A model generated the notes under the pieces. The model searched no databases, was not told the DNA's origin, and saw nothing but the letters and a program-made list of their open reading frames with translations. From Vreelandella zhuhanensis (lineage in GTDB: Bacteria; Pseudomonadota; Gammaproteobacteria; Pseudomonadales; Halomonadaceae): 64,000 nucleotides of DNA. The stretch covers positions 372,001 through 436,000 of the forward strand of contig NZ_WTKP01000001.1 in NCBI RefSeq assembly GCF_009793355.1. Reading direction: 5' to 3'. Position numbers and translations under genes: made by a program. This document shows positions 1 to 64,000 of this stretch, piece by piece. Each line of letters opens with the position of its first letter. The first letter of the stretch is position 1.

Positions 1-33
1 CGCTAAACCACTTTGACTTGCTCAATCACAAAC

Positions 34-68
34 AAGAAGGCCGCTGATCGATGATCAGCGGCCTTCTT
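34..68. terminator. Bidirectional hairpin terminator downstream of the phasin gene
   Basis: A perfect 16-bp inverted repeat (34-49 and 53-68) separated by a 3-base loop. The arms are GC-rich in the middle and end in AAGAA/TTCTT, so both strands give a stable hairpin followed by a short pyrimidine stretch. It lies just past the stop codon of the minus-strand phasin gene and probably ends that transcript; it could also stop transcription entering from the left. Confidence 0.75.
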
Positions 69-105
69 GGGTAACGTCCTGCCGACTAGACCTCGGCTAG
101 CCGTT

Positions 106-486
106 TTACTTGGCTGTCTTGGGAGCAGCCTGCTGTGCTTGCTTGACGTTTTCTTCGGTCAGCTTCTGGCCTTGCTGAACAAAATCCTTCTGCAAGGAAA
201 CCACTTTCTCGGCATCTTTTTTCAGACGCTCAGCCAAGTCCTGGGCAGCTTGCTGCTGGCCTTCCATGTAGCTACGTAGGCCTTCAGCATCCTTGACGTT
301 CATGAGGCTGCGCAGCTGGGCCAGGCCGTTGTCAGCATAAGCCTTGCTGGCATCCAGCTGCGCGTTGACCAGTTTCTCGGTGAAGTCGACGGACAAGGCA
401 GCGTATGCGCGAGCCGGACCGAACATCATGGATTCGATTTGCTGGGTATCGAACTGCTTAGGGTCAAAATTGAAGTTGTTCATCAT
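106..486 (-). CDS. Phasin family protein (PHA granule-associated), copy 1
   Basis: A 126-residue protein of the phasin_2 type: an amphipathic, Ala/Gln/Glu-rich helical protein with no membrane segment, starting with an NNFNFDPKQFDTQQ-like segment and ending in Gln/Ala/Lys-rich sequence. Phasins coat polyhydroxyalkanoate granules and control their size and number. The start chosen is the ATG at 486 (the second of a tandem ATG pair is equally possible), because a GGAGG sits 8 bases upstream; the longer reading to 549 runs through the presumed promoter and operator. The gene stands alone between a terminator and a large TGC/GCA palindrome. A second, different phasin lies next to phaC at 42.4-42.9 kb. 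Family assignment is firm; the granule role is from the family. Confidence 0.88.
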   Translation of the reverse strand: MMNNFNFDPKQFDTQQIESMMFGPARAYAALSVDFTEKLVNAQLDASKAYADNGLAQLRSLMNVKDAEGLRSYMEGQQQAAQDLAERLKKDAEKVVSLQKDFVQQGQKLTEENVKQAQQAAPKTAK

Positions 487-538
487 GATAGGAACCTCCA
501 TAGGTTCTTGAAGTAGCGAACAGGAGATCCCTGCTCTG

Positions 539-575
539 TTGCAATGCACAATAGCATGCTATTTGTGCATTGCAA
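539..575. promoter_or_regulatory. Large TGC/GCA-rich palindrome upstream of the phasin; candidate PhaR operator
   Basis: The 37-base stretch reads almost identically on both strands, with arms TTGCAATGCACAA and TTGTGCATTGCAA around a central GCATGC; one arm has a single extra base. It lies 53-89 bp upstream of the phasin start. The PHA-responsive repressor PhaR is known to bind TGC/GCA-rich sites in phasin promoters, so this is a plausible operator. No phaR gene is visible in the window, so the assignment is inference. Confidence 0.55.
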
Positions 576-607
576 CAATATCTTTCACACTTCTCCACCA
601 AGACTTA

Positions 608-1324
608 TCAAGGCATGTGTTGGCAATGCAGGTAAATAGGATCGAATTGAGAAAACGTCTTCAATCGTTCCCAGTCATGAATCGTCAGCCGTTTCTTTTC
701 CAGCGTTACCAGGCCTTCCTGGCGCAGCTTTTGAAGAACGCGGTTGGTATGTACCGATGTTAGTCCCATCGTCTCGCCGAGTTCCGCCTGGGTCAGTGGA
801 AACTCAAAACTGTCGTTTTCAGCACAGCCGGCAATACGTGAGCGTATCAGCATTTCACAAAAGACATGCGCCACTCGCGACTCGGCCGAGCGAGTCCCCA
901 TATTAACCAACCACTCTCGCAAAACGGCTTCATCAACCAGGTTCGACCAGAAAAGCGCTCGCGCCAGGCGATAATGGTTTTCCATGATGTCGCGCATAGC
1001 ATCTGCGGGAAACCTGCACAGCGTCAGGGGAGTAAGCGCCCGTATCGAGTGGTCCATTTCCTCAAGGATAGCGATATGCACATTACATAGATCCCCGGGG
1101 ATCAAGTAGGCCATGATGTGGTTATCGCCATTTTCCAGAAGCTTGTAGCGACATCCCCATCCCTTTTCTATGAGGTAGACGTAGTCAGGCCGCTCGCCCT
1201 CGTTGATAATGACCTCACCTTTTTCGACGAAAGTGCTTTGGGCACCCACCTTCGCCAGCACCTGCTTTTCTTCTTCGGAGAGAGTCATGTAGTAACTCAA
1301 TTTATTAATCAAGGGGTCAATCAC
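608..1324 (-). CDS. Crp/Fnr family transcriptional regulator
   Basis: A 238-residue regulator with an N-terminal cyclic-nucleotide-binding-type beta-barrel (about residues 20-130, including a GERPDYVYLIEKGW segment) and a C-terminal Crp-type helix-turn-helix (about 165-225, with LTQAELGETMGLTSVHTNRV). It lacks the clustered N-terminal cysteines of true Fnr, so an oxygen-sensing iron-sulfur cluster is unlikely. The start is taken as the GTG at 1324, which has AAGGAG 7 bases upstream; the longer reading to 1411 has no comparable site. It is followed on the same strand by nothing obviously co-regulated. The ligand and targets are unknown. Confidence 0.85.
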   Translation of the reverse strand: MIDPLINKLSYYMTLSEEEKQVLAKVGAQSTFVEKGEVIINEGERPDYVYLIEKGWGCRYKLLENGDNHIMAYLIPGDLCNVHIAILEEMDHSIRALTPLTLCRFPADAMRDIMENHYRLARALFWSNLVDEAVLREWLVNMGTRSAESRVAHVFCEMLIRSRIAGCAENDSFEFPLTQAELGETMGLTSVHTNRVLQKLRQEGLVTLEKKRLTIHDWERLKTFSQFDPIYLHCQHMP

Positions 1325-1433
1325 TGCCTCTCTCCTTGTTCGGTTTGGCTTATTATAATAGTTATAGCTATCGCTTATATAGATAAAGGCAGTATCCCCG
1401 CTTAAAACCAAGGAGGCAGCGAACTAGCGTACG

Positions 1434-2288
1434 TCACGTCGCCACATGCTTCGGCACTGTTTCAGGCGCTGTCTTGCGTAAGATATAACTCAGTACGACC
1501 AGCACCCCCAGCACACTCATCATCGTAGCGGGAATCCAGGTGATAAGCCCACCGAGTTGTTGGTCAGTCTGGGGAGCAAGCGGCCAAGCACGGCCACACA
1601 CCGAGTAAACATCAAATAGCAGGCGGTCGCTGAAGGTAATGACCGCTCCCAGAAGAATCTGCGGAATCACCACCAGCCATAGAATCAAGATACGAGTACC
1701 ATAGCCCAAGCCGCCTTTGCCATGTGGGCGAGGGTCGAGCATCAGGCACCAGAAAAGCAACCCATCGATCAGCATGCTCCAATTCATGACGGCATAGAGC
1801 CGCCTGCTCAGCATCGCATCAAAGTGCACCTCGGGGATTAGCCAGAAATAGATCAACCCAACGAAGAGCACCGCCGCCACCAGCGGCTGTTGAACCAACC
1901 TATACAAGCGGCCGAGGACATAGGCCAGCGAACTGTTCTCCGAGATGCTTTTCAACCAGGTGGGCATACCCGCCGCCAGTACAGGAAGAGGCGCCGCCAA
2001 AACAATTAAAAAAGGCGCGGCATGGTGTAGTACCAAGTGCTGCGCGCGGTGGGTGAAGAACATGAACTGGGCGAGATAATCGTAGTGGGTTTGAGTGACG
2101 GTGTAGATAGCCCCCACTCCCACCAGGAAAGCCGTCGCCCGCCAGAAGCCGTTTGTCAGCCCCTTATGTCGCCTTGAACGCAGGCCACGCAGATAGAGCA
2201 GCATAGCCGCCAGACAACCTAGCGACCAACTCGGGGAAAACTCCCAAGGGAGAATATAGCTCGCTAAAACGCTCAATTCTTCCATCAT
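1434..2288 (-). CDS. CtaG (Caa3_CtaG) family cytochrome c oxidase assembly membrane protein
   Basis: A 284-residue polytopic membrane protein with about seven hydrophobic segments and the family-typical first half: a WEFSPSW opening, then a His-rich stretch FFTHRAQHLVLHHAAPFL near residues 85-100. This is the Caa3_CtaG family, first linked to assembly of caa3-type oxidases in Bacillus; it is unrelated to Cox11, which is also called CtaG. A caa3-type oxidase operon is present at 55-60 kb, so a supporting role is plausible, although the genes are not adjacent. Two ATGs (2288 and 2285) are possible starts. Confidence 0.82.
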   Translation of the reverse strand: MMEELSVLASYILPWEFSPSWSLGCLAAMLLYLRGLRSRRHKGLTNGFWRATAFLVGVGAIYTVTQTHYDYLAQFMFFTHRAQHLVLHHAAPFLIVLAAPLPVLAAGMPTWLKSISENSSLAYVLGRLYRLVQQPLVAAVLFVGLIYFWLIPEVHFDAMLSRRLYAVMNWSMLIDGLLFWCLMLDPRPHGKGGLGYGTRILILWLVVIPQILLGAVITFSDRLLFDVYSVCGRAWPLAPQTDQQLGGLITWIPATMMSVLGVLVVLSYILRKTAPETVPKHVAT

Positions 2289-2451
2289 GGCTGCGCTGCG
2301 CTCCTGGCCCGTGAGTGCCTACCCATACCGATAAGCGTAGCCTAGGAAATATTGATGCCTTGAAGCGCCTGTTGCCTTGAACCGAAACTGAAAAGCCTCT
2401 TGGTGTCTGCGCCCTGTTCGGATGTTTATAATTCAAATGAGTAAACAGTAC

Positions 2452-3168
2452 ATGAAGCGAGAAGGTTGGCTATTCAAGCTCGGCATGGTGGGCTCGGTCA
2501 CCCTGGTCATGCTAGGAATCTGGTGGGTATTGCATAGGCTGGGAATGCCCAACAGCCTTTCGGCTCAAGCCATTTCCGAGTGGTTGAATGCGCATGGTCC
2601 TCTCGGACCGCTGTTACTCGTATTGATGATGATTCTTGCGGTAGTGGTGGGGCCTATCCCCACCCTGCCCATCAGTGCGGCCGCCGGGCTGGCATTCGGC
2701 ATATTCCAGGGAACCCTGGTGGCCGCGGTGGGAGCGATGATCGGCGCGTTGGTGGCCTTTTTCGTGGCTCGCTTGCTGGGGCGCGAACTTCTTCGCAAAC
2801 GGCTTTCGCATCATCCTCTTTTCTCAGCGGATGGGGCGCAGCATATGCTGTTCTGGACGGTCTTTCTGACACGGCTCATTCCACTCTTCTCGTTTGCCTT
2901 GGTCAGTTACGCCGCTGGCGTCACGGCCATCGCTACTTGGCGTTTCGCCATGGCCACGTTTCTGGGGATGCTCCCCATGACGGTTATATTTTCCGGTCTG
3001 GGCACCACTTTCGAGCTCAACCCCGTCCTGACGGTCACCGCAGCTCTGGCGGTGCTGACGTTGATGACACTGCTGCCTTACTACCTGCGCCGCCACCCTA
3101 CTTCCCGATTGGCTCGCTGGCTTCACCTGGCCACTGATGCAGTCCCCAAAAATCGGCCCCGGCGTTAA
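2452..3168 (+). CDS. TVP38/TMEM64 (VTT domain) family membrane protein
   Basis: A membrane protein of about 238 residues with a VTT/SNARE-associated (DedA-like) domain: an N-terminal membrane segment, a Gly/Ala-rich re-entrant-like stretch PISAAAGLAFGIFQG, and the FLTRLIPLFSFALVSYAAG motif characteristic of TVP38 proteins. Such proteins are lipid scramblase- or transport-like; the substrate here is not known. The start is uncertain: in-frame ATGs occur at 2422, 2437 and 2452, none with a good ribosome site. A TATAAT at 2427-2432 would place the two earlier ATGs inside or right beside a promoter, so the third is preferred. It is divergent from the CtaG-like gene. Confidence 0.85.
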   Translation: MKREGWLFKLGMVGSVTLVMLGIWWVLHRLGMPNSLSAQAISEWLNAHGPLGPLLLVLMMILAVVVGPIPTLPISAAAGLAFGIFQGTLVAAVGAMIGALVAFFVARLLGRELLRKRLSHHPLFSADGAQHMLFWTVFLTRLIPLFSFALVSYAAGVTAIATWRFAMATFLGMLPMTVIFSGLGTTFELNPVLTVTAALAVLTLMTLLPYYLRRHPTSRLARWLHLATDAVPKNRPRR

Positions 3169-3285
3169 ACAATCAAACAAATAGACATGAGCCACAAAAA
3201 AAATCGGCGAAGACTGTAAGGCCTTCCTAGAGTTAACGACTAAGGATCAGCAAATAATAAAACCGGGTCATGGGAGGGTTCGGGA

Positions 3286-5703
3286 ATGGCTGAGCAAAAA
3301 ATGCCAAAACGTCGTTACTGGTTGGGAGGCAAACGCGCCGCTGAGCAGGACCGGTTCTTTCGGGAAGCCCTCGAGACTCAAGGCTGGGAGCCAGGCAATG
3401 CAGATGAGTGGGACGCCGGTTGGTACACGGGCATGCCCGACCCAGCCCAATTCAAGCATGTCTCCGCGCAACGCAAGCTCAATCATTTTCCCGGCAATAA
3501 TGCCCTGACGGTAAAAAGTCGCCTGCATGACATTCTGGCGGCGCTGCGTTCCCGTATCCACGAAACCTTCGGTCCGAACCACGAAGCGAGTGCGCGGCTG
3601 GCCTTCTTTCCTCGGGTCTACTCCATGCCCAAGGATTACCATGCCCTGCAACAGGCGGCCCTTGCGCATCCCGAGAAACACTGGATTCTCAAACCCAAGA
3701 ATGCCTCCAAGGGCAAAGGTATCCGCGTGCTGCGAGACGTGGGCGAGACACCGCTCGAACCCAACTGGATGGTTCAAGAGTATCTGGCCCATCCGCATAC
3801 CATTCGCGGCCACAAATATGTGCTTCGCCTTTATGTGTTGATTGCTTCTCTCGAACCGCTTCGGCTGTATGTCTATCGCCAAGGGTTTGCCAAGCTGGCC
3901 TCGGAGCCTTATGACGTCAACGATGCAGACAACCCCTACAGCCAGCTGACCAACCCCGATATCAACGCCCTGAATACCTCGGCGGAGATTCCCGTCGAGT
4001 TCATCGACCTGGAACGCTACCGTGAATGGTTGCGTCACCAAGGCCATGACGACGAACGCCTCTTCAAGCAAATTCATGACTTGATCACCCTGACCGTGAT
4101 TTCCGCTCTGGATGCCATGCGCCAACGCACGGCCGAGTTCGGCGCCGACTCCCAAGGTTGCTATGAGCTATTGGGCCTTGACTGCATGGTGGACGCCGAC
4201 CTTAAGCCCTGGATTCTGGAATGCAACCTCAGCCCCTCGCTGGGCATCTGCGCCAAGCCCGAGGATGGCGGCATCGTCGAGGAAAAAATCAAGAATGGGC
4301 TGGTGAAGGATATGGTTGCGCTGGTGGGGATCGATGCACCCGGGCAGCAAACCGCCGAGACATTCGCTCAGCAGGCCGAACAGGAACTGGCCCGTGCCGG
4401 TGGCTTCCAGCGCCTGTATCCCAATCGATCGCCATCGCACTATCTGCCGTACTTCTCGCTGCCCCGGCTTGCTGATATTCAGCTGGCCGACGCCTTGGCA
4501 GGCCATCCCGTTCCACGCCCGACCTTATGCCGTTGGCAGGCAGCGGAAGTGTTCGATGATGACCAGCTCGCGCTCTACGCCACCCATACCGGGCATTACT
4601 ATCGGCTCAACGATACTGCCGCCTTGATCTGGTTGCTGGCAACCGAGGGCCTGGACCCGGACGCCATCACCGAGCAACTCGCCTGTTCCGCCGGGCTCAC
4701 GCAAGGGGAAACCGTCGATAGCCAGGCCTTGCGTCACGAGGTATGGACGAGCCTTGCAGAATGGTGTCGCAACGGCTTACTCAGACAGCAGGTTCCAAGA
4801 CGGGAGTTTCCAAGACAACAGGGCGAGCAGCCTCCCTCCGGCCACGCTTTCTCCTCTGCCGATGAGACTCAGCCGAGTGCCTCTGAGGTGTCGCTGCCTT
4901 CCATGAAACTGCTAGGCAAGGACCAGCAATGGCAACTGCACACTGACAGCGCCCCCGTTCTGGCCCGGCTGGCGCCGCTGCTGTCGCCCATGGCTGAAGA
5001 TGATTACGCCAAGGGCCTGCCTCGCCTTGAAATCCTGCGGGATTCGCCGGGTTACACCCTGGTCACCCATGGAGAAGTGCTGGCTTCGCGCCTGAAACTG
5101 GCCTCGCTAGCGCCTGCACTGATTACCTATCTGGCCCGCCAGGCGGCATCGACACACCAACTGGTGATCGATGCCGGCTTGCTGACGACGCCGGAAGGGA
5201 CAATGGCGCTATGCCTGTTTGCCACCCCTGAAGAAGGCGAGGCCTTGGCAAAACGCCTTGCGTCATCTTCGGCGCTGTCATTGACGCGGGGAATCCGCCT
5301 GGATACCACTACCTTCATGCAAGCAGAACCCTTGGGACTGCCGATATCGGCCACCCTGCTGCGCGAAGCCACAACCTCGCTGCTGGTGTTACCTGAAAAA
5401 GGCCAAGTGCGACAGGTGATATGGATCAACCATGAAAAAGCCCAAGAAGCTTCCCCGGCCTTATCCGAGCCCCTTTCAAGCCTGGATGCGCTGGGGGCGT
5501 TATTGCCCTGCTGTTACGCCCCCCATGGCAAACCGCTGGATGCCGATGCCATCACCGGCCTGAACGACTGGCTCTCCCAATGTGAGCGCAGCGTGATCAA
5601 TCTGGAGGACGGCAGCGACGCGACCCAGATACTGACACAGCGACTCAAGGCTAAGCCTTCAGCCGCCCGAGCAGAAGCCGAGGATGAAGCCGAAGCCGAA
5701 TAA
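3286..5703 (+). CDS. Tubulin-tyrosine-ligase-like (TTLL) ATP-grasp amino acid ligase fused to PqqD-like and degenerate HprK-like regions
   Basis: An 805-residue multidomain protein. Residues ~60-350 are a TTL/TTLL-type ATP-grasp domain: WILKPKNASKGKGIRV (133-148), MVQEYL (162-167), GHKYVLRLYVLIAS (175-188), PLRLYVYRQG, SQLTN, and the metal-binding end LGLDCMVDADLKPWILECN with SPSLG (296-320). Eukaryotic TTLLs use this fold to add Glu, Gly or Tyr to acidic protein tails. Residues ~415-500 resemble a PqqD-like peptide-binding domain (HYYRLNDTAALIWLL), a domain that presents precursor peptides to modifying enzymes. Residues ~540-770 look like an HprK-related fold lacking a P-loop (inference). 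The protein ends in its own acidic tail (AEAEDEAEAE). GGGAGGG precedes the ATG. It is the first gene of the operon, followed by a Glu/Gly-repeat peptide, its likely substrate. Confidence 0.85.
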   Translation: MAEQKMPKRRYWLGGKRAAEQDRFFREALETQGWEPGNADEWDAGWYTGMPDPAQFKHVSAQRKLNHFPGNNALTVKSRLHDILAALRSRIHETFGPNHEASARLAFFPRVYSMPKDYHALQQAALAHPEKHWILKPKNASKGKGIRVLRDVGETPLEPNWMVQEYLAHPHTIRGHKYVLRLYVLIASLEPLRLYVYRQGFAKLASEPYDVNDADNPYSQLTNPDINALNTSAEIPVEFIDLERYREWLRHQGHDDERLFKQIHDLITLTVISALDAMRQRTAEFGADSQGCYELLGLDCMVDADLKPWILECNLSPSLGICAKPEDGGIVEEKIKNGLVKDMVALVGIDAPGQQTAETFAQQAEQELARAGGFQRLYPNRSPSHYLPYFSLPRLADIQLADALAGHPVPRPTLCRWQAAEVFDDDQLALYATHTGHYYRLNDTAALIWLLATEGLDPDAITEQLACSAGLTQGETVDSQALRHEVWTSLAEWCRNGLLRQQVPRREFPRQQGEQPPSGHAFSSADETQPSASEVSLPSMKLLGKDQQWQLHTDSAPVLARLAPLLSPMAEDDYAKGLPRLEILRDSPGYTLVTHGEVLASRLKLASLAPALITYLARQAASTHQLVIDAGLLTTPEGTMALCLFATPEEGEALAKRLASSSALSLTRGIRLDTTTFMQAEPLGLPISATLLREATTSLLVLPEKGQVRQVIWINHEKAQEASPALSEPLSSLDALGALLPCCYAPHGKPLDADAITGLNDWLSQCERSVINLEDGSDATQILTQRLKAKPSAARAEAEDEAEAE

Positions 5704-5815
5704 TGCAGCAAAGGCAGCTTCATCCTGGGCAAAACCGGAGTCGGCCCAGCTGGCTGACTTCATTGCGGGACGACATACAGCGTATGTCAATCGAGACCAT
5801 CCAAGGAGATAGACC

Positions 5816-6148
5816 ATGTCATTACAAGATCAAAAACGCCGCAGCCTGCTGAGTCGTCTGAGCCGTCAGCTGGGCTATACGGCCCCGGCATTGGCGCTTA
5901 TCGCCGGCACCGCGGCTTTCCAGGCCGTGGCAAGCGATGAAGCCACTCAAGCAGGGTTTAGCGCTTATCAGGAAGAAACCCTGTTGCTGGCGAGTATGCA
6001 CGCCGAAGGTGAAGCCGAGGGAGAGGGTGAAGGAGAAGGCGAGGAAGAGCATGAAGCTGAGGGCGAGGGAGAAGGCGAGGAAGAGCATGAAGCTGAGGGC
6101 GAGGGAGAAGGCGAAGGCGAAGGCGAAGGCGAAGCGGAAGCTTCCTGA
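5816..6148 (+). CDS. Small exported peptide with tubulin-tail-like Glu-Gly repeats; candidate TTLL substrate
   Basis: A 110-residue protein behind a strong AAGGAG site. Residues 1-40 form a signal-like leader: basic KRRSLLSRLSR, a hydrophobic stretch (APALALIAGTAAF) and a possible signal peptidase site after AVA at 37-39. Residues 41-62 are a linker. Residues 64-108 contain only Glu, Gly, Ala and His, with a 12-residue unit (GEGEGEEEHEAE) repeated twice and then a run of GE pairs. This resembles the EGEGEEEGEE tail of alpha-tubulin, the substrate of TTLL enzymes. The gene lies 112 bp after the TTLL-like ligase gene. Precursor status is inference from linkage, leader and tail. The opposite-strand reading frames here are artefacts of the repeat. 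Confidence 0.8.
   Translation: MSLQDQKRRSLLSRLSRQLGYTAPALALIAGTAAFQAVASDEATQAGFSAYQEETLLLASMHAEGEAEGEGEGEGEEEHEAEGEGEGEEEHEAEGEGEGEGEGEGEAEAS
6022..6130 (+). repeat. 36-bp repeat and GAAGGC-type microrepeats encoding the Glu-Gly tail
   Basis: A purine-only-like stretch of GAGGGAGA/GAAGGCGA codons. A 36-base unit ending in GAGGAAGAGCATGAAGCT occurs twice (ending near 6058 and 6094) and is followed by five or so tandem GAAGGC hexamers. Such a tract can change length by slippage, so the number of Glu-Gly pairs may vary between strains. Confidence 0.8.
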
Positions 6149-6238
6149 TCCCGAGCCGTTGCATCCAATGGAAAGGCTGGTGCTGTCCGGCTTCAGCCTC
6201 TCCCTTTCATCGCCGTGGCCCCAGAGGGAGACAGTGCA

Positions 6239-6802
6239 ATGGCAATAAACGACAAGGCGTTGGCGTTGGAGGCGCTCATCGAGGAAAGCCTTCATCCCCT
6301 TGCTCAACTCAGACAATTCCTCAATAGCCTATCGCCTCATCACTACCAGGAGGTCCTGGGCGAACGCAAGATGCATACCCTGGGGAAACACGTTCGCCAC
6401 ATTATCGATCATTACGATGCATTGCTGGATAAAGACATTTCATCCTTCCCCGATAGCCTCAACTATGAAAACCGCGAGCGCGATGTCGCGCTGGAGCAAT
6501 CGCCGCCCCTGGCCGTCGAGCACTTGAGGTGGATTGAGCGCGGCTTGCAAGCCCTGAAGCAAGGCTCAGCTACATCGCATCTTTCCTTGACCTACCCTGA
6601 CGCCCTCACCACCTTGACGCTCGATTCGAGCCTTGAACGCGAACTGGCCTTTCTCACCAGCCATACCATCCATCATATGGCGCTTATCGGGTTGTTGGCT
6701 GAAAGTCTCGGCTTGCGCGTCCCTGAAACCTTTGGCGTTCACCCTTCCACCCTGCGCCACTGGCAACGCGAATCGCTTGAAACCTCTGCAAGGAGTGCCT
6801 GA
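6239..6802 (+). CDS. DinB-fold family protein, third gene of the TTLL operon
   Basis: A 187-residue soluble helical protein with the DinB/YfiT-type four-helix pattern and likely metal-binding histidines: HVRHIIDHYDALLD near residue 50 and TSHTIHHMALIG near residue 145. Many members are metal-dependent transferases using thiols or other cofactors; the specific reaction here is unknown and the DNA-damage name does not imply function. The start is the ATG at 6239, preceded by GAGGGAGA; the earlier in-frame ATG at 6215 has no good site. It lies 90 bp after the Glu-Gly peptide gene and its stop overlaps the next start (TGATG), so it is translationally coupled to the DUF302 gene. Confidence 0.75.
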   Translation: MAINDKALALEALIEESLHPLAQLRQFLNSLSPHHYQEVLGERKMHTLGKHVRHIIDHYDALLDKDISSFPDSLNYENRERDVALEQSPPLAVEHLRWIERGLQALKQGSATSHLSLTYPDALTTLTLDSSLERELAFLTSHTIHHMALIGLLAESLGLRVPETFGVHPSTLRHWQRESLETSARSA

Positions 6803-7335
6803 TGTCTTACCATACTCGATCCATATCCACCTCTCGGCAGCATTCGAAATTCTGTCACATTGGCGCCGCCTTGCTGGCCGCCATGCTCATGCTGGCGGTG
6901 GCCTTTCCAGTGGCTGCCGAGACTCAGTGGCCCGAAGAAGGCTGGCAGGTAATGCCCACTCAACAGAGTTACGCCGAACTTCTCGAATCTCTACGTGAAG
7001 CCGTTCCCGCCGAAGGCATGGCGGTAGTGACGGAAGCCGGCCCCACCGAAGCGGCCGCGCAGCGAGGTGAAACGATTCCCGGCAACCGCGTCGTGGGGGT
7101 GTTCCGCAATGACTTTGCCGTGCGAGCTCTGCGCAGCAGCGTACCGGCGATGATAGAAGCGCCTGTGCGTTTTTACGTCACGGAACAGGCCGATGGCACG
7201 GCCACGTTATCCTGGAAAACCCCGACGCATGTCTTCGCGCCCTATGCCCATGAAAGCGATGAAAACCTGCTCGAACTCGCGAAGGAACTCGACGCTATTT
7301 TCATGGCGATCGCCGAGCGCGCCACCCAACGCTGA
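6802..7335 (+). CDS. Secreted DUF302 domain protein, fourth gene of the TTLL operon
   Basis: A 177-residue protein with an N-terminal signal peptide (hydrophobic segment about residues 18-37, cleavage probably after AVAAE-type sequence near 40), followed by a DUF302 domain: the segments SYAELLESLREAVPAEGM, FRNDFAVRAL and a C-terminal LLELAKELDAIF helix. DUF302 is a small alpha/beta fold of unknown biochemical role, often periplasmic. The start codon overlaps the stop of the DinB-like gene. An exported protein in this operon fits the exported nature of the Glu-Gly peptide. Confidence 0.8.
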   Translation: MSYHTRSISTSRQHSKFCHIGAALLAAMLMLAVAFPVAAETQWPEEGWQVMPTQQSYAELLESLREAVPAEGMAVVTEAGPTEAAAQRGETIPGNRVVGVFRNDFAVRALRSSVPAMIEAPVRFYVTEQADGTATLSWKTPTHVFAPYAHESDENLLELAKELDAIFMAIAERATQR

Positions 7336-7501
7336 CATTGTTCTTTCTTGCATGCCGACCTTGGAAATTGCGGGAAGTGGCTTGATCCTATATTCCTAAA
7401 AAATATAACAAAGTTATTATTAATTCTTCTAAAGCATATTGAAAATCTCGACAATCCTCGGATAATACCAATGCTTATACCCGACCCAAGAGATCAAGAT
7501 T

Positions 7502-8476
7502 ATGCTCAAGCAATTATTCATCAAACCGGCCTTGCTCGCTCTGGGCATGGCTGCGTTTGCCTCGCATGCTTTGGCTATCGAACTCCCTTCGGCCCTGGTA
7601 GACGCAGAATGGCTCAGCAATCATCTGGAAAATGATGACCTGGTGGTCCTCGATGTACGTTCCGGGATCGATAATGGCGGCGATCGTTCGACCTTCGAGC
7701 AGTCGCATATTCCCGGCAGTCTTTATAGCAGCTATACCAATGATGGCTGGCGCGAAAAACGTGGCGATGTCGCAGGCCTTCTCCCTCCAGAAGACAAACT
7801 GAAGCGCTTGATCGGCGGCCTGGGCATCGGCAACGACGATACGGTAGTGATTGTCCCGGCAGGCACTGGCGCGACTGACTTTGGCAGTGCCGCGCGTATC
7901 TATTGGACCTTCAAAGTACTCGGCCATGATGACGTTGCCGTGCTCAATGGCGGGTTCAATGGCTGGAAAGAGCAAGGCTACGAGGTGGCAAATGGCTCTC
8001 CGGCCTCGCGGGAGATGACTGTTTTCGACGTCGATTTTCGCCAGGAACTGATCGCCACGCTGGAAGAAGTCGAAGCCGCTCGTAACACTCAAACGCAGCT
8101 GGTGGATGCCCGGCCTTCCGATTATTTCACCGGCGAGACGACCTCGCCTGCGGTTCGTTCCGCCGGCACCATTCCCGGTGCCACTAGCTTGCCCCACAAC
8201 TCGCTGATGCAAAACCGTGACAGCGCCTTTTATCTGGATACGCAAAACCTGCAGGTACGCATCAACGAAGCGCAATTGAACAGCAATACTCAGACCGTAG
8301 CATTCTGCAATACCGGGCACTGGGCGGCGACCGACTGGTTCGTGCTCAGTGAAGTGGCAGGCTTCGATAACGTTTCCATGTACGACGGTTCAATGGCGGA
8401 ATGGACGCTCAGCGACAGTCGCCCGGTGCAAACCGCCAAACGTGGCCTCGCGCGCGTCATCGAATTCTTCAACTAA
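7502..8476 (+). CDS. Periplasmic two-domain rhodanese-type sulfurtransferase
   Basis: A 324-residue protein with a signal peptide ending near SHALA (residue 25) and two rhodanese domains. The first (about 30-160) has LVVLDVRSG and HIPGSLY but no catalytic cysteine loop; the second (about 180-310) has the loop CNTGHWAAT with the probable active cysteine near residue 268. Rhodaneses transfer sulfane sulfur from thiosulfate or persulfides to thiols or cyanide. The next gene is a YeeE/YedE-type transporter associated with thiosulfate or sulfur-compound import, so the pair probably handles periplasmic thiosulfate. An AT-rich stretch without genes (7336-7501) upstream is the likely promoter. Confidence 0.87.
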   Translation: MLKQLFIKPALLALGMAAFASHALAIELPSALVDAEWLSNHLENDDLVVLDVRSGIDNGGDRSTFEQSHIPGSLYSSYTNDGWREKRGDVAGLLPPEDKLKRLIGGLGIGNDDTVVIVPAGTGATDFGSAARIYWTFKVLGHDDVAVLNGGFNGWKEQGYEVANGSPASREMTVFDVDFRQELIATLEEVEAARNTQTQLVDARPSDYFTGETTSPAVRSAGTIPGATSLPHNSLMQNRDSAFYLDTQNLQVRINEAQLNSNTQTVAFCNTGHWAATDWFVLSEVAGFDNVSMYDGSMAEWTLSDSRPVQTAKRGLARVIEFFN

Positions 8477-8500
8477 GACGCCTATCGCCCTTCGTGCTTT

Positions 8501-8530
8501 CCGCCCTGCCTGAGCCTTCATGCAGGGCGG
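8501..8530 (+). terminator. Hairpin between the rhodanese and transporter genes
   Basis: The inverted repeat CCGCCCTGC (8501-8509) and GCAGGGCGG (8522-8530) with a 12-base loop has no T-run after it. It may attenuate transcription or stabilise the 3' end of the rhodanese message rather than end transcription fully. Confidence 0.4.
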
Positions 8531-8554
8531 CCTTCATTACGGAAGAGACCTCTC

Positions 8555-9763
8555 ATGAGTCAAGCAAGTACTCTCACTCCCACTCGACAGCCCTTGCAGA
8601 TCGACCGTTTCGTGGTCGGTGTGGCTCTATTCGGGCTCGCCCTTCTCGGCTTTTTGATCTGGCTGGAAACCGCCCCCTTCCTGGTAGTCTTGTTTGCGGT
8701 GGGTACGCTTCTCGGGGTGGCGCTTTACCACGGCGCCTTTGGGTTCACTGCCGGTTGGCGCAACCTGGTGACAAAAAAACGCGGGGCGGGAATGCGGGCC
8801 CAGCTGTTGTTATTCGCCCTGACCTCGCTGCTGATGGTGCCCCTGTTAGGTAACAATCCCGACGACTTGATCGGCGCGGTGGCTCCGGTAGGCACTTCTC
8901 TGATAGTGGGTTCCTTCATTTTCGGCGTGGGCATGCAACTGGGCGGAGGCTGCGGCTCAGGAACGCTATTCACCGTGGGTTCGGGCAATATCCGCATGGT
9001 GGTCACGCTGCTGTTTTTCATCATTGGCGCGGTGATCGGCTCGATTCACCTGCCCTGGTGGCTGGACCTGCCGGCGGTGGACCCTATCAGCCTGATCGAC
9101 GGCTTGGGCATTCCCGGTGCCATTGCCGCACAGTGGCTGGCGCTGGGTGCGATAGCCTGGTGGGTAACGCGCATCGAACGGCGCGCGCATGGCAATGTCG
9201 AGCGTGCCGAATGGCGTTTTCGCAGTGGGGATAACGGCTTTTTACGCACCCTTCTTACCGGTCGCTGGCCGTTTTTCTGGGCAATTGCCGTGCTTGCCAT
9301 CGGCAATACCTTGACCCTGGTGCTCGGTGGTTCGCCCTGGGGCATTACCTTTGCCTTCAATCTCTGGGGTGCCAAGGCATTACAGGCCGTCGGCGTCGAC
9401 ATGAGCCAGTTCGAATTCTGGACGTGGGATTACCCGGCCATGGCCTTGGCCGACTCCGTGCTGGTCAATATCACCTCAGTGATGAACTTCGGCTTGTTGC
9501 TGGGCGCTATGCTCGCCGCCGGCATGGCGAACCGCTTCAATGAGGCCAGCCGCACTCGCCCCCAAGGGCGCCAGTTCCTGGCGGCTATTGTAGGCGGCTT
9601 GATGTTGGGATACGGCGCGCGACTGGGCTTTGGTTGCAATATCGGTGCGCTGTTTTCAGGCATCGCCTCGGCCAGCCTGCACGGCTGGATATGGTTTGCT
9701 TCAGCTTTCCTGGGGTCGATGATGGGCATTCGCCTACGCCCCTGGTTCCGTCTACCCAACTGA
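8555..9763 (+). CDS. YeeE/YedE (TsuA-like) sulfur-compound transporter
   Basis: A 402-residue inner-membrane protein with about nine or ten hydrophobic segments and two copies of the family's Cys-containing signature: GGGCGSGTLFTVGSGN (about residue 130-145) and GFGCNIGALFSGIA (about 355-370). TsuA of this family imports thiosulfate through conserved cysteines. Here the two signature cysteines are present and a periplasmic rhodanese is directly upstream, so thiosulfate or a related sulfur anion is the likely substrate. A small Cys-containing membrane peptide follows 15 bp downstream. Family assignment is firm; substrate is inferred. Confidence 0.87.
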   Translation: MSQASTLTPTRQPLQIDRFVVGVALFGLALLGFLIWLETAPFLVVLFAVGTLLGVALYHGAFGFTAGWRNLVTKKRGAGMRAQLLLFALTSLLMVPLLGNNPDDLIGAVAPVGTSLIVGSFIFGVGMQLGGGCGSGTLFTVGSGNIRMVVTLLFFIIGAVIGSIHLPWWLDLPAVDPISLIDGLGIPGAIAAQWLALGAIAWWVTRIERRAHGNVERAEWRFRSGDNGFLRTLLTGRWPFFWAIAVLAIGNTLTLVLGGSPWGITFAFNLWGAKALQAVGVDMSQFEFWTWDYPAMALADSVLVNITSVMNFGLLLGAMLAAGMANRFNEASRTRPQGRQFLAAIVGGLMLGYGARLGFGCNIGALFSGIASASLHGWIWFASAFLGSMMGIRLRPWFRLPN

Positions 9764-9778
9764 GCACTGGAGAGATTC

Positions 9779-9973
9779 ATGCAAGCCGTTTACAGACGTA
9801 GCAGCGTGTTGATAGCCCTAGCGGTGATCCTGGTGCTGATTATGGCCGATCATCTGCAAAGTCCCACCTTTGCTTTCAACATGGGACGTGGCAATGTCGA
9901 AACCACGTTGATGCAGCAAGACAGCACGGCCTGTGCGCCATGCGGGGCACCCTGCCCCTCTGCTCGGGAGTAA
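9779..9973 (+). CDS. Small single-pass membrane peptide with a CxxCxxxC motif, sulfur operon
   Basis: A 64-residue protein with one membrane helix (about residues 8-23, SSVLIALAVILVLIMA) and a C-terminal CAPCGAPC motif. The ATG has GGAGAG seven bases upstream and follows the transporter stop by 15 bp, so it is probably co-translated with it. The three cysteines near the C terminus suggest a sulfane-sulfur carrier, redox or metal-binding role at the membrane; no family was recognised. Confidence 0.65.
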   Translation: MQAVYRRSSVLIALAVILVLIMADHLQSPTFAFNMGRGNVETTLMQQDSTACAPCGAPCPSARE

Positions 9974-10021
9974 CGTTTTTCAAGATCAAGCCAATGAGCG
10001 ATCAGGCAACAGGAGGAAGAG

Positions 10022-10903
10022 ATGATGTTTCAGGGCTTTCGTACCTTTGATATCGACAATGACGGCATCCGTATCCATGGGCGTATCGGTGGAGAAGGCC
10101 CTCCCCTCCTGCTGCTGCATGGCCACCCCCAGACACACCTTATCTGGCATCGGCTGGCTGAGCGCCTGGCTCAGCACTACACCGTCGTGGTAACCGACCT
10201 GAGAGGCTATGGGGATTCTTCCAAACCGGCGGGAGAACCCGACCATGCCAATTACAGCAAGCGCTCGATGGCTGCCGATCAGGTAGCGGTGATGGATGAA
10301 TTAGGCTTCAAGGATTTTTTTCTTTGCGGGCATGACCGGGGGGGACGAGTCGCTCATCGACTGGTCATGGACCACCCGCAAGCAGTCAGAAAACTGATGC
10401 TGCTGGATATTGCGCCGACCCTTGCCATGTACGAAAAGACCGACCGCACCTTTGCGACCGCTTATTTTCACTGGTTCTTTCTGATCCAGCCTGCTCCACT
10501 ACCGGAAACGCTAATAGAGGCTTCTCCCGCAGACTACATCAAACGCACCATGGGTGGCCGTCATGGCAACCTGGAAATCTTCGATCCTGTGGCGATTAGC
10601 GAATATCAACGCACTCTGGCTCAGCCAGGCGCAGCACATGCACTTTGTGAGGACTACCGAGCGTCAAACACCATCGATCTTGAGCATGATCGTGACGATC
10701 GCGTTGCAGAGCGGCTAATCAGTTGTCCTATGCGAATTCTTTGGGGCAAGCACGGCATCATCGAACGTTGTTTCGACCCCTTGCAGGAATGGCGTTCGGT
10801 CGCAAAACATGTTGATGGAGAACCCCTTCCTTGCGGGCATTACATTCCTGAAGAAGTACCCGATATGTTGTTCCAGCACCTCTTGGCGTTCATGCAAGCA
10901 TGA
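10022..10903 (+). CDS. Alpha/beta hydrolase resembling haloacetate (fluoroacetate) dehalogenase
   Basis: A 293-residue alpha/beta hydrolase. The oxyanion segment is LLHGHPQTHLIWH, the nucleophile elbow is CGHDRGGRVAHR with an aspartate nucleophile instead of serine, and the histidine is in CGHYIPEE near the C terminus. The HW pair in YFHWFFLIQP, which binds the halide in fluoroacetate dehalogenase, is present. These together fit dehalogenase rather than an esterase. The ATG pair at 10022/10025 is behind AGGAGGAAGAG. It is probably a separate unit from the sulfur genes. The natural substrate could be another haloacid or an epoxide. Confidence 0.82.
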   Translation: MMFQGFRTFDIDNDGIRIHGRIGGEGPPLLLLHGHPQTHLIWHRLAERLAQHYTVVVTDLRGYGDSSKPAGEPDHANYSKRSMAADQVAVMDELGFKDFFLCGHDRGGRVAHRLVMDHPQAVRKLMLLDIAPTLAMYEKTDRTFATAYFHWFFLIQPAPLPETLIEASPADYIKRTMGGRHGNLEIFDPVAISEYQRTLAQPGAAHALCEDYRASNTIDLEHDRDDRVAERLISCPMRILWGKHGIIERCFDPLQEWRSVAKHVDGEPLPCGHYIPEEVPDMLFQHLLAFMQA

Positions 10904-10935
10904 TGCTTGATCTCGCCTTAGCTCAACTACTTCGT

Positions 10936-10957
10936 ATTAAGGTATTAAGACCTTAAT
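10936..10957. promoter_or_regulatory. AT-rich inverted repeat in an intergenic region
   Basis: ATTAAGGT, six bases, then ACCTTAAT, followed by an A/T-rich stretch leading to the hypothetical gene at 11025. It could be an operator for that gene or a weak hairpin ending the dehalogenase transcript; there is no T-run to decide. Confidence 0.3.
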
Positions 10958-11024
10958 ATTAATAAAAAATTAACATAAGTTATATGACTTTTATTGCCTG
11001 AAAATTATTTTAGAAGACACGATA

Positions 11025-11390
11025 ATGAGCTTCAGAGACTGGTTAATAAATAACCAGTCAGCTGAAATTTTTATTACTCTTCTGAGAATGGCCATGATTG
11101 AACAACGCGTTCGTATCGATCTTGCTGATGGATCAGCCTGGTACTTTCACGCTGATGACACTCCGGAAAAACGGGCCTATCTGATTCTTGACCACGTCCG
11201 TGAGACTCTCGAGAACATGACCCTGAAATCCGACGATGCTCGGTATATGCCCAATGATCAGTTGTTCCCGTTGCTCCAAAAGCTTGCCTATGACATGGAC
11301 TTTGCTAACGGACTCCTAGAGATAGATGGCTACTCCGGTGACGGCATACCTCTCTCGCCTTCTTGCCCGAAAGACGCGAGGAAATGCTGA
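11025..11390 (+). CDS. Hypothetical protein
   Basis: A 121-residue soluble protein of mixed composition with no signal peptide, membrane segment or motif that I recognise. It has an acidic middle (ADGSAWYFHADDTPEKRAYL) and a Cys-containing C terminus. It stands alone: an AT-rich upstream region with an inverted repeat precedes it, and a terminator-like hairpin follows. Isolation by its own promoter and terminator supports a real gene; function is unknown. Confidence 0.55.
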   Translation: MSFRDWLINNQSAEIFITLLRMAMIEQRVRIDLADGSAWYFHADDTPEKRAYLILDHVRETLENMTLKSDDARYMPNDQLFPLLQKLAYDMDFANGLLEIDGYSGDGIPLSPSCPKDARKC

Positions 11391-11407
11391 TCAGGCCAGG
11401 ATTTTCA

Positions 11408-11441
11408 AAGGGGGCTCTGCTTAAGATGCGCAGGCCCCTTT
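11408..11441 (+). terminator. Rho-independent terminator after the hypothetical gene
   Basis: Stem AAAGGGG(G)CTCTGC pairing with GCGCAGGCCCCTTT across a 7-base loop, then TTTT. It separates the plus-strand hypothetical gene from the convergent SpoIIAA-like gene and could work in both directions. Confidence 0.6.
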
Positions 11442-11463
11442 TACTTGTGATCTTCTGCAGACC

Positions 11464-11847
11464 TCACCTTTGCTGCGTGCCCTTCTCTTCAAGAACCCAC
11501 TGCTCTGCATCTTTCAAATCATCAAAGGGAAAATGCCTGATCTCGGCTGCGACAAAATGATCGGCCACTTTTTCTCCTACCTTGCCTACCGCGGAATCCG
11601 TGACGAGGGCGACTTTGGGAATCTTCTCGTGGTAATCGCGGATGAAGCGAAAATGCGTGAGCATGGCATTGAAGGACTCCCAGCCCGGAAAGTCGCGAGT
11701 ATTGATGATTACCCCCTTTATCTCTCCACCCTTTTCCAGAAACTCATCTGCCAGGCGCGTAGCGTACTCGAAATCCGCCTCACGCAACTCGTCGCCTGGG
11801 TGGAGCGTGATGATGCCTCGGTTCTCGTCGAGTTTACTTTCCAGCAT
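11464..11847 (-). CDS. SpoIIAA-like (STAS-fold) protein
   Basis: A 127-residue protein of the SpoIIAA-like family (PF11964 type): a beta-alpha STAS-like fold with an early beta-strand GIITLHPGDEL, a central KGVIINTRDFPGW, and the tail segment RHFPFDDLKDAEQWV. Members are small cytosolic proteins possibly binding lipids or acting as anti-sigma-type regulators. The start is the ATG at 11847, preceded by AGGAGG; the longer reading to 11952 has no support. It is convergent with the upstream hypothetical gene. Confidence 0.8.
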   Translation of the reverse strand: MLESKLDENRGIITLHPGDELREADFEYATRLADEFLEKGGEIKGVIINTRDFPGWESFNAMLTHFRFIRDYHEKIPKVALVTDSAVGKVGEKVADHFVAAEIRHFPFDDLKDAEQWVLEEKGTQQR

Positions 11848-12045
11848 GAAACCTCCTAAATCGCTATGGGTCTTTCCTGCCAAGACAAGGTGTCTTCTCA
11901 GTGTAAGACATAGAGCGAGACCCTGCGCGGACCGCAATAAGCAACCGACCACCGCTTACGCCCTTCATGGGTTCAATGCGATGAGGATGTTAAGCTCTTT
12001 CTTACCGATGCCGTTTTAACCGACCCGCCTATCCTTGGAGCTTCC

Positions 12046-12717
12046 ATGATTCGCGTTCATCACCTGGAAAAGTCGCGTTCACATCGCATTCTCTGGCTGC
12101 TGGAAACGCTAGCGCTTGAGTACGAAGTCATCACCTATCAGCGTGATAGCGATACACAGCTTGCGCCTGAGGCCCTCAAGCGCGTTCACCCGCTGGGTAA
12201 GTCGCCGGTCATCACCGATGGTGAAATAACGGTTGCAGAATCTGGCGCCATTATCGACTACCTGCTTAGCCGCTACGGTGAGGGCCGCTGCCAGCCAAGC
12301 AGTGACGATATCGCGGAGTGGGCCAATTATCGTTATTGGATGCACTACGCGGAAGGCTCGCTGATGCCGCTGTTAGTCATGCGCTTAGTGTTCGCTCAAC
12401 TACCCAAGCAGTCGCCGTGGGTGATCAAACCGATTGCCAAGGGCATTAACGACACGGTGAATAAGCGATTCATCACGCCGCAGTTAACCCAGCACCTGGC
12501 CATGATAGAAAGCCACCTTGCCAAGCGCCGGCAGTTCTCCAGCACTTGGCCGAGCGGGGCCGATGTGCAAATGAGCTTCCCACTAAAGGTGCTGGCGATG
12601 TCTCAATCGCTTGATGACTACCCAGCGATTATGGCTTTAGTCGAGCGTATCGACGCCGATTCCGGGTGGCAGCGCGTGGTAGAGCGTGCGGGCCCGCTGA
12701 CACTGCCGGGGCAGTAG
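12046..12717 (+). CDS. Glutathione S-transferase family protein
   Basis: A 223-residue GST: a thioredoxin-like N domain (residues 1-80) with SRSHRILWLLE, the cis-proline KSPVI at about 50, and the glutathione-contacting ESGAIIDYLL; then an all-helical C domain (85-220). The catalytic position near residue 10 is Ser. TTGGAG precedes the ATG. It stands between a divergent-looking SpoIIAA-like gene and the convergent hydrolase gene. Substrate is unknown. Confidence 0.87.
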   Translation: MIRVHHLEKSRSHRILWLLETLALEYEVITYQRDSDTQLAPEALKRVHPLGKSPVITDGEITVAESGAIIDYLLSRYGEGRCQPSSDDIAEWANYRYWMHYAEGSLMPLLVMRLVFAQLPKQSPWVIKPIAKGINDTVNKRFITPQLTQHLAMIESHLAKRRQFSSTWPSGADVQMSFPLKVLAMSQSLDDYPAIMALVERIDADSGWQRVVERAGPLTLPGQ

Positions 12718-12803
12718 TTTTTTCGGGCAGCAAGAGCGTCAATAGAGCCCGACATCTACGCCCAAACACCTATCCTCAAATACCTGTGCTCAAACACCTG
12801 CGC

Positions 12804-14846
12804 TCAAACAAGGTCGCGCGGGATCTCCTCGTCCCAACTCTTGGTAAAAACCAGGCTATCGCCCTCAAAGGCATCCAACGTCGCACGCAAACGAAAGCTT
12901 GCTGCGTTGGACGTCATCAAGGTGCGGGTCACGCTGCGCACTTCCCAGTCGCCGCGTCGGAAACGGCGCTCCCACTCGGTCCAGCCGCTCAGGCTGTCAT
13001 AGTTGCCGTAGGCATAGGTATAGCACTCGGCGACCCGTGACGAGAGTTCGAGATCGATATCATCGAGACGGAAGGTCCCTTGGTCATTGATGACTTCGAG
13101 TGTGGTCTGGTCATTGGCCAGGTCACGTATCACTCGCCAGGCTTCCTGGCTCGGCTGTATCAGAGTCATCGCTAACGGCGGTGCGGCCTCGGGTGGACCA
13201 AATGGGGGCAGTGCCGCTTCTTCCTGAGGTCGAGGCTCGCGGCATGGCAGGATCAGTCGGCAGCCGGCAGGGTGCACTGTCAGCTTGACGGGAACTGGCG
13301 ACGGCCAGGCCACCGGCCAGTAACTGGTCGAGAGCGAGAGCCGCATGGCGTTGCCGACGGAAAACTTCTGCGCGATGTGTTTAAGTGGCACACGCACCTG
13401 ATAACGTTTGCCGGGCTCCAGGGGCTGGGGAAATTCGTCACTGTCACGATGGGTCAGGTTGAGCAGGCCATAGGTAATCCGGGTCGCCTGGTCATCTTCT
13501 GCAATGTCGCTGAGCCTTAGCGCCACCATCGCCACCGGCTGATCTGATTCGATGTCGAGTTCGACAATGGCTTGCCCGCAAATCTCGATGTCCTGATCGA
13601 GTCGTGCCGTCTGGAATATCAGCGCACCACCATCCTCGTCGCGTTGGTCGTGAGGCAGATCCGGCGGGGCATTGTAGGAACACCATTTGCCGCCAAACAG
13701 CCCTACCGATAGTGGCGAGCGAACAGTAAGAGGAACATCATCGCCCGATACACAAGCCGCGGGTTCCTCCAGGGTAGGCACCAGGTCATGACCACTGGTG
13801 AGGCGGAAGTGCTTCGGCTCGATCCGCGGCGATGGCCAAGTCGGCTCGGCAACCCAGCGTCCCGGGCGTACCTCGTAGCGGGCCGACGGCGGAACCGATT
13901 CCTGCATCCATACGCGCAGCATCGGCTCGTCCATAATGCCCGTTTCCTTACCCTTCAACCAATAGTCCCACCAGCGCAGCGATTCCTGCAAAAAGCCGAT
14001 GGCCGGGCCCGGAACGCCGAGGTGGGGATACATGTGCGCCCAAGGGCCAACCAGGCCCTTACGTGGCACGTCGAGCCCCGCAAGCAACCGGAACACGGCA
14101 TTGCAGTAACCATCAGCCCAGCCGCTAACGGCATAGACAGGGCAGCGAATGCGTGAGAAGTCTTCGCAGACCGAGCCATGCTTCCAATAGTCATCGCGGC
14201 GCTGATGCTGGAGCCAGGTAGCCAGCCACAGCCCACTATCCTCAAGGCGCTCACGCCACATGTCCCGCCAGCGCTCACCGACCAATAGCGGGTCGGGGGG
14301 GCAGGTATTGCCATCGAACATGGTCGATGCCCATGACAAGTTGTCGCCGAGCAGGCAGCCACCCATGTGGTGGACATCATCGGCGTAGCGATCATCGGTC
14401 GAGCACAGCGTGATGACGGCCTTAAGCTCGGGCGGTTGCAGTGCCGCAACCTGCAGGCCATTGAACCCGCCCCAGGAGATGCCGATCATGCCGACATCAC
14501 CGGTACACCAGGGTTGCTCACCCAGCCAGTGCAGGACTTCGACGCCATCGTCGAGTTCCTGTTGCAAGTATTCGTCGGTCAGCACGCCGTCCGACTCGCC
14601 GCAGCCGCGGATGTCTACACGCACCCCGGCGTAGCCGTGGCCGGCCCAGTAAGTGTGCGTCTGAGCGTCGCGCTCCGCCGTCAGGTCTCGCTTGCGATAA
14701 GGCAGGTATTCGAGGATCGCCGGCACCGGATCGCTTTCGGCATCCACCGGACGCCAGATGCGTATGCCCAGCCGGCAGCCATCGGCCAGCGTGATCCAGC
14801 CTTCCTCCTCCTGCACTTCACGGGGAAAATCGCTGACGATATGCAT
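12804..14846 (-). CDS. CocE/NonD family serine hydrolase (X-Pro dipeptidyl-peptidase S15-like), cassette copy 1
   Basis: A 680-residue hydrolase. The alpha/beta core (about residues 10-300) has DIRGCGESDG, the nucleophile elbow GMIGISWGGFNGLQ (Ser), an Asp segment SGWADGYCNAV and the His segment GPWAHMYPH; the C-terminal jelly-roll (about 310-680) is the PepX_C type. Relatives hydrolyse cocaine, cephalosporin esters or X-Pro peptides. The ATG at 14846 is chosen because it matches the start of the paralogue at 29688 and has a nearby GGGAG; a longer start at 14888 exists. It follows an ATP-grasp gene by 60 bp, and the same gene pair recurs at 27.7-31.0 kb. The substrate is unknown. Confidence 0.85.
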   Translation of the reverse strand: MHIVSDFPREVQEEEGWITLADGCRLGIRIWRPVDAESDPVPAILEYLPYRKRDLTAERDAQTHTYWAGHGYAGVRVDIRGCGESDGVLTDEYLQQELDDGVEVLHWLGEQPWCTGDVGMIGISWGGFNGLQVAALQPPELKAVITLCSTDDRYADDVHHMGGCLLGDNLSWASTMFDGNTCPPDPLLVGERWRDMWRERLEDSGLWLATWLQHQRRDDYWKHGSVCEDFSRIRCPVYAVSGWADGYCNAVFRLLAGLDVPRKGLVGPWAHMYPHLGVPGPAIGFLQESLRWWDYWLKGKETGIMDEPMLRVWMQESVPPSARYEVRPGRWVAEPTWPSPRIEPKHFRLTSGHDLVPTLEEPAACVSGDDVPLTVRSPLSVGLFGGKWCSYNAPPDLPHDQRDEDGGALIFQTARLDQDIEICGQAIVELDIESDQPVAMVALRLSDIAEDDQATRITYGLLNLTHRDSDEFPQPLEPGKRYQVRVPLKHIAQKFSVGNAMRLSLSTSYWPVAWPSPVPVKLTVHPAGCRLILPCREPRPQEEAALPPFGPPEAAPPLAMTLIQPSQEAWRVIRDLANDQTTLEVINDQGTFRLDDIDLELSSRVAECYTYAYGNYDSLSGWTEWERRFRRGDWEVRSVTRTLMTSNAASFRLRATLDAFEGDSLVFTKSWDEEIPRDLV

Positions 14847-14906
14847 GAGCCTGCTCCCTTTTTCTTCACTGGATTTCTTATGATTCATGCCCGCGACGAG
14901 ACCATG

Positions 14907-16208
14907 TCAGCCGACGATGTCCTCGAACGCGAAATGCAGCTGCTCGGCAAGTCGTGCATAGTTCTCTTCCAGCGTGACGTCGTCGTCTGCGCCCATCCAC
15001 ACGTAAGCCAGAGCAAAACTGTAGCTGTCCTGCTCAGGCAGGGATGACAGGCGCATACCGACCTCGACCTGTAGCGTGATCATGGTGCCGGGAAAGGCTT
15101 GCTGCAGTGTCTCGACCTCCTCGGCACTCGGTACTTGGCTGACGGTGGCGTCGGCGAAGAACACCCGATAGAAGAATTTCGCTGCGACCTTGAATGCCCC
15201 TTGGCGGTAAGGCATGTCGGGCAACTGCCCCAGCGCCAGGTCCACCGTCACTTGCTGATGACTGATTCCATCGACTTTTTCGAACAGGTCGCAATGCGAT
15301 TGTGCAATGCGGGTATTGATCTCCAGCAACCAGATGCGATCCTGCACTTCATCCCAGAAGTACTCGATGTTGAAAGCCGCATTGTCGTAACCGATATGGG
15401 CCATGATTTGACGAGTCAGTTCTTGCATCTTTTCCTGAATAGGGGCGGGGAGCCGGGATGGATAGCGATAAGAGAAAAAACTAAGGACTTGCGGATAGCG
15501 CATCGAATCGACAATGCCATAAGGGACGACGTCACCTTGGAACACGTATCCCTCGACCGTACATTGCCACCCGCCGATAATCTCTTCCGCCATACAGTGG
15601 CCGCCATCGACCGAGCGTACGTCGTCAGGCAGGCTGGCGTGCTCCAGCACGTAGTTGAAAGGCTCTGAAATCGTCCCGATGTCTTCACATAACCGCGCTA
15701 CGGCATGGGCGAAGTCTTCGGGGCTTTCGATGCGAAAGCCCAGTCGCGAACCTGAGGATTTGATGGGTTTGACGAAGAAGGGGAAATACAGGCCCGCCTC
15801 CCCTATCTGCTGCAGTGCCTGGGCGTCAAAGGGGTCAAAGGCGGTAAAGCGGGGAATATAATCGGCAATCACTTCATGCTGAACGAGCCGACTCCAATAC
15901 TTGTGCTCGCATTTGAGCAGACTTTCGAGACTGGTGGAACGCGTCCCCAGTCGCTCGCAGAGCAGCGGCAGCATGGTCGAGACGGGAAAATCCATGTAGC
16001 CAACGACAGCATCGATAGGCTCACTGAATTCTTTCAACTGGGTTTCGGCTCTGGAAAGCATCTCTTCGATAGGAAAGATTTCCGTATCATAGACTTCCGT
16101 TGGCTCGATCACGCCATGGAACCGGTACTTCTCGGCCCCACGTAAATGCTCGAGCCGTTTACGATTGTATTCATCCAGCCCGACTACAAAAATATTCCGT
16201 ACGCTCAT
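14907..16208 (-). CDS. ATP-grasp carboxylate-amine ligase-like protein, cassette copy 1
   Basis: A 433-residue ATP-grasp protein. Visible are a Rossmann-like N domain (RNIFVVGLDEYN), the ATP-binding loop FPFFVKPIKSSGSRLGF (about 145-160), a CTVEGYV strand, and the metal-binding end FNIEYFWDEVQDRIWLLEIN. Such enzymes join a carboxylate to an amine with ATP, making peptide-like bonds. The ATG at 16208 has GGAGG 8 bases upstream. It is first in a two-gene operon with the CocE-like hydrolase and diverges from the cyanophycin operon. A paralogue with the same neighbour lies at 29703-30986 (shared LLKCEHKYWSRL). Substrates are unknown. Confidence 0.82.
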   Translation of the reverse strand: MSVRNIFVVGLDEYNRKRLEHLRGAEKYRFHGVIEPTEVYDTEIFPIEEMLSRAETQLKEFSEPIDAVVGYMDFPVSTMLPLLCERLGTRSTSLESLLKCEHKYWSRLVQHEVIADYIPRFTAFDPFDAQALQQIGEAGLYFPFFVKPIKSSGSRLGFRIESPEDFAHAVARLCEDIGTISEPFNYVLEHASLPDDVRSVDGGHCMAEEIIGGWQCTVEGYVFQGDVVPYGIVDSMRYPQVLSFFSYRYPSRLPAPIQEKMQELTRQIMAHIGYDNAAFNIEYFWDEVQDRIWLLEINTRIAQSHCDLFEKVDGISHQQVTVDLALGQLPDMPYRQGAFKVAAKFFYRVFFADATVSQVPSAEEVETLQQAFPGTMITLQVEVGMRLSSLPEQDSYSFALAYVWMGADDDVTLEENYARLAEQLHFAFEDIVG

Positions 16209-16559
16209 GATCGCCTCCTGGCGCAAGCTCGGCTATCGCAGCCCTCGCCGCTTAAGCGCAGCAGGTTTGGCGCTTACCTTCCTGACCTTCGGTCAAGGCT
16301 TAGGGAAGGCCGTTTATCGAAGCATAGCGGGTTATCGTTGCTGCGCTGGGGCAATACGCAAAAATACGCAAAAGAGCAGGAACTCCACTTATTCCACAGG
16401 CGGGATTTAGCCAGGCCGAGGGTTCATTATTAATCTGGCTAGGGCGGTTTTCAGCTGTTATAAGTGAAGAGGCGGGTTAAAGCATCATACGATACGACAT
16501 TGCCGGTATCGGTAATGATTTAGCGTCCCTCAAAAGCGTCGCTGGGCGACGAAAGGAAT
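16209..16559. promoter_or_regulatory. Divergent promoter region between the ATP-grasp/hydrolase operon and cphBA-iadA
   Basis: About 350 bp without a gene. It holds a short hairpin TGACC-TTC-GGTCA (16283-16295), a direct repeat ATACGCAAAA (near 16351-16372), and an imperfect palindrome ATTGCCGGTATCGGTAAT (16499-16516) about 45 bp upstream of cphB. Either of the last two could be a regulator site; none matches a regulator I can name with confidence. Confidence 0.4.
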
Positions 16560-17408
16560 ATGGCCTCTCCAATTTTCTTGGCATCCGGCCACCTCGTCGC
16601 CATCGGCGGTGCCGAGGACAGGACCTCCAATCTCGAGATCCTGAAGAAGGTCTTCGTCCTGGCCCCCGAGGGTAACCAGGAGGTCGCGGTCATTGCCACG
16701 GCCAGTGGCATTCCCGACCAGATCCTGCCTGAATACGAAGCGGCCTTCTCTCGCCTGGGCGCAAGCCAGGTCCATTCGCTGGGGATCCGGGACCGCCAGG
16801 AGGCAGCCGATGCCGAGACGGTGCACCTGATTGAGCAGAGCGGCATCATCTTCTTCACCGGCGGTGACCAGCTGCGCCTGACCAATGTGCTGGGCGGCTC
16901 GCCGGTTCTGAAGGCCATCCGCGAGCGGTTGAGGGCCGGCGCCGTCGTGGCTGGGACCAGTGCCGGCGCCGCGGCCATGCCAAGCACCATGATCTATAAC
17001 GGTGCCGCTGCTGACGCCCTGCGCAAGGGCGCCGTCAACATGACCTTTGGCTTGGATTTCATCGAAGGCCTGATCATCGACAGCCACTTCCTTGAGCGCG
17101 GGCGCTTTACGCGGCTGATGGAGGTTGGCGCCAGCAACCCGGAACACCTAGGCGTGGGCCTGGGTGAGGATGCCGGCGTGATCATCCATCCCCACGGCAT
17201 TCTCGAAGCCATCGGTCCGGGGCATGTCATCCTCATCGATAGCCGGGAACTGGCGAGTTCCAATATCGCGGAACTGGCCATGGGTGAACCGGTGTCCGTC
17301 GAGCACATGATCCTCCATGCGCTGGTTAGCGGCCAAGGCTACGATGTCGAGGCCCGGCGCTATCTCGTCCCTCATGAACTTGGCGCCATTCTCGCGGAGA
17401 GTCGATGA
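16560..17408 (+). CDS. cphB: Cyanophycinase (CphB-type serine peptidase)
   Basis: A 282-residue peptidase S51 family protein. It has the family's SGHLVAIGGAED opening, FFTGGDQLRLTNVLGGSP, the nucleophile motif GTSAGAAAM with Ser near residue 134, and LGLDFIEGLIIDSHF. Cyanophycinase cuts the Asp-Arg polymer cyanophycin to beta-Asp-Arg dipeptides. There is no signal peptide, so it acts on intracellular granules. AAAGGA precedes the ATG. Its stop overlaps the cphA start (ATGA), so synthesis and breakdown enzymes are made from one message. Confidence 0.93.
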   Translation: MASPIFLASGHLVAIGGAEDRTSNLEILKKVFVLAPEGNQEVAVIATASGIPDQILPEYEAAFSRLGASQVHSLGIRDRQEAADAETVHLIEQSGIIFFTGGDQLRLTNVLGGSPVLKAIRERLRAGAVVAGTSAGAAAMPSTMIYNGAAADALRKGAVNMTFGLDFIEGLIIDSHFLERGRFTRLMEVGASNPEHLGVGLGEDAGVIIHPHGILEAIGPGHVILIDSRELASSNIAELAMGEPVSVEHMILHALVSGQGYDVEARRYLVPHELGAILAESR

Positions 17409-20047
17409 ACATTCTTGAGCATCGAGCGCTACGCGGTCCGAATTTCTATAGTCGCTATCCGACAATCTTCATGCGACTGGACATTGGTGAGCTCGAGGAG
17501 CGGCCAAGCGATACCGTTCCCGGCATCGCAGAACGCATCACCGAACTTCTGCCGACCCTATACGAACACCGCTGCTCGGTGGGGCGGGCCGGCGGGTTTC
17601 TGGAACGGCTCGAGCGGGGCACCTGGGCCGGCCATGTGGTAGAACATGTCGCGATCGAGCTACAGAATCTGATCGGCTTTTCGGTGGGCTACGGCAAGAC
17701 GGTCGATTCCTACGAAACCGGCATCTATAACGTCGTCTATCGTTACCGGGACGAGGCCTGCGGTCTGGCGGCCGGCGTGGAAGCCGTCGATATCGTCGCC
17801 CGGCTCTTCAATGGCGACGAGATAGATATCGCCTCGGCAATCACCCGTCTCAAGCAGGTGCGCGATGCGCATATGCTGGGGCCATCCACGGCATCGATCG
17901 TGGATGCCGCCGTGCGCCGAGGGATTCCCTGCATCCGCCTTGACGAGGACAGCAGTTATGTCCAATTGGGGCACGGCTGCCGTCAGCAACGCATCCAGGC
18001 GACGGTGACTTGCCGCACGAGCCTGATCAGTCACGGCATCGCCGATGACAAGCACTGGACCAAGCAAGTGCTCGGCGAGGCCGGGATTCCCGTGCCGCTC
18101 GGGCGCGTTTGCCACTCGATCGAGGAAGCGCTCGAGGCCGCTCACGATATCGGCTATCCCGTTGTCGTAAAACCGCTGATCGGCAATCACGGCCGCGGTA
18201 TCAGCACAGACATCTCCGACGAACCGGCATTGCGGGAGGCGTTTACCATCGCCTCCCTGCAGAATTCATCGATCATCGTCGAGAGGTTCATCAAGGGAGA
18301 GGATCACCGGCTGCTAGTGATCGATGGCAAGCTCGTCGCCGCCGCCAGGCGGCGCCCGGCACATGTGGTCGGCGATGGACAGGCGACGCTGCAGGCACTG
18401 ATCGACAGGGAAAATCAGGACCCGCGCCGCGGTATCGGTCATGAAAACCTGCTGACACAGATTCACCTGGACGAGCAGTCGCACCGGCTGATAGCTCAGC
18501 AGAATCTGACCTTGGAGACTGTCATCACGAAAGATGAGGTCATCTATCTGAAGTCCACGGCGAACCTGAGCACCGGGGGCACTGCGACGGATGTCACCGA
18601 GGATGTCCATCCTGACGTGAGGTACACGGCAGAGCGCATCGCCCGCCTGGTCGGACTGGACATCATTGGCATTGACCTGCTCGCCGAGACTCTGACGATG
18701 CCCTTGGAGGAACAGTCTGCCGCGGTGGTCGAGGTCAACGCTGGTCCGGGGTTTCGGATGCATCTTTCGCCGACCCATGGCACGGGCCGGGATGTCGGTC
18801 ATCACGTCATCGAGATGCTTTTTCCGGATAGCGAAGACAACGGGCGGATACCCATCGTTGCGGTAACCGGCACCAATGGCAAAACCACCACGGTGCGCCT
18901 GATCTCGCACTTGCTCCGCCAGGCGGGACGCAGTGTCGGCACGGCCTGCACAGGCGCCATCGAGATCGACAACCACACCATCATGCGGGGAGATTATAGC
19001 GGGCCGCAAGCGGCCACGACCGTGCTCCGCGAGCCCACCGTCGAGTATGCCGTTCTGGAAGTCGCACGAGGCGGCATCTTGCGTCGCGGCTTGGGCTTCG
19101 ATGAATGCCAGGTCGGCGTTCTGCTGAACATTGCGAGCGATCATCTGGGGGAAAACGACATCCATACCCTAGATGAGCTGGCACGCTGCAAGACCGTAGT
19201 TGTCGATGCGGTCAGCCCCGAAGGGACGGCTGTGCTCAATGCCGATGATCCGCGCGTGCTGGCGAGCAGGGAATGGGCCAGAGGAAATGTGATCTATTTT
19301 TCTCTGAATCCCGACTCAGCGCCTGTCCGTCAGCATGTGCAAGCCCATGGGGTCGCTTTCACGGTTCATGACGACTGCATCGTGCTGCGCCAAGGAAATG
19401 TCGAAGCTAGCATCATTTCGGTGGTGGATGCCCCTATTACCTTCGAAGGCCATGCCCCTTTCAATGTTGCCAATGCCCTGGCCGCCAGCGCCGCGGCCTA
19501 TGCCTTGGGGCTAAGCATTGCCGATATCCAGCTGGGCCTGCAGACGTTCCACCCGACGCCGGGGCAGAATCCGGGACGTACCAATTTTATCGACGCCGGC
19601 AACATAAAAGTGCTGATCGACTACGGCCATAACGTGCCGGCGCTTAAAGCCTTGAGCGAACTCGTGAGCCGTATCCCCGCGCAGCGGCGTATTTGCGTGG
19701 CCAGCGCCCCGGGCAACCGGCGTGACGAGGATCTGTATAGCCTGGGCGCTCAGCTTGCCAGCATGCATGACATTGTCGTTCTGTATGAAACCGACCCGCG
19801 AGGCCGCCCCGCCGGTGAAACCGTCAACCTGCTGCGCGCTGGGGCGCAGTCAGGATCCGGCACCTGCCGAGTCGAGGTGGTCATGAAAGAACATCACGCC
19901 GTCGACAGAGCGTTCAATGAGGCCAGGGAAGGCGATCTGCTGGTACTGCTGATCGATGACATCGATAGCGCCACCGAACGCCTGCGTGGACGCCGGTTCC
20001 TGCCGGATACACCGGCGCCGGGTAGCGATGCAGGTGACCGACCATGA
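17405..20047 (+). CDS. cphA: Cyanophycin synthetase (CphA)
   Basis: An 880-residue enzyme of normal length for CphA. It has an N-terminal CphA-type domain (1-160), an ATP-grasp domain (about 215-480, with YPVVVKPLIGNHGRGI near 250 and FNAGP-like VEVNAGPGFRMH near 445) and a Mur-ligase-like domain with the P-loop GTNGKTTT near 488 and the DYGHN segment near 740. The enzyme polymerises Asp onto the backbone and then Arg onto each Asp side chain, using ATP at two sites. It overlaps cphB by four bases and iadA by four bases. The C-terminal tail is Pro/Asp-rich and short. Confidence 0.95.
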   Translation: MNILEHRALRGPNFYSRYPTIFMRLDIGELEERPSDTVPGIAERITELLPTLYEHRCSVGRAGGFLERLERGTWAGHVVEHVAIELQNLIGFSVGYGKTVDSYETGIYNVVYRYRDEACGLAAGVEAVDIVARLFNGDEIDIASAITRLKQVRDAHMLGPSTASIVDAAVRRGIPCIRLDEDSSYVQLGHGCRQQRIQATVTCRTSLISHGIADDKHWTKQVLGEAGIPVPLGRVCHSIEEALEAAHDIGYPVVVKPLIGNHGRGISTDISDEPALREAFTIASLQNSSIIVERFIKGEDHRLLVIDGKLVAAARRRPAHVVGDGQATLQALIDRENQDPRRGIGHENLLTQIHLDEQSHRLIAQQNLTLETVITKDEVIYLKSTANLSTGGTATDVTEDVHPDVRYTAERIARLVGLDIIGIDLLAETLTMPLEEQSAAVVEVNAGPGFRMHLSPTHGTGRDVGHHVIEMLFPDSEDNGRIPIVAVTGTNGKTTTVRLISHLLRQAGRSVGTACTGAIEIDNHTIMRGDYSGPQAATTVLREPTVEYAVLEVARGGILRRGLGFDECQVGVLLNIASDHLGENDIHTLDELARCKTVVVDAVSPEGTAVLNADDPRVLASREWARGNVIYFSLNPDSAPVRQHVQAHGVAFTVHDDCIVLRQGNVEASIISVVDAPITFEGHAPFNVANALAASAAAYALGLSIADIQLGLQTFHPTPGQNPGRTNFIDAGNIKVLIDYGHNVPALKALSELVSRIPAQRRICVASAPGNRRDEDLYSLGAQLASMHDIVVLYETDPRGRPAGETVNLLRAGAQSGSGTCRVEVVMKEHHAVDRAFNEAREGDLLVLLIDDIDSATERLRGRRFLPDTPAPGSDAGDRP

Positions 20048-21216
20048 CATCCCGCAATGCGTGTAGTCCCGGGCTCATGACCCTGCTGCGTGTCGGCGGC
20101 GTCTTTTCGCCCGAACGGCTCGAGGCAACCGATATCCTCATGGCGGGAGGAAAAATCATCGCCTTGGGAAACGACTTCAGTATTCCCAAGGACTGGCCTA
20201 TACGTGTGGTGGAGGCCCGCGACCTTATCGCCGTTCCCGCCTTCATTGACCAGCATGTGCATGTTACCGGAGGCGGAGGCGAAGGCGGTTGCGGTACCCG
20301 CTGCCCGGAGATTACGGCTCGGGAAATCGCAGCGATGGGAATTGGCACGGTGGTGGGTGTGCTTGGCACTGACAGCATCAGCCGCTCCCCGGCAGATCTG
20401 CTGGCCAAGGTACGGGGGCTGGGGGCCGAAGGCATCTCGGCCTTCATGTATACCGGTGCGTATCGTGTTCCACCTCCCACCCTGACCGGCGACATTCAGC
20501 GCGATCTGGCCTGGATTCCTGAAGTCATCGGCCTGGGCGAAATCGCCATCTCGGACCATCGTTCGAGCCAGCCACGTCAGGATGAAATCGAACGGCTCGT
20601 CAGTGATACACGCATCGGTGCCATGCTGGCCGGCAAGCGAGGTATCTGTCATTTCCATATCGGTGGCGGAAAGCGAGGACTGGAGCCGCTGCGCAGATTG
20701 CTATCCGAGACCGAGATTCCCGCCGATCAGGTGATTCCCACCCATGTGAATCGCCACCCTGCCTTGCTCGAGGAAGCCGCCGACTATGCCTTGGCGTTCA
20801 ACGCCAGTGTCGATGTTACCGCCTTTGAAGATGCTGGCGACGGCCTCTCCGGTTTCGACGCGGTGTCTCGGCTATTGGAGCGCGGCGTAGCCCCGGAGCG
20901 CATCACCATGAGCTCCGATTGCAATGGCAGTTTGCCTGAATTCGATGCCGATGGGGCGTACCTGGGAATGAAGGTAGCCAAAAATACGACCTTGATTGCG
21001 GATTGGCAACGTCTCGTTCGTGAAGGTGTACTACCTCTCGAATCGGCCTTGGGCCTGATTTCCACCAATGTGGCCCGGGTACTCGGTTTACACACCAACA
21101 AGGGATATTTAGCTATCGGCTTCGAGGCTGATGTGACGCTACTCGACCGTGAACTTCAGCCGCAGCAGACGTTTGTGGCGGGGAAATGTATCTATGACGT
21201 GAGTCGCACAGAATAA
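20044..21216 (+). CDS. iadA: Isoaspartyl dipeptidase (beta-aspartyl peptidase)
   Basis: A 390-residue amidohydrolase of the IadA family: the metal site DQHVHVTGGGGEGG (about 73-86), YTGAYRVPPPTLTG, GEIAISDHRSSQP, HFHIGGGKRGL, THVNRH, and MSSDCNGSLPEF with the catalytic Asp. IadA hydrolyses beta-Asp dipeptides, the exact product of cyanophycinase, giving Asp and Arg. The ATG overlaps the cphA stop (ATGA); an internal ATG at 20080 is an alternative. This completes cyanophycin recycling in one operon. Confidence 0.92.
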   Translation: MTSRNACSPGLMTLLRVGGVFSPERLEATDILMAGGKIIALGNDFSIPKDWPIRVVEARDLIAVPAFIDQHVHVTGGGGEGGCGTRCPEITAREIAAMGIGTVVGVLGTDSISRSPADLLAKVRGLGAEGISAFMYTGAYRVPPPTLTGDIQRDLAWIPEVIGLGEIAISDHRSSQPRQDEIERLVSDTRIGAMLAGKRGICHFHIGGGKRGLEPLRRLLSETEIPADQVIPTHVNRHPALLEEAADYALAFNASVDVTAFEDAGDGLSGFDAVSRLLERGVAPERITMSSDCNGSLPEFDADGAYLGMKVAKNTTLIADWQRLVREGVLPLESALGLISTNVARVLGLHTNKGYLAIGFEADVTLLDRELQPQQTFVAGKCIYDVSRTE

Positions 21217-21260
21217 CTCAAGACATTCACCCTTATGACGACCTAGCGAGCGTAACGACA

Positions 21261-21285
21261 GCGAGCACGGCGGTACCGTGCTCGC
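21261..21285. terminator. Hairpin between iadA and the convergent TRAP gene
   Basis: A perfect 10-bp inverted repeat (GCGAGCACGG, 5-base loop, CCGTGCTCGC) sits between two convergent genes. It lacks a clear T-run but is placed where a shared terminator is expected. Confidence 0.5.
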
Positions 21286-21319
21286 GTCAGGCCCATTATG
21301 TATGGCGCGATGCAGAGCT

Positions 21320-22381
21320 TTAGGTGCTCTGATCGACCAAGTCGTCTTCACTCATGCCTTCTTCATTGCCCACCACCTCGAGCTGTTCGAGGAAGAAAGC
21401 GCGGGCGGCCTCACCGTCAACACCGCGCTCACCGGCCTCGGCTTCCCACTGCTCCGGCAGGTCCGCCACCATCTGCTGGAAGCGTTCCACTTCTTCGTCA
21501 GGCAGCTCGATAAAGGTGTTGCCCTGCTCCTCGGCGAACTCGATGCCGCGCTCGTCCACCACATCCATCATGTAGCCGAACAGGCGGGAAAGCCGCTCGC
21601 CCGAGACCTCTTCGATGGCTGTACGATCCTCTTCGGAGAGCGACGCCCAAGTATCGGGGTTGATCACCAGCGAGAAGCTGCCACGGTAGAAGCCACCGGG
21701 CATCTGCACGGTGTAGGGCAGCACTTCGGCCAGGCGGAAGCTCTTGAGCCCTTCTAGCGTCAGCATGGCGCCGTCAATGACGCCCTGTGTGGCGGCCTCG
21801 TAAGTGCCTGCCGGAGGCAGCGCCACACCGGTGAGATCGAGTGCATTGGAGATGTCGGCCATGGTTCCGCCGCCGATGCGCACGCGCTTGCCGTCAAGAT
21901 CATCGAGGCTGTCGATCGATTCGTCGAGGTAGAGCGCGCCGGGTCCGTGCACCCCGAGACCAATTACCTCGACGCCGCGGTGCTCACCGGCCTCGGCCAG
22001 GTACTCGTTATGGGTGCGCCAGTAGGCCACCGAGGCGTCCTCGGAGGAGAAGTCCTCGAAGGTGGGCAGCTCGGGCAGTTTGGTCAGCTCGAAGCGCCCC
22101 GGCATTAGACCATGGAACAGCCAAGTGGCATCGGCCACCCCGTCGGCCACCAACTCCATTTGGGCATCGGGCGGACCCAGGTCGTGGATCACGTTGACGG
22201 TGACGCGACCCTCGGTAGCCTCCTCCACCCAACTGCCCCAAGTCGGCCAGACGATGGTATTGACGCCGTGATTAGGCCCCGCCCAAGTGCTGACCTGCAG
22301 CTCGGTGGCGGCGGTGGCGCCTTGGAAGGCCCCTAGGGTCATCAGGGCGGAGACTGTCGTCAGTGTTGCCAATTTTTTCAT
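21320..22381 (-). CDS. TRAP transporter solute-binding protein (DctP family), orphan
   Basis: A 353-residue periplasmic binding protein with a signal peptide (MKKLATLTTVSALMTLGAFQ, cleavage near residue 24) and DctP-type fold segments: GRVTVNVIHDLG, ALYLDESIDSLDDLDGKRVR, and MPGGFYRGSFSLVINPDTW. It would deliver an organic acid to a TRAP transporter, but no DctQ/DctM membrane subunits are in the window. It lies 68 bp after the P450 gene on the same strand, so it probably shares that transcript and may bind the P450 substrate or its product. Confidence 0.87.
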   Translation of the reverse strand: MKKLATLTTVSALMTLGAFQGATAATELQVSTWAGPNHGVNTIVWPTWGSWVEEATEGRVTVNVIHDLGPPDAQMELVADGVADATWLFHGLMPGRFELTKLPELPTFEDFSSEDASVAYWRTHNEYLAEAGEHRGVEVIGLGVHGPGALYLDESIDSLDDLDGKRVRIGGGTMADISNALDLTGVALPPAGTYEAATQGVIDGAMLTLEGLKSFRLAEVLPYTVQMPGGFYRGSFSLVINPDTWASLSEEDRTAIEEVSGERLSRLFGYMMDVVDERGIEFAEEQGNTFIELPDEEVERFQQMVADLPEQWEAEAGERGVDGEAARAFFLEQLEVVGNEEGMSEDDLVDQST

Positions 22382-22449
22382 TGTTGATTTCCTTTGTTAT
22401 TCACTTCAGGTTTGGCGTACGCCTCGGGCCGTTTTGATTATCGTCGGTA

Positions 22450-24813
22450 TTAGAGAGAGAGCACCAGGCGCTTGTCCTTGGCGCGCGAACAGCAGGCCAT
22501 CATACGGTCATTGGCGTCGCGCTCGGTACGGCTGAGCACCAGGTCACGGTGATCGATGTGGCCCTCGACCACAGCCACTTCGCAGGTACCACACAGGCCT
22601 TCGCAGCAGTCGCTAGGCACATCCACGCCGGCCGCCGTTAGCGCCTCGAGCAGGGTCTGATCGTTGCCGACCTGTACCGTCAGGTCGGAGTCCGCAAGCA
22701 CCGCTTCGAAGGCATGTTCGTTCGCGGGATCAAGGATGCTGGAGCGGGCGGTGAAATGCTCAACATGCAACGTTCCCTCGGGCCAATTCACCGCCAGCGT
22801 CTCGAGCGCCTCCAGCATGCGCTCCGGGCCGCAGGAGTAGACCTGCTCACCCTCGGATAGCCCGCCCAGTACCCTTGGCAGGTCGAGTCGACAGCCTTCG
22901 TCTCCCGCATGGACAGTCAGCGCTGCGCCGTGGTCACGCTCGACCCTATCAAGAAAGGCCATGGTTCGCCGCCCGGCGCCGCAATAGTGAAGCGTATAGG
23001 GCTTGCCGAGCGCCTTGAGCCGATCGGCCATGGCAAGGATCGGTGTGATACCAATACCACCGGCAATCAGGGTATAGCGCGTTGCCGTCTCGTCCAGATG
23101 GAAGTGGTTCTTGGGGCCGGCAATATGCAGCACATCACCTGGTTTGACGGTGTCGTGGAAATGTACCGAGCCGCCGCGCCCCTCTGGCTCGCGCAGGATG
23201 GCGAAGGACAGGCGGCTACGATCCCCGCGTGTCCCGCATATCGAGTAGTAACGACGCCACTCGCCGGAGACCAGCTCGACATGCGAGCCGGGGGACCAGT
23301 CGGGCAGATCACGTCCATGTGGATCGACCAGATCAATGCGGATTACCGCCTCGGCCTCGCGTTCCACCTCGGTGACCACGACCCGGCGCAGGATGTCATC
23401 CTTGATAGGCGCACCAATATGGAAATGCGTGGGGTTCTCCAGCACCGAGCGGGTGCGCCGTTCAGGATTCTGTGCCGGCTCCCATTCCACCCACAGCGAC
23501 GTGGCCCCCCGGAACGAGGTATTGGGCAGATACTCGAACGTCTGGTCCTCGACCAGATGCACATGCGGTAGACGTCGGACAAATTCATCGAGGATGACAC
23601 GCATCTCCATCCGGGCGATGTTCTTGCCCATGCACTGGTGCGCACCGTAGCCGAAGGTCAAGTGCTCCGCTGCGTTATGGCGGTAGATATCGAAGTCGTC
23701 GGGATTCTCGAAGTGGCTCTGATCCCGGTTGGCCGACGCCTGCACGATCAGCAGCTTGCCACCCTTAGGAATCTTCTCTCCACCCACGATAGTGTCGTCG
23801 GTAGCGATACGACGCCAGGCCACGACCGAGCCGGCAACACGCAGACACTCCTCGATCGCGCTGGGAATCAGCGCGGGGTTCTCACAGATATCGTTCCAGG
23901 ATTCACGGTTCGATAGCAAGGTACGAAAGGCATTGGTGGTGGCGAAGGCGGTAGTTTCATGCGCAGCCACCAGGATCGCCATCATCATCGAGCGCAGGTA
24001 GCTCTCCGGGACGATGGCGGGATGCACCTTGTGCATGCGGATCGAATCGTACATCCAACCCTCGCCGGTAGGCTCGGCATACATGCGGTCGAGGATATCC
24101 TGAGCCGTCTTCCAGAACCGGCCGACATCCTCGGCAATCTGAAGCTGCTGCTCCGGAGAGGGGCGGCCCCAGGTATTAAGCGTATGAGCGACAGAGAACT
24201 TGCGAAGCTCCTTGGCGTCTTCATGGGGTACGCCAAGGAAGCGCAGTGCGACGGTCATGGGAATTTCCCGAAACATCTCACCCACCAGATCCGCACGTCC
24301 CTTATCGATGAAGAGATCCATATAGTCACGCACCAACTCACGTACCCATGCCTCGTGCTGTTCGAGATTCTCGGGCAGAAAGGCATCCATCAGCAGGCGG
24401 CGGCGTTCCATGTGGTCCGGTTCATCCTCGTTGACCATGGTGCGGCGCATTGCGAAACCGTAGCTCTCGAGGATTTTCGTTGCCTCGGGTGGTGCCGGAG
24501 TGAGCTTCTCCAACGCGATGGATGGCGAGAAGGTAATGTTGTCGCGAAATACCGCCTTCACGTCATCAAAGCGGCTCACGACCCAATAGCCAAGCTTGGG
24601 GCTGAAGAACACCGGCTCCTGCTCACGGGACCAGCGCAGCGCCTCGGCGGGGTCGAGCTGGTAGGACGCGCCGAAGGGGTCGAAGGCGGCCGCCTCGGGC
24701 GAGACCGGGCAGCCGGTAGGCGACTTCATCGTCACCTGATCGTCGGCATGACCTGGCTGATGAAAAGGGCAGCCTTCTGCCATGGTCTCGGGTTGATGAG
24801 AGGATATCGTCAT
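22450..24813 (-). CDS. Self-sufficient cytochrome P450 (CYP116B-like): P450-reductase-ferredoxin fusion
   Basis: A 787-residue fusion. Residues 1-445 are a P450: I-helix AAHETT (283-288), ExxR (322-325), and the heme loop FGYGAHQCMG with ligand Cys394. Residues ~460-690 are a phthalate-dioxygenase-reductase-like module: flavin motif RYYSICG, nucleotide motif GGIGITPIL and CGPERM. Residues ~700-787 are a plant-type 2Fe-2S domain, DCCEGLCGTC plus a distal Cys. The order heme-flavin-FeS and the length match class VII CYP116B enzymes. TTGGAG precedes the ATG. It is divergent from an IclR regulator. Natural substrates of the family are largely unknown. Confidence 0.92.
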   Translation of the reverse strand: MTISSHQPETMAEGCPFHQPGHADDQVTMKSPTGCPVSPEAAAFDPFGASYQLDPAEALRWSREQEPVFFSPKLGYWVVSRFDDVKAVFRDNITFSPSIALEKLTPAPPEATKILESYGFAMRRTMVNEDEPDHMERRRLLMDAFLPENLEQHEAWVRELVRDYMDLFIDKGRADLVGEMFREIPMTVALRFLGVPHEDAKELRKFSVAHTLNTWGRPSPEQQLQIAEDVGRFWKTAQDILDRMYAEPTGEGWMYDSIRMHKVHPAIVPESYLRSMMMAILVAAHETTAFATTNAFRTLLSNRESWNDICENPALIPSAIEECLRVAGSVVAWRRIATDDTIVGGEKIPKGGKLLIVQASANRDQSHFENPDDFDIYRHNAAEHLTFGYGAHQCMGKNIARMEMRVILDEFVRRLPHVHLVEDQTFEYLPNTSFRGATSLWVEWEPAQNPERRTRSVLENPTHFHIGAPIKDDILRRVVVTEVEREAEAVIRIDLVDPHGRDLPDWSPGSHVELVSGEWRRYYSICGTRGDRSRLSFAILREPEGRGGSVHFHDTVKPGDVLHIAGPKNHFHLDETATRYTLIAGGIGITPILAMADRLKALGKPYTLHYCGAGRRTMAFLDRVERDHGAALTVHAGDEGCRLDLPRVLGGLSEGEQVYSCGPERMLEALETLAVNWPEGTLHVEHFTARSSILDPANEHAFEAVLADSDLTVQVGNDQTLLEALTAAGVDVPSDCCEGLCGTCEVAVVEGHIDHRDLVLSRTERDANDRMMACCSRAKDKRLVLSL

Positions 24814-25013
24814 GATGGCTCCAAGGTACGGTCTGCTTGCCAGGGCTTTTTTTATTGTTACTTTTATCGCACACTTAAAATCGTTTAGCGCACATATGCA
24901 AAATAGGCGAAGTCACCTACGCCGTCAATACATGCCTGCGGCCGTATGCACTGCGCCATGCTTGCCGATCACTAACCATCCACGTTGTTACGTCAGCACG
25001 AGGGGCACCACCG

Positions 25014-25691
25014 ATGTCTTCCACCCTGCAAACCCTGGATCGCGGCCTGCTCGCCCTGGAAATCGTCTCCGAGCATAAAGAGGGCATCACCATCGCCGGG
25101 CTCGCCGAACAGCTGGGAGTGCACCGGGCTATCGCCTACCGCATCGTCACCACCCTCGAGGCACACGCCCTGCTCACCCGTACTCCCGAGGGTCCTGTGC
25201 GGCTGGGCGCCGGCATCACTCTGCTCGCCTCACGCTTCGAACCGCAGCTGCACGCCGTGGCGCAGCCGCTGTTAAAAACACTAGCCAAAGCGACTCGCGC
25301 CACCGCCTTCGTCTCCATCGCCCAGGGAAAGGAGTGCGTGGTGACGCTGGTCGCCGAGCCCGACGAGGGGATGCTGCGGGTGAGCTATCGAGTCGGCAGC
25401 CGCCATCCGCTGACCCAAGGCGCAGCTGGCATTGCGATCCTGGCTGGGAGAACCCCGCAGGATGATGACAGTCCCGAGGTATGCCAGGCCCGCGCCGAAG
25501 GCTACAGCCTCACCCGCGGACAATTACAGCGCGGAGCCGTGGGAGTAGCCAGCCCCATCGTTACCGCTCGTCTGCGCGCGGGGATCGAAGCCTGCGTCGG
25601 GGTGGTGGCGATGGATGATCTGGATACCGAGAGGGCGATCCGAGAGGTGAAGGCCTCCGCCAGACAGCTGGTCGAACTGATTGGGCAATAG
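25014..25691 (+). CDS. IclR family transcriptional regulator
   Basis: A 225-residue IclR-type regulator: winged helix-turn-helix (residues 8-65, GITIAGLAEQLGVHRAIAYR) and a C-terminal ligand-binding domain (about 75-220; RVGSRHPLTQGAAGIAIL). It diverges from the P450 gene across about 200 bp, so it probably controls the P450/TRAP transcript in response to the substrate. The ligand domain is slightly short for the family. GAGGGG lies upstream of the ATG. Confidence 0.87.
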   Translation: MSSTLQTLDRGLLALEIVSEHKEGITIAGLAEQLGVHRAIAYRIVTTLEAHALLTRTPEGPVRLGAGITLLASRFEPQLHAVAQPLLKTLAKATRATAFVSIAQGKECVVTLVAEPDEGMLRVSYRVGSRHPLTQGAAGIAILAGRTPQDDDSPEVCQARAEGYSLTRGQLQRGAVGVASPIVTARLRAGIEACVGVVAMDDLDTERAIREVKASARQLVELIGQ

Positions 25692-25851
25692 GCAAAAGCG
25701 ACAGGTGGAAAATCTTGAGTTTTGTAGCGATCAACGGATCATCGCCACGGATGGAGGCGAGAGGTCGCAGTCTGAGCTCTGACACTCACCTTTCTTTATC
25801 TAAGCGGAATCGCGGGAAAATTTTCCGGTTTTCCTCGCTATGTAATTCTGG

Positions 25852-25925
25852 CGTCCCTGGCAGGAGTCGAACCTGCGACCTGCCGCTTAGGAGGCGGCTG
25901 CTCTATCCTACTGAGCTACAGGGAC
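25852..25925 (-). tRNA. tRNA-Arg (anticodon CCT)
   Basis: On the minus strand a 74-nt cloverleaf starts GTCCCTG and ends CAGGGAC-G, with CCA encoded (25849-25851). The anticodon stem-loop GCCGC-CTCCTAA-GCGGC gives anticodon CCT, and the T loop GTTCGACTC is present. It reads AGG codons. It is a solitary gene between the IclR regulator and the AEC transporter. Confidence 0.95.
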
Positions 25926-25976
25926 TTAGGCGGGCGGGTAGTATAACTTCTTGCCCTCTCCAGGCCAACCACTGCC

Positions 25977-26924
25977 TTAGATCCAGCCAAGCAGGCTCAA
26001 TCCGAAAATCCCCAAGGTAACCGTGAGACTGGCCATCAAGGTGGTGAGCGCAATGATGTTGGCCGCAAGCGCTGAATTGCCCCCCATCGCTTTCACCATC
26101 ACGAAGCTTGCCGCTGCCGTCGGGCTGGCAAAGAACAGGAACAACAGCCCTAACTCGCGCCCCGAAAAGCCATACAGCCGGGCGGCGATGGTGGCCACTA
26201 TCGGCAGCACCAGCATCTTCATGCCGGCGGCGCTGAACGCCACTGCCTGGCCTTTGCGCACCTCTCTAACCGAGAGCGTGGCACCGATACAAATCAGTGC
26301 CAGCGGTAGCGTCAGGGAAGCAAAATAATCGCCGGAGGTCATCAGCCAACTAGGCAATGGAATTTCCCAGGCGGTAAAGGGAAGCGCCACCAGCACTGCC
26401 AGAATCAAGGGATTTTTCACCAGGCTATATGACAGGCTGCGCCAATTCGTGGACTGCTCAGGCTGGTAACTGGAAAGCACGATTACCGAGAGAATGTTAA
26501 ACATCAAAATCACCACTCCCAAGAGCAAGCTACCTGTCGAAAGCCCATAGTTGCCATACATGCCCGCCGCTAGCGCCAGCCCCACCACGCCGCAATTTCC
26601 ACGAAATGCGCCTTGCACATAGACGCCTCTGTCAGCCGCGGGCACTCGATAATGCGCCCAACCCCAACTCAGCAGGAACTGGCCTAGCGTGGCAAAAGCA
26701 AAGAACAGCAACAGCTCCACATCCAGAGCCACCTGAAGGTCCGCCTTTATCAGGCTCAGAAAAATTAGTGCCGGCAATGTTCCCTTGAATACCAAGGTCG
26801 AAGCGGTGGACACAAAGGCGCCATCAATCCAACCTAATTTTTTAAGCCCCAGCCCGATAAACACCATGGCAAATACCGGTAGAGTGATATCCAAAGTACG
26901 AGAAAAAAGTTCGACCAGGCTCAT
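25977..26924 (-). CDS. AEC (auxin efflux carrier) family transporter
   Basis: A 315-residue membrane protein with ten or so hydrophobic segments in the two halves typical of AEC transporters: FIGLGLKKLGWIDGAFVS near the N terminus, GNCGVVGLALAAGMYGN around residue 105, and the conserved FFASPTAAASFVMVKAMGG near 270. Members export or import malonate and other organic acids. The ATG at 26924 is preferred over the upstream TTG. Substrate is unknown. Confidence 0.87.
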   Translation of the reverse strand: MSLVELFSRTLDITLPVFAMVFIGLGLKKLGWIDGAFVSTASTLVFKGTLPALIFLSLIKADLQVALDVELLLFFAFATLGQFLLSWGWAHYRVPAADRGVYVQGAFRGNCGVVGLALAAGMYGNYGLSTGSLLLGVVILMFNILSVIVLSSYQPEQSTNWRSLSYSLVKNPLILAVLVALPFTAWEIPLPSWLMTSGDYFASLTLPLALICIGATLSVREVRKGQAVAFSAAGMKMLVLPIVATIAARLYGFSGRELGLLFLFFASPTAAASFVMVKAMGGNSALAANIIALTTLMASLTVTLGIFGLSLLGWI

Positions 26925-26942
26925 CAATAAGCTCTCGCGCAA

Positions 26943-27666
26943 GTAAGCAAAATGCCATACTCTACCGTTCGCTCAGCTTTGTCGACAGGCTAGACAGTAC
27001 CTGCAACTTAATGGAAAGTAGGCAAAAACATGCACGCTACTGCACAGGCTTCGTATGCTCCCGGCATCTTTTCATCCAATGAGCCCCAGCGATTACAGGC
27101 ATTTAATCAAGCCATCGACCACCAGCAAGCTTTCAGCGATACCTACCAAGTGAATGCACCCACGAATCATGCGGCGCGTTTATCTGCACCGCAAGATGAC
27201 AGCGGCGGTTGATAACCAGCGTGGGAGATTTCACCGTGCCAAGAAAATGGCGCTGGCGCACCGCCTTGATGGCGACGTCGTGCCATAGCCACTCGTTGCT
27301 ATCCCAGAGTTTGAGGCTTGCTGTAGTGAAGCCATCATCAAACTTGGCCAGTTGCCCGCGATACATCACTGGATAACAGCCCGCGACCGGGTTAAAGCGT
27401 GGCGGCTTGGCATCGCGCCGCTTGCGGTCACCCGACTGCCAGCCTTGGCGAACGCTATCAGCCTGCCCTTCACCATCGAAGGCCAGCGGCTGAAAGTCAC
27501 CACGAGTAGCGATATCACTCATTATCCGCAAGACAGTGCCGACCCTAACACCTTGATTCGCTGGCAACATCTTGAACGTGGCTTACTTCCTCCCCACTTG
27601 TTATTCCTGGAAATCCTCGAATCCGCCACGCTGCAAGCCGAACATTGATGATGAGCTGGGCATTAC
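26943..27666. pseudogene. Degenerate patch: remnants of coding sequence, possibly a transposase (OrfB/TnpB-like) fragment
   Basis: About 720 bp between the AEC transporter and the second cassette, without an intact recognisable gene. Short open frames exist on both strands: plus 27030-27212 (60 residues, ends in a stop), plus 27352-27648 (TTG start, 98 residues) and minus 27133-27570 (145 residues). The minus frame contains alternating beta-type stretches (ASLKLWDSNEWLWHDVAI, KSPTLVINRRCHLAVQI) that recall the N-terminal barrel of TnpB-type transposase proteins. This is a weak resemblance. Frame changes and stops suggest decay. Confidence 0.3.
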
Positions 27667-29688
27667 CTAGACCAGCTTGCGCGGTATGCTGACATCCCAG
27701 TTTCGAGAACAGACACGCAGCTCTCCCTCGTAGGCATCCAGCGTGGCATGCACTATAAACTCCTTCGAATTAGAGGTAAGTATCGTCCGGGTGACGGTTC
27801 TAACCTCCCAGTCACCGCGCTTTAATGAACGATCCCAACGTGCCTCCCCCACCACACTGTCGAAGTCGTCGTCTTTCGAACGGTAGCACTCCACTGCTTT
27901 GGTCTGCACTTCAAGACCCGAGTCTTCCAGACGGATGGTCCCATTGTCATTGATCACTTCAAGCGTAGAGGAATCCTCGGCCAAGTCACGATGCACATAC
28001 CAGTTGTGATGGTCGGGCTCGAGACGCTTCGCCGGAATCGTGGGAGCGGCTTCGGCTTCTTCAAAGGCCAGTTGCTTATCCTCCGCCCGTGGCGTTCTTA
28101 CCGGTAATTCCAGAGTGCTATCGCGTTCTATTACCGAAAGACGAACATGTTCGGGGGGTGGCCAGGCAAGCGGCCAATAGGAGGTGGAAACCGATAGACG
28201 CAATCGATGACCGCCCGGAAATACCTGAGCCACATCATTGAACTTGACCCGCACAGTATAATGGCGGCCGGGCTCAAGCGGTGCTGGTGACTCATGGCTT
28301 TCTCGGTGTGTCAGGTTGAGCAAGCCGTAGGTCACGCGCGTGGCCTTGTCATCGGGGGCAACATTGGAAAGGCGCACCGCCACCATGGCCACTGGGCGAT
28401 CCACCGAAAATGCCAGTTCAAATACCGGCGCACCCATGATTTCCAGGTTCTTCTCCAAGGGTGGGCTCTCAAAGATCAAGGCTCCCCCGTCTTCTTCACG
28501 CTGGTCATGGGCCAAATCAGGCCCTGCCGCATACGAGCACCACTTGCCAGCGAATAGCCCACAGCTCAACGGCGACTGTACGGTCAACGCCGCTTTTTCA
28601 TCCGTTCGGGTGCCGTCGAGAGACAATGCTTTTTGTGCCAACGGCAAACGCCAAGTAGTAATATCAGAAGAAGGCCAGCTCGGCTCCATCACCCAGCGAC
28701 CGGGGCGGCAGCTGTAACTGGTGGTGGGTGGAATGCTGTCCTGCATCCAGACCCTGACTGCCGGGTCTTCCTTGACGCCGGTTTCTTCGCCCTTAAGCCA
28801 TTGATCCCACCAGCGCAGGCATTCCTGCAAGAAGCCGATAGCCGGACCGGGCTCGCCCAGATGTGGGTACTTATGGCTCCATGGCCCGATCAACCCTTTG
28901 CATAAGCCAGGCATGTTTGCTACCAGCCGCTTGACGGCATTCGAATAGCCGTCCGCCCAGCCACTCACTGCCAGTACGGGCGTTTCTACCTTCGAAAAGT
29001 CTTCGCAGATAGAGCCATGCTTCCAGAAAGCGTCCCGGTGAGGATGCTTGAGCCAGTTGATCAACCAAGGGTCGTTGCCCTCCAGGCGCTCATGCCACAT
29101 TTCACGCCAGGCATCTCCGACCACCGAGGGGTCGGGAGGCAATGAATTATAGGCGAACATGGTGGATGCCCAGGAAAGGTTATCCCCCAGCAGACAGCCC
29201 CCCATGTAATGCACATCATCGGCATAACGATCATCGGTAGAACAGACGCTGACTACCGCCTTGAGCGCGGAAGGCTGCCGGGCGGCAAGCTGCAAGCCGT
29301 TGAACCCGCCCCAGGAAATGCCGATCATTCCGACACGCCCGGTGCACCAGGGCTGATTTTCCAGCCAGCGAAGGATTTCCTCCCCGTCGAGCAGTTCCTG
29401 CTCCAGGTATTCGTCTTTCAGCAAGCCCCCGGAATCACCGCTGCCCCGTAAGTCGACGCGAATCGAGGCATAGCCGTGCCCGGCAAAATAATGGTGATGC
29501 ATGGCGTCTCGCCGCGCGGATCCGTCGCGCAGGCGATACGGAATATACTCGAGAATCGCCGACACCGGCCGCTCATCGGCGTCTTCCGGTAGCCACAGGC
29601 GCGCATTGAGTTGGACCCCGTCACTCATGGGAATCCATACCGGGTCACGGCACTCAACGCGACGGGGAAAGTCAGTTACCTCTTTCAT
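27667..29688 (-). CDS. CocE/NonD family serine hydrolase, cassette copy 2
   Basis: A 673-residue paralogue of the hydrolase at 12804-14846, with the same order of features: VDLRGSGDSGG, nucleophile elbow GMIGISWGGFNGLQ, CSTDDRYADDVHYMGGCLLG, SGWADGYSNAV, GPWSHKYPHLG and a PepX_C-type C-terminal domain ending RKLV. The identical nucleophile stretch and shared domain ends show duplication rather than independent recruitment. AGGAG is 9 bases before the ATG. It follows the ATP-grasp gene by 14 bp and overlaps no other gene. Confidence 0.86.
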   Translation of the reverse strand: MKEVTDFPRRVECRDPVWIPMSDGVQLNARLWLPEDADERPVSAILEYIPYRLRDGSARRDAMHHHYFAGHGYASIRVDLRGSGDSGGLLKDEYLEQELLDGEEILRWLENQPWCTGRVGMIGISWGGFNGLQLAARQPSALKAVVSVCSTDDRYADDVHYMGGCLLGDNLSWASTMFAYNSLPPDPSVVGDAWREMWHERLEGNDPWLINWLKHPHRDAFWKHGSICEDFSKVETPVLAVSGWADGYSNAVKRLVANMPGLCKGLIGPWSHKYPHLGEPGPAIGFLQECLRWWDQWLKGEETGVKEDPAVRVWMQDSIPPTTSYSCRPGRWVMEPSWPSSDITTWRLPLAQKALSLDGTRTDEKAALTVQSPLSCGLFAGKWCSYAAGPDLAHDQREEDGGALIFESPPLEKNLEIMGAPVFELAFSVDRPVAMVAVRLSNVAPDDKATRVTYGLLNLTHRESHESPAPLEPGRHYTVRVKFNDVAQVFPGGHRLRLSVSTSYWPLAWPPPEHVRLSVIERDSTLELPVRTPRAEDKQLAFEEAEAAPTIPAKRLEPDHHNWYVHRDLAEDSSTLEVINDNGTIRLEDSGLEVQTKAVECYRSKDDDFDSVVGEARWDRSLKRGDWEVRTVTRTILTSNSKEFIVHATLDAYEGELRVCSRNWDVSIPRKLV

Positions 29689-29702
29689 TGAGCTTTCTCC
29701 TG

Positions 29703-30986
29703 CTATAACGGCTCGATATCAAACGTCAACATATCGCGACACTGTTCAATCCGCTCTTCCAGGTCGTCTCGATTCTCGGCGCCGATAAACAGCACCCCAA
29801 GCTCATAAGAATAAGAATCCTGGTGAAAAAGCTCCGACAGGCGCACGCCTTCGCGTACATTGAGAGAGAAAATCGTGCCCGGAAATGCTTGTCTGACCCG
29901 TTCGATTTCCTCTTCCGAGGGTACTCGACGGACAATGCCATCCTCGAAAACCCGCAGCATCTGTTTGGCCGCCAACGGGTAGCGGCCCTCACCGCGAGGC
30001 ATGCGCGGCGTGATGCCTATCCCCAGATCAACCATCACCTGAAAATGCGGTGCACCATCCACTAACTGGAAGATCGCTGCATGCGAGCGCGATAAACGCG
30101 AATTGATCTCCAGGAGCCAGAGCTTGTCATTCTCTTGGTCATGGTAGAATTCAATATTGAAGGGGGCGTTATCGTAACCAATCTGGGTAATCACCCGCCG
30201 GGCATAGTCGATGATCCGTTGCTGGACGTCATCGGGAAGCGCAGAGGGATACTCGTAACGCAGCAACACCGAGCGGTGACCCTTCCGCACAGAATCAATC
30301 ATTCCGGTCACCTGGATCTCGCCATTTTGCACGAAGCCTTCCAAGGTGCATTGCCAGCCAGCGGAGATAATCCCTTCGGCGATACATTGATTCCCCGATA
30401 CCGGCGCGATGTCATCAGGCAAGTCGAGATATTTCATCACCTGATTCAACGGCTTCCCGAAACTTCCGATACCTTTGCGGATGGTGGGTAGCACGGATTC
30501 AAGCTGCTCGGCATTTTCGATCAGAAAGCCGAGGTATGACGAGTGCGCCTTCACGGGCTTTATCCAGAACGGATAGTCAATCTCGATGGTATCGACAGCA
30601 TTTTCATCGAAGGGGTCGACCGCCTGAAACGGCGGCACGCAGTCCGGCACAGCCTTGGACTGCTCAAGACGACTCCAATACTTATGCTCACATTTTAACA
30701 CTGCCTCCAGCGAGGGCCCCGGTAGTCCCAAGTTCTCTCGCAATATCGGGAGTAAGGCGCTGGTAGGAAAATCCCAGTAACCCACGATGGCATCCACCAC
30801 GCCGGAAAAATCTTCCAGCTCCCGCCTGGCATCTGCTACCAGCTGATCGAAATCATATTCGGCGGCATGAGCCACTTCATCCAGTGGCAATAGGCCACGG
30901 AAATGGTAGTCCTCCACATGGCGCAGATTGGGCAATAATTCCTTGCCTAAGTCGTCATATCCCACTACGAAAACATTCCAGGTCAT
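29703..30986 (-). CDS. ATP-grasp carboxylate-amine ligase-like protein, cassette copy 2
   Basis: A 427-residue paralogue of the ATP-grasp protein at 14907-16208. It shares the opening WNVFVVGYDDL, the block LKCEHKYWSRLEQ, the nucleotide loop PFWIKPVKAHSSYLGF, GWQCTLEGFV and the metal-binding FNIEFYHDQENDKLWLLEIN. The glycine-rich loop differs from copy 1 (KAHSSY for KSSGSR), so the two may prefer different substrates. GGAGG precedes the ATG. It is first in an operon with CocE-like copy 2. Confidence 0.83.
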   Translation of the reverse strand: MTWNVFVVGYDDLGKELLPNLRHVEDYHFRGLLPLDEVAHAAEYDFDQLVADARRELEDFSGVVDAIVGYWDFPTSALLPILRENLGLPGPSLEAVLKCEHKYWSRLEQSKAVPDCVPPFQAVDPFDENAVDTIEIDYPFWIKPVKAHSSYLGFLIENAEQLESVLPTIRKGIGSFGKPLNQVMKYLDLPDDIAPVSGNQCIAEGIISAGWQCTLEGFVQNGEIQVTGMIDSVRKGHRSVLLRYEYPSALPDDVQQRIIDYARRVITQIGYDNAPFNIEFYHDQENDKLWLLEINSRLSRSHAAIFQLVDGAPHFQVMVDLGIGITPRMPRGEGRYPLAAKQMLRVFEDGIVRRVPSEEEIERVRQAFPGTIFSLNVREGVRLSELFHQDSYSYELGVLFIGAENRDDLEERIEQCRDMLTFDIEPL

Positions 30987-31153
30987 GTTGCCTCCATACT
31001 GCTGGTAAGCTCAGATAGTTTTTCCGCTTATATTTCTACTTACCTTGTATTTTAAAAGTAGACGGCTTCGCTGTTCTATTCAAAGCAGGAAAAAGTCAGG
31101 CTGGCTAACCTGAGACCGTGAATGGCCCATATCCCAGACAAAGAGGCGATAAG

Positions 31154-32215
31154 ATGAAGCGACTCTTCTCGATACCCGTCGTAATGGTAACGATTACCCT
31201 GGCCGGTTGCTTGTCGCAAATCGCTCGACAACACCCCGGGCCGGGTACCGAGAAGGCGCGCATGGAAAAGCAGCAGGTCATCGCTGAAGATGGCTACCGG
31301 CTCCCCTTGCATCATTGGCCAGATGAAGATCTATCGAATAAGTGGCAAACAGAGAAAAATCGTGCCGGCGAAGCAAAAACACAGCCACGAGCGGTGGTGT
31401 TGGGAATACATGGTTTCAACGATCATGGAGGTAGTTTTTCGATACTCGCCGACGCCTTAACGCCTCATGGGATCGAGGTCTATGCTTACGACCAGCGCGG
31501 CTTCGGCGCTACCCGGCAACGGGGCATCTGGCCCGGACACCGACGCCTGGTTGACGATGCCACGCTGGTTGCCGAGCTGCTACGCAAGCGCCATCCCGAC
31601 GCTCCACTCTACCTGGTCGGTGAGAGCATGGGAGCGGCGGTGACTATTCTGGCACTGAGCCGTGACGATGCTCCGCCGGTGGCGGGTAGCGTCTTGATTG
31701 CTCCGGCGGTTTGGGGGTGGGAGGCAATGCCCTGGTATCAGCGCCTGGGGCTGTGGTTAGGCGTACGCCTATTTCCGTCAATGCGTTTTTCCGGTGACTG
31801 GGTACGCAACTTGGGTATCGAGCCCACCGACGACCCCGAAATCAAGCGCAAGCTGGCTGAAGATCCACTGATACTGCGCCATGCCCGCGTCGATACATTG
31901 CATGGGCTAACCCACACCATGGATAAAGCGCTCAAGCGCGCATCGGACCTACCTCCTCCGGCCCTGATTCTTTACGGTGACGCCGATGACATCATTCCAC
32001 CGCAAGCGATCTGCGCTCTTCTCGCCCAGCTACCGGAGCGAGACGGGTTTCGGATCGCATTTTATCCTGAGGGTTATCATATGCTGACGCGCTACACCCA
32101 GCGCGAGCGTACCGAGATGGATATGCTTGCCTGGTTGCTAAACCCCGAGGCCTCACTGCCCTCTGGCCATGAAGTGACCCAGGACGAAGCCTATCAAGCA
32201 CTATGCGAGAATTGA
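31154..32215 (+). CDS. Alpha/beta hydrolase lipoprotein, monoacylglycerol lipase-like
   Basis: A 353-residue hydrolase with a lipoprotein signal (MKRLFSIPVVMVTITLAGC; lipid attachment probably at Cys19). The hydrolase core has HGFNDHGGSFSIL, AYDQRGFGATRQRG, the nucleophile elbow GESMGAAV and a His in GYHMLTRYTQRE. The pattern with DQRGFG and GESMGG-like elbow matches the Hydrolase_4 (monoacylglycerol lipase) family. The ATG at 31154 gives a proper signal peptide; the earlier reading at 31118 does not. It is likely anchored to a membrane facing the periplasm. It is divergent from the ATP-grasp cassette. Confidence 0.82.
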   Translation: MKRLFSIPVVMVTITLAGCLSQIARQHPGPGTEKARMEKQQVIAEDGYRLPLHHWPDEDLSNKWQTEKNRAGEAKTQPRAVVLGIHGFNDHGGSFSILADALTPHGIEVYAYDQRGFGATRQRGIWPGHRRLVDDATLVAELLRKRHPDAPLYLVGESMGAAVTILALSRDDAPPVAGSVLIAPAVWGWEAMPWYQRLGLWLGVRLFPSMRFSGDWVRNLGIEPTDDPEIKRKLAEDPLILRHARVDTLHGLTHTMDKALKRASDLPPPALILYGDADDIIPPQAICALLAQLPERDGFRIAFYPEGYHMLTRYTQRERTEMDMLAWLLNPEASLPSGHEVTQDEAYQALCEN

Positions 32216-32234
32216 TTAGCGAGTGAATTCGCAT

Positions 32235-32603
32235 TCAACACAAGGCAGCACGCCGCTCAGGGCGGCTGCCCATCTTGCCAAGTCGCGCTTGTAGCTGGGA
32301 AAGCCTGTCCTTCTCGCTTGTCGCGGCGGCCTCCAGAACCGTATGGGCCCAGCCGGGCAGATCGGGGGCTAGGCGGTAATACACCCACTGCCCTTCGCGT
32401 TCATCGAGCAACAGGCCGCAGTTGCGCAACTGCGCAAGATGCCGCGAGACCTTAGGCTGGGACTCCTGCAGCACGTGGGTCATTTCACAGACGCATAGCT
32501 GCTCTTCGTGACGAATCAACAAGGTCAGCATCAAGCGAGTTTCGTCGCTCAGGCATTTAAAAAAACGGAAAGTGGTTACCACGCGGGGATTCTCCTGCCT
32601 CAT
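32235..32603 (-). CDS. arsR: ArsR family arsenite/antimonite-responsive repressor
   Basis: A 122-residue winged-helix repressor with the ArsR-type metal site in QLCVCEM (cysteines about residues 36 and 38) and the recognition helix segment SQPKVSRHLAQLRNCGLL. ArsR leaves DNA when As(III) binds the cysteines. The ATG at 32603 is used rather than the TTG just upstream. It follows an ACR3-like efflux gene by about 90 bp on the same strand, making an arsenite defence pair. No arsenate reductase gene is adjacent. Confidence 0.9.
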   Translation of the reverse strand: MRQENPRVVTTFRFFKCLSDETRLMLTLLIRHEEQLCVCEMTHVLQESQPKVSRHLAQLRNCGLLLDEREGQWVYYRLAPDLPGWAHTVLEAAATSEKDRLSQLQARLGKMGSRPERRAALC

Positions 32604-32693
32604 CAAGGGTCAACAGCCAGAAACGATAATCTACGCGAAGCGGCCACGGCTCGGTAGTCACTTGACCGTTATCTATCGTCAGTCACTTGAAAT

Positions 32694-33674
32694 TTATTTA
32701 CAGGGTTTCGGAAACAGCTTTTTCGGCACCCAATAAAGGTATCCCACCATGCCAAGCAATTCGACCAACGATTGAAACACCACCACGATCACGGTCATTT
32801 CGAACCCCGCAGGCAAGGCCAGGGCGATGGGTAACACCACGAAGGAATTGCGCGTCCCCAAGCTGAACGCCAGCACGCGTCCCTGCGCGACAGGTAAGCG
32901 AAAAAGCCACGCCAAGCCCCTCGCAAGAAACCCGGCTCCCAGCAAGAAGAGGCTGAAAACCAGCGCCAAGCGAGGTAGCTGTGTCGTTGCTTCCAGGACA
33001 GTATTCACCTGCGTCAAGGCGATGATTCCCACCACCGTCCCCAGCAGCGGTACCGGCAGCCACCCCAGCCGTGTCAACCATTTTGCTCGTTCAGCGCTTC
33101 GTTCAGGGTGTCGTCCAGCCGCCGCCCAGCACTGAGTCAGGAACGCCAACCCCAGGGGCACCAGGATCACTAGCGCAAATGCTTGAAAGGTGTCTGCCAG
33201 GGCGAGGTCCAACGCAATATCGCTCCCGACTAACCATCCCAGGTAAAATGGTAGCAACATCAGCTGAAGCAAGAGACTCAAGGGGGCGAAGGCAATCGCA
33301 TGCCGGGTATCCCCGCCGCCCAACTGGCTGAACGTTATGAACCAGTCGGTGCAAGGCACCAGCAACACCAGCCCAACACCCAGGCGCAAGGCGGGGTCGT
33401 CCGGCACCAGCCAAAAAAGTGCCGCAACCACGAATGGCAGGCACACAAAATTGCCCACCAGAGCGGCCGCGAAAAAATTGCGGTCCCTGAAGGCAGCGGC
33501 CAATCGAATCAAGGGGATTTGGCTAAAGGTAATGTAGAGCAAGGCAGCCAGTAACGGCCATAACAAAGCATCAAAAGCGTCAGGCACCTGAAAGACAGCA
33601 CCAAGGGACAGCCCGACGGCAATCGCGAGAAGGTAAACGATAACTTGGTAACGTTCGAGAAGCGCCAGAGGCAT
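32694..33674 (-). CDS. ACR3-type arsenite efflux / bile acid:sodium symporter family protein
   Basis: A 326-residue membrane protein with about ten hydrophobic segments of the bile acid:Na+ symporter superfamily. The segment LVPCTDWFITFSQLGGGD carries the cysteine in the position typical of ACR3 arsenite carriers, and FSLGTRNSFVVLPIALALP matches the conserved C-terminal half. The adjacent arsR supports arsenite export. The ATG at 33674 is used; a GTG lies one codon upstream. Confidence 0.78.
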   Translation of the reverse strand: MPLALLERYQVIVYLLAIAVGLSLGAVFQVPDAFDALLWPLLAALLYITFSQIPLIRLAAAFRDRNFFAAALVGNFVCLPFVVAALFWLVPDDPALRLGVGLVLLVPCTDWFITFSQLGGGDTRHAIAFAPLSLLLQLMLLPFYLGWLVGSDIALDLALADTFQAFALVILVPLGLAFLTQCWAAAGRHPERSAERAKWLTRLGWLPVPLLGTVVGIIALTQVNTVLEATTQLPRLALVFSLFLLGAGFLARGLAWLFRLPVAQGRVLAFSLGTRNSFVVLPIALALPAGFEMTVIVVVFQSLVELLGMVGYLYWVPKKLFPKPCK

Positions 33675-33726
33675 CACATCAGAAAAGCGGGATTAGCCAC
33701 AGAAAGGGACGTACATGTCACGTTGG

Positions 33727-33799
33727 CTCCTCGAGCAGGACTCGAACCTGCGACCCAATGATTAACAGTCATTTGCTCTACCAACTGAGCTATCGAGGA
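33727..33799 (-). tRNA. tRNA-Asn (anticodon GTT), copy 1
   Basis: A 73-nt minus-strand cloverleaf, acceptor TCCTCGA/TCGAGGA, anticodon loop CTGTTAA in the stem AATGA/TCATT, discriminator G and encoded CCA (33724-33726). It lies in the first unit of a 133-bp tandem repeat. Confidence 0.96.
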
Positions 33800-33859
33800 A
33801 TTATGCTGACGTGAACTAGACTTGCTGTTAAGCGACTTGCAGAAAAATGCGGTGCTTGG

Positions 33860-33932
33860 CTCCTCGAGCAGGACTCGAACCTGCGACCCAATGATTAACA
33901 GTCATTTGCTCTACCAACTGAGCTATCGAGGA
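33860..33932 (-). tRNA. tRNA-Asn (anticodon GTT), copy 2
   Basis: Identical in sequence to the copies at 33727 and 33993, with CCA at 33857-33859. Both flanking spacers are also identical to those of its neighbours, indicating recent tandem duplication. Confidence 0.96.
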
Positions 33933-33992
33933 ATTATGCTGACGTGAACTAGACTTGCTGTTAAGCGACTTGCAGAAAAATGCGGTGCTTGG

Positions 33993-34065
33993 CTCCTCGA
34001 GCAGGACTCGAACCTGCGACCCAATGATTAACAGTCATTTGCTCTACCAACTGAGCTATCGAGGA
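33993..34065 (-). tRNA. tRNA-Asn (anticodon GTT), copy 3
   Basis: Identical to copies 1 and 2, with CCA at 33990-33992. The sequence on its 5' side differs from that of the other two, marking the edge of the 133-bp duplication. Confidence 0.96.
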
Positions 34066-34100
34066 ACAATGGAATCCGCATCATGTGCTGTTGAAATTGG

Positions 34101-34173
34101 CTCCCCGAGCAGGACTCGAACCTGCGACCCAATGATTAACAGTCATTTGCTCTACCAACTGAGCTATCGGGGA
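34101..34173 (-). tRNA. tRNA-Asn (anticodon GTT), copy 4
   Basis: Differs from the other copies only in the acceptor stem, where one base pair is changed on both sides (TCCCCGA/TCGGGGA instead of TCCTCGA/TCGAGGA), so pairing is kept. CCA is encoded at 34098-34100. It is the first gene of the array in the direction of transcription and probably the parental copy. Confidence 0.96.
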
Positions 34174-34385
34174 TCTGCCTTAAGCACGGTGCGTAGTATA
34201 CGTATTGTAGCCTGGAGGTCAAGCCTCATTGACCTCGAATGCTGGCCCCCTATCGCCCCTGTCCGTATAATAGCGCATCTCCATATCAGTGGCGAAAAGC
34301 CACCCGAATCCTGGTTGACGGCCTGCTGCCAAAAGCAGGCAAATTCATCACTCGTCCTTTGACGACTCACAGACGACAGGTACCG

Positions 34386-35729
34386 ATGGCGAAGAAGCTC
34401 TTCATCAAAACGCACGGCTGCCAAATGAACGAGTACGATTCCTCCCGTATGGCGGATCTACTCGGCGTATCCCATCAGCTTGAGTTGACCGATAACGAGC
34501 GGGAAGCCGATGTCATTCTGCTGAATACGTGCTCGATTCGTGAAAAAGCCCAGGAAAAGGTCTTTCACCAACTAGGGCGCTGGAAAAAGCTCAAGGACGC
34601 CAATCCGGATCTAGTAATCGGTGTGGGCGGCTGCGTGGCCAGCCAGGAAGGCGAGGCACTGCGCAAGCGCGCCCCTCACGTGGATATGGTCTTCGGCCCG
34701 CAAACCCTGCACCGAGTGCCTTCGATGCTCGATGCTCGGCGCAATAATCAAATTGCCGCCGTGGATGTCACCTTCCCCGAGATCGAAAAATTCGATCACT
34801 TGCCCAAGCCCTCTTCCGATGGAGCCACGGCATTCGTCTCGGTGATGGAAGGCTGTTCCAAGTATTGCACCTTCTGCGTGGTGCCCTATACCCGCGGGGA
34901 AGAAGTCTCTCGCCCCTTTGAAGCCGTGATGGATGAAGTCATTCACCTGGCTGACCAGGGCGTGCGCGAGATCAATCTTCTGGGCCAGAACGTGAATGCC
35001 TATTGCGGCGAAAACCTTGTCGGTGACGAAATCGACCTTGCCGAATTGATTGCTTGCGTCGCCGCCGTTGATGGCATCGACCGGGTACGCTTCACCACCT
35101 CTCACCCGGTGGAGTTCACCGACAGTCTGATAGACGCTTATGGCGAGATCCCCGAACTGGTCGGCCACTTGCATCTGCCGGTGCAATCCGGCTCCGACCG
35201 TATCCTCAGCGCAATGAAGCGCGGCCACACCACTGAAGAATACGTCGACAAGATGGAGCGTATCCGCGAGCAACGCCCGGATATCAGCTTTTCATCGGAC
35301 TTCATCATCGGCTTTCCCGGGGAAACCGAAGAAGATTTCGAAGCGACCATGGACCTGATCCACCGTATCGGTTTCGATCACTCCTTCAGCTTCGTGTATT
35401 CCGCACGCCCCGGCACGCCGGCGGCGGCATTACCGGACGACACCCCGGAAAGCGTCAAGAAGCAGCGCCTGGCGATTCTGCAGGACCGAATTATTCAGCA
35501 AAGCATGCAGATCAGCCGGCGCATGGTGGGTAGTACCCAGCGCGTACTGGTGAGTGGCTTTTCTCCACGCGATCCGGGGCAGCTTTCCGGACGCACGGAA
35601 AACAACCGCGTGGTCAATTTTCGCGCCGCCAACCCGACCGAAATGATCGGTTATTTTGTCGATGTGCAAATCACCGAGGCGTTGCCCAACTCATTGCGTG
35701 GTGAGCTTGCCTCTCCTGAGCGCTATTGA
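34386..35729 (+). CDS. miaB: tRNA-2-methylthio-N6-dimethylallyladenosine synthase
   Basis: A 447-residue radical-SAM methylthiotransferase. The N-terminal domain has the cluster cysteines in [20 protein letters not shown] and GGCVASQ; the radical-SAM domain has [11 protein letters not shown] (CxxxCxxC); a TRAM domain follows at the C terminus. It adds a methylthio group to isopentenyladenosine-37 in tRNAs. The ATG at 34386 is chosen by homology; the open frame runs 49 codons further upstream without support. It begins the miaB-phoH-ybeY-corC-lnt cluster common in gammaproteobacteria. Confidence 0.96.
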
Positions 35730-35743
35730 TCAATCAGCATGAT

Positions 35744-35765
35744 TGCCCCGGCACCCGCCGGGGCA
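35744..35765 (+). terminator. GC-rich hairpin between miaB and phoH
   Basis: Inverted repeat TGCCCCGGC-ACCC-GCCGGGGCA directly after miaB, without a T-run. It may act as a partial terminator or an RNA-stabilising element before the phoH-lnt operon. Confidence 0.45.
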
Positions 35766-35808
35766 GTAAGCTGAGTGTCACATACACCAACTTACGGGTT
35801 TCCTTGTC

Positions 35809-36891
35809 TTGAGCCAGCCATCTACCCAGGCCAACCGCATTATTACCCTGAGCCTTGAGCCCAACGATCCCCAGCGTCTTGCCGGGCTATGCGGCCAGCA
35901 GGACGAGCATCTCAAGCTGATTGAAAGCCGCTTGGATGTCACACTACGCAACCGCGGCAACATTTTTCAACTAGCGGGTCCCGCCAATCGTATCAAGGCT
36001 GCGGCCAACGTCCTTGAGCACCTCTATCGCGAAACGGGCGCCGAGGAACTTTCACCCGACACCGTTCACCTGTTTTTACAGGAATCCGGCCTTGAAGCTC
36101 TGGACGATGAAGAGACCCCGGAAGATAGCGATGAAGTGGTGCTGCGTACCCCGAGAACCATGATCAAGCCGCGTGGTCTCAATCAGCAGCGTTACGTGCA
36201 AAGTATCCGGGCTCACGACATCAATTTCGGTATCGGGCCCGCCGGCACCGGCAAGACCTACCTGGCCGTTGCCGCTGCTGTGGAATCTCTCAATCAACAG
36301 GAAGTACGGCGTATTCTTCTGGTTCGCCCGGCGGTGGAAGCCGGCGAAAAACTGGGTTTTTTGCCCGGCGATCTGGCCCAGAAGATCGATCCTTACCTGC
36401 GTCCGCTGTATGACGCCCTGTACGAAATGATCGGCTTTGAGCAAGTCGCCAAACTGATCGAACGGCAAGTTATCGAAATTGCTCCTCTTGCTTATATGCG
36501 CGGGCGCACGCTCAACAACGCCTTTATCATTCTGGACGAGAGTCAGAACACCACTCCCGAGCAGATGAAGATGTTTCTGACGCGGATCGGTTTCGGCTCC
36601 ACAGCGGTGATCACCGGTGATGTCACCCAGGTCGACTTGCCGCGTGGCCAGCGTTCAGGGCTCATTCAGGTGCTTGATGTGCTCAAAGGCACCCCAGGCA
36701 TCGGGGTGACGCATTTTGCCGCCAAGGATGTGGTACGCCACCCCTTGGTGCAACGCATCATCGAAGCCTACGATATGTTCGAGTCCCAGCAGGAAGTCGA
36801 AGAACGTGCCCGCGACGATGCTCGTCGGGAAGAGCGCGAAGCACGGCTTCAGGCGCGTGACAACCGGCAATCCGGAGCTTCTCGCGAATGA
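35809..36891 (+). CDS. ybeZ: PhoH family ATPase (YbeZ)
   Basis: A 360-residue PhoH-like protein: an N-terminal KH-like region (NRGNIFQLAGPANRIK), then a P-loop ATPase with GPAGTGKTYLA (about residues 144-154), Walker B FIILDESQNTT and RGRTLNNAF. The family partners with YbeY in RNA metabolism, and ybeY overlaps its stop codon here. The start appears to be TTG at 35809, since no in-frame ATG exists before the conserved core; an extended form cannot be excluded. Confidence 0.9.
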   Translation: MSQPSTQANRIITLSLEPNDPQRLAGLCGQQDEHLKLIESRLDVTLRNRGNIFQLAGPANRIKAAANVLEHLYRETGAEELSPDTVHLFLQESGLEALDDEETPEDSDEVVLRTPRTMIKPRGLNQQRYVQSIRAHDINFGIGPAGTGKTYLAVAAAVESLNQQEVRRILLVRPAVEAGEKLGFLPGDLAQKIDPYLRPLYDALYEMIGFEQVAKLIERQVIEIAPLAYMRGRTLNNAFIILDESQNTTPEQMKMFLTRIGFGSTAVITGDVTQVDLPRGQRSGLIQVLDVLKGTPGIGVTHFAAKDVVRHPLVQRIIEAYDMFESQQEVEERARDDARREEREARLQARDNRQSGASRE

Positions 36892-37439
36892 GCGATATGG
36901 ACCCAAGGGAGAATACGGACGCAGTGGACCGCGAAATCGTAGTGGATCGTCAAATTGCTTGTGCTGAGCAACCACCTGCCTCGGCACTGCCCACTGAAAA
37001 TCAGCTCACCCATTGGGTGAGCGCTGTGCTGCAGCAGCATCCTGACGAGCTACGCGGCGAACTGACCATCCGTTTTGTCGAAGACGATGAGAGCCGTGAA
37101 CTTAACCACACCTATCGTGGCAGAAACAAACCCACCAACGTTCTCTCCTTCCCGTTTGAAAGCCCACCGGAGATTGATTTGCCGTTGCTTGGGGATCTGG
37201 TGATTTGCCCTGCCATAGTGAATCGTGAAGCAAGTGAACAACACAAGACGCCGGTACACCATTACGCGCACATGGTGATTCATGGCACCTTGCATTTACT
37301 GGGCTACGATCATATTGAAGATGATCAAGCCGAGATCATGGAACAGCAGGAACGCGATATTTTGGCTACATTGGGAATTCCAGATCCTTATACCGCCGAG
37401 GATGGCGGGAGTTTCCCTCCTGACGACCCAAGCCACTGA
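36888..37439 (+). CDS. ybeY: Endoribonuclease YbeY (16S rRNA maturation)
   Basis: A 183-residue protein with the metal-binding motif HMVIHGTLHLLGYDH (three His) and the upstream TYRGRNKPTNVLSFPF typical of YbeY. It matures the 3' end of 16S rRNA and takes part in ribosome quality control. It starts within the phoH stop (ATGA). The N terminus is about 30 residues longer than in E. coli and acidic. Confidence 0.94.
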   Translation: MSDMDPRENTDAVDREIVVDRQIACAEQPPASALPTENQLTHWVSAVLQQHPDELRGELTIRFVEDDESRELNHTYRGRNKPTNVLSFPFESPPEIDLPLLGDLVICPAIVNREASEQHKTPVHHYAHMVIHGTLHLLGYDHIEDDQAEIMEQQERDILATLGIPDPYTAEDGGSFPPDDPSH

Positions 37440-37505
37440 GAGGCGTATTCCAGCGCTCCAGTCCATGACTCGCACGCACGCAGACAAAGACAAGAGAACC
37501 GACGC

Positions 37506-38378
37506 ATGAGCGAAGACCGATCGAGCAATTTAACGCAAAAATCCTGGCTCGAAAAATTCTTTGGCGCCCTTACCGGAGACAACGAAGAACCCAGTTCTCG
37601 CGATGAACTGATGGAGTTCCTTCGCCACACCGCCAGTCGGTTGAAGCTTGACCAGGATGCCATGATGATCATCGAAGGTGCCCTGCAGATCAGCGACCAA
37701 CAGGTGCGTGAAATTCTGATACCCCGCTCACAGGTCAATGCTATCGCCCTGGATCAAACCAGCGATGGCTATCTTCCGCTGATTCATGAAACCGGACATT
37801 CACGTTACCCGGTTATCGGTGAAAACCTCGATGACATCAAAGGGATTCTGCTGGTCAAGGATCTCTTGCCGTTGCTTTCCCAGACCCAGGAACAGCGCGA
37901 TAACTTTCAGCTATCCGATGTGATTCGTCCGGCCATGTTCATTCCTGAGTCCAAGCGCCTGAATAGCTTGCTCAAGGAGTTTCGTGACACGCACAATCAC
38001 ATGGCTATCGTGGTGGATGAATACGGTGGGACTGCCGGTATCATCACCATCGAGGATATTCTGGAACAGATCGTGGGCGATATTGAAGATGAGCACGATA
38101 TCGATGAAGAAGAAGATATTCGTGAACTGGAGAACGGCCGCTACGCCATTCGTGCCTTGACCCCGATCGAGGACTTCAACGAACGTTTCGGCACCAACTT
38201 TTCCGATGACGAGTTTGATACCCTCGGCGGTCTGGTCATGCAGCAATTCGGCCACCTTCCCCGCCGCGACGAACATGCTTCCTTCGGGGGTTGGCATTTT
38301 ACCGTTCTCAATGCCGATAACCGCCGAATCCGGCTTCTCGAAGCGCAGCGTGACTCCTCCTCTCAACGCGAAGATTAG
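37506..38378 (+). CDS. corC: CorC/YbeX family CBS-domain protein
   Basis: A 290-residue cytosolic protein: acidic N-terminal segment, two CBS domains (about residues 68-190, with ILIPRSQVNAIALD and MAIVVDEYGGTAGIITIEDI) and a C-terminal CorC_HlyC transporter-associated domain (about 205-285). The family is linked to Mg/Co efflux and, with YbeY, to ribosome function. It lies 66 bp after ybeY and 61 bp before lnt, in conserved order. Confidence 0.93.
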   Translation: MSEDRSSNLTQKSWLEKFFGALTGDNEEPSSRDELMEFLRHTASRLKLDQDAMMIIEGALQISDQQVREILIPRSQVNAIALDQTSDGYLPLIHETGHSRYPVIGENLDDIKGILLVKDLLPLLSQTQEQRDNFQLSDVIRPAMFIPESKRLNSLLKEFRDTHNHMAIVVDEYGGTAGIITIEDILEQIVGDIEDEHDIDEEEDIRELENGRYAIRALTPIEDFNERFGTNFSDDEFDTLGGLVMQQFGHLPRRDEHASFGGWHFTVLNADNRRIRLLEAQRDSSSQRED

Positions 38379-38439
38379 TCCTTTCGATGAGCAGCTAACA
38401 ACTCACCGCTTACCCACGTAACGTCTGGTATGGAGGCAC

Positions 38440-39969
38440 ATGTCGCGCACTGCTGCTTTTTTCACTTCGTTTGACTCCCGCGGTCTTAACCCCGGCCTTA
38501 GCCAAGTGCTCAACTATGTTGCGGCCTTGATAGCTGGAGGCTTCACCACCCTGACCGCTTCGCCTTTCGAGCTGTGGTGGCTGGCACCTGTTGCTGCTGG
38601 GCTGATGTATGCCGGTGTGCATAACCTCACTCCCGGCCAGGCCGCTTTCAAAGGGTGGTTATATGGCGTGGCACTGTTTGGTTCCGGGGCATCCTGGGTC
38701 TATGTCTCGATCCATGATTACGGTTATACCGGAGTGCCGTTGGCGGTATTTCTCACTCTGCTCTTCGTGGGTTGTCTGGCCTTGTTCTTCGCGGCCACGT
38801 TCTGGCTGTATCGCCGCCTGACCCGCCCACGCTGGGCGGTGCTATCTTTTGCCGGGGCCTGGGTGCTAGGCGAGGTCCTGCGTACTTACCTGTTTACCGG
38901 TTTTCCTTGGCTGCTGCTGGGCACCGGGCTCGTGGATTCTCCGCTCGCTCCCTGGGCGCCGGTAGGTGGCGTTTACCTGCTTTCTTTGCTGGTCGCCCTC
39001 AGCGGTGCCTTAGGCGTCGAGCTGCTTCGAGCACGCTGGTGGGCTCTGGCGCCCTTGGCGGCAATATGGCTTGTGCCTTTCGCCTTGCCCAGCCAGTGGA
39101 CCACACCCGGCCCTGAGCCCGTCCGTGTCGCCCTGCTCCAAGGCAACTTGCCTCAGCTGATCAAGTGGACCTCGGAAGGCCAGCGTGTCGCCGCCAATAC
39201 CTACAGTGACTTGACCCGCGACCTTGATGACGACATCGACTTGATCCTATGGCCGGAAACCGCCTTACCCATGATGGAGACCCAGGCACGACCGGTACTC
39301 GAACGGGTGCAGGCCAACCTTGCTTCGGAAACGGCACTGGTGACCGGAATCGTTCAGCGCAACGCAGAGGGGCGTTACTACAACAGCATGATCGGTGTGG
39401 GCAATACGCAAGGCAGTTACCAAAAAGAGCATCTTGTGCCTTTTGGTGAATACCTGCCGCTGGAAAGCGTGCTGCGTGGTGCGATTGATTTTTTCGATTT
39501 GCCCATGTCGAGCTTCACCGCTGGCGATACCGACCAACCCCCCATGCAGGCTGCCGGCCTCAAACTGGGCAATGCGATTTGTTATGAAATTATTTATCCA
39601 CAACTGGTTGCCAATCGTGCACGTGACAGTAACGTACTGGTCACGGTCTCCAATGACACCTGGTTCGGCGCCTCTATCGGTCCACTTCAACACCTTCAGA
39701 TGGCCCGTTTGAGAGCCTTGGAAAACGGACGTTACGTTATTCGTGCCACCAGCAACGGCATCACCGCCATTATCGATCCCCAGGGCGAGCTCGTGACACG
39801 GGCACCGCAGTTTGAAACCACCGTCCTGGTCGGCGATATTCATGCCATGCACGGCATGACGCCGTTTACTCGGCTGGGCAGCTGGCCAGTGTGGCTACTG
39901 GCCACCCTCATGATGATACCGAGCCTTGCTTTTTTCGAGGGCAAAAAGCTCGTCAAGCGCAAGACCTGA
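38440..39969 (+). CDS. lnt: Apolipoprotein N-acyltransferase
   Basis: A 509-residue inner-membrane enzyme: six or seven N-terminal membrane segments (residues ~20-215) and a periplasmic nitrilase domain (~225-480) carrying the E-K-C triad in WPETALP, YQKEHLVPFGEYLP and NAICYEIIYP. It adds the third acyl chain to bacterial lipoproteins. TGGAGG precedes the ATG. It ends the operon before a strong bidirectional terminator. Its substrates in the window include the coxB, SCO, cytochrome and lipase lipoproteins. Confidence 0.95.
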   Translation: MSRTAAFFTSFDSRGLNPGLSQVLNYVAALIAGGFTTLTASPFELWWLAPVAAGLMYAGVHNLTPGQAAFKGWLYGVALFGSGASWVYVSIHDYGYTGVPLAVFLTLLFVGCLALFFAATFWLYRRLTRPRWAVLSFAGAWVLGEVLRTYLFTGFPWLLLGTGLVDSPLAPWAPVGGVYLLSLLVALSGALGVELLRARWWALAPLAAIWLVPFALPSQWTTPGPEPVRVALLQGNLPQLIKWTSEGQRVAANTYSDLTRDLDDDIDLILWPETALPMMETQARPVLERVQANLASETALVTGIVQRNAEGRYYNSMIGVGNTQGSYQKEHLVPFGEYLPLESVLRGAIDFFDLPMSSFTAGDTDQPPMQAAGLKLGNAICYEIIYPQLVANRARDSNVLVTVSNDTWFGASIGPLQHLQMARLRALENGRYVIRATSNGITAIIDPQGELVTRAPQFETTVLVGDIHAMHGMTPFTRLGSWPVWLLATLMMIPSLAFFEGKKLVKRKT

Positions 39970-40002
39970 AATCCGGCATTTGAAATCCAGTATCAAAAAA
40001 TG

Positions 40003-40028
40003 AAAAGGGCGATAAAAATCGCCCTTTT
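40003..40028. terminator. Bidirectional terminator between lnt and phaC
   Basis: Perfect stem AAAAGGGCGAT / ATCGCCCTTTT with an AAAA loop, flanked by A-runs on the left and T-runs on the right. It serves both convergent genes. Confidence 0.92.
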
Positions 40029-40049
40029 TCATTTACCAAGTTGGCATTT

Positions 40050-42305
40050 CTACTTTTCGATATCTGGTTTTTCAGTACTCGGCTTTTCAGGACTTTGCTT
40101 TTCAGTACTCGGCTTTTCGGTACCCTGCTTTTCAGTACTCGGCTTTTCGGTACCCTGCTTTTCAGTACTCGGCTTTTCGGTACCCTGCTTTTCAGTACTC
40201 GGCTTTTCGGTACCCTGCTTTTCAGTACTCGGCTTTTCGGCACCCTGCTTTTCAGTAATCGGCTTTTTTGCACCCTGCTTTTCAGTACTCGGCTTTTTTG
40301 CAGTGGCTTTTTTCATATCCGGCTTGTCTGCAACTGGCGTTGGTTTTTCACTAGCCAGATTCTTCTTTTCTTGAGCTTCTTGCTTGTGTGGCGAGGAAGA
40401 CCGCTCACTGGACATGGACTGCGAAGATGCTGCCTTTTTCTCCTCAGTTGGCTGCTGAGCTTTTGCCGGCGCTTCTTCCTTTACGACTTCTCCCAGCACT
40501 TCAGGAATAGTCTGCTGCACATAGCGGCCAGGTGCCGGCTCGATGATAGCCAGTTCGCCTTCACCAGGCTGACGAGCCGGCACCATTTTCTCCGGGTCGG
40601 CATAGCCATTCGAGGTTACCCACTGCTGCCAGTGCGGCCACCAGGACCCTTCGTTGAAGTCAGCATTTTCCAGCCAGGTCTCGTGAGACTCGGGCAATTC
40701 GTCATTGGTCCAGAAGCCGTACTTGTTCTTGTGGGGCGGATTGACGATGCCCGCAATGTGCCCGGAGCCTCCCAGCACAAAGGTAGTCGGGCCCTTGGGC
40801 AACAAGGCACCGTAATAGGTACTGTTCCAACGGGCAATATGGTCTTCTTTCGTCGATACAAAATAGCTTGGCGTGGAAATCTTGCGCAGGTCTATCTTGA
40901 CCCCATCAAGCTCGATCCCGTCCGGCTGTACCAATCGATTTTCCAGATACATATGGCGCAGATACCAGGCATGGGTACCTGCCGGCAAGTTGGTGCCGTC
41001 GGTGTTCCAATACAGGAGGTCAAAGGCCGCGGGCTTTTTACCTTTCAAGTAATTCATTACATAAAACGACCAGAACAAGTCATTTTCACGCAACAGGTTG
41101 AAGGTATACGCCATCGAGCGTCCATCCAGATAGCCCTTCTCCTCCAAGGTTTTCTCGATGCCACTCAAGGCCCTTTCATTGAGGAAGACCCCGAGCTCAC
41201 CCGGGTCACGAAAGTCCTGCAACGTGGCCATGTAAGTCACTGACTTAACTTTTCTTCCTCTACGGGTACTGGTCAGATACGCCAAGGCGGAAGCCGCTAA
41301 TGTGCCCCCGATACAATAACTAAGAAGATTTACTGACTTTTCACCGGTGGCTTTCTCAATCGCCTCAATGGACTCAATCAGGCCCATTTGCATGTAATCA
41401 GCCCAGGTGAGGTCACGCTGCTCGGGGCCAGGGTTACGCCAGGAAATCAAAAATACCGTGTGACCTTGCTCGACCATCCACTTGACCAAGGAGTTGTCTT
41501 GGCGCAGGTCGAGAATGTAATACTTGTTGATCCAGGGCGGCACGATCAGTAGCGGCGTCTTGAACGTTTTTTCCGTGGTCGGCGTATATTGAATCAGCTG
41601 GATAAGTTCATTTTCATACACCACCGCCCCGGGCGTCACGGCAATATTATCGCCGATCTTGAACGCCTCGCGGTCAGTCATACTCACATTGATTCCGGCT
41701 GCGGAATTGGCCAGATCCTCGCGTAAGCGTGTCAGCCCATCAATCAGGTTCTGTCCCCGCGTTTCCATGGTAAGCCGCATGACTTCGGGATTGGTCGTGA
41801 CGAAATTGGTCGGCGCCACAGCATTGACCAATTGGCGCGCATAAAACTCCAAGTCGCGCTTTTGCTTGTCGTCCAGACCATCCAGCTTCTTGATCAGTTC
41901 TTCGACGGTTCGAGAAAACAACAGATATTGCTGCATGATCGCCAGATACTGAGGGTCTTTCACCCATGCCTCATCATTGAAGCGACGATCACCCTTGGCC
42001 GGAGTTATCAACGGCTCGACCTCTTCACCCGCCATCGCCCGCATGCTCTGCTGCCATAGCAACCACTGATCCTGTGCCAGACGAGCCTGGGTTTGCCATA
42101 ACAGCACGGGATTTTGCATCAAAGAGTAAGCACCGGCCTTGAAGCTCTCACGCATGTCCTTGAGAACGGAACTATCACCTTGATTAGGCTCCATTCGGGT
42201 CAGAAAATCCTGCATTAAACCTTGATATTGCTCACCAATTTCTTTGAGCTGTACATTCCAGGCGATTAAATCAGCCTGTGATGCAGTATCCCACCCTGGC
42301 TGCAT
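40050..42305 (-). CDS. phaC: Class I polyhydroxyalkanoate synthase with long repetitive C-terminal tail
   Basis: A 751-residue PHA synthase. The alpha/beta catalytic part (about residues 230-590) has the lipase-like box SYCIGGTLA with the active Cys331, FLISWRNPGPEQRDLTW and GSGHIAGIVNPP with the catalytic His. It joins 3-hydroxyacyl-CoA units into PHA. Ordinary class I enzymes end near residue 590; this one adds about 150 residues of low-complexity Lys/Glu/Pro/Gln sequence, with the ten-residue unit STEKQGTEKP repeated about six times. GGGGAG precedes the ATG. It follows the phasin gene on the same strand. Confidence 0.95.
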   Translation of the reverse strand: MQPGWDTASQADLIAWNVQLKEIGEQYQGLMQDFLTRMEPNQGDSSVLKDMRESFKAGAYSLMQNPVLLWQTQARLAQDQWLLWQQSMRAMAGEEVEPLITPAKGDRRFNDEAWVKDPQYLAIMQQYLLFSRTVEELIKKLDGLDDKQKRDLEFYARQLVNAVAPTNFVTTNPEVMRLTMETRGQNLIDGLTRLREDLANSAAGINVSMTDREAFKIGDNIAVTPGAVVYENELIQLIQYTPTTEKTFKTPLLIVPPWINKYYILDLRQDNSLVKWMVEQGHTVFLISWRNPGPEQRDLTWADYMQMGLIESIEAIEKATGEKSVNLLSYCIGGTLAASALAYLTSTRRGRKVKSVTYMATLQDFRDPGELGVFLNERALSGIEKTLEEKGYLDGRSMAYTFNLLRENDLFWSFYVMNYLKGKKPAAFDLLYWNTDGTNLPAGTHAWYLRHMYLENRLVQPDGIELDGVKIDLRKISTPSYFVSTKEDHIARWNSTYYGALLPKGPTTFVLGGSGHIAGIVNPPHKNKYGFWTNDELPESHETWLENADFNEGSWWPHWQQWVTSNGYADPEKMVPARQPGEGELAIIEPAPGRYVQQTIPEVLGEVVKEEAPAKAQQPTEEKKAASSQSMSSERSSSPHKQEAQEKKNLASEKPTPVADKPDMKKATAKKPSTEKQGAKKPITEKQGAEKPSTEKQGTEKPSTEKQGTEKPSTEKQGTEKPSTEKQGTEKPSTEKQSPEKPSTEKPDIEK
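40081..40290 (-). repeat. 30-bp tandem repeat in the phaC 3' end
   Basis: The unit GGCTTTTCGGTACCCTGCTT followed by TTCAGTACTC starts at 40111, 40141, 40171 and 40201 without change, with near copies at 40081, 40231 and 40261. Each unit encodes ten residues of the PhaC tail. Copy number probably varies by slippage. Confidence 0.95.
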
Positions 42306-42388
42306 ACCCTATCTCCCCTAGCATGTCATGGCGTGCGGTATTACGCCGAGGCAACCTGACCTGTCATTCGCATAACCTGTCATCAACA

Positions 42389-42433
42389 TGAAACAATGCG
42401 CGGCGCTTTATGCATGCGCCGCGCATTGTTTCA
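42389..42433. terminator. Perfect 18-bp hairpin between the phasin and phaC genes
   Basis: Inverted repeat TGAAACAATGCGCGGCGC, nine-base loop, and its exact complement, just after the phasin stop and before phaC. There is no T-run on the minus strand, so it may work as an attenuator or RNA-stability element that makes phasin message more abundant than phaC message. It also carries GCGCATTG, so a DNA-binding role is possible. Confidence 0.65.
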
Positions 42434-42437
42434 TGGC

Positions 42438-42884
42438 TCAACTCTTGCGTGAGCCTTGGCTGGTGGACTTGGCGGGCTGTTCACTTTTGGCAGGCTGTTC
42501 GCTTTTACCGGCTTGCTCCCCTTTGGCGGCAGCATTGGCTTGATCAGTCATTTTCTGACCCGCCTCACTGAACAGTTTTTCCATTTCAGATTTGAACTGA
42601 AGGCTCATTTCGCCCATGGCGCGAGCATCTTCCTGCATCTGCTGGGAAAGCTCATTCATCATTTCTGCCTGACGCGTGCCAAAGTCGCGCATGCTTTCGG
42701 CATCTTCAATTTCCGTGGCACTACGAATACGCTCCGTACCCATTTGGCTGTAACGTTTCATGGATTCCAGCTGGTACTGGGTCATTTTTTCCATGTTATT
42801 GAGCATCAGCGAATTGAGCTTACGCATCGGCTCGAATAGCTGGCGTGTCTGGTTGTTGAATGCTTCCGTCATTTTATCTTGCAT
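42438..42884 (-). CDS. phaP: Phasin family protein (PHA granule-associated), phaC-linked
   Basis: A 148-residue helical protein: residues 1-105 are the phasin domain, rich in Met/Gln/Glu with heptad-like spacing (QTRQLFEPMRKLNSLMLNN, MTQYQLESMKRYSQM); residues 106-148 are a Lys/Ala/Ser/Glu-rich low-complexity tail (AKSEQPAKSEQPAKS). The ATG at 42884 has AAGGAG six bases upstream. It precedes phaC on the same strand and likely shares its transcript. Confidence 0.9.
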   Translation of the reverse strand: MQDKMTEAFNNQTRQLFEPMRKLNSLMLNNMEKMTQYQLESMKRYSQMGTERIRSATEIEDAESMRDFGTRQAEMMNELSQQMQEDARAMGEMSLQFKSEMEKLFSEAGQKMTDQANAAAKGEQAGKSEQPAKSEQPAKSTSQGSRKS

Positions 42885-43019
42885 GGTGGCTCCTTCTTTA
42901 TTATCAATATTACCATCTGCCAACCTCTAGTAGCTGGCAATATTCAAGGCCAATCACTCAGCCCCTATCATCGAAACTCGTTATTGACAGTCGTTCTTAA
43001 CGCTCATCCTTGACAACAA

Positions 43020-43116
43020 GCCCGCTCTTGAAAATCCCGCTCTTGAAAATATTGCAACCAAGCGACTTGCTGCACCGCAAAAAGATTAGTGTGTCACCTA
43101 AGACTTTGCAATAGCG
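43020..43116. promoter_or_regulatory. Phasin upstream region with direct repeat and TTGCAA-type motifs
   Basis: In the gap upstream of the phasin gene the 15-mer CCCGCTCTTGAAAAT occurs twice in tandem (about 43021-43050), followed by ATTGCAACC, CTTGCTGCACCGCAA and CTTTGCAATAG. The TGC/GCA motifs resemble those of the palindrome at 539-575 and may be the same regulator's sites. This is weaker because they do not form a clean palindrome. Confidence 0.35.
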
Positions 43117-43158
43117 CTAAGGTTTACTTTGTCTACACTTTCGTCAGTCTTTCTCGGT

Positions 43159-43635
43159 TCAGGGGTTTCGCTTACTACGCGATGATGCCGCTGCCGGCTT
43201 AGGTTTTTCATTGGCCTTGGCATTGTGCGCGCCACTAGCACTTTCCGTACCGCCACTTTCGGTGGATGAACTCCTGTCGGTTGAAGAATCCCGGGAGGTA
43301 TGGCCAGAGGTTTGCCTGCTTTGCGCATCGGGATTTTCATTATCGGAGCTCTCAGCCTTTGAGCCATAGCTGCTCGCTCCTGCCTTTTTCAGCATATCCA
43401 TCATCATCTGTTGGTAGGTGCCAAAGTTGGTCATTCCTTGAGACAGACCCTGCTGCAACGCGGGCTGTTGCATGAAAGGCCTCATCAAAGTCATCGGGTC
43501 GTAACCTTCCACTCCCGATTCCATTTGTTGCTGGATCTGCTCCAGTAGGCTTTGCTGAAATGCTTCCACATTCGGCAGTCCCAAGGCCTGACGAAACTCA
43601 TCAGGAGTGAGATCGAACTCAACGTTGATCTTCAT
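43159..43635 (-). CDS. DUF6489-type protein upstream of the phasin-phaC genes
   Basis: A 158-residue protein whose first 40 residues (MKINVEFDLTPDEFRQALGL, then PNVEAFQQSLLEQIQQQM) are the conserved DUF6489 domain; the middle is Met/Gln-rich (PFMQQPALQQGLSQGM) and the last 60 residues are Ser/Thr/Glu/Lys-rich and disordered. The family is often beside PHA genes, and the amphipathic middle would suit a granule surface protein; that is inference. AAGGAG precedes the ATG. Confidence 0.8.
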   Translation of the reverse strand: MKINVEFDLTPDEFRQALGLPNVEAFQQSLLEQIQQQMESGVEGYDPMTLMRPFMQQPALQQGLSQGMTNFGTYQQMMMDMLKKAGASSYGSKAESSDNENPDAQSRQTSGHTSRDSSTDRSSSTESGGTESASGAHNAKANEKPKPAAASSRSKRNP

Positions 43636-43701
43636 GGCCAGCTCCTTAAACCTATAATCAAAGTGTAGCAGTATCCGCTAACAACGAAAGTTGGCTCGCT
43701 A

Positions 43702-44799
43702 CTATCTCGAGTACTGTTCCAAACGCGGCGTATCCACGCTTACCTCAGCATTTTGAGCTCGATGACGCAACCAGTGGTCCATCAACGTAAGCGCCATCAT
43801 CGCTTCGGCAATCGGTGTGGCACGAATTCCTACGCAAGGGTCGTGGCGGCCTTTGGTTATCACGTCTATCGCCTGACCGTGCACATCGATCGAACGGCCC
43901 GGCGTGGTGATGCTGGAAGTAGGCTTGAGCGCTAATCTTGCAATGAGGGATTGTCCCGTGGAAATTCCACCCAATACCCCACCCGCATGATTGGAAAGAA
44001 ATCCATCCGGGGTCATTTCATCACGGTGCTCACTTCCTCGTTGGCTGACGCAGGCAAACCCGGCCCCTACTTCCACCCCTTTTACCGCATTGATGCTCAT
44101 CAAGCCGTGTGCCAGATCAGCATCCAGACGATCGAATACCGGCTCACCCAGCCCCACCGGCACCCCCTCGGCAATCACGGTAATTTCCGCACCCACCGAG
44201 TCCTGGTCGCGGCGCAGCTGATCCATGAAGGCTTCAAGTTCCGCGATTTTTTCCGGGTCAGGACAGAAGAAAGCATTGTTCTGCACCGCCTCCCAGCTCT
44301 TGAATTCGATAGGCAGGGGGCCGAGTTGGCTCATGTAGCCACGCACCTGAATTCCTTTGGCGGCCAGGTATTTCTTGGCAATGGCACCGGCGGCAACACG
44401 CATGGCGGTTTCCCGAGCGCTGGAGCGGCCTCCTCCACGATAATCGCGAACCCCATATTTATGATGGTAGGTATAGTCGGCATGCGCCGGGCGGAACTGG
44501 TCCTTGATCTTGGAGTAGTCCTTGGAGCGCTGGTCGGTATTCTCGATCAACAGACCAATCGGGCAGCCGGTGGTAACGCCTTCGAACACCCCGGAAAGAA
44601 TACGTACTTGATCCGGTTCCTTGCGTTGAGTGGTGTGGCGTGAGCTACCCGGACGACGACGATCGAGATCGTGTTGCAGATCGGCTTCACTCAATTCCAG
44701 CCCTGGTGGGCAGCCATCCACAATGGCTCCCAGTGCCGGACCATGGCTTTCGCCAAATGTAGTCACCGTAAACAACTTGCCGAAGGTATTGCCTGACAT
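43702..44799 (-). CDS. aroC: Chorismate synthase
   Basis: A 365-residue enzyme of normal length with [18 protein letters not shown] near the N terminus, [18 protein letters not shown], the FMN/substrate motif RGSEHRDEM and [16 protein letters not shown] near the C terminus. It converts 5-enolpyruvylshikimate-3-phosphate to chorismate. It is five bases after prmB on the same strand, the usual gammaproteobacterial arrangement. Confidence 0.96.
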
Positions 44800-44804
44800 C
44801 TGGG

Positions 44805-45752
44805 TTATTTTCCTTGTGTGAAAGACGCCGCATGGGCGTCGAGTTCAGCGGCGCTCAAGGCAAATACGCCTTGGCCGCCACGCTCGAATTCCAGCCACAT
44901 GAAAGGCACCTCGGGGAAGGCGGCCTCCAGGTGGTGATCGGAGTTGCCGACCTCAACGATCAGCCAGCCATTCTCGGTAAGATATTCGGGTGCTTCACGC
45001 AAAATACGCCGCACGATATCCAGTCCGTCGTTGCCAGCACCCAATGCCAATGCCGGCTCGTGTTGAAATTCCGCCGGCATGGTTCGCAAATCACGCGCAT
45101 CGACATAGGGCGGGTTGGAGACAATCAGGTCGTAACGTTGCCCTTCCAGCCCCGAAAAAACATCCGACGTCACCGCTCTGACTCTTTCTCCCACAGCGTG
45201 GCGGGTGATATTGCGACGAGCCACGGCCAATGCCTCCTGGCTGATATCGGCCAGGTCCACTTCGCAACCAGGCAGATGCAAGGCCGTGGCGATACCGATG
45301 CAGCCCGAGCCGGTACACAGGTCCAGCATCCGAGCCGGTGGTTCCTCAGGAAACCAGGCTTCGAAACCGTCTTCGATCAGCTCGGCGATGGGTGAGCGCG
45401 GAATCAGCACGCGCTCATCCACATCAAACGGGAAGCCGGCGAAAAACGCTTCCCCGAGTAGATACGGCAAAGGACGCCGACTAGTGATACGCTCTCGCGC
45501 CAGTGTCACGATCCGCCGACGCTCCGTCATCAACAGGCGAGCTTCCAGCACCGCCGGGTCGACATTCCAGGGCAAGTGCAGCGCCCCCAGGGTCAATGCT
45601 ACCGCTTCATCCCAGGCCGAGGCTGTCCCATGGCCGTAATGCAAGCCGGCCAGATGAAACTCGCTGGCGAGCCAGCGCAGGTAATCTCGCAGGGTAATCA
45701 AGTCACTGGTGATGTCAGCCTCGTCCAGGTTCAACGTGGAGGCGGCGGACAT
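44805..45752 (-). CDS. prmB: 50S ribosomal protein L3 glutamine methyltransferase
   Basis: A methyltransferase of about 315 residues: a helical N domain, then the SAM-binding [16 protein letters not shown] and the substrate motif NPPYVD (N5-glutamine methyltransferase signature). It methylates ribosomal protein L3. The open frame extends to a GTG at 45938 through a Ser/Ile/Asp-repeat stretch ([16 protein letters not shown]) that looks non-conserved; the ATG at 45752 gives the usual length and is preferred, but its ribosome site is poor, so the start is uncertain. Confidence 0.92.
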
Positions 45753-46073
45753 GCCGGCGTTACAAGGTTCAGCATTAGCATCGGTACTGGAAGAGACAGA
45801 ATCGGAAGAAATAGAACCGGAAGAAATAGAATCGGAAGGCGCGGCCACGGGATATCCTGCATTGCAAAAGTCGAAAGTGGATGCTCGCTCCCCCAAGGGG
45901 AGATGAACGATGAGGGTTGCAATGATTGTACCTTTCACGCTGCCCGGTTCACAGCTACGCTCAGCCCGCTATACTGAAGCACTTGACTGAAGGACTTAGC
46001 GAGCCAATACGCTCACGTTTGTCACAAACTTGACCGAACCACTGACACTTCAATCATTACACCAGAGCCTGCC

Positions 46074-46643
46074 ATGACACGCCGCCCCCCTTTACCCGAC
46101 GATGATGAGATCAATGCCTTTCGCCAGGCATTACAAGCCGCCGGGGTGCGTCGCTTGCCTTCCAACCGTGCCGACCCGGGCAAGCCAAGAAAAGATAGCT
46201 CGGCACATGCCGTGCGCCGCCAAGCTGCTGTCGAAGCCAATACGCTTCAGGCCAACGGCCGCACCTCAGATGGCCGGGTGGAAGCCGTACGACCTTCGGA
46301 ATACCTGGAATTCAGTGTACCCGACCTGCCCTGGCGTACGTTAAGCCAACTCAAGCGCGGCCAGACTGCCTGGCAAGCGGGGCTCGACCTGCACGGCTAT
46401 ACCCTGGAAGAAGCGCGTATCGAGCTGGAAAGCTTCCTGCGTGAATCAGCGGGGCAAGGATTACGCTGCGTACTGGTGGTGCACGGCAAGGCATGGGGCA
46501 CCACTGCCGATTATCCGGTACTTAAAAGCCATACCAATACCTGGCTGCGCGAATGGCCCGGCGTACTGGCTTTCTGCTCCGCCATCGACATGGACGGCGG
46601 CACCGGCGCGGTTTATGTATTACTGCGCAAGCCGGGACGCTAA
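46074..46643 (+). CDS. smrB: Smr domain endonuclease SmrB
   Basis: A 189-residue protein: a basic, disordered N half and a C-terminal Smr domain (about residues 95-185) with LDLHGYTLEEAR and the catalytic-loop VVHGKAWG. SmrB cuts mRNA at collided ribosomes. It is divergent from prmB, a conserved arrangement. The ATG at 46074 follows a weak site. Confidence 0.92.
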   Translation: MTRRPPLPDDDEINAFRQALQAAGVRRLPSNRADPGKPRKDSSAHAVRRQAAVEANTLQANGRTSDGRVEAVRPSEYLEFSVPDLPWRTLSQLKRGQTAWQAGLDLHGYTLEEARIELESFLRESAGQGLRCVLVVHGKAWGTTADYPVLKSHTNTWLREWPGVLAFCSAIDMDGGTGAVYVLLRKPGR

Positions 46644-46646
46644 CTT

Positions 46647-47657
46647 TCAAGATGTTACCTTCCCTTTCGGCATGTGCCGTGAAAGCCCCTGTTCGGTCAA
46701 ATGACGCCCCAACCGTATCAGCTCATTCGCGCGATGAAACTCATAAGCGCCACATACCGTCCTGGGTATTTCAATCAGCATGTCCGGGGAATAGCCGGCC
46801 ACCTTGTACTTGGCCAACGCCGCCTGGGTGACATCAAATGACTCAAGAATCATTGCCAGCTTGCTCCACTCGCGTTTGCTGCGAGCTTCCGGCGCTTCCT
46901 CTTTGCCGACTTCGCCTTTATCTTGGGATCCCCCATTGCCTCCAAACCCTTCCCATAATCGTTTAGTGGCTTCCCGGGCATCGTTCACCCAGCCCCCAAC
47001 GGGGCGCATTTTTTCAAGCTCGGCTTCGCTGGCCAGGGAGTCGGTATCCGGCAACAGATCTTCCAGCATCACCGGCTGTGGAGTATGTGCCGTGACGTTG
47101 ACCGCTACTACAAAGTCCGCTGCATGAGCGGCCCCCACCGGCATCATGGGAAGGGGGTTGAGCAGCCCGCCGTCCACCAACACCTGGTCGCCCAGATGTA
47201 CCGGCGTAATCACGCCAGGCACAGCAATCGAGGCGCGAATGGCACGCAACAAAGGCCCGCTTTGAAACCAGACTTCGCGCTGACGGACCAGATCCGTGGC
47301 TACCGTGGTCACCGGTATAGGCAAGTCTTCAATCAAGACATCACCCACCAAGACTTCAAGCTTGTTCATTATTTTGCTGGCCCGCATGGCCCCCATGGGA
47401 CTCCAGGTCACATCCACCAGCTTGAGGACATCGAAATAGTCCAGCCCACACACCCAGTCACGATACGCCGGCAGTTTTCCCGAGGCATAGATGCCGCCTA
47501 TCAACGCCCCCATGGAACACCCCGCCACGGAGATAATTTCGTAGCCTCGCTCTTCGAGTACTTCAATCACCCCGATATGGGCATAACCGCGCGCTCCGCC
47601 ACTGCCTAACACCAGCGCCACCTTATTTCCTTTTTCGGGAGCCATCAGCTTATCCAT
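46647..47657 (-). CDS. Patatin-like phospholipase (RssA/NTE-type)
   Basis: A 336-residue patatin-fold protein with the oxyanion motif GSGGARGYAHIG (about 18-29), nucleophile elbow GCSMGAL, and catalytic Asp in VDGGLLNPLP. This Ser-Asp dyad hydrolyses acyl esters of phospholipids. The N-terminal half matches RssA-type proteins; about 120 residues at the C terminus are specific. AAGGAG precedes the ATG. It is convergent with smrB, only three bases apart. Confidence 0.88.
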   Translation of the reverse strand: MDKLMAPEKGNKVALVLGSGGARGYAHIGVIEVLEERGYEIISVAGCSMGALIGGIYASGKLPAYRDWVCGLDYFDVLKLVDVTWSPMGAMRASKIMNKLEVLVGDVLIEDLPIPVTTVATDLVRQREVWFQSGPLLRAIRASIAVPGVITPVHLGDQVLVDGGLLNPLPMMPVGAAHAADFVVAVNVTAHTPQPVMLEDLLPDTDSLASEAELEKMRPVGGWVNDAREATKRLWEGFGGNGGSQDKGEVGKEEAPEARSKREWSKLAMILESFDVTQAALAKYKVAGYSPDMLIEIPRTVCGAYEFHRANELIRLGRHLTEQGLSRHMPKGKVTS

Positions 47658-47679
47658 GCCCTCTCCTTGCTCAAACGCT

Positions 47680-48570
47680 TCACGTCGGCAATGTCGCCTG
47701 ATGATCGGCTTCGATCACTTCCATGACCGCATCGACTATCCCTTTTTCCAAGTGTAGGTGATGGCCGCCCTTCATCACGTGGCGGGTCAAGCGAGTGACC
47801 ACTCGGCGTGCCTGTTGCGCTGATTCGCGCTCTCCCAAAATACCGCTATCACCTTCGATCAACAGTACTGGACAGGCAATTGCTGCCAATAGTCCATTCA
47901 CCTGCTCTGGGCTGAAACGTACCAACGACGGCTTGAGCAATCGGCTATCGGAACGCAGCCTGACACCGCCGGCGTCTTCTACCACCAGATTACGCTTGAC
48001 CAGAGGTGCTGCGGTATCAAAGTCGATAGGCGTGACACCGCCGGCGACACGCGCGGCAATCGCGGTATCAAGATCAAGGTAATGCGGAGGGAGAGACAGC
48101 GGGCGTCGATGGGAGACAAGCCCTTTGCGTAACTGCGCAGGGGTGTCTGTCGCCGGCGTGCTCAATGCACCCAACCCATCGAGCAATACCAGTTTTTCGG
48201 TGCGTTCAGGAAAGGCTGCGGCAATCAGGCAAGCGACTGCTGCGCCCATGGAATGCGCCAGAAGTGGCACACGCGCTACGCCTAGCTCCTCCATGGCATC
48301 CAACAGATCGTGGCAATAGTCCCAAAGAGCGTAATCAGACCCTTCGGGGGCCGGTTGGGAAAGCCCATGACCACGAAAGTCGAGGGCGACGATACGCACC
48401 CCAAGCCGGGTAGCCAATCGGGGGGCCAGACGAGAAAAGCTGGCGGCATTATCCAGCCAGCCGTGAAGCGCCAGCCAAACGGGTGCCTGGGGATCACCCC
48501 AGGCAAGTGCCGCCAAACGCCCCTGACAGAGGGTAAGTGGGAGGGGCTCGGGAAACGACATCATCAGCAT
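47680..48570 (-). CDS. Alpha/beta hydrolase
   Basis: A 296-residue single-domain alpha/beta hydrolase with LALHGWLDNAASF, DFRGHGLSQPAPEG, the nucleophile elbow LAHSMGAAVA and a His in KGGHHLHLEKG. It resembles the serum-response-type/SERHL hydrolases; substrate is unknown. It lies 22 bp upstream of the patatin gene on the same strand and probably forms a lipid- or ester-hydrolysing pair with it. Several in-frame ATGs (48570, 48564, 48561) are possible starts. Confidence 0.85.
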   Translation of the reverse strand: MLMMSFPEPLPLTLCQGRLAALAWGDPQAPVWLALHGWLDNAASFSRLAPRLATRLGVRIVALDFRGHGLSQPAPEGSDYALWDYCHDLLDAMEELGVARVPLLAHSMGAAVACLIAAAFPERTEKLVLLDGLGALSTPATDTPAQLRKGLVSHRRPLSLPPHYLDLDTAIAARVAGGVTPIDFDTAAPLVKRNLVVEDAGGVRLRSDSRLLKPSLVRFSPEQVNGLLAAIACPVLLIEGDSGILGERESAQQARRVVTRLTRHVMKGGHHLHLEKGIVDAVMEVIEADHQATLPT

Positions 48571-48675
48571 GCTATCCGGTTGCAAAATTTTCAGTATACG
48601 GCCTCAAGGTGACGAAACCAGCCTGAAAGCGTTACCATGCGCAGCCAATATATCCCTTCGCCACCGGTACCTCCC

Positions 48676-48768
48676 ATGAAAAAACACCGCGATACCCGCG
48701 TCCGTAACCTGGTTTTCCTGATTGCGGTGACCAGCGCCATTGTGGTCGGCTTGTGGCTGGCACGCTAG
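48676..48768 (+). CDS. Very small single-pass membrane protein (30 residues)
   Basis: An ORF of 30 codons: a basic start MKKHRDTRVRN and one hydrophobic helix LVFLIAVTSAIVVGLWLA ending in Arg. The positive-inside pattern and clean length support a genuine small membrane protein. There is no strong ribosome site (ACCTCCC upstream), so expression is uncertain. It is divergent from the alpha/beta hydrolase gene. Confidence 0.45.
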   Translation: MKKHRDTRVRNLVFLIAVTSAIVVGLWLAR

Positions 48769-48834
48769 GCGCCATGGAAGAGACTGGCTAACAGCTGGAA
48801 ATGGCCTGTGGGAAATGCCTCTTAAAGACAGCGC

Positions 48835-49308
48835 TTAAAAAGTCGTTTTATTGCCCAAGGCCACGAGCACTTTTCGCACCCGCTCCTCGGTACTCAACGC
48901 CGTGGTATCTTCCAGTCCGCCGAAATCACCGCGTAACGCCTTTAGCGCATAGCGCTCAAGATCAATTTCCGAGGAGGTTCGAATGCCTCGCTTTCGCAGG
49001 ATCACAATAGGTGGACACCACCCCTGCAATGCATGTTGCAGCAAGAATCCCGAGACAGCGGCGGGTAGTATTAACCAACGTCGGTAGCCCGCGGCGGCCA
49101 AGGTGATGCCCACCAGATTGAGCGTGGATGCATTGGCTTCAAGCGTGCGTTCTATGTCCCATTCTTGTTCGAGCTCATGGAGCCTCAGTTCTATTTTATG
49201 AGGATTTTCAGCGAAATAGGCTATATTTTCTTCTGTTCTCTGCTGAATTTCCCGGTTGACGCTTGCAGCGGTATTACGCTCTACCCGAGACGTCGTGGAC
49301 GGCAACAT
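48835..49308 (-). CDS. DUF2892-type membrane-associated protein
   Basis: A 157-residue protein. The middle (residues ~57-105) is a YgaP-like/DUF2892 transmembrane hairpin: TLEANASTLNLVGITLAAAG, then WLILPAAVSGFLLQHALQGWCPP. The N terminus is polar and charged (HKIELRLHELEQEWDIERT) and the C terminus soluble. In other proteins this domain follows rhodaneses and sits in the inner membrane; here it stands alone. GGAGG precedes the ATG. Confidence 0.8.
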   Translation of the reverse strand: MLPSTTSRVERNTAASVNREIQQRTEENIAYFAENPHKIELRLHELEQEWDIERTLEANASTLNLVGITLAAAGYRRWLILPAAVSGFLLQHALQGWCPPIVILRKRGIRTSSEIDLERYALKALRGDFGGLEDTTALSTEERVRKVLVALGNKTTF

Positions 49309-49469
49309 GGTGTCCTCCTTATTGATCCATAATGGCGGTGATAACAGGCTTCCTTCTACCTACCGCCAATCGGCTTGTGCGGAACTTTCCTTGAAACTTT
49401 CCCCATGTAAATGGCGATAGCCATTTCACTATAGAAGGGGATGGCGCAACGTGCTCAGCGTGTCCGGCC

Positions 49470-51422
49470 TCATTTATGCGGATTGCGCTTTGGGACAGGA
49501 AAATCTACATCGAAGCCCCGGGCATCGAGTTGACGGATATGGCTCGGGCGCCCTTGTTCGTCAAAATCCACCAGCCCGATGCCCGAACCATTCCACAGGC
49601 GCTCGCCAGCTCTTGCTCGATCAGGGTCGCGGGGGTGAATTTCCAGGCGTCGGCGTTTTGTGAACCAGTTAAGCGGTGACCAAGGCGCGTAAAGCCAGCG
49701 ATTGAGCCGATCGAACCAATCAAGCAGTGTCTCCGGGAAGGCGTTCTTGATACCGCTGGAGGTAATCTGCCAAAGCCGGGGTCCCTTCTCACGCAAACGG
49801 CGAAAGTAAATATCATAGGCAAAGGAATAGTGCACATCCCCGGAAAGGATCACATAGTTACCTGGGGTACGGGCGTGGCGAAAGATATTGAGCATCACAT
49901 TTGCGGCGCCGCGATGTGCCATCCAGTTTTCGGCATCTACCAGTAGCGGCTTTCCAGCCAAGGTAAACATCTTCTGGATCGTTTCGATCAACTTGACCCC
50001 GAACATGGGGGCCGGCGACACAATGATCACCGAGGGCGCATCCAGCATGGCGTGCTGTAATTCAGTCAGAGACTCCCAGTCCATCAACCCTGAAGGATGC
50101 CCCAGGTTATTTTCACTGCGCCAACGCCGAGTGCGGGTATCGAGCACCAGCAACAACGGTGTCCCCGCCACTTGGTAATCCCAGCCTTGGAACTCCAGCA
50201 GTCGCTGGATATGCTCGTCATGCGCTAGCCCAGGCAGCCAACCCTTTTCGTCTCTTGCTTGCTCCAGCAAGGGAGTTAATTGATTTATCGGTTCAGCGAG
50301 TCGGTCCGGGGCATTTCCCCACCCTTGGCAGAGCAGATAGCCCATTAGAGCGTTACCGATAATCCGTTTCGAAAATGGATGACCATAGGCTGTATTTTCC
50401 CAGTCCGGGGTAAGATTCCAATCATCAGTAATATCATGATCATCAAATATCATCAGGGTCGGCAAGTGTGCCAGCAGCCGAGCACAGGCAGGTAAGCCTT
50501 CTACGAAGCGTTCAATGATTGCCCGTTCTTGCTTGAATAACCCGAGATCGCTTTCATTGAGCGATGGCTCGGACACATTGATCAGCTGCCAAGGCGTCGG
50601 CGACCATACCAAGAGGTACATGGCGATGACTTCGGCGAAGGTGATCAAGTGATTATGTGCATTCGCCGAGGTAAAGACGGGCTTGCGCACTCCGCCGAAA
50701 AACCGTTCACGCAAGGCCGCACTGCTCTCGGCATCGGGCAGCAACGCTTCGCGATGATAATAGGTGGCAGCAGCGTTATACAGTGCCTGGCTATCAGCAA
50801 CCGTGGCGCCAGCCAAAGGTTCGTCGAACAGTTCCAGGCGTTGGATCAGCGCATGAATGGCAACCAGCATGGGGCCTGCCACATCATCGGCGTAGATCTG
50901 GTCACCACTCATCAATAGCCAAGCGGGCCATTCACTTGGCGTGGCGCGCCGCTCGGCCAACCAGGTATCGGCTCTCACCAGGCCATCCGGGCCATCGTAA
51001 TGTGGCTTACGGCAAGAGCCATGCAGTAAGCGATGATGCTGCTCCGCGATCACGAAGCCCGGGTAACCAGCGCCTTGCTGGAGCAAATGTGGCGCCCAGT
51101 CGGCAATGCCGGTTTCGCCCTCGGCATTAATGATTTTCAGGTCATAATCGATACGAACCCCGGTGGGCAAGGGAGTTGCCAAGCTTACATCTATCAAATG
51201 CAACCAGGCATGGCGGCCAAGCGGTAGGCGCCTGAGCCGCTCGGCGTTGAGATTCAACCGGCGCGGAGGCTTTCCCGCAGGTTGCAACAGCAAACTAAGC
51301 TCAAGAGCACATGAGCCCACCAGCCAAATCAACAGGCGTTGTGGCGTTATGCGTCTTAATAAGGGACCCACTAATACGTCAGGCAACGGTTCATGAGAGG
51401 AATCGAAATCGGTAGATGTCAT
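49470..51422 (-). CDS. PhoD-like (alkaline phosphatase D-type) metallophosphatase
   Basis: A 650-residue protein with metal-site motifs of the PhoD family: LMSGDQIYADD (about residue 165), the IFDDHDITDDWN motif (about 330) and LSGDVHYSFAYD (about 575). It lacks a signal peptide or Tat motif, so it appears to be cytosolic or peripheral, unlike secreted Bacillus PhoD. Large related proteins are common in proteobacteria; substrate is probably a phosphodi- or monoester. It is convergent with nothing nearby and precedes the cold-shock gene divergently. Confidence 0.85.
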   Translation of the reverse strand: MTSTDFDSSHEPLPDVLVGPLLRRITPQRLLIWLVGSCALELSLLLQPAGKPPRRLNLNAERLRRLPLGRHAWLHLIDVSLATPLPTGVRIDYDLKIINAEGETGIADWAPHLLQQGAGYPGFVIAEQHHRLLHGSCRKPHYDGPDGLVRADTWLAERRATPSEWPAWLLMSGDQIYADDVAGPMLVAIHALIQRLELFDEPLAGATVADSQALYNAAATYYHREALLPDAESSAALRERFFGGVRKPVFTSANAHNHLITFAEVIAMYLLVWSPTPWQLINVSEPSLNESDLGLFKQERAIIERFVEGLPACARLLAHLPTLMIFDDHDITDDWNLTPDWENTAYGHPFSKRIIGNALMGYLLCQGWGNAPDRLAEPINQLTPLLEQARDEKGWLPGLAHDEHIQRLLEFQGWDYQVAGTPLLLVLDTRTRRWRSENNLGHPSGLMDWESLTELQHAMLDAPSVIIVSPAPMFGVKLIETIQKMFTLAGKPLLVDAENWMAHRGAANVMLNIFRHARTPGNYVILSGDVHYSFAYDIYFRRLREKGPRLWQITSSGIKNAFPETLLDWFDRLNRWLYAPWSPLNWFTKRRRLEIHPRDPDRARAGERLWNGSGIGLVDFDEQGRPSHIRQLDARGFDVDFPVPKRNPHK

Positions 51423-51539
51423 TTACGACCTGTCCTATTCATGTCATGGCGGCACGGCAAACACTCAGGCCAACAACCGGCCTTGGCACTGAGCCAGAGC
51501 TTATCAGCGAGACAGCGTCAGGTCCTCTTTCAATAAAGT

Positions 51540-51716
51540 TGACATCACCCCACAGATGTGGGACTATCACTTGCAGTTGGTTAGCAAGAAGTGAATATTG
51601 TCAGTTGTAGTCGATTCTTTCGGTGGCCTGGTCATATCCCCTTGTTTTACCCGCTACACTTTTCGGGGCAAAACCCGGCAACTTGTATACAGCGCTAAGC
51701 GCAAAGGAATTATCAC
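51540..51716 (+). promoter_or_regulatory. Long 5' leader of the cold-shock gene
   Basis: About 180-290 bp upstream of the cold-shock gene contain no gene. Cold-shock mRNAs commonly carry long, structured leaders that refold with temperature. The region ends in AAAGGA before the ATG. A leader role is inferred from the gene type and space; I cannot place the transcription start. Confidence 0.35.
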
Positions 51717-51920
51717 ATGGCAACTGGCACAGTTAAGTGGTTTAACGACGCTAAAGGTTTCGGCTTCATTACTCCTTCTGACGGCGGCGACGATCTGTTC
51801 GCTCACTTCTCAGAAATTCAAGCCGAAGGCTTCAAATCCTTGCAAGACGGTCAAAACGTTTCTTTTGACGTGACCCAAGGTAAAAAAGGCCTCCAGGCTT
51901 CAAACATCCAGCTCGCCTAA
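51717..51920 (+). CDS. Cold-shock domain protein (CspA family)
   Basis: A 67-residue single OB-fold protein with both RNA-binding motifs, [12 protein letters not shown] and DLFAHFSEI. Such proteins bind single-stranded RNA and act as RNA chaperones. AAGGA precedes the ATG. A strong terminator follows. Confidence 0.97.
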
Positions 51921-51963
51921 CTAGCATTTAGTTACGAGCTTCGAGCCGAAAGGCTTCGAAAAA

Positions 51964-51994
51964 CCAGGCCCGCTTATGCGGGCCTGGTTTTTTT
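51964..51994 (+). terminator. Rho-independent terminator of the cold-shock gene
   Basis: Stem CCAGGCCCGC / GCGGGCCTGG with loop TTAT, followed by seven T residues. A smaller hairpin (GCTTCGAG...GGCTTCG) lies just before it. Confidence 0.95.
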
Positions 51995-52150
51995 GTGCCT
52001 GCTTGCCAATTTGTGCCTGCTTGCCAAACAGTAACTGCTCAAACGGTGCGCACCGCCTTCGGGTCTCCCAGACCCCATTGCAATCTGGCAAACTGAACGC
52101 ATAGTTATTAACGTCTAGTTATTCCTGAATCAACGAAAAGAGTAAGCCCA

Positions 52151-53428
52151 ATGAGCGAAGCGAAAAAGCCCTGGACTCAACCGATGCCGAAGCAACAGTT
52201 CAATCTGATGCGCAGCATTCTGGATGCCCCAAGCCCGGTTGGCCTGGAAGGCGCCATGACTTACGGCGTGCTCAAACCTTATTTCGAGACCTTCGCGCCC
52301 AAGGACTGGCACATGCACCAGTACAAGGGAAGCGCCGGCGTGGTACTGGATACTCATCCGGATCGCGACGACCTGTTCAAAGTGATGCTCATCGGTCATG
52401 CAGACAAGATTCGCATGCAGGTACGCAGCATCGGCGAAGACGGCAAGATCTGGATCAACACCGATTCTTTTCTGCCGACCGTGCTTGTCGGCCACGAGGT
52501 CAAGCTATTCAGCGAAGACCCGGAACAACCCGGCAGCTACCGGGTGATCGAAGGCGGTACGGTGGAGGCCTTGGGCGCCATTCACTTTGCCGACCCGTCG
52601 GTTCGCGCGGGTGATAAAGGTATCAAGAAAGAACAGATCTACCTGGATCTGCAGATTCATGGAGAGAACAAGAAACAACAGATATTGAACCTCGGCGTTC
52701 GCCCGGGTGACTCCATCATTCTGGACCGCCCCATCCGCCCGGGCTTCAGCCCCGACACTTTCTATGGTGCCTATCTGGATAACGGTCTGGGTTGCTTTGT
52801 CACCACCGAAGTGGCGCGTCTGATCGCCGAGGCAGGCGGCACGCAACAGGTACGCGTCCTCTTCGCCATCGCAAGCTATGAGGAGATTGGCCGCTTCGGT
52901 AGCCGCGTGTTAGCCGGTGAACTCAAGCCGGATGTGGTGATAGGGGTGGATGTAAACCACGATTATGTGGCGGCACCCGGCATTGGTGACAAGCGCATGC
53001 AGCCGCTGGAAATGGGCAAAGGCTTCACCATGGCGGTGGGCTCTATCGCCAGCGAGCAATTGAACCGGATCATCGAGACTACCGCCAAGAAGTACGACAT
53101 TCCCATGCAGCGCGACATGGTGGGCCCGGATACCGGCACCGATGGCATGGCCGGGGTATTGGCCGCAGTGGATTGCGCCGCCACATCCATTGGCTTCCCG
53201 ATCCGCAACATGCACACCATCTCCGAAACCGGCAATACTCAGGACGTACTGGCAGCCGTTCACGCGCTGACATATACCCTCCAGGCCTTGGATGCCCTGC
53301 CCGACCTTCAGCGTGAATTTCTGGACAACCACCCACGCCTGGACCAGGCCGGAACCCTGCAACACCAAGGGTCGGCCAAGCCGGAAAAAGACGAAACGGA
53401 TGCGGAAACGAAACCGCCCAGCGCCTAA
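52151..53428 (+). CDS. M42 family metallopeptidase (glutamyl aminopeptidase-like)
   Basis: A 425-residue co-catalytic metallopeptidase of the M42 fold: IGHADKI (metal His-x-Asp), YLDNGLGCF (bridging Asp), SYEEIGRFGSR (catalytic Glu pair), GVDVNHDYVAAPG, and MHTISE with the C-terminal metal His. Relatives remove N-terminal residues from peptides or deacylate small amides. No signal peptide; cytosolic. The C-terminal ~35 residues are charged and disordered. It is convergent with the symporter gene. Confidence 0.88.
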   Translation: MSEAKKPWTQPMPKQQFNLMRSILDAPSPVGLEGAMTYGVLKPYFETFAPKDWHMHQYKGSAGVVLDTHPDRDDLFKVMLIGHADKIRMQVRSIGEDGKIWINTDSFLPTVLVGHEVKLFSEDPEQPGSYRVIEGGTVEALGAIHFADPSVRAGDKGIKKEQIYLDLQIHGENKKQQILNLGVRPGDSIILDRPIRPGFSPDTFYGAYLDNGLGCFVTTEVARLIAEAGGTQQVRVLFAIASYEEIGRFGSRVLAGELKPDVVIGVDVNHDYVAAPGIGDKRMQPLEMGKGFTMAVGSIASEQLNRIIETTAKKYDIPMQRDMVGPDTGTDGMAGVLAAVDCAATSIGFPIRNMHTISETGNTQDVLAAVHALTYTLQALDALPDLQREFLDNHPRLDQAGTLQHQGSAKPEKDETDAETKPPSA

Positions 53429-53486
53429 AACGCTTGCCGGGCGATGACATCGGTCAGGAATCAGTAAGAAAATCAGTAAAAAGAAA

Positions 53487-53515
53487 AGCAGCACCGGCCT
53501 TGCACCGGTGCTGCT
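53487..53515 (-). terminator. Terminator of the symporter gene
   Basis: Stem AGCAGCACCGG / CCGGTGCTGCT with a seven-base loop. On the minus strand it is followed by TTTTCTTTTT, giving a clear rho-independent terminator; on the plus strand it may also serve the M42 gene. Confidence 0.85.
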
Positions 53516-53524
53516 GGCGTGGGT

Positions 53525-54781
53525 TCAGCTCTTGTGACGGGCGTTGTAAATCGTTTCGTCGAGTTCGCCTTCGCTCTTGGCGACCAGAGTGGTGACCATC
53601 AGATCACCCGCCACGTTCACACTGGTACGTGCCATATCCAGGATACGGTCGATACCCGCAATCACCGCAATCGCTTCCAGCGGCAATCCGATCTGTGCCA
53701 TCACGATGGACAGCATGATCAGACCTGCACCGGGGACACCGGCGGTCCCGATGGACGCCAAGGTACCGGTGAGAATGATCATCCCGTAATCCATGAGGCT
53801 CAAATCGACGCCCAGCAACTGGGCGATAAATACCGCCACCACGCCCTGATAGATAGCGGTGCCGTCCATGTTGATGGTGGCACCCACCGGCAACACGAAA
53901 CCGGCCACGCCTTCCGAGACACCAAGGTTCTTCTGGGCACAGCGCAGAGAGACCGGCAGCGTGCCCGAGGATGAAGCCGACGAATAGGCGACAACCAGAG
54001 CATCGAGAATCCCTTGCAAGTAACGCACCGGATTGAGCCGGCCGATCAATGACAGCAAACCGGTATAAACCACCAATACGTGCAGCACGCTGGCCAAATA
54101 AGCCACGCCGATGACCTTGGCCAGCGGCAACAATACTTCGAGCCCGTAACTGCCGGAGACATGTGCAATCAGGCCGAACACGCCGAACGGCGCGAGCGCC
54201 ATGACGAAGCTGGTCAGCTTGTACATAGCCTCGGCGAAGCTTTCAAAAACACGAATGACCGGCTCGCCCTTCTCTCCAATCAACGTCAAGGAAATGCCTA
54301 AACCAATGGCAAAAACAATGATCTGGAGGATGTTTCCCTTGGCGAGAGCATCGATTGGGTTCTGCGGCACCAGGCCCACCAGAATTTCAATCAGGCTAGG
54401 CGCTTCACTGGCTTGCACATCGGACTCGAAGCTCATCTCTAGGCCTACGCCAGGCTGGAAGATCAGCGAGGCGAGCAGACCAATGGAAATCGCAAAAGCG
54501 GTAGTGACTAGATAAAGCCCGATGGTGCGAACGCCGATACGCCCCATTTTCTGCGGATCGCGCATTGCCGTGATGCCTACCACCAAGGTGGAGAACACCA
54601 AGGGCACGATCAGCATCTTGATGGCACTGATGAAGATATCGCCGATAGGCTTGAAGACGCTGGCGTTTTCTCCCATCAAGGCACCCGCCAGAATACCCAG
54701 CACGAGGCCGGCGAGGATTTTTTGCCACAAAGGAATACGTCGCCACAAGTTACCGTTGGCGTTTTCTGGTCGATTGGTCAA
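53525..54781 (-). CDS. Dicarboxylate/amino acid:cation symporter (DAACS family)
   Basis: A 418-residue GltP/DctA-type transporter with the glutamate-transporter signatures: SASSSGTLPVSLRCAQ (first re-entrant loop), GATINMDGTAIYQG and GTAGVPGAGLIML. It couples uptake of Glu, Asp or C4-dicarboxylates to Na+ or H+. The start seems to be TTG at 54781, with AAAGGGG eight bases upstream, since the next ATG would remove the first membrane helix. Confidence 0.92.
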   Translation of the reverse strand: MTNRPENANGNLWRRIPLWQKILAGLVLGILAGALMGENASVFKPIGDIFISAIKMLIVPLVFSTLVVGITAMRDPQKMGRIGVRTIGLYLVTTAFAISIGLLASLIFQPGVGLEMSFESDVQASEAPSLIEILVGLVPQNPIDALAKGNILQIIVFAIGLGISLTLIGEKGEPVIRVFESFAEAMYKLTSFVMALAPFGVFGLIAHVSGSYGLEVLLPLAKVIGVAYLASVLHVLVVYTGLLSLIGRLNPVRYLQGILDALVVAYSSASSSGTLPVSLRCAQKNLGVSEGVAGFVLPVGATINMDGTAIYQGVVAVFIAQLLGVDLSLMDYGMIILTGTLASIGTAGVPGAGLIMLSIVMAQIGLPLEAIAVIAGIDRILDMARTSVNVAGDLMVTTLVAKSEGELDETIYNARHKS

Positions 54782-54977
54782 GGAGATACCCCTTTCTGTA
54801 ATTATGTTTTCACATAGGTCATATTAATGAAGGGGCGCGATTATACAGAAAAAAACGCAAATTAAACGCAATAATCCATTGTTATATCTCTGCATGACGA
54901 TGCCTTTTTGTTTGGCTGCTTTATGCGCGACTGAGTGGGCTTCAGCGATGGAAGTGGCAGTAGGGATAGACGTATGT

Positions 54978-55850
54978 TCAATCCAATAAGCTCAAATAGG
55001 CTGCGATATTCATCGCATCCTGTTCGGTAACGCCTAGATCCGGCATGGCTGTAAGGGGGTCCACCTCGGTGGGGTGCTGGAGCCAGTGCACCATGTTGTC
55101 GAAATTATTCGTCAACACACCAGCAATGTAACGGCGCTCGCCAATGCCTTCCAACGGCGGGCCGACATCGACCTGCGGCCCGACCAAGCCCGGAATCCGG
55201 TGGCAGGCGATACAGGCATAGCCGTACATTGCCAGTCGGCCGCGCTCAGGGTCAGGTGTAGAGACCGGCGGCGTCGCGGATGTGCTTGCCTTTTTCACCT
55301 CGGCAACCCATGCCTGGTAGTCGGCCGGAGAAAGCCTTGGCATTTGCATGAGAAAAGCCACGATTTCCCAGATTTCCGCGTCGGTGAAGATGAACTGCCA
55401 GCTCGGCATACCGGTCATCTTGATACCGTGTTTAATGGTCCAGAAGATTTCAGCAGGGCTCCGGCTGCGCGCCGTATGGGCCAGATTGGAAGGAACAGGC
55501 GTCATGCCCTTACCCACGTCGTCCCGGCTGATACCAGGGGCGCCGTGGCATTGCACGCATTTTTCCCGATAATAACGCAGCCCCTGCTCGGCCATTGCCG
55601 GATCGTCCAGAGGCGGCACTTCAATGTCTTCGGCCCGCTGACGAATGGAACGATTCAAGGCCGTATTGAGCAAGGTATAAACGGGCTCGGTGTGTTGTTG
55701 CAATGCAGAGACATTATAAGCTCCCCAAAACACGAACGTAGCCGCACCTGCCACCATGGCGATGGCTACTGCCACTCCGATGATGGTGAGACGGACCACT
55801 AGGCGATGGCGGGCCCGGGCGACTAAACGCTTAGGGACTCGATCATTCAT
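54978..55850 (-). CDS. Membrane-anchored di-heme cytochrome c
   Basis: A 290-residue protein with one N-terminal membrane anchor (about residues 20-44), then two cytochrome c domains with CVQCH (about residue 100) and CIACH (about 215) heme-binding sites and later Met residues (PSW, LTAMPDLG) as ligands. It is the last gene of the oxidase operon and starts within the stop of the preceding monoheme cytochrome gene (ATGA). It probably passes electrons toward the oxidase. Confidence 0.87.
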   Translation of the reverse strand: MNDRVPKRLVARARHRLVVRLTIIGVAVAIAMVAGAATFVFWGAYNVSALQQHTEPVYTLLNTALNRSIRQRAEDIEVPPLDDPAMAEQGLRYYREKCVQCHGAPGISRDDVGKGMTPVPSNLAHTARSRSPAEIFWTIKHGIKMTGMPSWQFIFTDAEIWEIVAFLMQMPRLSPADYQAWVAEVKKASTSATPPVSTPDPERGRLAMYGYACIACHRIPGLVGPQVDVGPPLEGIGERRYIAGVLTNNFDNMVHWLQHPTEVDPLTAMPDLGVTEQDAMNIAAYLSLLD

Positions 55851-56212
55851 TTCAGTGTGTACAGATAAGCAGTGATATCGCGTGCGTCGTTTACGCTTAC
55901 GTCCATGTTCGGCATGGCCGTAAGCGGATCTATCGCTTCAGGGATGCGTATCCAGCGCATCATCTGTTCGGGTGTGTTCGGCAGCACCCCCGCCAGATAA
56001 GTGCGTTCGGCGATACGCTCAAGAGGCGGGCCTGTACGGCCATTCGCTCCCAGAATACCGGGGATGGCGTGGCAACTCCCACAGCCGTAGGCGGCAATTG
56101 CCATCTTGCCTTTCGCCGGGTCACCCGGCAGCGACATCACCTCGCTCTCGTTACAGCCCACGGCGAAGAACAAGGGCATGAGCAAAACAGAAAAAGCAGG
56201 TTTCGTCGTCAT
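55847..56212 (-). CDS. Lipoprotein monoheme cytochrome c
   Basis: A 121-residue protein with a lipoprotein signal (MTTKPAFSVLLMPLFFAVGC; Cys at about residue 20) and one CGSCH heme site, then NTPEQMMRWIRIPEAIDPLT and the PNMDVS Met ligand. The start at 56212 overlaps the stop of the preceding membrane-protein gene (ATGA); the long reading to 56536 runs antiparallel to function through that gene and is rejected. Its C-terminal half resembles the second domain of the next cytochrome, suggesting duplication. Confidence 0.85.
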   Translation of the reverse strand: MTTKPAFSVLLMPLFFAVGCNESEVMSLPGDPAKGKMAIAAYGCGSCHAIPGILGANGRTGPPLERIAERTYLAGVLPNTPEQMMRWIRIPEAIDPLTAMPNMDVSVNDARDITAYLYTLK

Positions 56213-56583
56213 AGGCATGCACTCAAGAAAAAATTGGGGATGCCTTCGGCCACGATGAGCAGTGCCGATAGCCCACTTATCATCAAGCCTCCCACTGCCA
56301 TGAAACGTATCCTTGATGTCTGGGCCTGGGGGTCGCCAGCGTCCGGCCACTGTCGTCCGACCTCGCTCCACTGCCGCCAGGCCACCCATCCCCCGGCGAC
56401 ACTCATCGCCAGGGTCGCTAATGTCACGCCATGCAATGCCCAGTAATTGCCTGTGGCACATACCCATGACACCAGGAGGTAACTTGCGATCAGGTGCAAT
56501 GTCCAAGCGATGATCCCGACTACCCAGCCGGTCCATAACCGCAAGGGATGGCGAGTCACTCCTTTTCGCGCTTTAGCCGACAT
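56209..56583 (-). CDS. Small four-helix membrane protein of the oxidase operon
   Basis: A 124-residue protein with about three or four hydrophobic segments (LWTGWVVGIIAWTLHLIASY, ALHGVTLATLAMSVAGGW, AVGGLMISGLSALLIVAEG) and a basic N terminus. I do not recognise a family, but its position between coxC and the cytochromes, and its overlaps with both neighbours (11 bp and 4 bp), suggest an oxidase subunit or assembly role. The start at 56583 is chosen because the earlier reading lies inside coxC. Confidence 0.65.
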   Translation of the reverse strand: MSAKARKGVTRHPLRLWTGWVVGIIAWTLHLIASYLLVSWVCATGNYWALHGVTLATLAMSVAGGWVAWRQWSEVGRQWPDAGDPQAQTSRIRFMAVGGLMISGLSALLIVAEGIPNFFLSACL

Positions 56584-57181
56584 AAAGACGAGGCACCCAA
56601 TAGAGTAGTAGGTAAAACGGAATCCAGGCGATGCACACGAAGTACCAATAATTGGTATCCACCACGACGCCGATCTGCCGCTCCCTGGTGAAGTAGCCAC
56701 GCCATGCCAGGATGGCGACCACCGCACTACCCACCACGATGGAGGTTACGTGAACATAGTGAAAAACGGAGATGGCCCAGACGATCGAACCGTAGGCATG
56801 ATCTTTCCAGCTGAACTCGTAAGCCATGAGCTCCAGCGAACGCAGCACTAACACAACCGTGGCCAGCAACACGCTGGTAGTGACCCCGATCGCTAGAACC
56901 CGCTTGTCACCACGGTTGATTCCCTGTCCGGCCAGATACATGGTGAAGCTGCTGAGCAACAGTAGCCCCAGGTTAATACTCGGCCAAAGTATCGGAGGCA
57001 CCTTTCCTGTCGGTGGCCAAGTCTCGGCATAGGCCGCCAGATAAAGATAACTGACGCAAAACGTCAGGACGACGGCCGACTCGATGGTGATCAGGCCCAG
57101 AATCCCCCACCACAACGGCGCCCGCCGATCCGGATTGAAACGGCTCATGCCCGACACGTCGACGGCTTCGAGTACGCGCAT
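56573..57181 (-). CDS. coxC: Cytochrome c oxidase subunit III
   Basis: A 202-residue membrane protein with five hydrophobic segments and the subunit III pattern (WGILGLITIESAVVLTFCVS, HVTSIVVGSAVVAILAWRG, YWYFVCIAWIPFYLL). Short form, as in caa3/cbo-type operons. Its start overlaps the coxA stop by one base, so it is translationally coupled. Confidence 0.87.
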   Translation of the reverse strand: MRVLEAVDVSGMSRFNPDRRAPLWWGILGLITIESAVVLTFCVSYLYLAAYAETWPPTGKVPPILWPSINLGLLLLSSFTMYLAGQGINRGDKRVLAIGVTTSVLLATVVLVLRSLELMAYEFSWKDHAYGSIVWAISVFHYVHVTSIVVGSAVVAILAWRGYFTRERQIGVVVDTNYWYFVCIAWIPFYLLLYWVPRLYVG

Positions 57182-59091
57182 CAGTCATTCCTCCAAGGCC
57201 GCCTAGGCCAGAACCAGGCGACCAGACTGAAGAACACCAGAAAAAATCCAATCACAAAGAAGATTGGATGAAAGATGATGCCGATAAAACCCGTGGAGGC
57301 GGCCACCGCCGAGGCAAACGGCCAGATGCTGGGTCCAGGCAATACCTGCACGCCCACTGGACTAGCATCCAGCACGCTTGTCAGCACCACTTCTCGGCGG
57401 TCGTTGCGCAACCCCGTGACCACCCGGCGCTCATCTTGCCTCTGCCAGTCCCACAACGGCCAGCGGCTTTCCACGACGGGAATATGGCGGAAGTTGTAGG
57501 ATGCTGGCGGTGATTCGGTAGCCCACTCCAGCGTAGGGGCATTCCACGGATTCGTGCCTGCCGGACGGCCGCGAGACACACTCCAGATCGCGTTGACCAG
57601 CGTAATGCCAAAACCGACAGCCAATACCAGAGCACCAATCGTCGCCAGCATATTGAGATCCCCCCACCCCATCTCGTCGGCATAGGTGTAAATACGGCGC
57701 GGCATGCCTTCGAGTCCCAATTGATGCATGGGGAAAAAAGTGATGTTGAAACCGATAAACGCCAGCCAAAAGCTCCACTTTCCCGCCGTCTCGTTCATCA
57801 TTCGCCCAATAATCTTGGGCCACCAGTAATAAACCGCCCCGATCAATGGAAACACGGCCCCACCGATCAACACATAGTGGAAATGCGCGACCACGAAGAA
57901 GGTGTCATGGACTTGGGTATCGAAGGGAATCGAGGCGACCATCACCCCAGTAAGCCCGCCGATAACAAAGATGGCGAAGAAACCCAGCACCCATAACATA
58001 GGGGTGTGAAAACGAATCTTGGCCCCCCACAAGGAGGCGATCCAACAAAATATCTGCACCCCGCTGGGAATCGCAATCATCGCACTGGCGGCGGTAAAGA
58101 AACTCATGCCGAGCTGCGGCAAACCGGTGGTGAACATATGATGCACCCACAGGCCGAAACTCACGAAGCCGATCGCTACCACCGAGAGCACCAGCGCCGT
58201 GTAGCCGAAAATCGGACGTCCGGTAAAGGTGATAATGATTGTCGAGATCATGCCCAGTGCCGGCACTAAAATGATGTAGACCTCCGGATGCCCGAAATAC
58301 CAGAAAAGATGCTGCCACAACAGCGGCTCCCCGCCGCTTTCGACAATAAAGAACTGGGTATCCACCAAGCGGTCGAGAATCAGCAAGGTACTACTGACGA
58401 TCACCGCGGGCATGGCGAACACGATCATGAAAGACATCACCAGTGCCGCCCAGACGAACAGCGGCATACGGTTCAGCGACATGCCCGGCGCGCGCATTCG
58501 CAGAATGGTCACGATCAGCTCCACTGCCGCCGTCAACGCCGAGACCTCGATAAAGGTGATCATGGTGGTCCAGACATCCACCCCATAGCCGGGCGAATAG
58601 AGCTTTCCCGCCAAGGGCACATAATTGAACCAACCGGCATTCGGTGCCATGCCCAGCAATAGCGACCCGAACAGCACAATCCCGCCAATCAGGTAAACGT
58701 AATAACCGAAGGCATTGAGCCGGGGAAAAGCCATGTCGCGGGTACCGACCATCAGCGGCACGATGTAGATCGCAACGCCTTCCATGACCGGAATGGCGAA
58801 GAAAAACATCATCACCGTCCCGTGCATGGTAAAAAACTGATTGTAGAGCTCCGGCCCGAGAAGCTGTTGCTCGGGTGCGGCCAGCTGGAGCCGCATCAGC
58901 AAGCCTAGAATCCCTGCCAGCAGAAAGAAGATGAAGGCAGTGATGATGAAGCGTTTACCAATCATTCGCTGGTTGACCTGGGTAAACCAGCCGGGAAACC
59001 CACGAGGCGAATACCATGTTCTGGCCAGATGTGCCGTTTCCTCCGGCGAATCGATGATGTCGCGCTGCTCGGCGGCTTTATGGAGGGTCAT
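57181..59091 (-). CDS. coxA: Cytochrome c oxidase subunit I (caa3-type)
   Basis: A 636-residue subunit with more than twelve membrane helices. It has the low-spin heme His in FTMHGTVMMFF, the Cu_B/Tyr ligand region WYFGHPEVYI (His with cross-linked Tyr), VHHMFTTG (two Cu_B His) and the high-spin heme His in VVAHFHYVL. The K-channel and D-channel regions are present in outline. The extra C-terminal part (about 100 residues, two or three more hydrophobic stretches) is typical of the long caa3-type subunit. It overlaps coxB by four bases. Confidence 0.95.
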   Translation of the reverse strand: MTLHKAAEQRDIIDSPEETAHLARTWYSPRGFPGWFTQVNQRMIGKRFIITAFIFFLLAGILGLLMRLQLAAPEQQLLGPELYNQFFTMHGTVMMFFFAIPVMEGVAIYIVPLMVGTRDMAFPRLNAFGYYVYLIGGIVLFGSLLLGMAPNAGWFNYVPLAGKLYSPGYGVDVWTTMITFIEVSALTAAVELIVTILRMRAPGMSLNRMPLFVWAALVMSFMIVFAMPAVIVSSTLLILDRLVDTQFFIVESGGEPLLWQHLFWYFGHPEVYIILVPALGMISTIIITFTGRPIFGYTALVLSVVAIGFVSFGLWVHHMFTTGLPQLGMSFFTAASAMIAIPSGVQIFCWIASLWGAKIRFHTPMLWVLGFFAIFVIGGLTGVMVASIPFDTQVHDTFFVVAHFHYVLIGGAVFPLIGAVYYWWPKIIGRMMNETAGKWSFWLAFIGFNITFFPMHQLGLEGMPRRIYTYADEMGWGDLNMLATIGALVLAVGFGITLVNAIWSVSRGRPAGTNPWNAPTLEWATESPPASYNFRHIPVVESRWPLWDWQRQDERRVVTGLRNDRREVVLTSVLDASPVGVQVLPGPSIWPFASAVAASTGFIGIIFHPIFFVIGFFLVFFSLVAWFWPRRPWRND

Positions 59092-60104
59092 TCCAGGCTC
59101 CCCAAGTAGCTAAGTAGTGCCTGTAGATTAGCTGGCGACAATTCGGTCGACGGCATCTGATTGCCGGGCTTGATGTGCTGAGGATCGGTGATCCAGCCGC
59201 CGAGATGGCCGATACGATTGGGAGTCGTGGCTGCGGCCAACGTCCGACGGCTGGCAATATGCGTCAGGTCCGGGCCGTCCTGCCCCTCTGCCGATGTGCC
59301 GCGAATGGCATGACAGTCAGCGCAATCCTCGTTTAGAAACACCTCACGCCCAAGCATTTCTTGAGCCGTTGCCGGCTCCATAGCCGGTTGTCGCTGACCC
59401 TCCAGCCAAGCCTCGAATGCTTCCGGCTCCTCGGCGACCAGCAAGAACGCCATCAGGGCGTGTTGTGTACCGCAGTACTCTGCGCACTGCCCACGGTAAA
59501 TGCCGGGCTGGTTCGCCGTCACCGAGGTCACATTCGTACGGCCTGGCATCATGTCCGTCTTGCCCTGAAGGTTGGGCACCCAGAAGCTGTGGATCACATT
59601 GTCCGACTTCAGCAAGAACCGAACCGGTTCATTCACGGGGATATGGATTTCGTTGGCGGTCGTGGCGATTCGGCCTCCCGTTTCGTCCAGGTAATGCACC
59701 TCCCACCACCACAGTTTTCCCACCACCTCCACGGTCAGGGCGCCATCGGGAAGCGGAGCATCAATCTCGCGCCCGATGGAAAAGCTGGATAGGGCAAAGG
59801 GGATGGTCGCTGCAAGCGGGAGAATGATCCCGCAGGCGATCACCAGATTACGGCTCTGACGCGCACTGAGCGGAAGAGCGGCGCCTTTCTTGTGGGCGCG
59901 AAAGATGGCCACCAGCAGCAGTGCGAGCACCAGCATTGTGACGAGGCTGGCAACGACCAGGGTCGGCCACCACAGCCTCGCGATCAGGTCGGCCGCCGAC
60001 CCTGCAGGATTGAGAGCCGACTGCGAACCGGAACAGCCAGATAGCAGTGTGGCAATGCCAGCCCCCAGTATTACGATGGCCCTTGAGCGCGTCCCTGGAA
60101 TCAT
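59088..60104 (-). CDS. coxB: Cytochrome c oxidase subunit II with fused cytochrome c (lipoprotein)
   Basis: A 338-residue protein: a lipoprotein signal (LLSGCSG, Cys about residue 24), a two-helix membrane anchor, the Cu_A domain (HSFWVPNLQGK, QCAEYCGTQHALM) and a C-terminal cytochrome c domain with CADCH. Fused cytochrome c defines caa3-type subunit II. It is first in the operon coxB-coxA-coxC-membrane protein-cyt c-cyt c and diverges from the SCO gene. Confidence 0.95.
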   Translation of the reverse strand: MIPGTRSRAIVILGAGIATLLSGCSGSQSALNPAGSAADLIARLWWPTLVVASLVTMLVLALLLVAIFRAHKKGAALPLSARQSRNLVIACGIILPLAATIPFALSSFSIGREIDAPLPDGALTVEVVGKLWWWEVHYLDETGGRIATTANEIHIPVNEPVRFLLKSDNVIHSFWVPNLQGKTDMMPGRTNVTSVTANQPGIYRGQCAEYCGTQHALMAFLLVAEEPEAFEAWLEGQRQPAMEPATAQEMLGREVFLNEDCADCHAIRGTSAEGQDGPDLTHIASRRTLAAATTPNRIGHLGGWITDPQHIKPGNQMPSTELSPANLQALLSYLGSLE

Positions 60105-60278
60105 TCCCTTTCCATTTTCGGCGTATAAAAAGGCGCATGTGTCGATACGCTATGATGTCAGTCTAGCCAAGAATGCTAATCCAGCCATGGCGTGCCTTTC
60201 TCGGCATATTGCTATGCTTGCCACTGACTATGCTTTCCACTGGCTACCCGATTACCCAAGGTGATAGGAGAACAGAAG

Positions 60279-60902
60279 ATGTGGCGAACTAGCCGACAAA
60301 GGGGTAGAAAATTTCTATTGCTCGCGGGGATCATGTTGCTTGGCGGCTGCTCCGAGCCAAGCTGGCAGACCAAGGATATCTCCGGGCTCATGTCCCCGCT
60401 TGAATTCGAGCTTACCAACGAGCAAGGAGAAACGGTCAGTGCTGCAGATTATCAAAACCGAATCACCCTGCTGTTTTTCGGCTTCACCCACTGTCCGGAT
60501 ATTTGCCCGACGACGCTCGCCAACCTTGCGTCAGTCTCGAATGAACTGGAAGAAGAGCTGGAGAAAGAGCTGGAGAAAGAGCTGCGCGATGACCTGCGCG
60601 TACTGTTTGTTTCAGTGGATCCGGACCGAGACGACCCTGAGACATTACGCGAATATACCGAGTCCTTTGGCCCTGAATTCATCGGCCTTACCGGTGAGAA
60701 GGCTCAGCTGGAAACACTGACGCGCCGCTATCGCGTTACCTACGGCTATGGAGCCAAGGACGATGCCGGCAACTACGATGTGTCGCACTCAAGTGCGGTT
60801 TTTGCCTTCAATCGTGACGGAGAGGCGCAGCTACTGATGCGAGAAAGTGATCCAAGAGACGCCGTGCTTGCCGATCTACGCCAGCTGCTAAGCACCCAAT
60901 AA
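60279..60902 (+). CDS. SCO1/SenC/PrrC family copper chaperone lipoprotein
   Basis: A 207-residue thioredoxin-fold protein with a lipoprotein signal (LLLAGIMLLGGC), the copper-binding CPDIC and a later His (DVSHSS). SCO proteins deliver copper to the Cu_A site of subunit II. A run of EELEKELEKELRDD near residue 92, from tandem GAGCTGGAGAAA DNA, inserts an unusual charged helix between the beta-strands. AGGAG precedes the ATG at 60279. It is divergent from coxB, its likely partner. Confidence 0.92.
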   Translation: MWRTSRQRGRKFLLLAGIMLLGGCSEPSWQTKDISGLMSPLEFELTNEQGETVSAADYQNRITLLFFGFTHCPDICPTTLANLASVSNELEEELEKELEKELRDDLRVLFVSVDPDRDDPETLREYTESFGPEFIGLTGEKAQLETLTRRYRVTYGYGAKDDAGNYDVSHSSAVFAFNRDGEAQLLMRESDPRDAVLADLRQLLSTQ

Positions 60903-60934
60903 AAAGGCGCGCATAGTTATTCTGCGCGCCTTTT
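60902..60934 (+). terminator. Rho-independent terminator after the SCO gene
   Basis: Stem AAAAGGCGCGCA / TGCGCGCCTTTT with a nine-base loop immediately after the SCO stop codon, also usable by the convergent repeat-protein gene. Confidence 0.9.
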
Positions 60935-60981
60935 ATAGAGCTCGGCTGAGCCTTCAAGGTACTACTGAGCATAGATGTCAC

Positions 60982-61434
60982 TTATTGGATTTCAGTTTGC
61001 GGCTCATTTTCCTCCCCAAGATCGGGGCCTGGATTGCGGCTTTCGCGTCCTGGCTCATGATCCCAGCTTTCAGCATCTTGCGTTACCCCTTCTCGAGACC
61101 TTTCCAGCTGCGACTCGGCTTCGTCTTGAATATCAGGGCCTGGATTGCGGCTTTCGCGCCCTGGCTCATGATCCCAGCTTTCAGTGTCTTGCGACATTCC
61201 ATCACGAGAGCCTTCAAGCTGCGACTCGGCCTCCTCGCTAATATCAGGGCCTGGATTGCGGCTTTCGCGCCCTGGCTCATGATCCCAGCTTTCGGCATCT
61301 TGCGTTACACCTTGAGAGTTTTGCTCTCCTCCTTGAGTACTGTAATCACCTTGGCTGTCCTGCTGCGCAAGGACGGGAGCAGCACCGGCGAGCGCTGTGG
61401 TTATCGCCGCTGAGATAAATATCGTCCTGAACAC
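60982..61434 (-). CDS. Secreted repeat protein of unknown function
   Basis: A 150-residue protein with a signal peptide (FISAAITTALAGAAPVLAQ, cleavage near residue 23). The rest is three near-identical copies of a 37-residue unit, each with ESWDHEPGRESRNPGPD followed by an acidic AESQLE segment. It is strongly acidic with no Cys. No family was recognised. The start is a GTG at 61434 with AAGGAG seven bases upstream. It is periplasmic or extracellular; function is unknown. Confidence 0.7.
   Translation of the reverse strand: MFRTIFISAAITTALAGAAPVLAQQDSQGDYSTQGGEQNSQGVTQDAESWDHEPGRESRNPGPDISEEAESQLEGSRDGMSQDTESWDHEPGRESRNPGPDIQDEAESQLERSREGVTQDAESWDHEPGRESRNPGPDLGEENEPQTEIQ
60990..61310 (-). 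repeat. 111-bp tandem repeat inside the secreted protein gene
   Basis: Nearly three copies of a 111-base unit, visible as the repeated core TCAGGGCCTGGATTGCGGCT followed by TTCGCGCCCTGGCTCATGAT on the plus strand (about 61021, 61132 and 61243). Spacing is exact. Copies differ mainly in the acidic part. Confidence 0.9.
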
Positions 61435-61545
61435 AATGTTCTCCTTCTAGCCCTTCAAGCTAAGCGAATGAATCAGTTTTAACCCCTTGCTTTCTTCACA
61501 GGCATTGATAAAGAAAGCACACAAATCATGTTAGACGATAATCGA

Positions 61546-61788
61546 TCATCGCAGCCGATAACCCACGCCGGTCAGCGTCTCGATCCGCGCAGCCTGGCTG
61601 CCAAGTTTGCGGCGCAAGGTACGCTCAACGGCGTCGACCACGTTGCTGCCTCCCTGATAACTAGTGCCCCAGACATGCTGCAAAAGCTCACTGCGGGACA
61701 CTGCCTTACATAGTTCAACAACCGCTAGACTGCCCATCCCATGACTGGATGCGCTGACTGGCGTCCTAAGCCAGACCACGGGAGACAA
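61546..61788 (-). pseudogene. Remnant of an OmpR/PhoB-type response regulator (DNA-binding part only)
   Basis: The last 50 codons encode a clear C-terminal half of a winged-helix Trans_reg_C domain: SRSELLQHVWG, NVVDAVERTLRRKLG and IETLTGVGYRLR. The receiver domain and the first part of the winged helix are absent, and the 5' end (about 25 residues) does not match. No start with a good ribosome site is seen. It is a decayed fragment, and no histidine kinase is nearby. Confidence 0.7.
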
Positions 61789-62215
61789 CGAAAGCTTGAT
61801 GACGCTGGGTTGTGTCGCTCCAGGCAGTCCAGGCAGCTTTCATGCAAATTCAAGCTAACCGTATTGTTATATTACGTGAAATATCGGCCAATCTAGATAC
61901 ATAAGTCTATATAAAGCAGCTTTTCCACACTTTATTTTCACGCTTTCTTATCAGATACCGCATGTTTTTTGTCAAGGCGTCTACACTACTTGTCAGGATG
62001 GTTACACTATAATGAGTGAGCTTGCTCTCAACATTGGGGTTTTCCGGCGTAACACTTTTATTCCAAGCATTTGAAATAAAAAGAAAAGTTTCCATTTTAC
62101 ACATCAATGTTAAAAAAATTAAAGAAATGTCGCACAGATGCGTGTTGGTACTATGCTGAGCAAGGCATTATTCACCCTGCCGTACAGCGACAGCGTGAGC
62201 ACAGGGGGAACATTC
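61789..62215. other. AT-rich intergenic region without a gene
   Basis: About 430 bp, clearly richer in A and T than its surroundings. Short open frames occur (for example minus 61907-62107) but none has a ribosome site or recognisable sequence. It carries the promoter of the AraC-type gene and possibly the decayed 5' half of the response regulator. Confidence 0.5.
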
Positions 62216-63097
62216 ATGATCGCTCATAACTACATGCTAATAGTATTGCGAACCCTGCAGGAACCGATCGAAGATGGATACCATGATGCCCTGAAACGGC
62301 AGGGATACCACCTCGAGATCGTTGCCCCCGGACAGGATCCGCTTCCATTGATGAAAGCCAGGCCGCCCATCGCCGCCTGCTTCCAGTACGATTATCCGGA
62401 CCTCGACGGTCTCGCCAGCCTGCGTGAAACCAAGCAGGCATTTCCCTCCATTCCCCTGCTGATGGTCACCCAGGCCCATTCCGAGTCCCTCGCGGTCTGG
62501 GCTTTTCGTGCCAGGGTATGGGACTACTTCGTCCAACCCTTCGAGATGACGCGTTTCCTTGAAGTGTTGGGCACGCTCTACAGCATGCGCCTGCCGGAAA
62601 AAGCCAAGGCACTCCAGCGCGCTGTTGTCGAGGTCAAGAATCACATCCCGCCAGAGGCACGACTCCATTGCTCGGGACTTGGCGACGAGCAAGCGCGTCT
62701 GCAGCGCGCCATCTCCTTCATCGACCAGAACCTTCACAGCAAGATCACCCAGGGCGAGGTCGCCGAACTCTGTGGGCTGAGCGGATTTCAATTCAGTCGT
62801 TTCTTCAAGCGGTTGACCAGCATCACCTTTCAGGAATACCTGCTGCACCGGCGCATCAGCGAGGCGATGCGGCTGCTGGCCAACCCCAAGGTCTCAATTA
62901 CCGACGTCTGCTTCACGGTAGGCTTTCGCGATCTCTCCTACTTCACACGTACCTTCCAGCGCTATGTCGGCAAACCCCCTTCCCGTTACCGGCTGGAGGC
63001 CACCGAATTGGCAACCGCACGGGCGAGGGCCGAATTTCCCGCCCCACCAACAGCACTGCCCGACCTTTCCCCTCTGCTGAAATCGCTCATCCCCTGA
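62216..63097 (+). CDS. AraC family transcriptional regulator with N-terminal receiver-like domain
   Basis: A 293-residue regulator. The C-terminal 100 residues (about 175-275) are an AraC DNA-binding domain with two helix-turn-helices: ITQGEVAELCGLSGFQFSRF and VSITDVCFTVGFRDLSYFTR. The N-terminal 120 residues have response-regulator-like order (LMVTQAHS, VWDYFVQPFEMTRF resembling the K-P end of receivers), but no clear phospho-accepting Asp set, so it is probably atypical. The start is the ATG at 62216 with AGGGGG nine bases upstream, rather than 62138. Targets unknown. Confidence 0.83.
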   Translation: MIAHNYMLIVLRTLQEPIEDGYHDALKRQGYHLEIVAPGQDPLPLMKARPPIAACFQYDYPDLDGLASLRETKQAFPSIPLLMVTQAHSESLAVWAFRARVWDYFVQPFEMTRFLEVLGTLYSMRLPEKAKALQRAVVEVKNHIPPEARLHCSGLGDEQARLQRAISFIDQNLHSKITQGEVAELCGLSGFQFSRFFKRLTSITFQEYLLHRRISEAMRLLANPKVSITDVCFTVGFRDLSYFTRTFQRYVGKPPSRYRLEATELATARARAEFPAPPTALPDLSPLLKSLIP

Positions 63098-63138
63098 GAG
63101 CAAGCATCCAAGCGACGCGAAAAGGCTTAAACAAAAGG

Positions 63139-63169
63139 AACGCCGGCGGAGCAAGACTCCGCCGGCGTT
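63139..63169. terminator. Terminator between the AraC-type gene and the TadG-like gene
   Basis: Perfect 13-bp stem AACGCCGGCGGAG / CTCCGCCGGCGTT with a five-base loop between convergent genes. Confidence 0.85.
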
Positions 63170-63197
63170 CTGCTAAACAGTCATATCTGCCTGCTGG

Positions 63198-64000
63198 TCA
63201 ATCCACCAGTACCGGTATCTGTGCCAGGATGCCGAAGTTCTCGCCACCCGTCTGGCCCTTGGGCTCGTGATAGCTGCAGCTGGGCAGGAAGTAGATGGTT
63301 TTTTGCCGCCAGCCACTTTCTTGAGGTTCGGAAGCCCAATAGGCCAGGCTATCGTCGGAGTCTCGCAAATTCATAGTTTCGACAAAATCATCCCAACGCG
63401 TCACGCCATCGGGATCAGCGTTGCTCCAGGTACCGGGAGAGATCCCATCGCTATCTTCCGGGGGCAACTCCATTTGCAAGGGGGCATCGTCGTCGATCTT
63501 ATTACTTTGATCGACGATCCAGGCAATGTTCAGGTTTACCGCACCCACCAGCGGATTACTCGGCGCGATACCCTCCTCACAATCCACGACCGGCAGTGTC
63601 AAACTCCACAGGCGTTCCTTGTCGGTTTCCTCGACCCAGCAATCGTATAGCGCTTGAAAAGCCGCCTGAACCTGACCGTTGTTGGTGGCGATATCCTCTC
63701 CAAAGCGCAACTCATTAGGGTTGCCATCGCCACAAATCAGCTCCTTGAGGTCATTGGCATTCGTCGCACCGCTATCGTCATGCTCGAAATTCGTCCAGCC
63801 ACCGGTTTGGTCTCCCTCGGGAATGAAGCGCCCCACGTCACAGGAGTATGAGTCACCGTCAAGCAGGGCCTGGCGACACATGGCAATCGGCTGGTCGACA
63901 TCTTCGGGGCGAAGCGCCCCGGCAAAGCCTATATAGGCGACCGAGCGAGCCATGACGTCAACGTCGTCAATACCTAGGACACGGGCAAAGAAGGTTTCTA
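63198..64000 (-). CDS. TadG-like pilus assembly protein, C-terminal part (runs off the window)
   Basis: The frame stays open to the right edge, so the 5' part is missing; about 267 residues are seen. The first visible stretch FFARVLGIDDVDVMARSVAY is typical of the TadG-related domain (VxVxxxxxxTFFARVLGI type) that follows the vWA-like part of these proteins, and the C terminus has LTLPVVDCEEG and PLVGAVNLNIAWI as in TadG relatives. They are minor pseudopilins or adhesin-like proteins of Flp/Tad pili. Several cysteines suggest export. Other tad genes would be expected just beyond 64000. Confidence 0.65.
   Translation of the reverse strand, partial: ETFFARVLGIDDVDVMARSVAYIGFAGALRPEDVDQPIAMCRQALLDGDSYSCDVGRFIPEGDQTGGWTNFEHDDSGATNANDLKELICGDGNPNELRFGEDIATNNGQVQAAFQALYDCWVEETDKERLWSLTLPVVDCEEGIAPSNPLVGAVNLNIAWIVDQSNKIDDDAPLQMELPPEDSDGISPGTWSNADPDGVTRWDDFVETMNLRDSDDSLAYWASEPQESGWRQKTIYFLPSCSYHEPKGQTGGENFGILAQIPVLVD

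Follow-up and report, generated by a model that had tools for sequence, protein, structure and literature searches.

Polyglutamylation by TTLL-type enzymes is a modification of eukaryotic tubulin and of some other eukaryotic proteins. The window (the whole 64,000-nucleotide stretch of DNA analysed) carries, on the plus strand like every feature located below, a gene for a TTLL-PqqD-HprK-like ligase of 805 aa (3286..5703), followed by a gene for a tailed precursor peptide of 110 aa (5816..6148). This arrangement raises the question of whether bacteria, too, modify acidic protein tails in the manner of tubulin. Judged from the sequences, Halomonas-type bacteria carry a TTLL-like enzyme that likely decorates acidic tails of proteins predicted to be exported.

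The first-pass annotation had described a TTLL-type ligase with hallmark motifs, fused to a PqqD-like domain, and both assignments hold. The quoted motifs are present, the ligase matches the TTL profile PF03133 at 187 bits against a cut-off of 20.1 (E 5.8e-55), and the PqqD profile PF05402 reaches 27.3 bits against a cut-off of 23.4, a margin of only 4 bits. The TTLL catalytic domain spans residues 6-390 (3301..4455), and it is mainly these residues that structure search rows place in a TTLL6-like predicted fold. Alignment of the window ligase with 67 relatives, drawn from the best 120 of 515 matches, revealed that K136, K177, R181, D303, E312 and N314 are invariant in all 68 aligned rows; we take these to serve as ATP-grasp residues, their equivalence to TTLL6 residues being drawn from sequence alignment. 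The PqqD core, a predicted leader binder, occupies residues 429-467 (4570..4686). The acidic C-terminal end of the ligase (AEAEDEAEAE) was considered as a built-in substrate and rejected, as it is not conserved: an acidic excess of at least 5 in the last 20 residues occurs in one of the 68 rows, and the window ligase falls below that value.

By sequence, TTLL6, TTLL7 and TTLL11, all deposited as tubulin polyglutamylases, ranked above entry 5vlq (5.5e-10), presumably the glycylase TTLL3. This ranking argues against a TTLL domain that adds glycine, rather than glutamate, to the tail. TTLL glycylases do share the fold and likewise target the acidic tails of tubulin, and the tail itself contains many Gly residues; even so, we regard glycine addition as unlikely.

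Behind the PqqD domain, hhalign placed an HprK-related-kinase-like domain without the GxGK[ST] P-loop (residues 535-793; 4888..5664), a part of the protein that the first-pass annotation did not describe. Against an HprK-type set of six rows, two of them duplicates, the probability was 97.1 (E 4.8e-11), and a repeat against eight other proteins gave 89.6 (E 1.9e-6), while the TTL and PqqD parts of the ligase, used as controls, gave 0.2-2.2. The window ligase reads FATPEEGEALAK where HprK profiles have the P-loop. HprK-related kinase A (TIGR04352, NCBIfam) gave no match on the ligase at E up to 1 and none in the ligase's own genome. With its P-loop lost, the domain is probably a platform rather than a kinase.

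The small leader-bearing, acidic-tailed peptide proposed to follow the ligase proved to be a real and conserved ORF. Its leader (residues 1-62; 5816..6001), supported by a leader alignment, combines an R/K-rich start, a hydrophobic YTAPALAL stretch and an AVA-type end, and is predicted to act both as an export signal, as judged by eye, and as the PqqD target. The Glu-(Gly/Ala) repeat tail, the predicted modification region (residues 62-109; 5999..6142), has the E/G/A/H-only composition first described but runs to 48 residues, not 45, before a final Ser. Across 28 leaders, a median dN/dS of 0.22 (347 pairs with dS 0.05-1.5) indicates purifying selection. The tails use both codons for Glu and all four for each of Gly and Ala; the tail boundaries in this survey take in a few lead-in residues, and in G096 and G135 a second tailed peptide was counted instead of the adjacent one. 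Together, leader selection and tail codon variety imply that the repeat is maintained at the protein level and is more than a DNA microsatellite. Chance or a misread frame was likewise ruled out by leader conservation, the dN/dS value and codon variety. Cys is absent from the window peptide and from the tails of 47 loci.

One leader is common to the stand-alone peptide, a SoxA-like cytochrome c and a peptide beside DoxX, a wider set of leader-bearing proteins that had gone unmentioned at first pass. Most of these proteins, though not all, have an acidic tail like that of tubulin; in the window's own genome, a second leader peptide (contig 19) bears no more than a stub, GEAEGEATS. In a second leader-protein class, the same kind of tail is internal and is followed by a cytochrome c domain; of the second leader proteins, those examined were 23 with a CxxCH part plus that of G259, with others (e.g., those of G060, G175, G171, G155, G111 and G125) set aside. 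This internal position means that end-capping is not the general reaction, and the proposal that the ligase "lengthens or caps" the tail is not supported as worded. By analogy with tubulin, side-chain branching fits better.

The same proteins bear on a scheme in which the ligase adds residues at a free C-terminus, like RimK and TTLL11, or works in a PEARL-like manner, building on a scaffold peptide residues that are later cut off, with the tail as a docking stretch only. TTLL11 can extend a C-terminus, adding Glu to the free C-terminal carboxyl, according to PMC11574253. Moreover, the stand-alone peptides end in the tail, and the neighbouring DinB protein could act on added residues. However, tail C-termini vary by group (e.g., EAEG, EGT, GSA, SGY and GAEAG), and the cytochromes examined end in the cytochrome domain, which makes this scheme unlikely.

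Genome surveys tied the leader to the ligase. Leader matches occurred in 46 of 201 family genomes, 45 of which also have the ligase. In 43 of 46 family genomes, the ligase is followed downstream, on its own strand, by a leader with an acidic tail; in five genomes (G048, G062, G064, G085 and G100) another leader match intervenes between the ligase and the counted peptide. Ligase homologues thus do not consistently lack an acidic peptide neighbour, and neither this outcome nor a missing TTL match, both named as refuting in the first-pass annotation, was observed. The coupling is strong enough for the arrangement to be called a system, as the first-pass annotation had done. As in PqqD-guided RiPPs, a conserved leader and a variable, repetitive core occur in the same genomes as the enzyme. 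Among the remaining cases, G175 and G171 lack a peptide next to the ligase but encode leaders elsewhere, G119 has a leader cytochrome and no detected ligase, and in G021 the ligase is truncated and the leader absent. In nine further class genomes only part of the ligase is matched (E 6.4e-44 to 0.001): the TTL part in seven, G673 included, and the PqqD part in G684 and G720. Since G720 alone among the nine has a leader match, and a weak one, TTL-type enzymes in general do not go together with this leader. Across the phylum (284 genomes), full ligase matches were confined to G000 and G259, indicating a narrow system; G859 matched over 32 residues at 5e-4. A related-locus search with the ligase returned only 2 close loci, and a leader protein search only 6 proteins, probably because genes this short and low in complexity mostly escape prediction; the surveys were run on genomes in its place.

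This distribution also weighs on the view that the acidic tail stays unmodified and buffers cations or acts as a spacer, the ligase acting on some other, unseen substrate and the two being only co-regulated. Acidic tails of low complexity are able to bind metal in unmodified form, and sulfur and redox genes surround the locus. Yet a single leader, carried alike by the peptide, the cytochrome and the DoxX-linked peptide, follows the ligase from genome to genome, also for tailed proteins encoded at other loci, and the PqqD domain is expected to read that leader; we hold this view to be decidedly unlikely.

The DinB-fold and DUF302 proteins reported beside the peptide were both confirmed by Pfam. 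Neighbour counts cover 50 ligase loci with flanks of up to 8 kb, shorter at contig ends and upstream within the window; families are blastp clusters, one representative being named per cluster. The DinB-fold protein (6215..6802; PF05163, 24.5 bits, cut-off 23) is a near-constant partner, present at 46 of 50 loci, with a His pattern kept across 46 aligned copies. Its ORF overlaps by one base that of the DUF302 protein (6802..7335; PF03625, 27.2 bits, cut-off 23), which has an N-terminal hydrophobic stretch. DUF302 had been said to complete the operon, which holds for about half of the loci: 21 of 50 carry the window gene's cluster, and 11 a second DUF302 cluster. Further downstream lie a rhodanese with two matched stretches (7502..8476; PF00581, 7.4e-27; 31 of 50 loci) and an occasional neighbour, a YeeE/Sulf_transp family transporter (8555..9763; PF04143, 3.1e-70), a similar gene also occurring near the ligase in G092, G259, G840 and L001. 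A promoter and terminator scan gave counts not above those of shuffles. The nearby rhodanese, DoxX, SoxA-like cytochrome and ECF sigma factor point to a sulfur or redox stress setting.

We favour, at somewhat better than even chance, a mechanism in which the TTLL-PqqD ligase adds glutamate to tail side chains, guided by the leader, before predicted periplasmic export. The PqqD domain would bind the leader, and in the cytoplasm the ATP-grasp site would attach Glu, rather than Gly, at the gamma-carboxyls of glutamates in the tail. Export, with the shared leader as signal, would then leave in the periplasm a hyper-acidic brush suited to binding cations or docking redox partners. Our guess for the DinB protein is a metal-dependent enzyme that also works on this peptide. 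A broader proposal, more tentative and to our minds falling short of an even chance, is that PqqD-guided TTLL branching of polyglutamate on exported (Glu-Gly/Ala)n combs, in peptides and c-type cytochromes, belongs to a modular class: different tail-modifying domains (TTLL, 2OG-Fe oxygenase, glycosyltransferase) would be mounted interchangeably on a PqqD/HprK-like chassis, paired with leader peptides whose tails carry the right residue.

If true, tubulin-style polyglutamylation would extend to bacteria, providing a bacterial counterpart of the tubulin code and bearing on the origin of TTLL-type chemistry. A bacterial enzyme close to TTLL6, with a small, genetically defined candidate substrate, would offer a simple system for studying how TTLLs choose and branch acidic tails. 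It would also define a further RiPP-like class, its product being a charged brush borne by periplasmic redox proteins.

Our literature search, thin on subscription papers, found no published description of a TTLL-leader-tail system. Compared with the eukaryotic polyglutamylases TTLL6, TTLL7 and TTLL11, the ligase is bacterial, its presumed acceptor is not tubulin, it is fused to PqqD and HprK-like domains, and its acceptors carry a leader predicted to direct export. RimK is likewise a bacterial ATP-grasp enzyme that adds Glu chains to a protein, but it acts on ribosomal protein S6 without leader or PqqD and is not known to belong to the TTL family. It is cited in PMC4431377. Bufferins and oxazolins are MNIO-modified RiPPs with Sec signals (PMC12452194) which resemble the present system in their Sec-like leader, their repeat core (Glu-Gly-Lys-Cys-Gly in oxazolins) and their DoxX and sigma-factor gene neighbours. 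They differ in that here the core lacks Cys, the enzyme is a TTLL ligase instead of an MNIO enzyme, and PqqD takes the place of the DUF2063 partner; no MNIO (DUF692) enzyme was found among the nine window genes scanned. PqqD/HprK-related kinase A cassettes (TIGR04352) also pair PqqD with HprK-type domains, and in G720 such a cassette follows a different modifying domain in one fusion, next to a leader peptide of similar kind, whereas the ligase described here has no P-loop and has a TTLL domain attached.

The window locus lies in a Halomonadaceae-type genome whose closest named relative among those found is Vreelandella rituensis (ligase 92% identical). Pfam scanning of the ligase ORF (3286–5703, forward strand) revealed a TTL domain (PF03133, 5.8e-55) and a PqqD domain that passes its cut-off (27.3 versus 23.4 bits), and gave no name to the long C-terminal part. 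The next ORF (5816–6148, forward strand), with an AAGGAG seen by eye upstream, encodes a peptide whose N-terminus is basic and whose hydrophobic stretch ends in AVAS; its tail, starting at residue 62, consists of 48 residues drawn only from E, G, A and H, with a Ser after them. Genes for a DinB-fold protein (6215–6802) and a DUF302 protein (6802–7335) follow on the same strand. The DinB-fold partner carries a strongly conserved histidine pattern (GKHVRHIIDHY, SHTIHHM, FGVHPSTLRH), which likely forms a metal site.

Profile comparison aligned ligase residues 535–793 with HprK-type proteins of other genomes (six rows, four distinct; probability 97.1, E = 4.8e-11, 247 columns) and with eight proteins from the search with HprK_rel_A, the HprK-related kinase A profile TIGR04352 (probability 89.6, E = 1.9e-6); as controls, the TTL and PqqD parts of the same ligase scored 0.2 to 2.2. 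The HprK_rel_A profile itself returned zero matches to the window ligase. The HprK match comes with loss of the P-loop, so the architecture is TTLL, PqqD and a degenerate HprK-like part. Separate PqqD-HprK proteins in genomes G673 and G684 keep an intact P-loop, the former matching HprK_rel_A at 1.4e-26, under the family cut-off.

Across the family set (n = 201 genomes), the ligase occurred in 46 genomes, the leader (query, peptide residues 1–62) in 46 and both in 45. Fisher's exact test on this table (45/1/1/154) gave p = 1.2e-42, which is a rough guide only, since the genomes are related. The single ligase without a leader match, in G021, is truncated and continues into a DinB remnant (L077), so the system seems to be decaying there; G119 has a leader-bearing cytochrome and no ligase match. 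Downstream of 43 of the 46 family ligases lies a tailed peptide within about 1.3 kb on the same strand, then DinB. The tailed peptide is missing at the ligase loci of G175 and G171, and in G175 rhodanese, peptide and DinB are grouped at another locus.

Beyond the family, ligases with 44–54% identity in order and class samples (G259, G635, G745, G840) also have leader and tail close by; the G840 ligase matches at residues 8–471 only and continues into DoxX-like sequence. The leader profile matched 5 of 369 class genomes: G000, G635, G745 and G840, exactly those with a ligase of this family, and, weakly, G720 (3.5e-4). Nine further class genomes of the 369 gave partial ligase matches (TTL part in seven, PqqD part in two), and the leader was absent from all nine except for the weak G720 match. 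Because of this absence, the leader is tied to this TTL-PqqD family and not to TTL enzymes at large. At L098:7932–9956, G673 encodes a stand-alone TTL protein (360 aa, about 29–30% identical to the ligase TTL part) and, after it, a protein that is not Glu-rich and carries a PAHAQTS motif and an RR leader.

A census of gene families up to 8 kb from 50 ligase loci, with representatives named by Pfam and TetR by eye, found DinB at 46 loci, ECF sigma factor at 37, rhodanese at 31, TetR at 28, carboxymuconolactone-decarboxylase type at 25, DUF302 at 21 (plus 11 in a second DUF302 cluster), DUF3047 at 20, zinc-finger anti-sigma-like at 14 and DoxX at 11. These neighbours suggest a sulfur or redox setting under stress regulation.

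Tails at 47 of the 50 loci comprise 40.5% Glu, mostly at alternate positions, 24% Ala and 23% Gly; every codon for Glu, Gly and Ala is in use. The leader has a median dN/dS of 0.22 (347 pairs, 28 leaders).

The leader is not confined to the ligase's peptide: 31 of the 45 both-positive genomes hold a further match in an open frame of 227–378 residues. Twenty-three such proteins that were inspected (one of them of G119), and one of G259, comprise leader, (EA/EG)n stretch and then a cytochrome c domain with CxxCH. A representative scored 31 bits against SoxA TIGR04484 (1.3e-7; cut-off 110) and 27.6 bits against the SoxA-TsdA cytochrome domain (cut-off 27). SoxA-like leader cytochromes with an internal Glu-Gly/Ala repeat are found at L094 (G259; oriented 11270–12181), L107:4001–4732 and elsewhere. 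A third kind adjoins DoxX, with a long tail in G080 and a stub in the window's own genome, where a 61-aa leader peptide with tail GEAEGEATS lies directly 3′ of a DoxX-type gene (contig 19, L103:2956–3661). Leader searches of that genome gave two matches only and detected no cytochrome version. A PqqD-guided enzyme would require just such an arrangement, in which three dissimilar proteins carry one leader.

A parallel comes from G720, where a 2OG-Fe(II) oxygenase-PqqD protein (2OG 2.2e-10; PqqD 28.9 bits; HprK_rel_A 3.4e-5) is directly preceded by a peptide whose leader is similar and whose tail is rich in Pro and Thr; the start of this peptide lies at the contig end. In this single enzyme-tail pair the enzyme chemistry matches the tail residue. 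Another protein of G720 joins a glycosyltransferase to PqqD and ends in an HprK-type region (5.3e-21). Together with the TTLL ligase, the G720 proteins (L100, L166) possibly represent a modular class.

We propose, as the likeliest mechanism, that the PqqD domain would bind the leader, the tail would enter the TTLL site, and Glu would be attached to γ-carboxyls at the expense of ATP; the leader would then drive export, giving the periplasm a hyper-acidic brush. Co-occurrence supports the pairing underlying the PqqD-leader step, and the later steps are inferred from the TTLL family. Because TTLL11 can extend a C-terminus, as described in PMC11574253, similar extension of the stand-alone peptides is conceivable. 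The cytochrome tails could not be extended in this way and, being internal, speak for side-chain chemistry.

The ligase family is already catalogued in databases without an assigned role, since names among the homologues listed vary between "PqqD family peptide modification chaperone", "tubulin polyglutamylase TTLL5" and, for many, "amylase". No domain detected here backs the last label. Our literature search found no paper linking TTL enzymes with PqqD, RiPP or Halomonas. We class the system as one with RiPP-like logic and TTLL-like chemistry. Among described systems, bufferins and oxazolins come nearest in logic: as described in PMC12452194, they share Sec-type leaders, repeat cores and DoxX and sigma-factor neighbours but differ in relying on Cys chemistry through MNIO enzymes.
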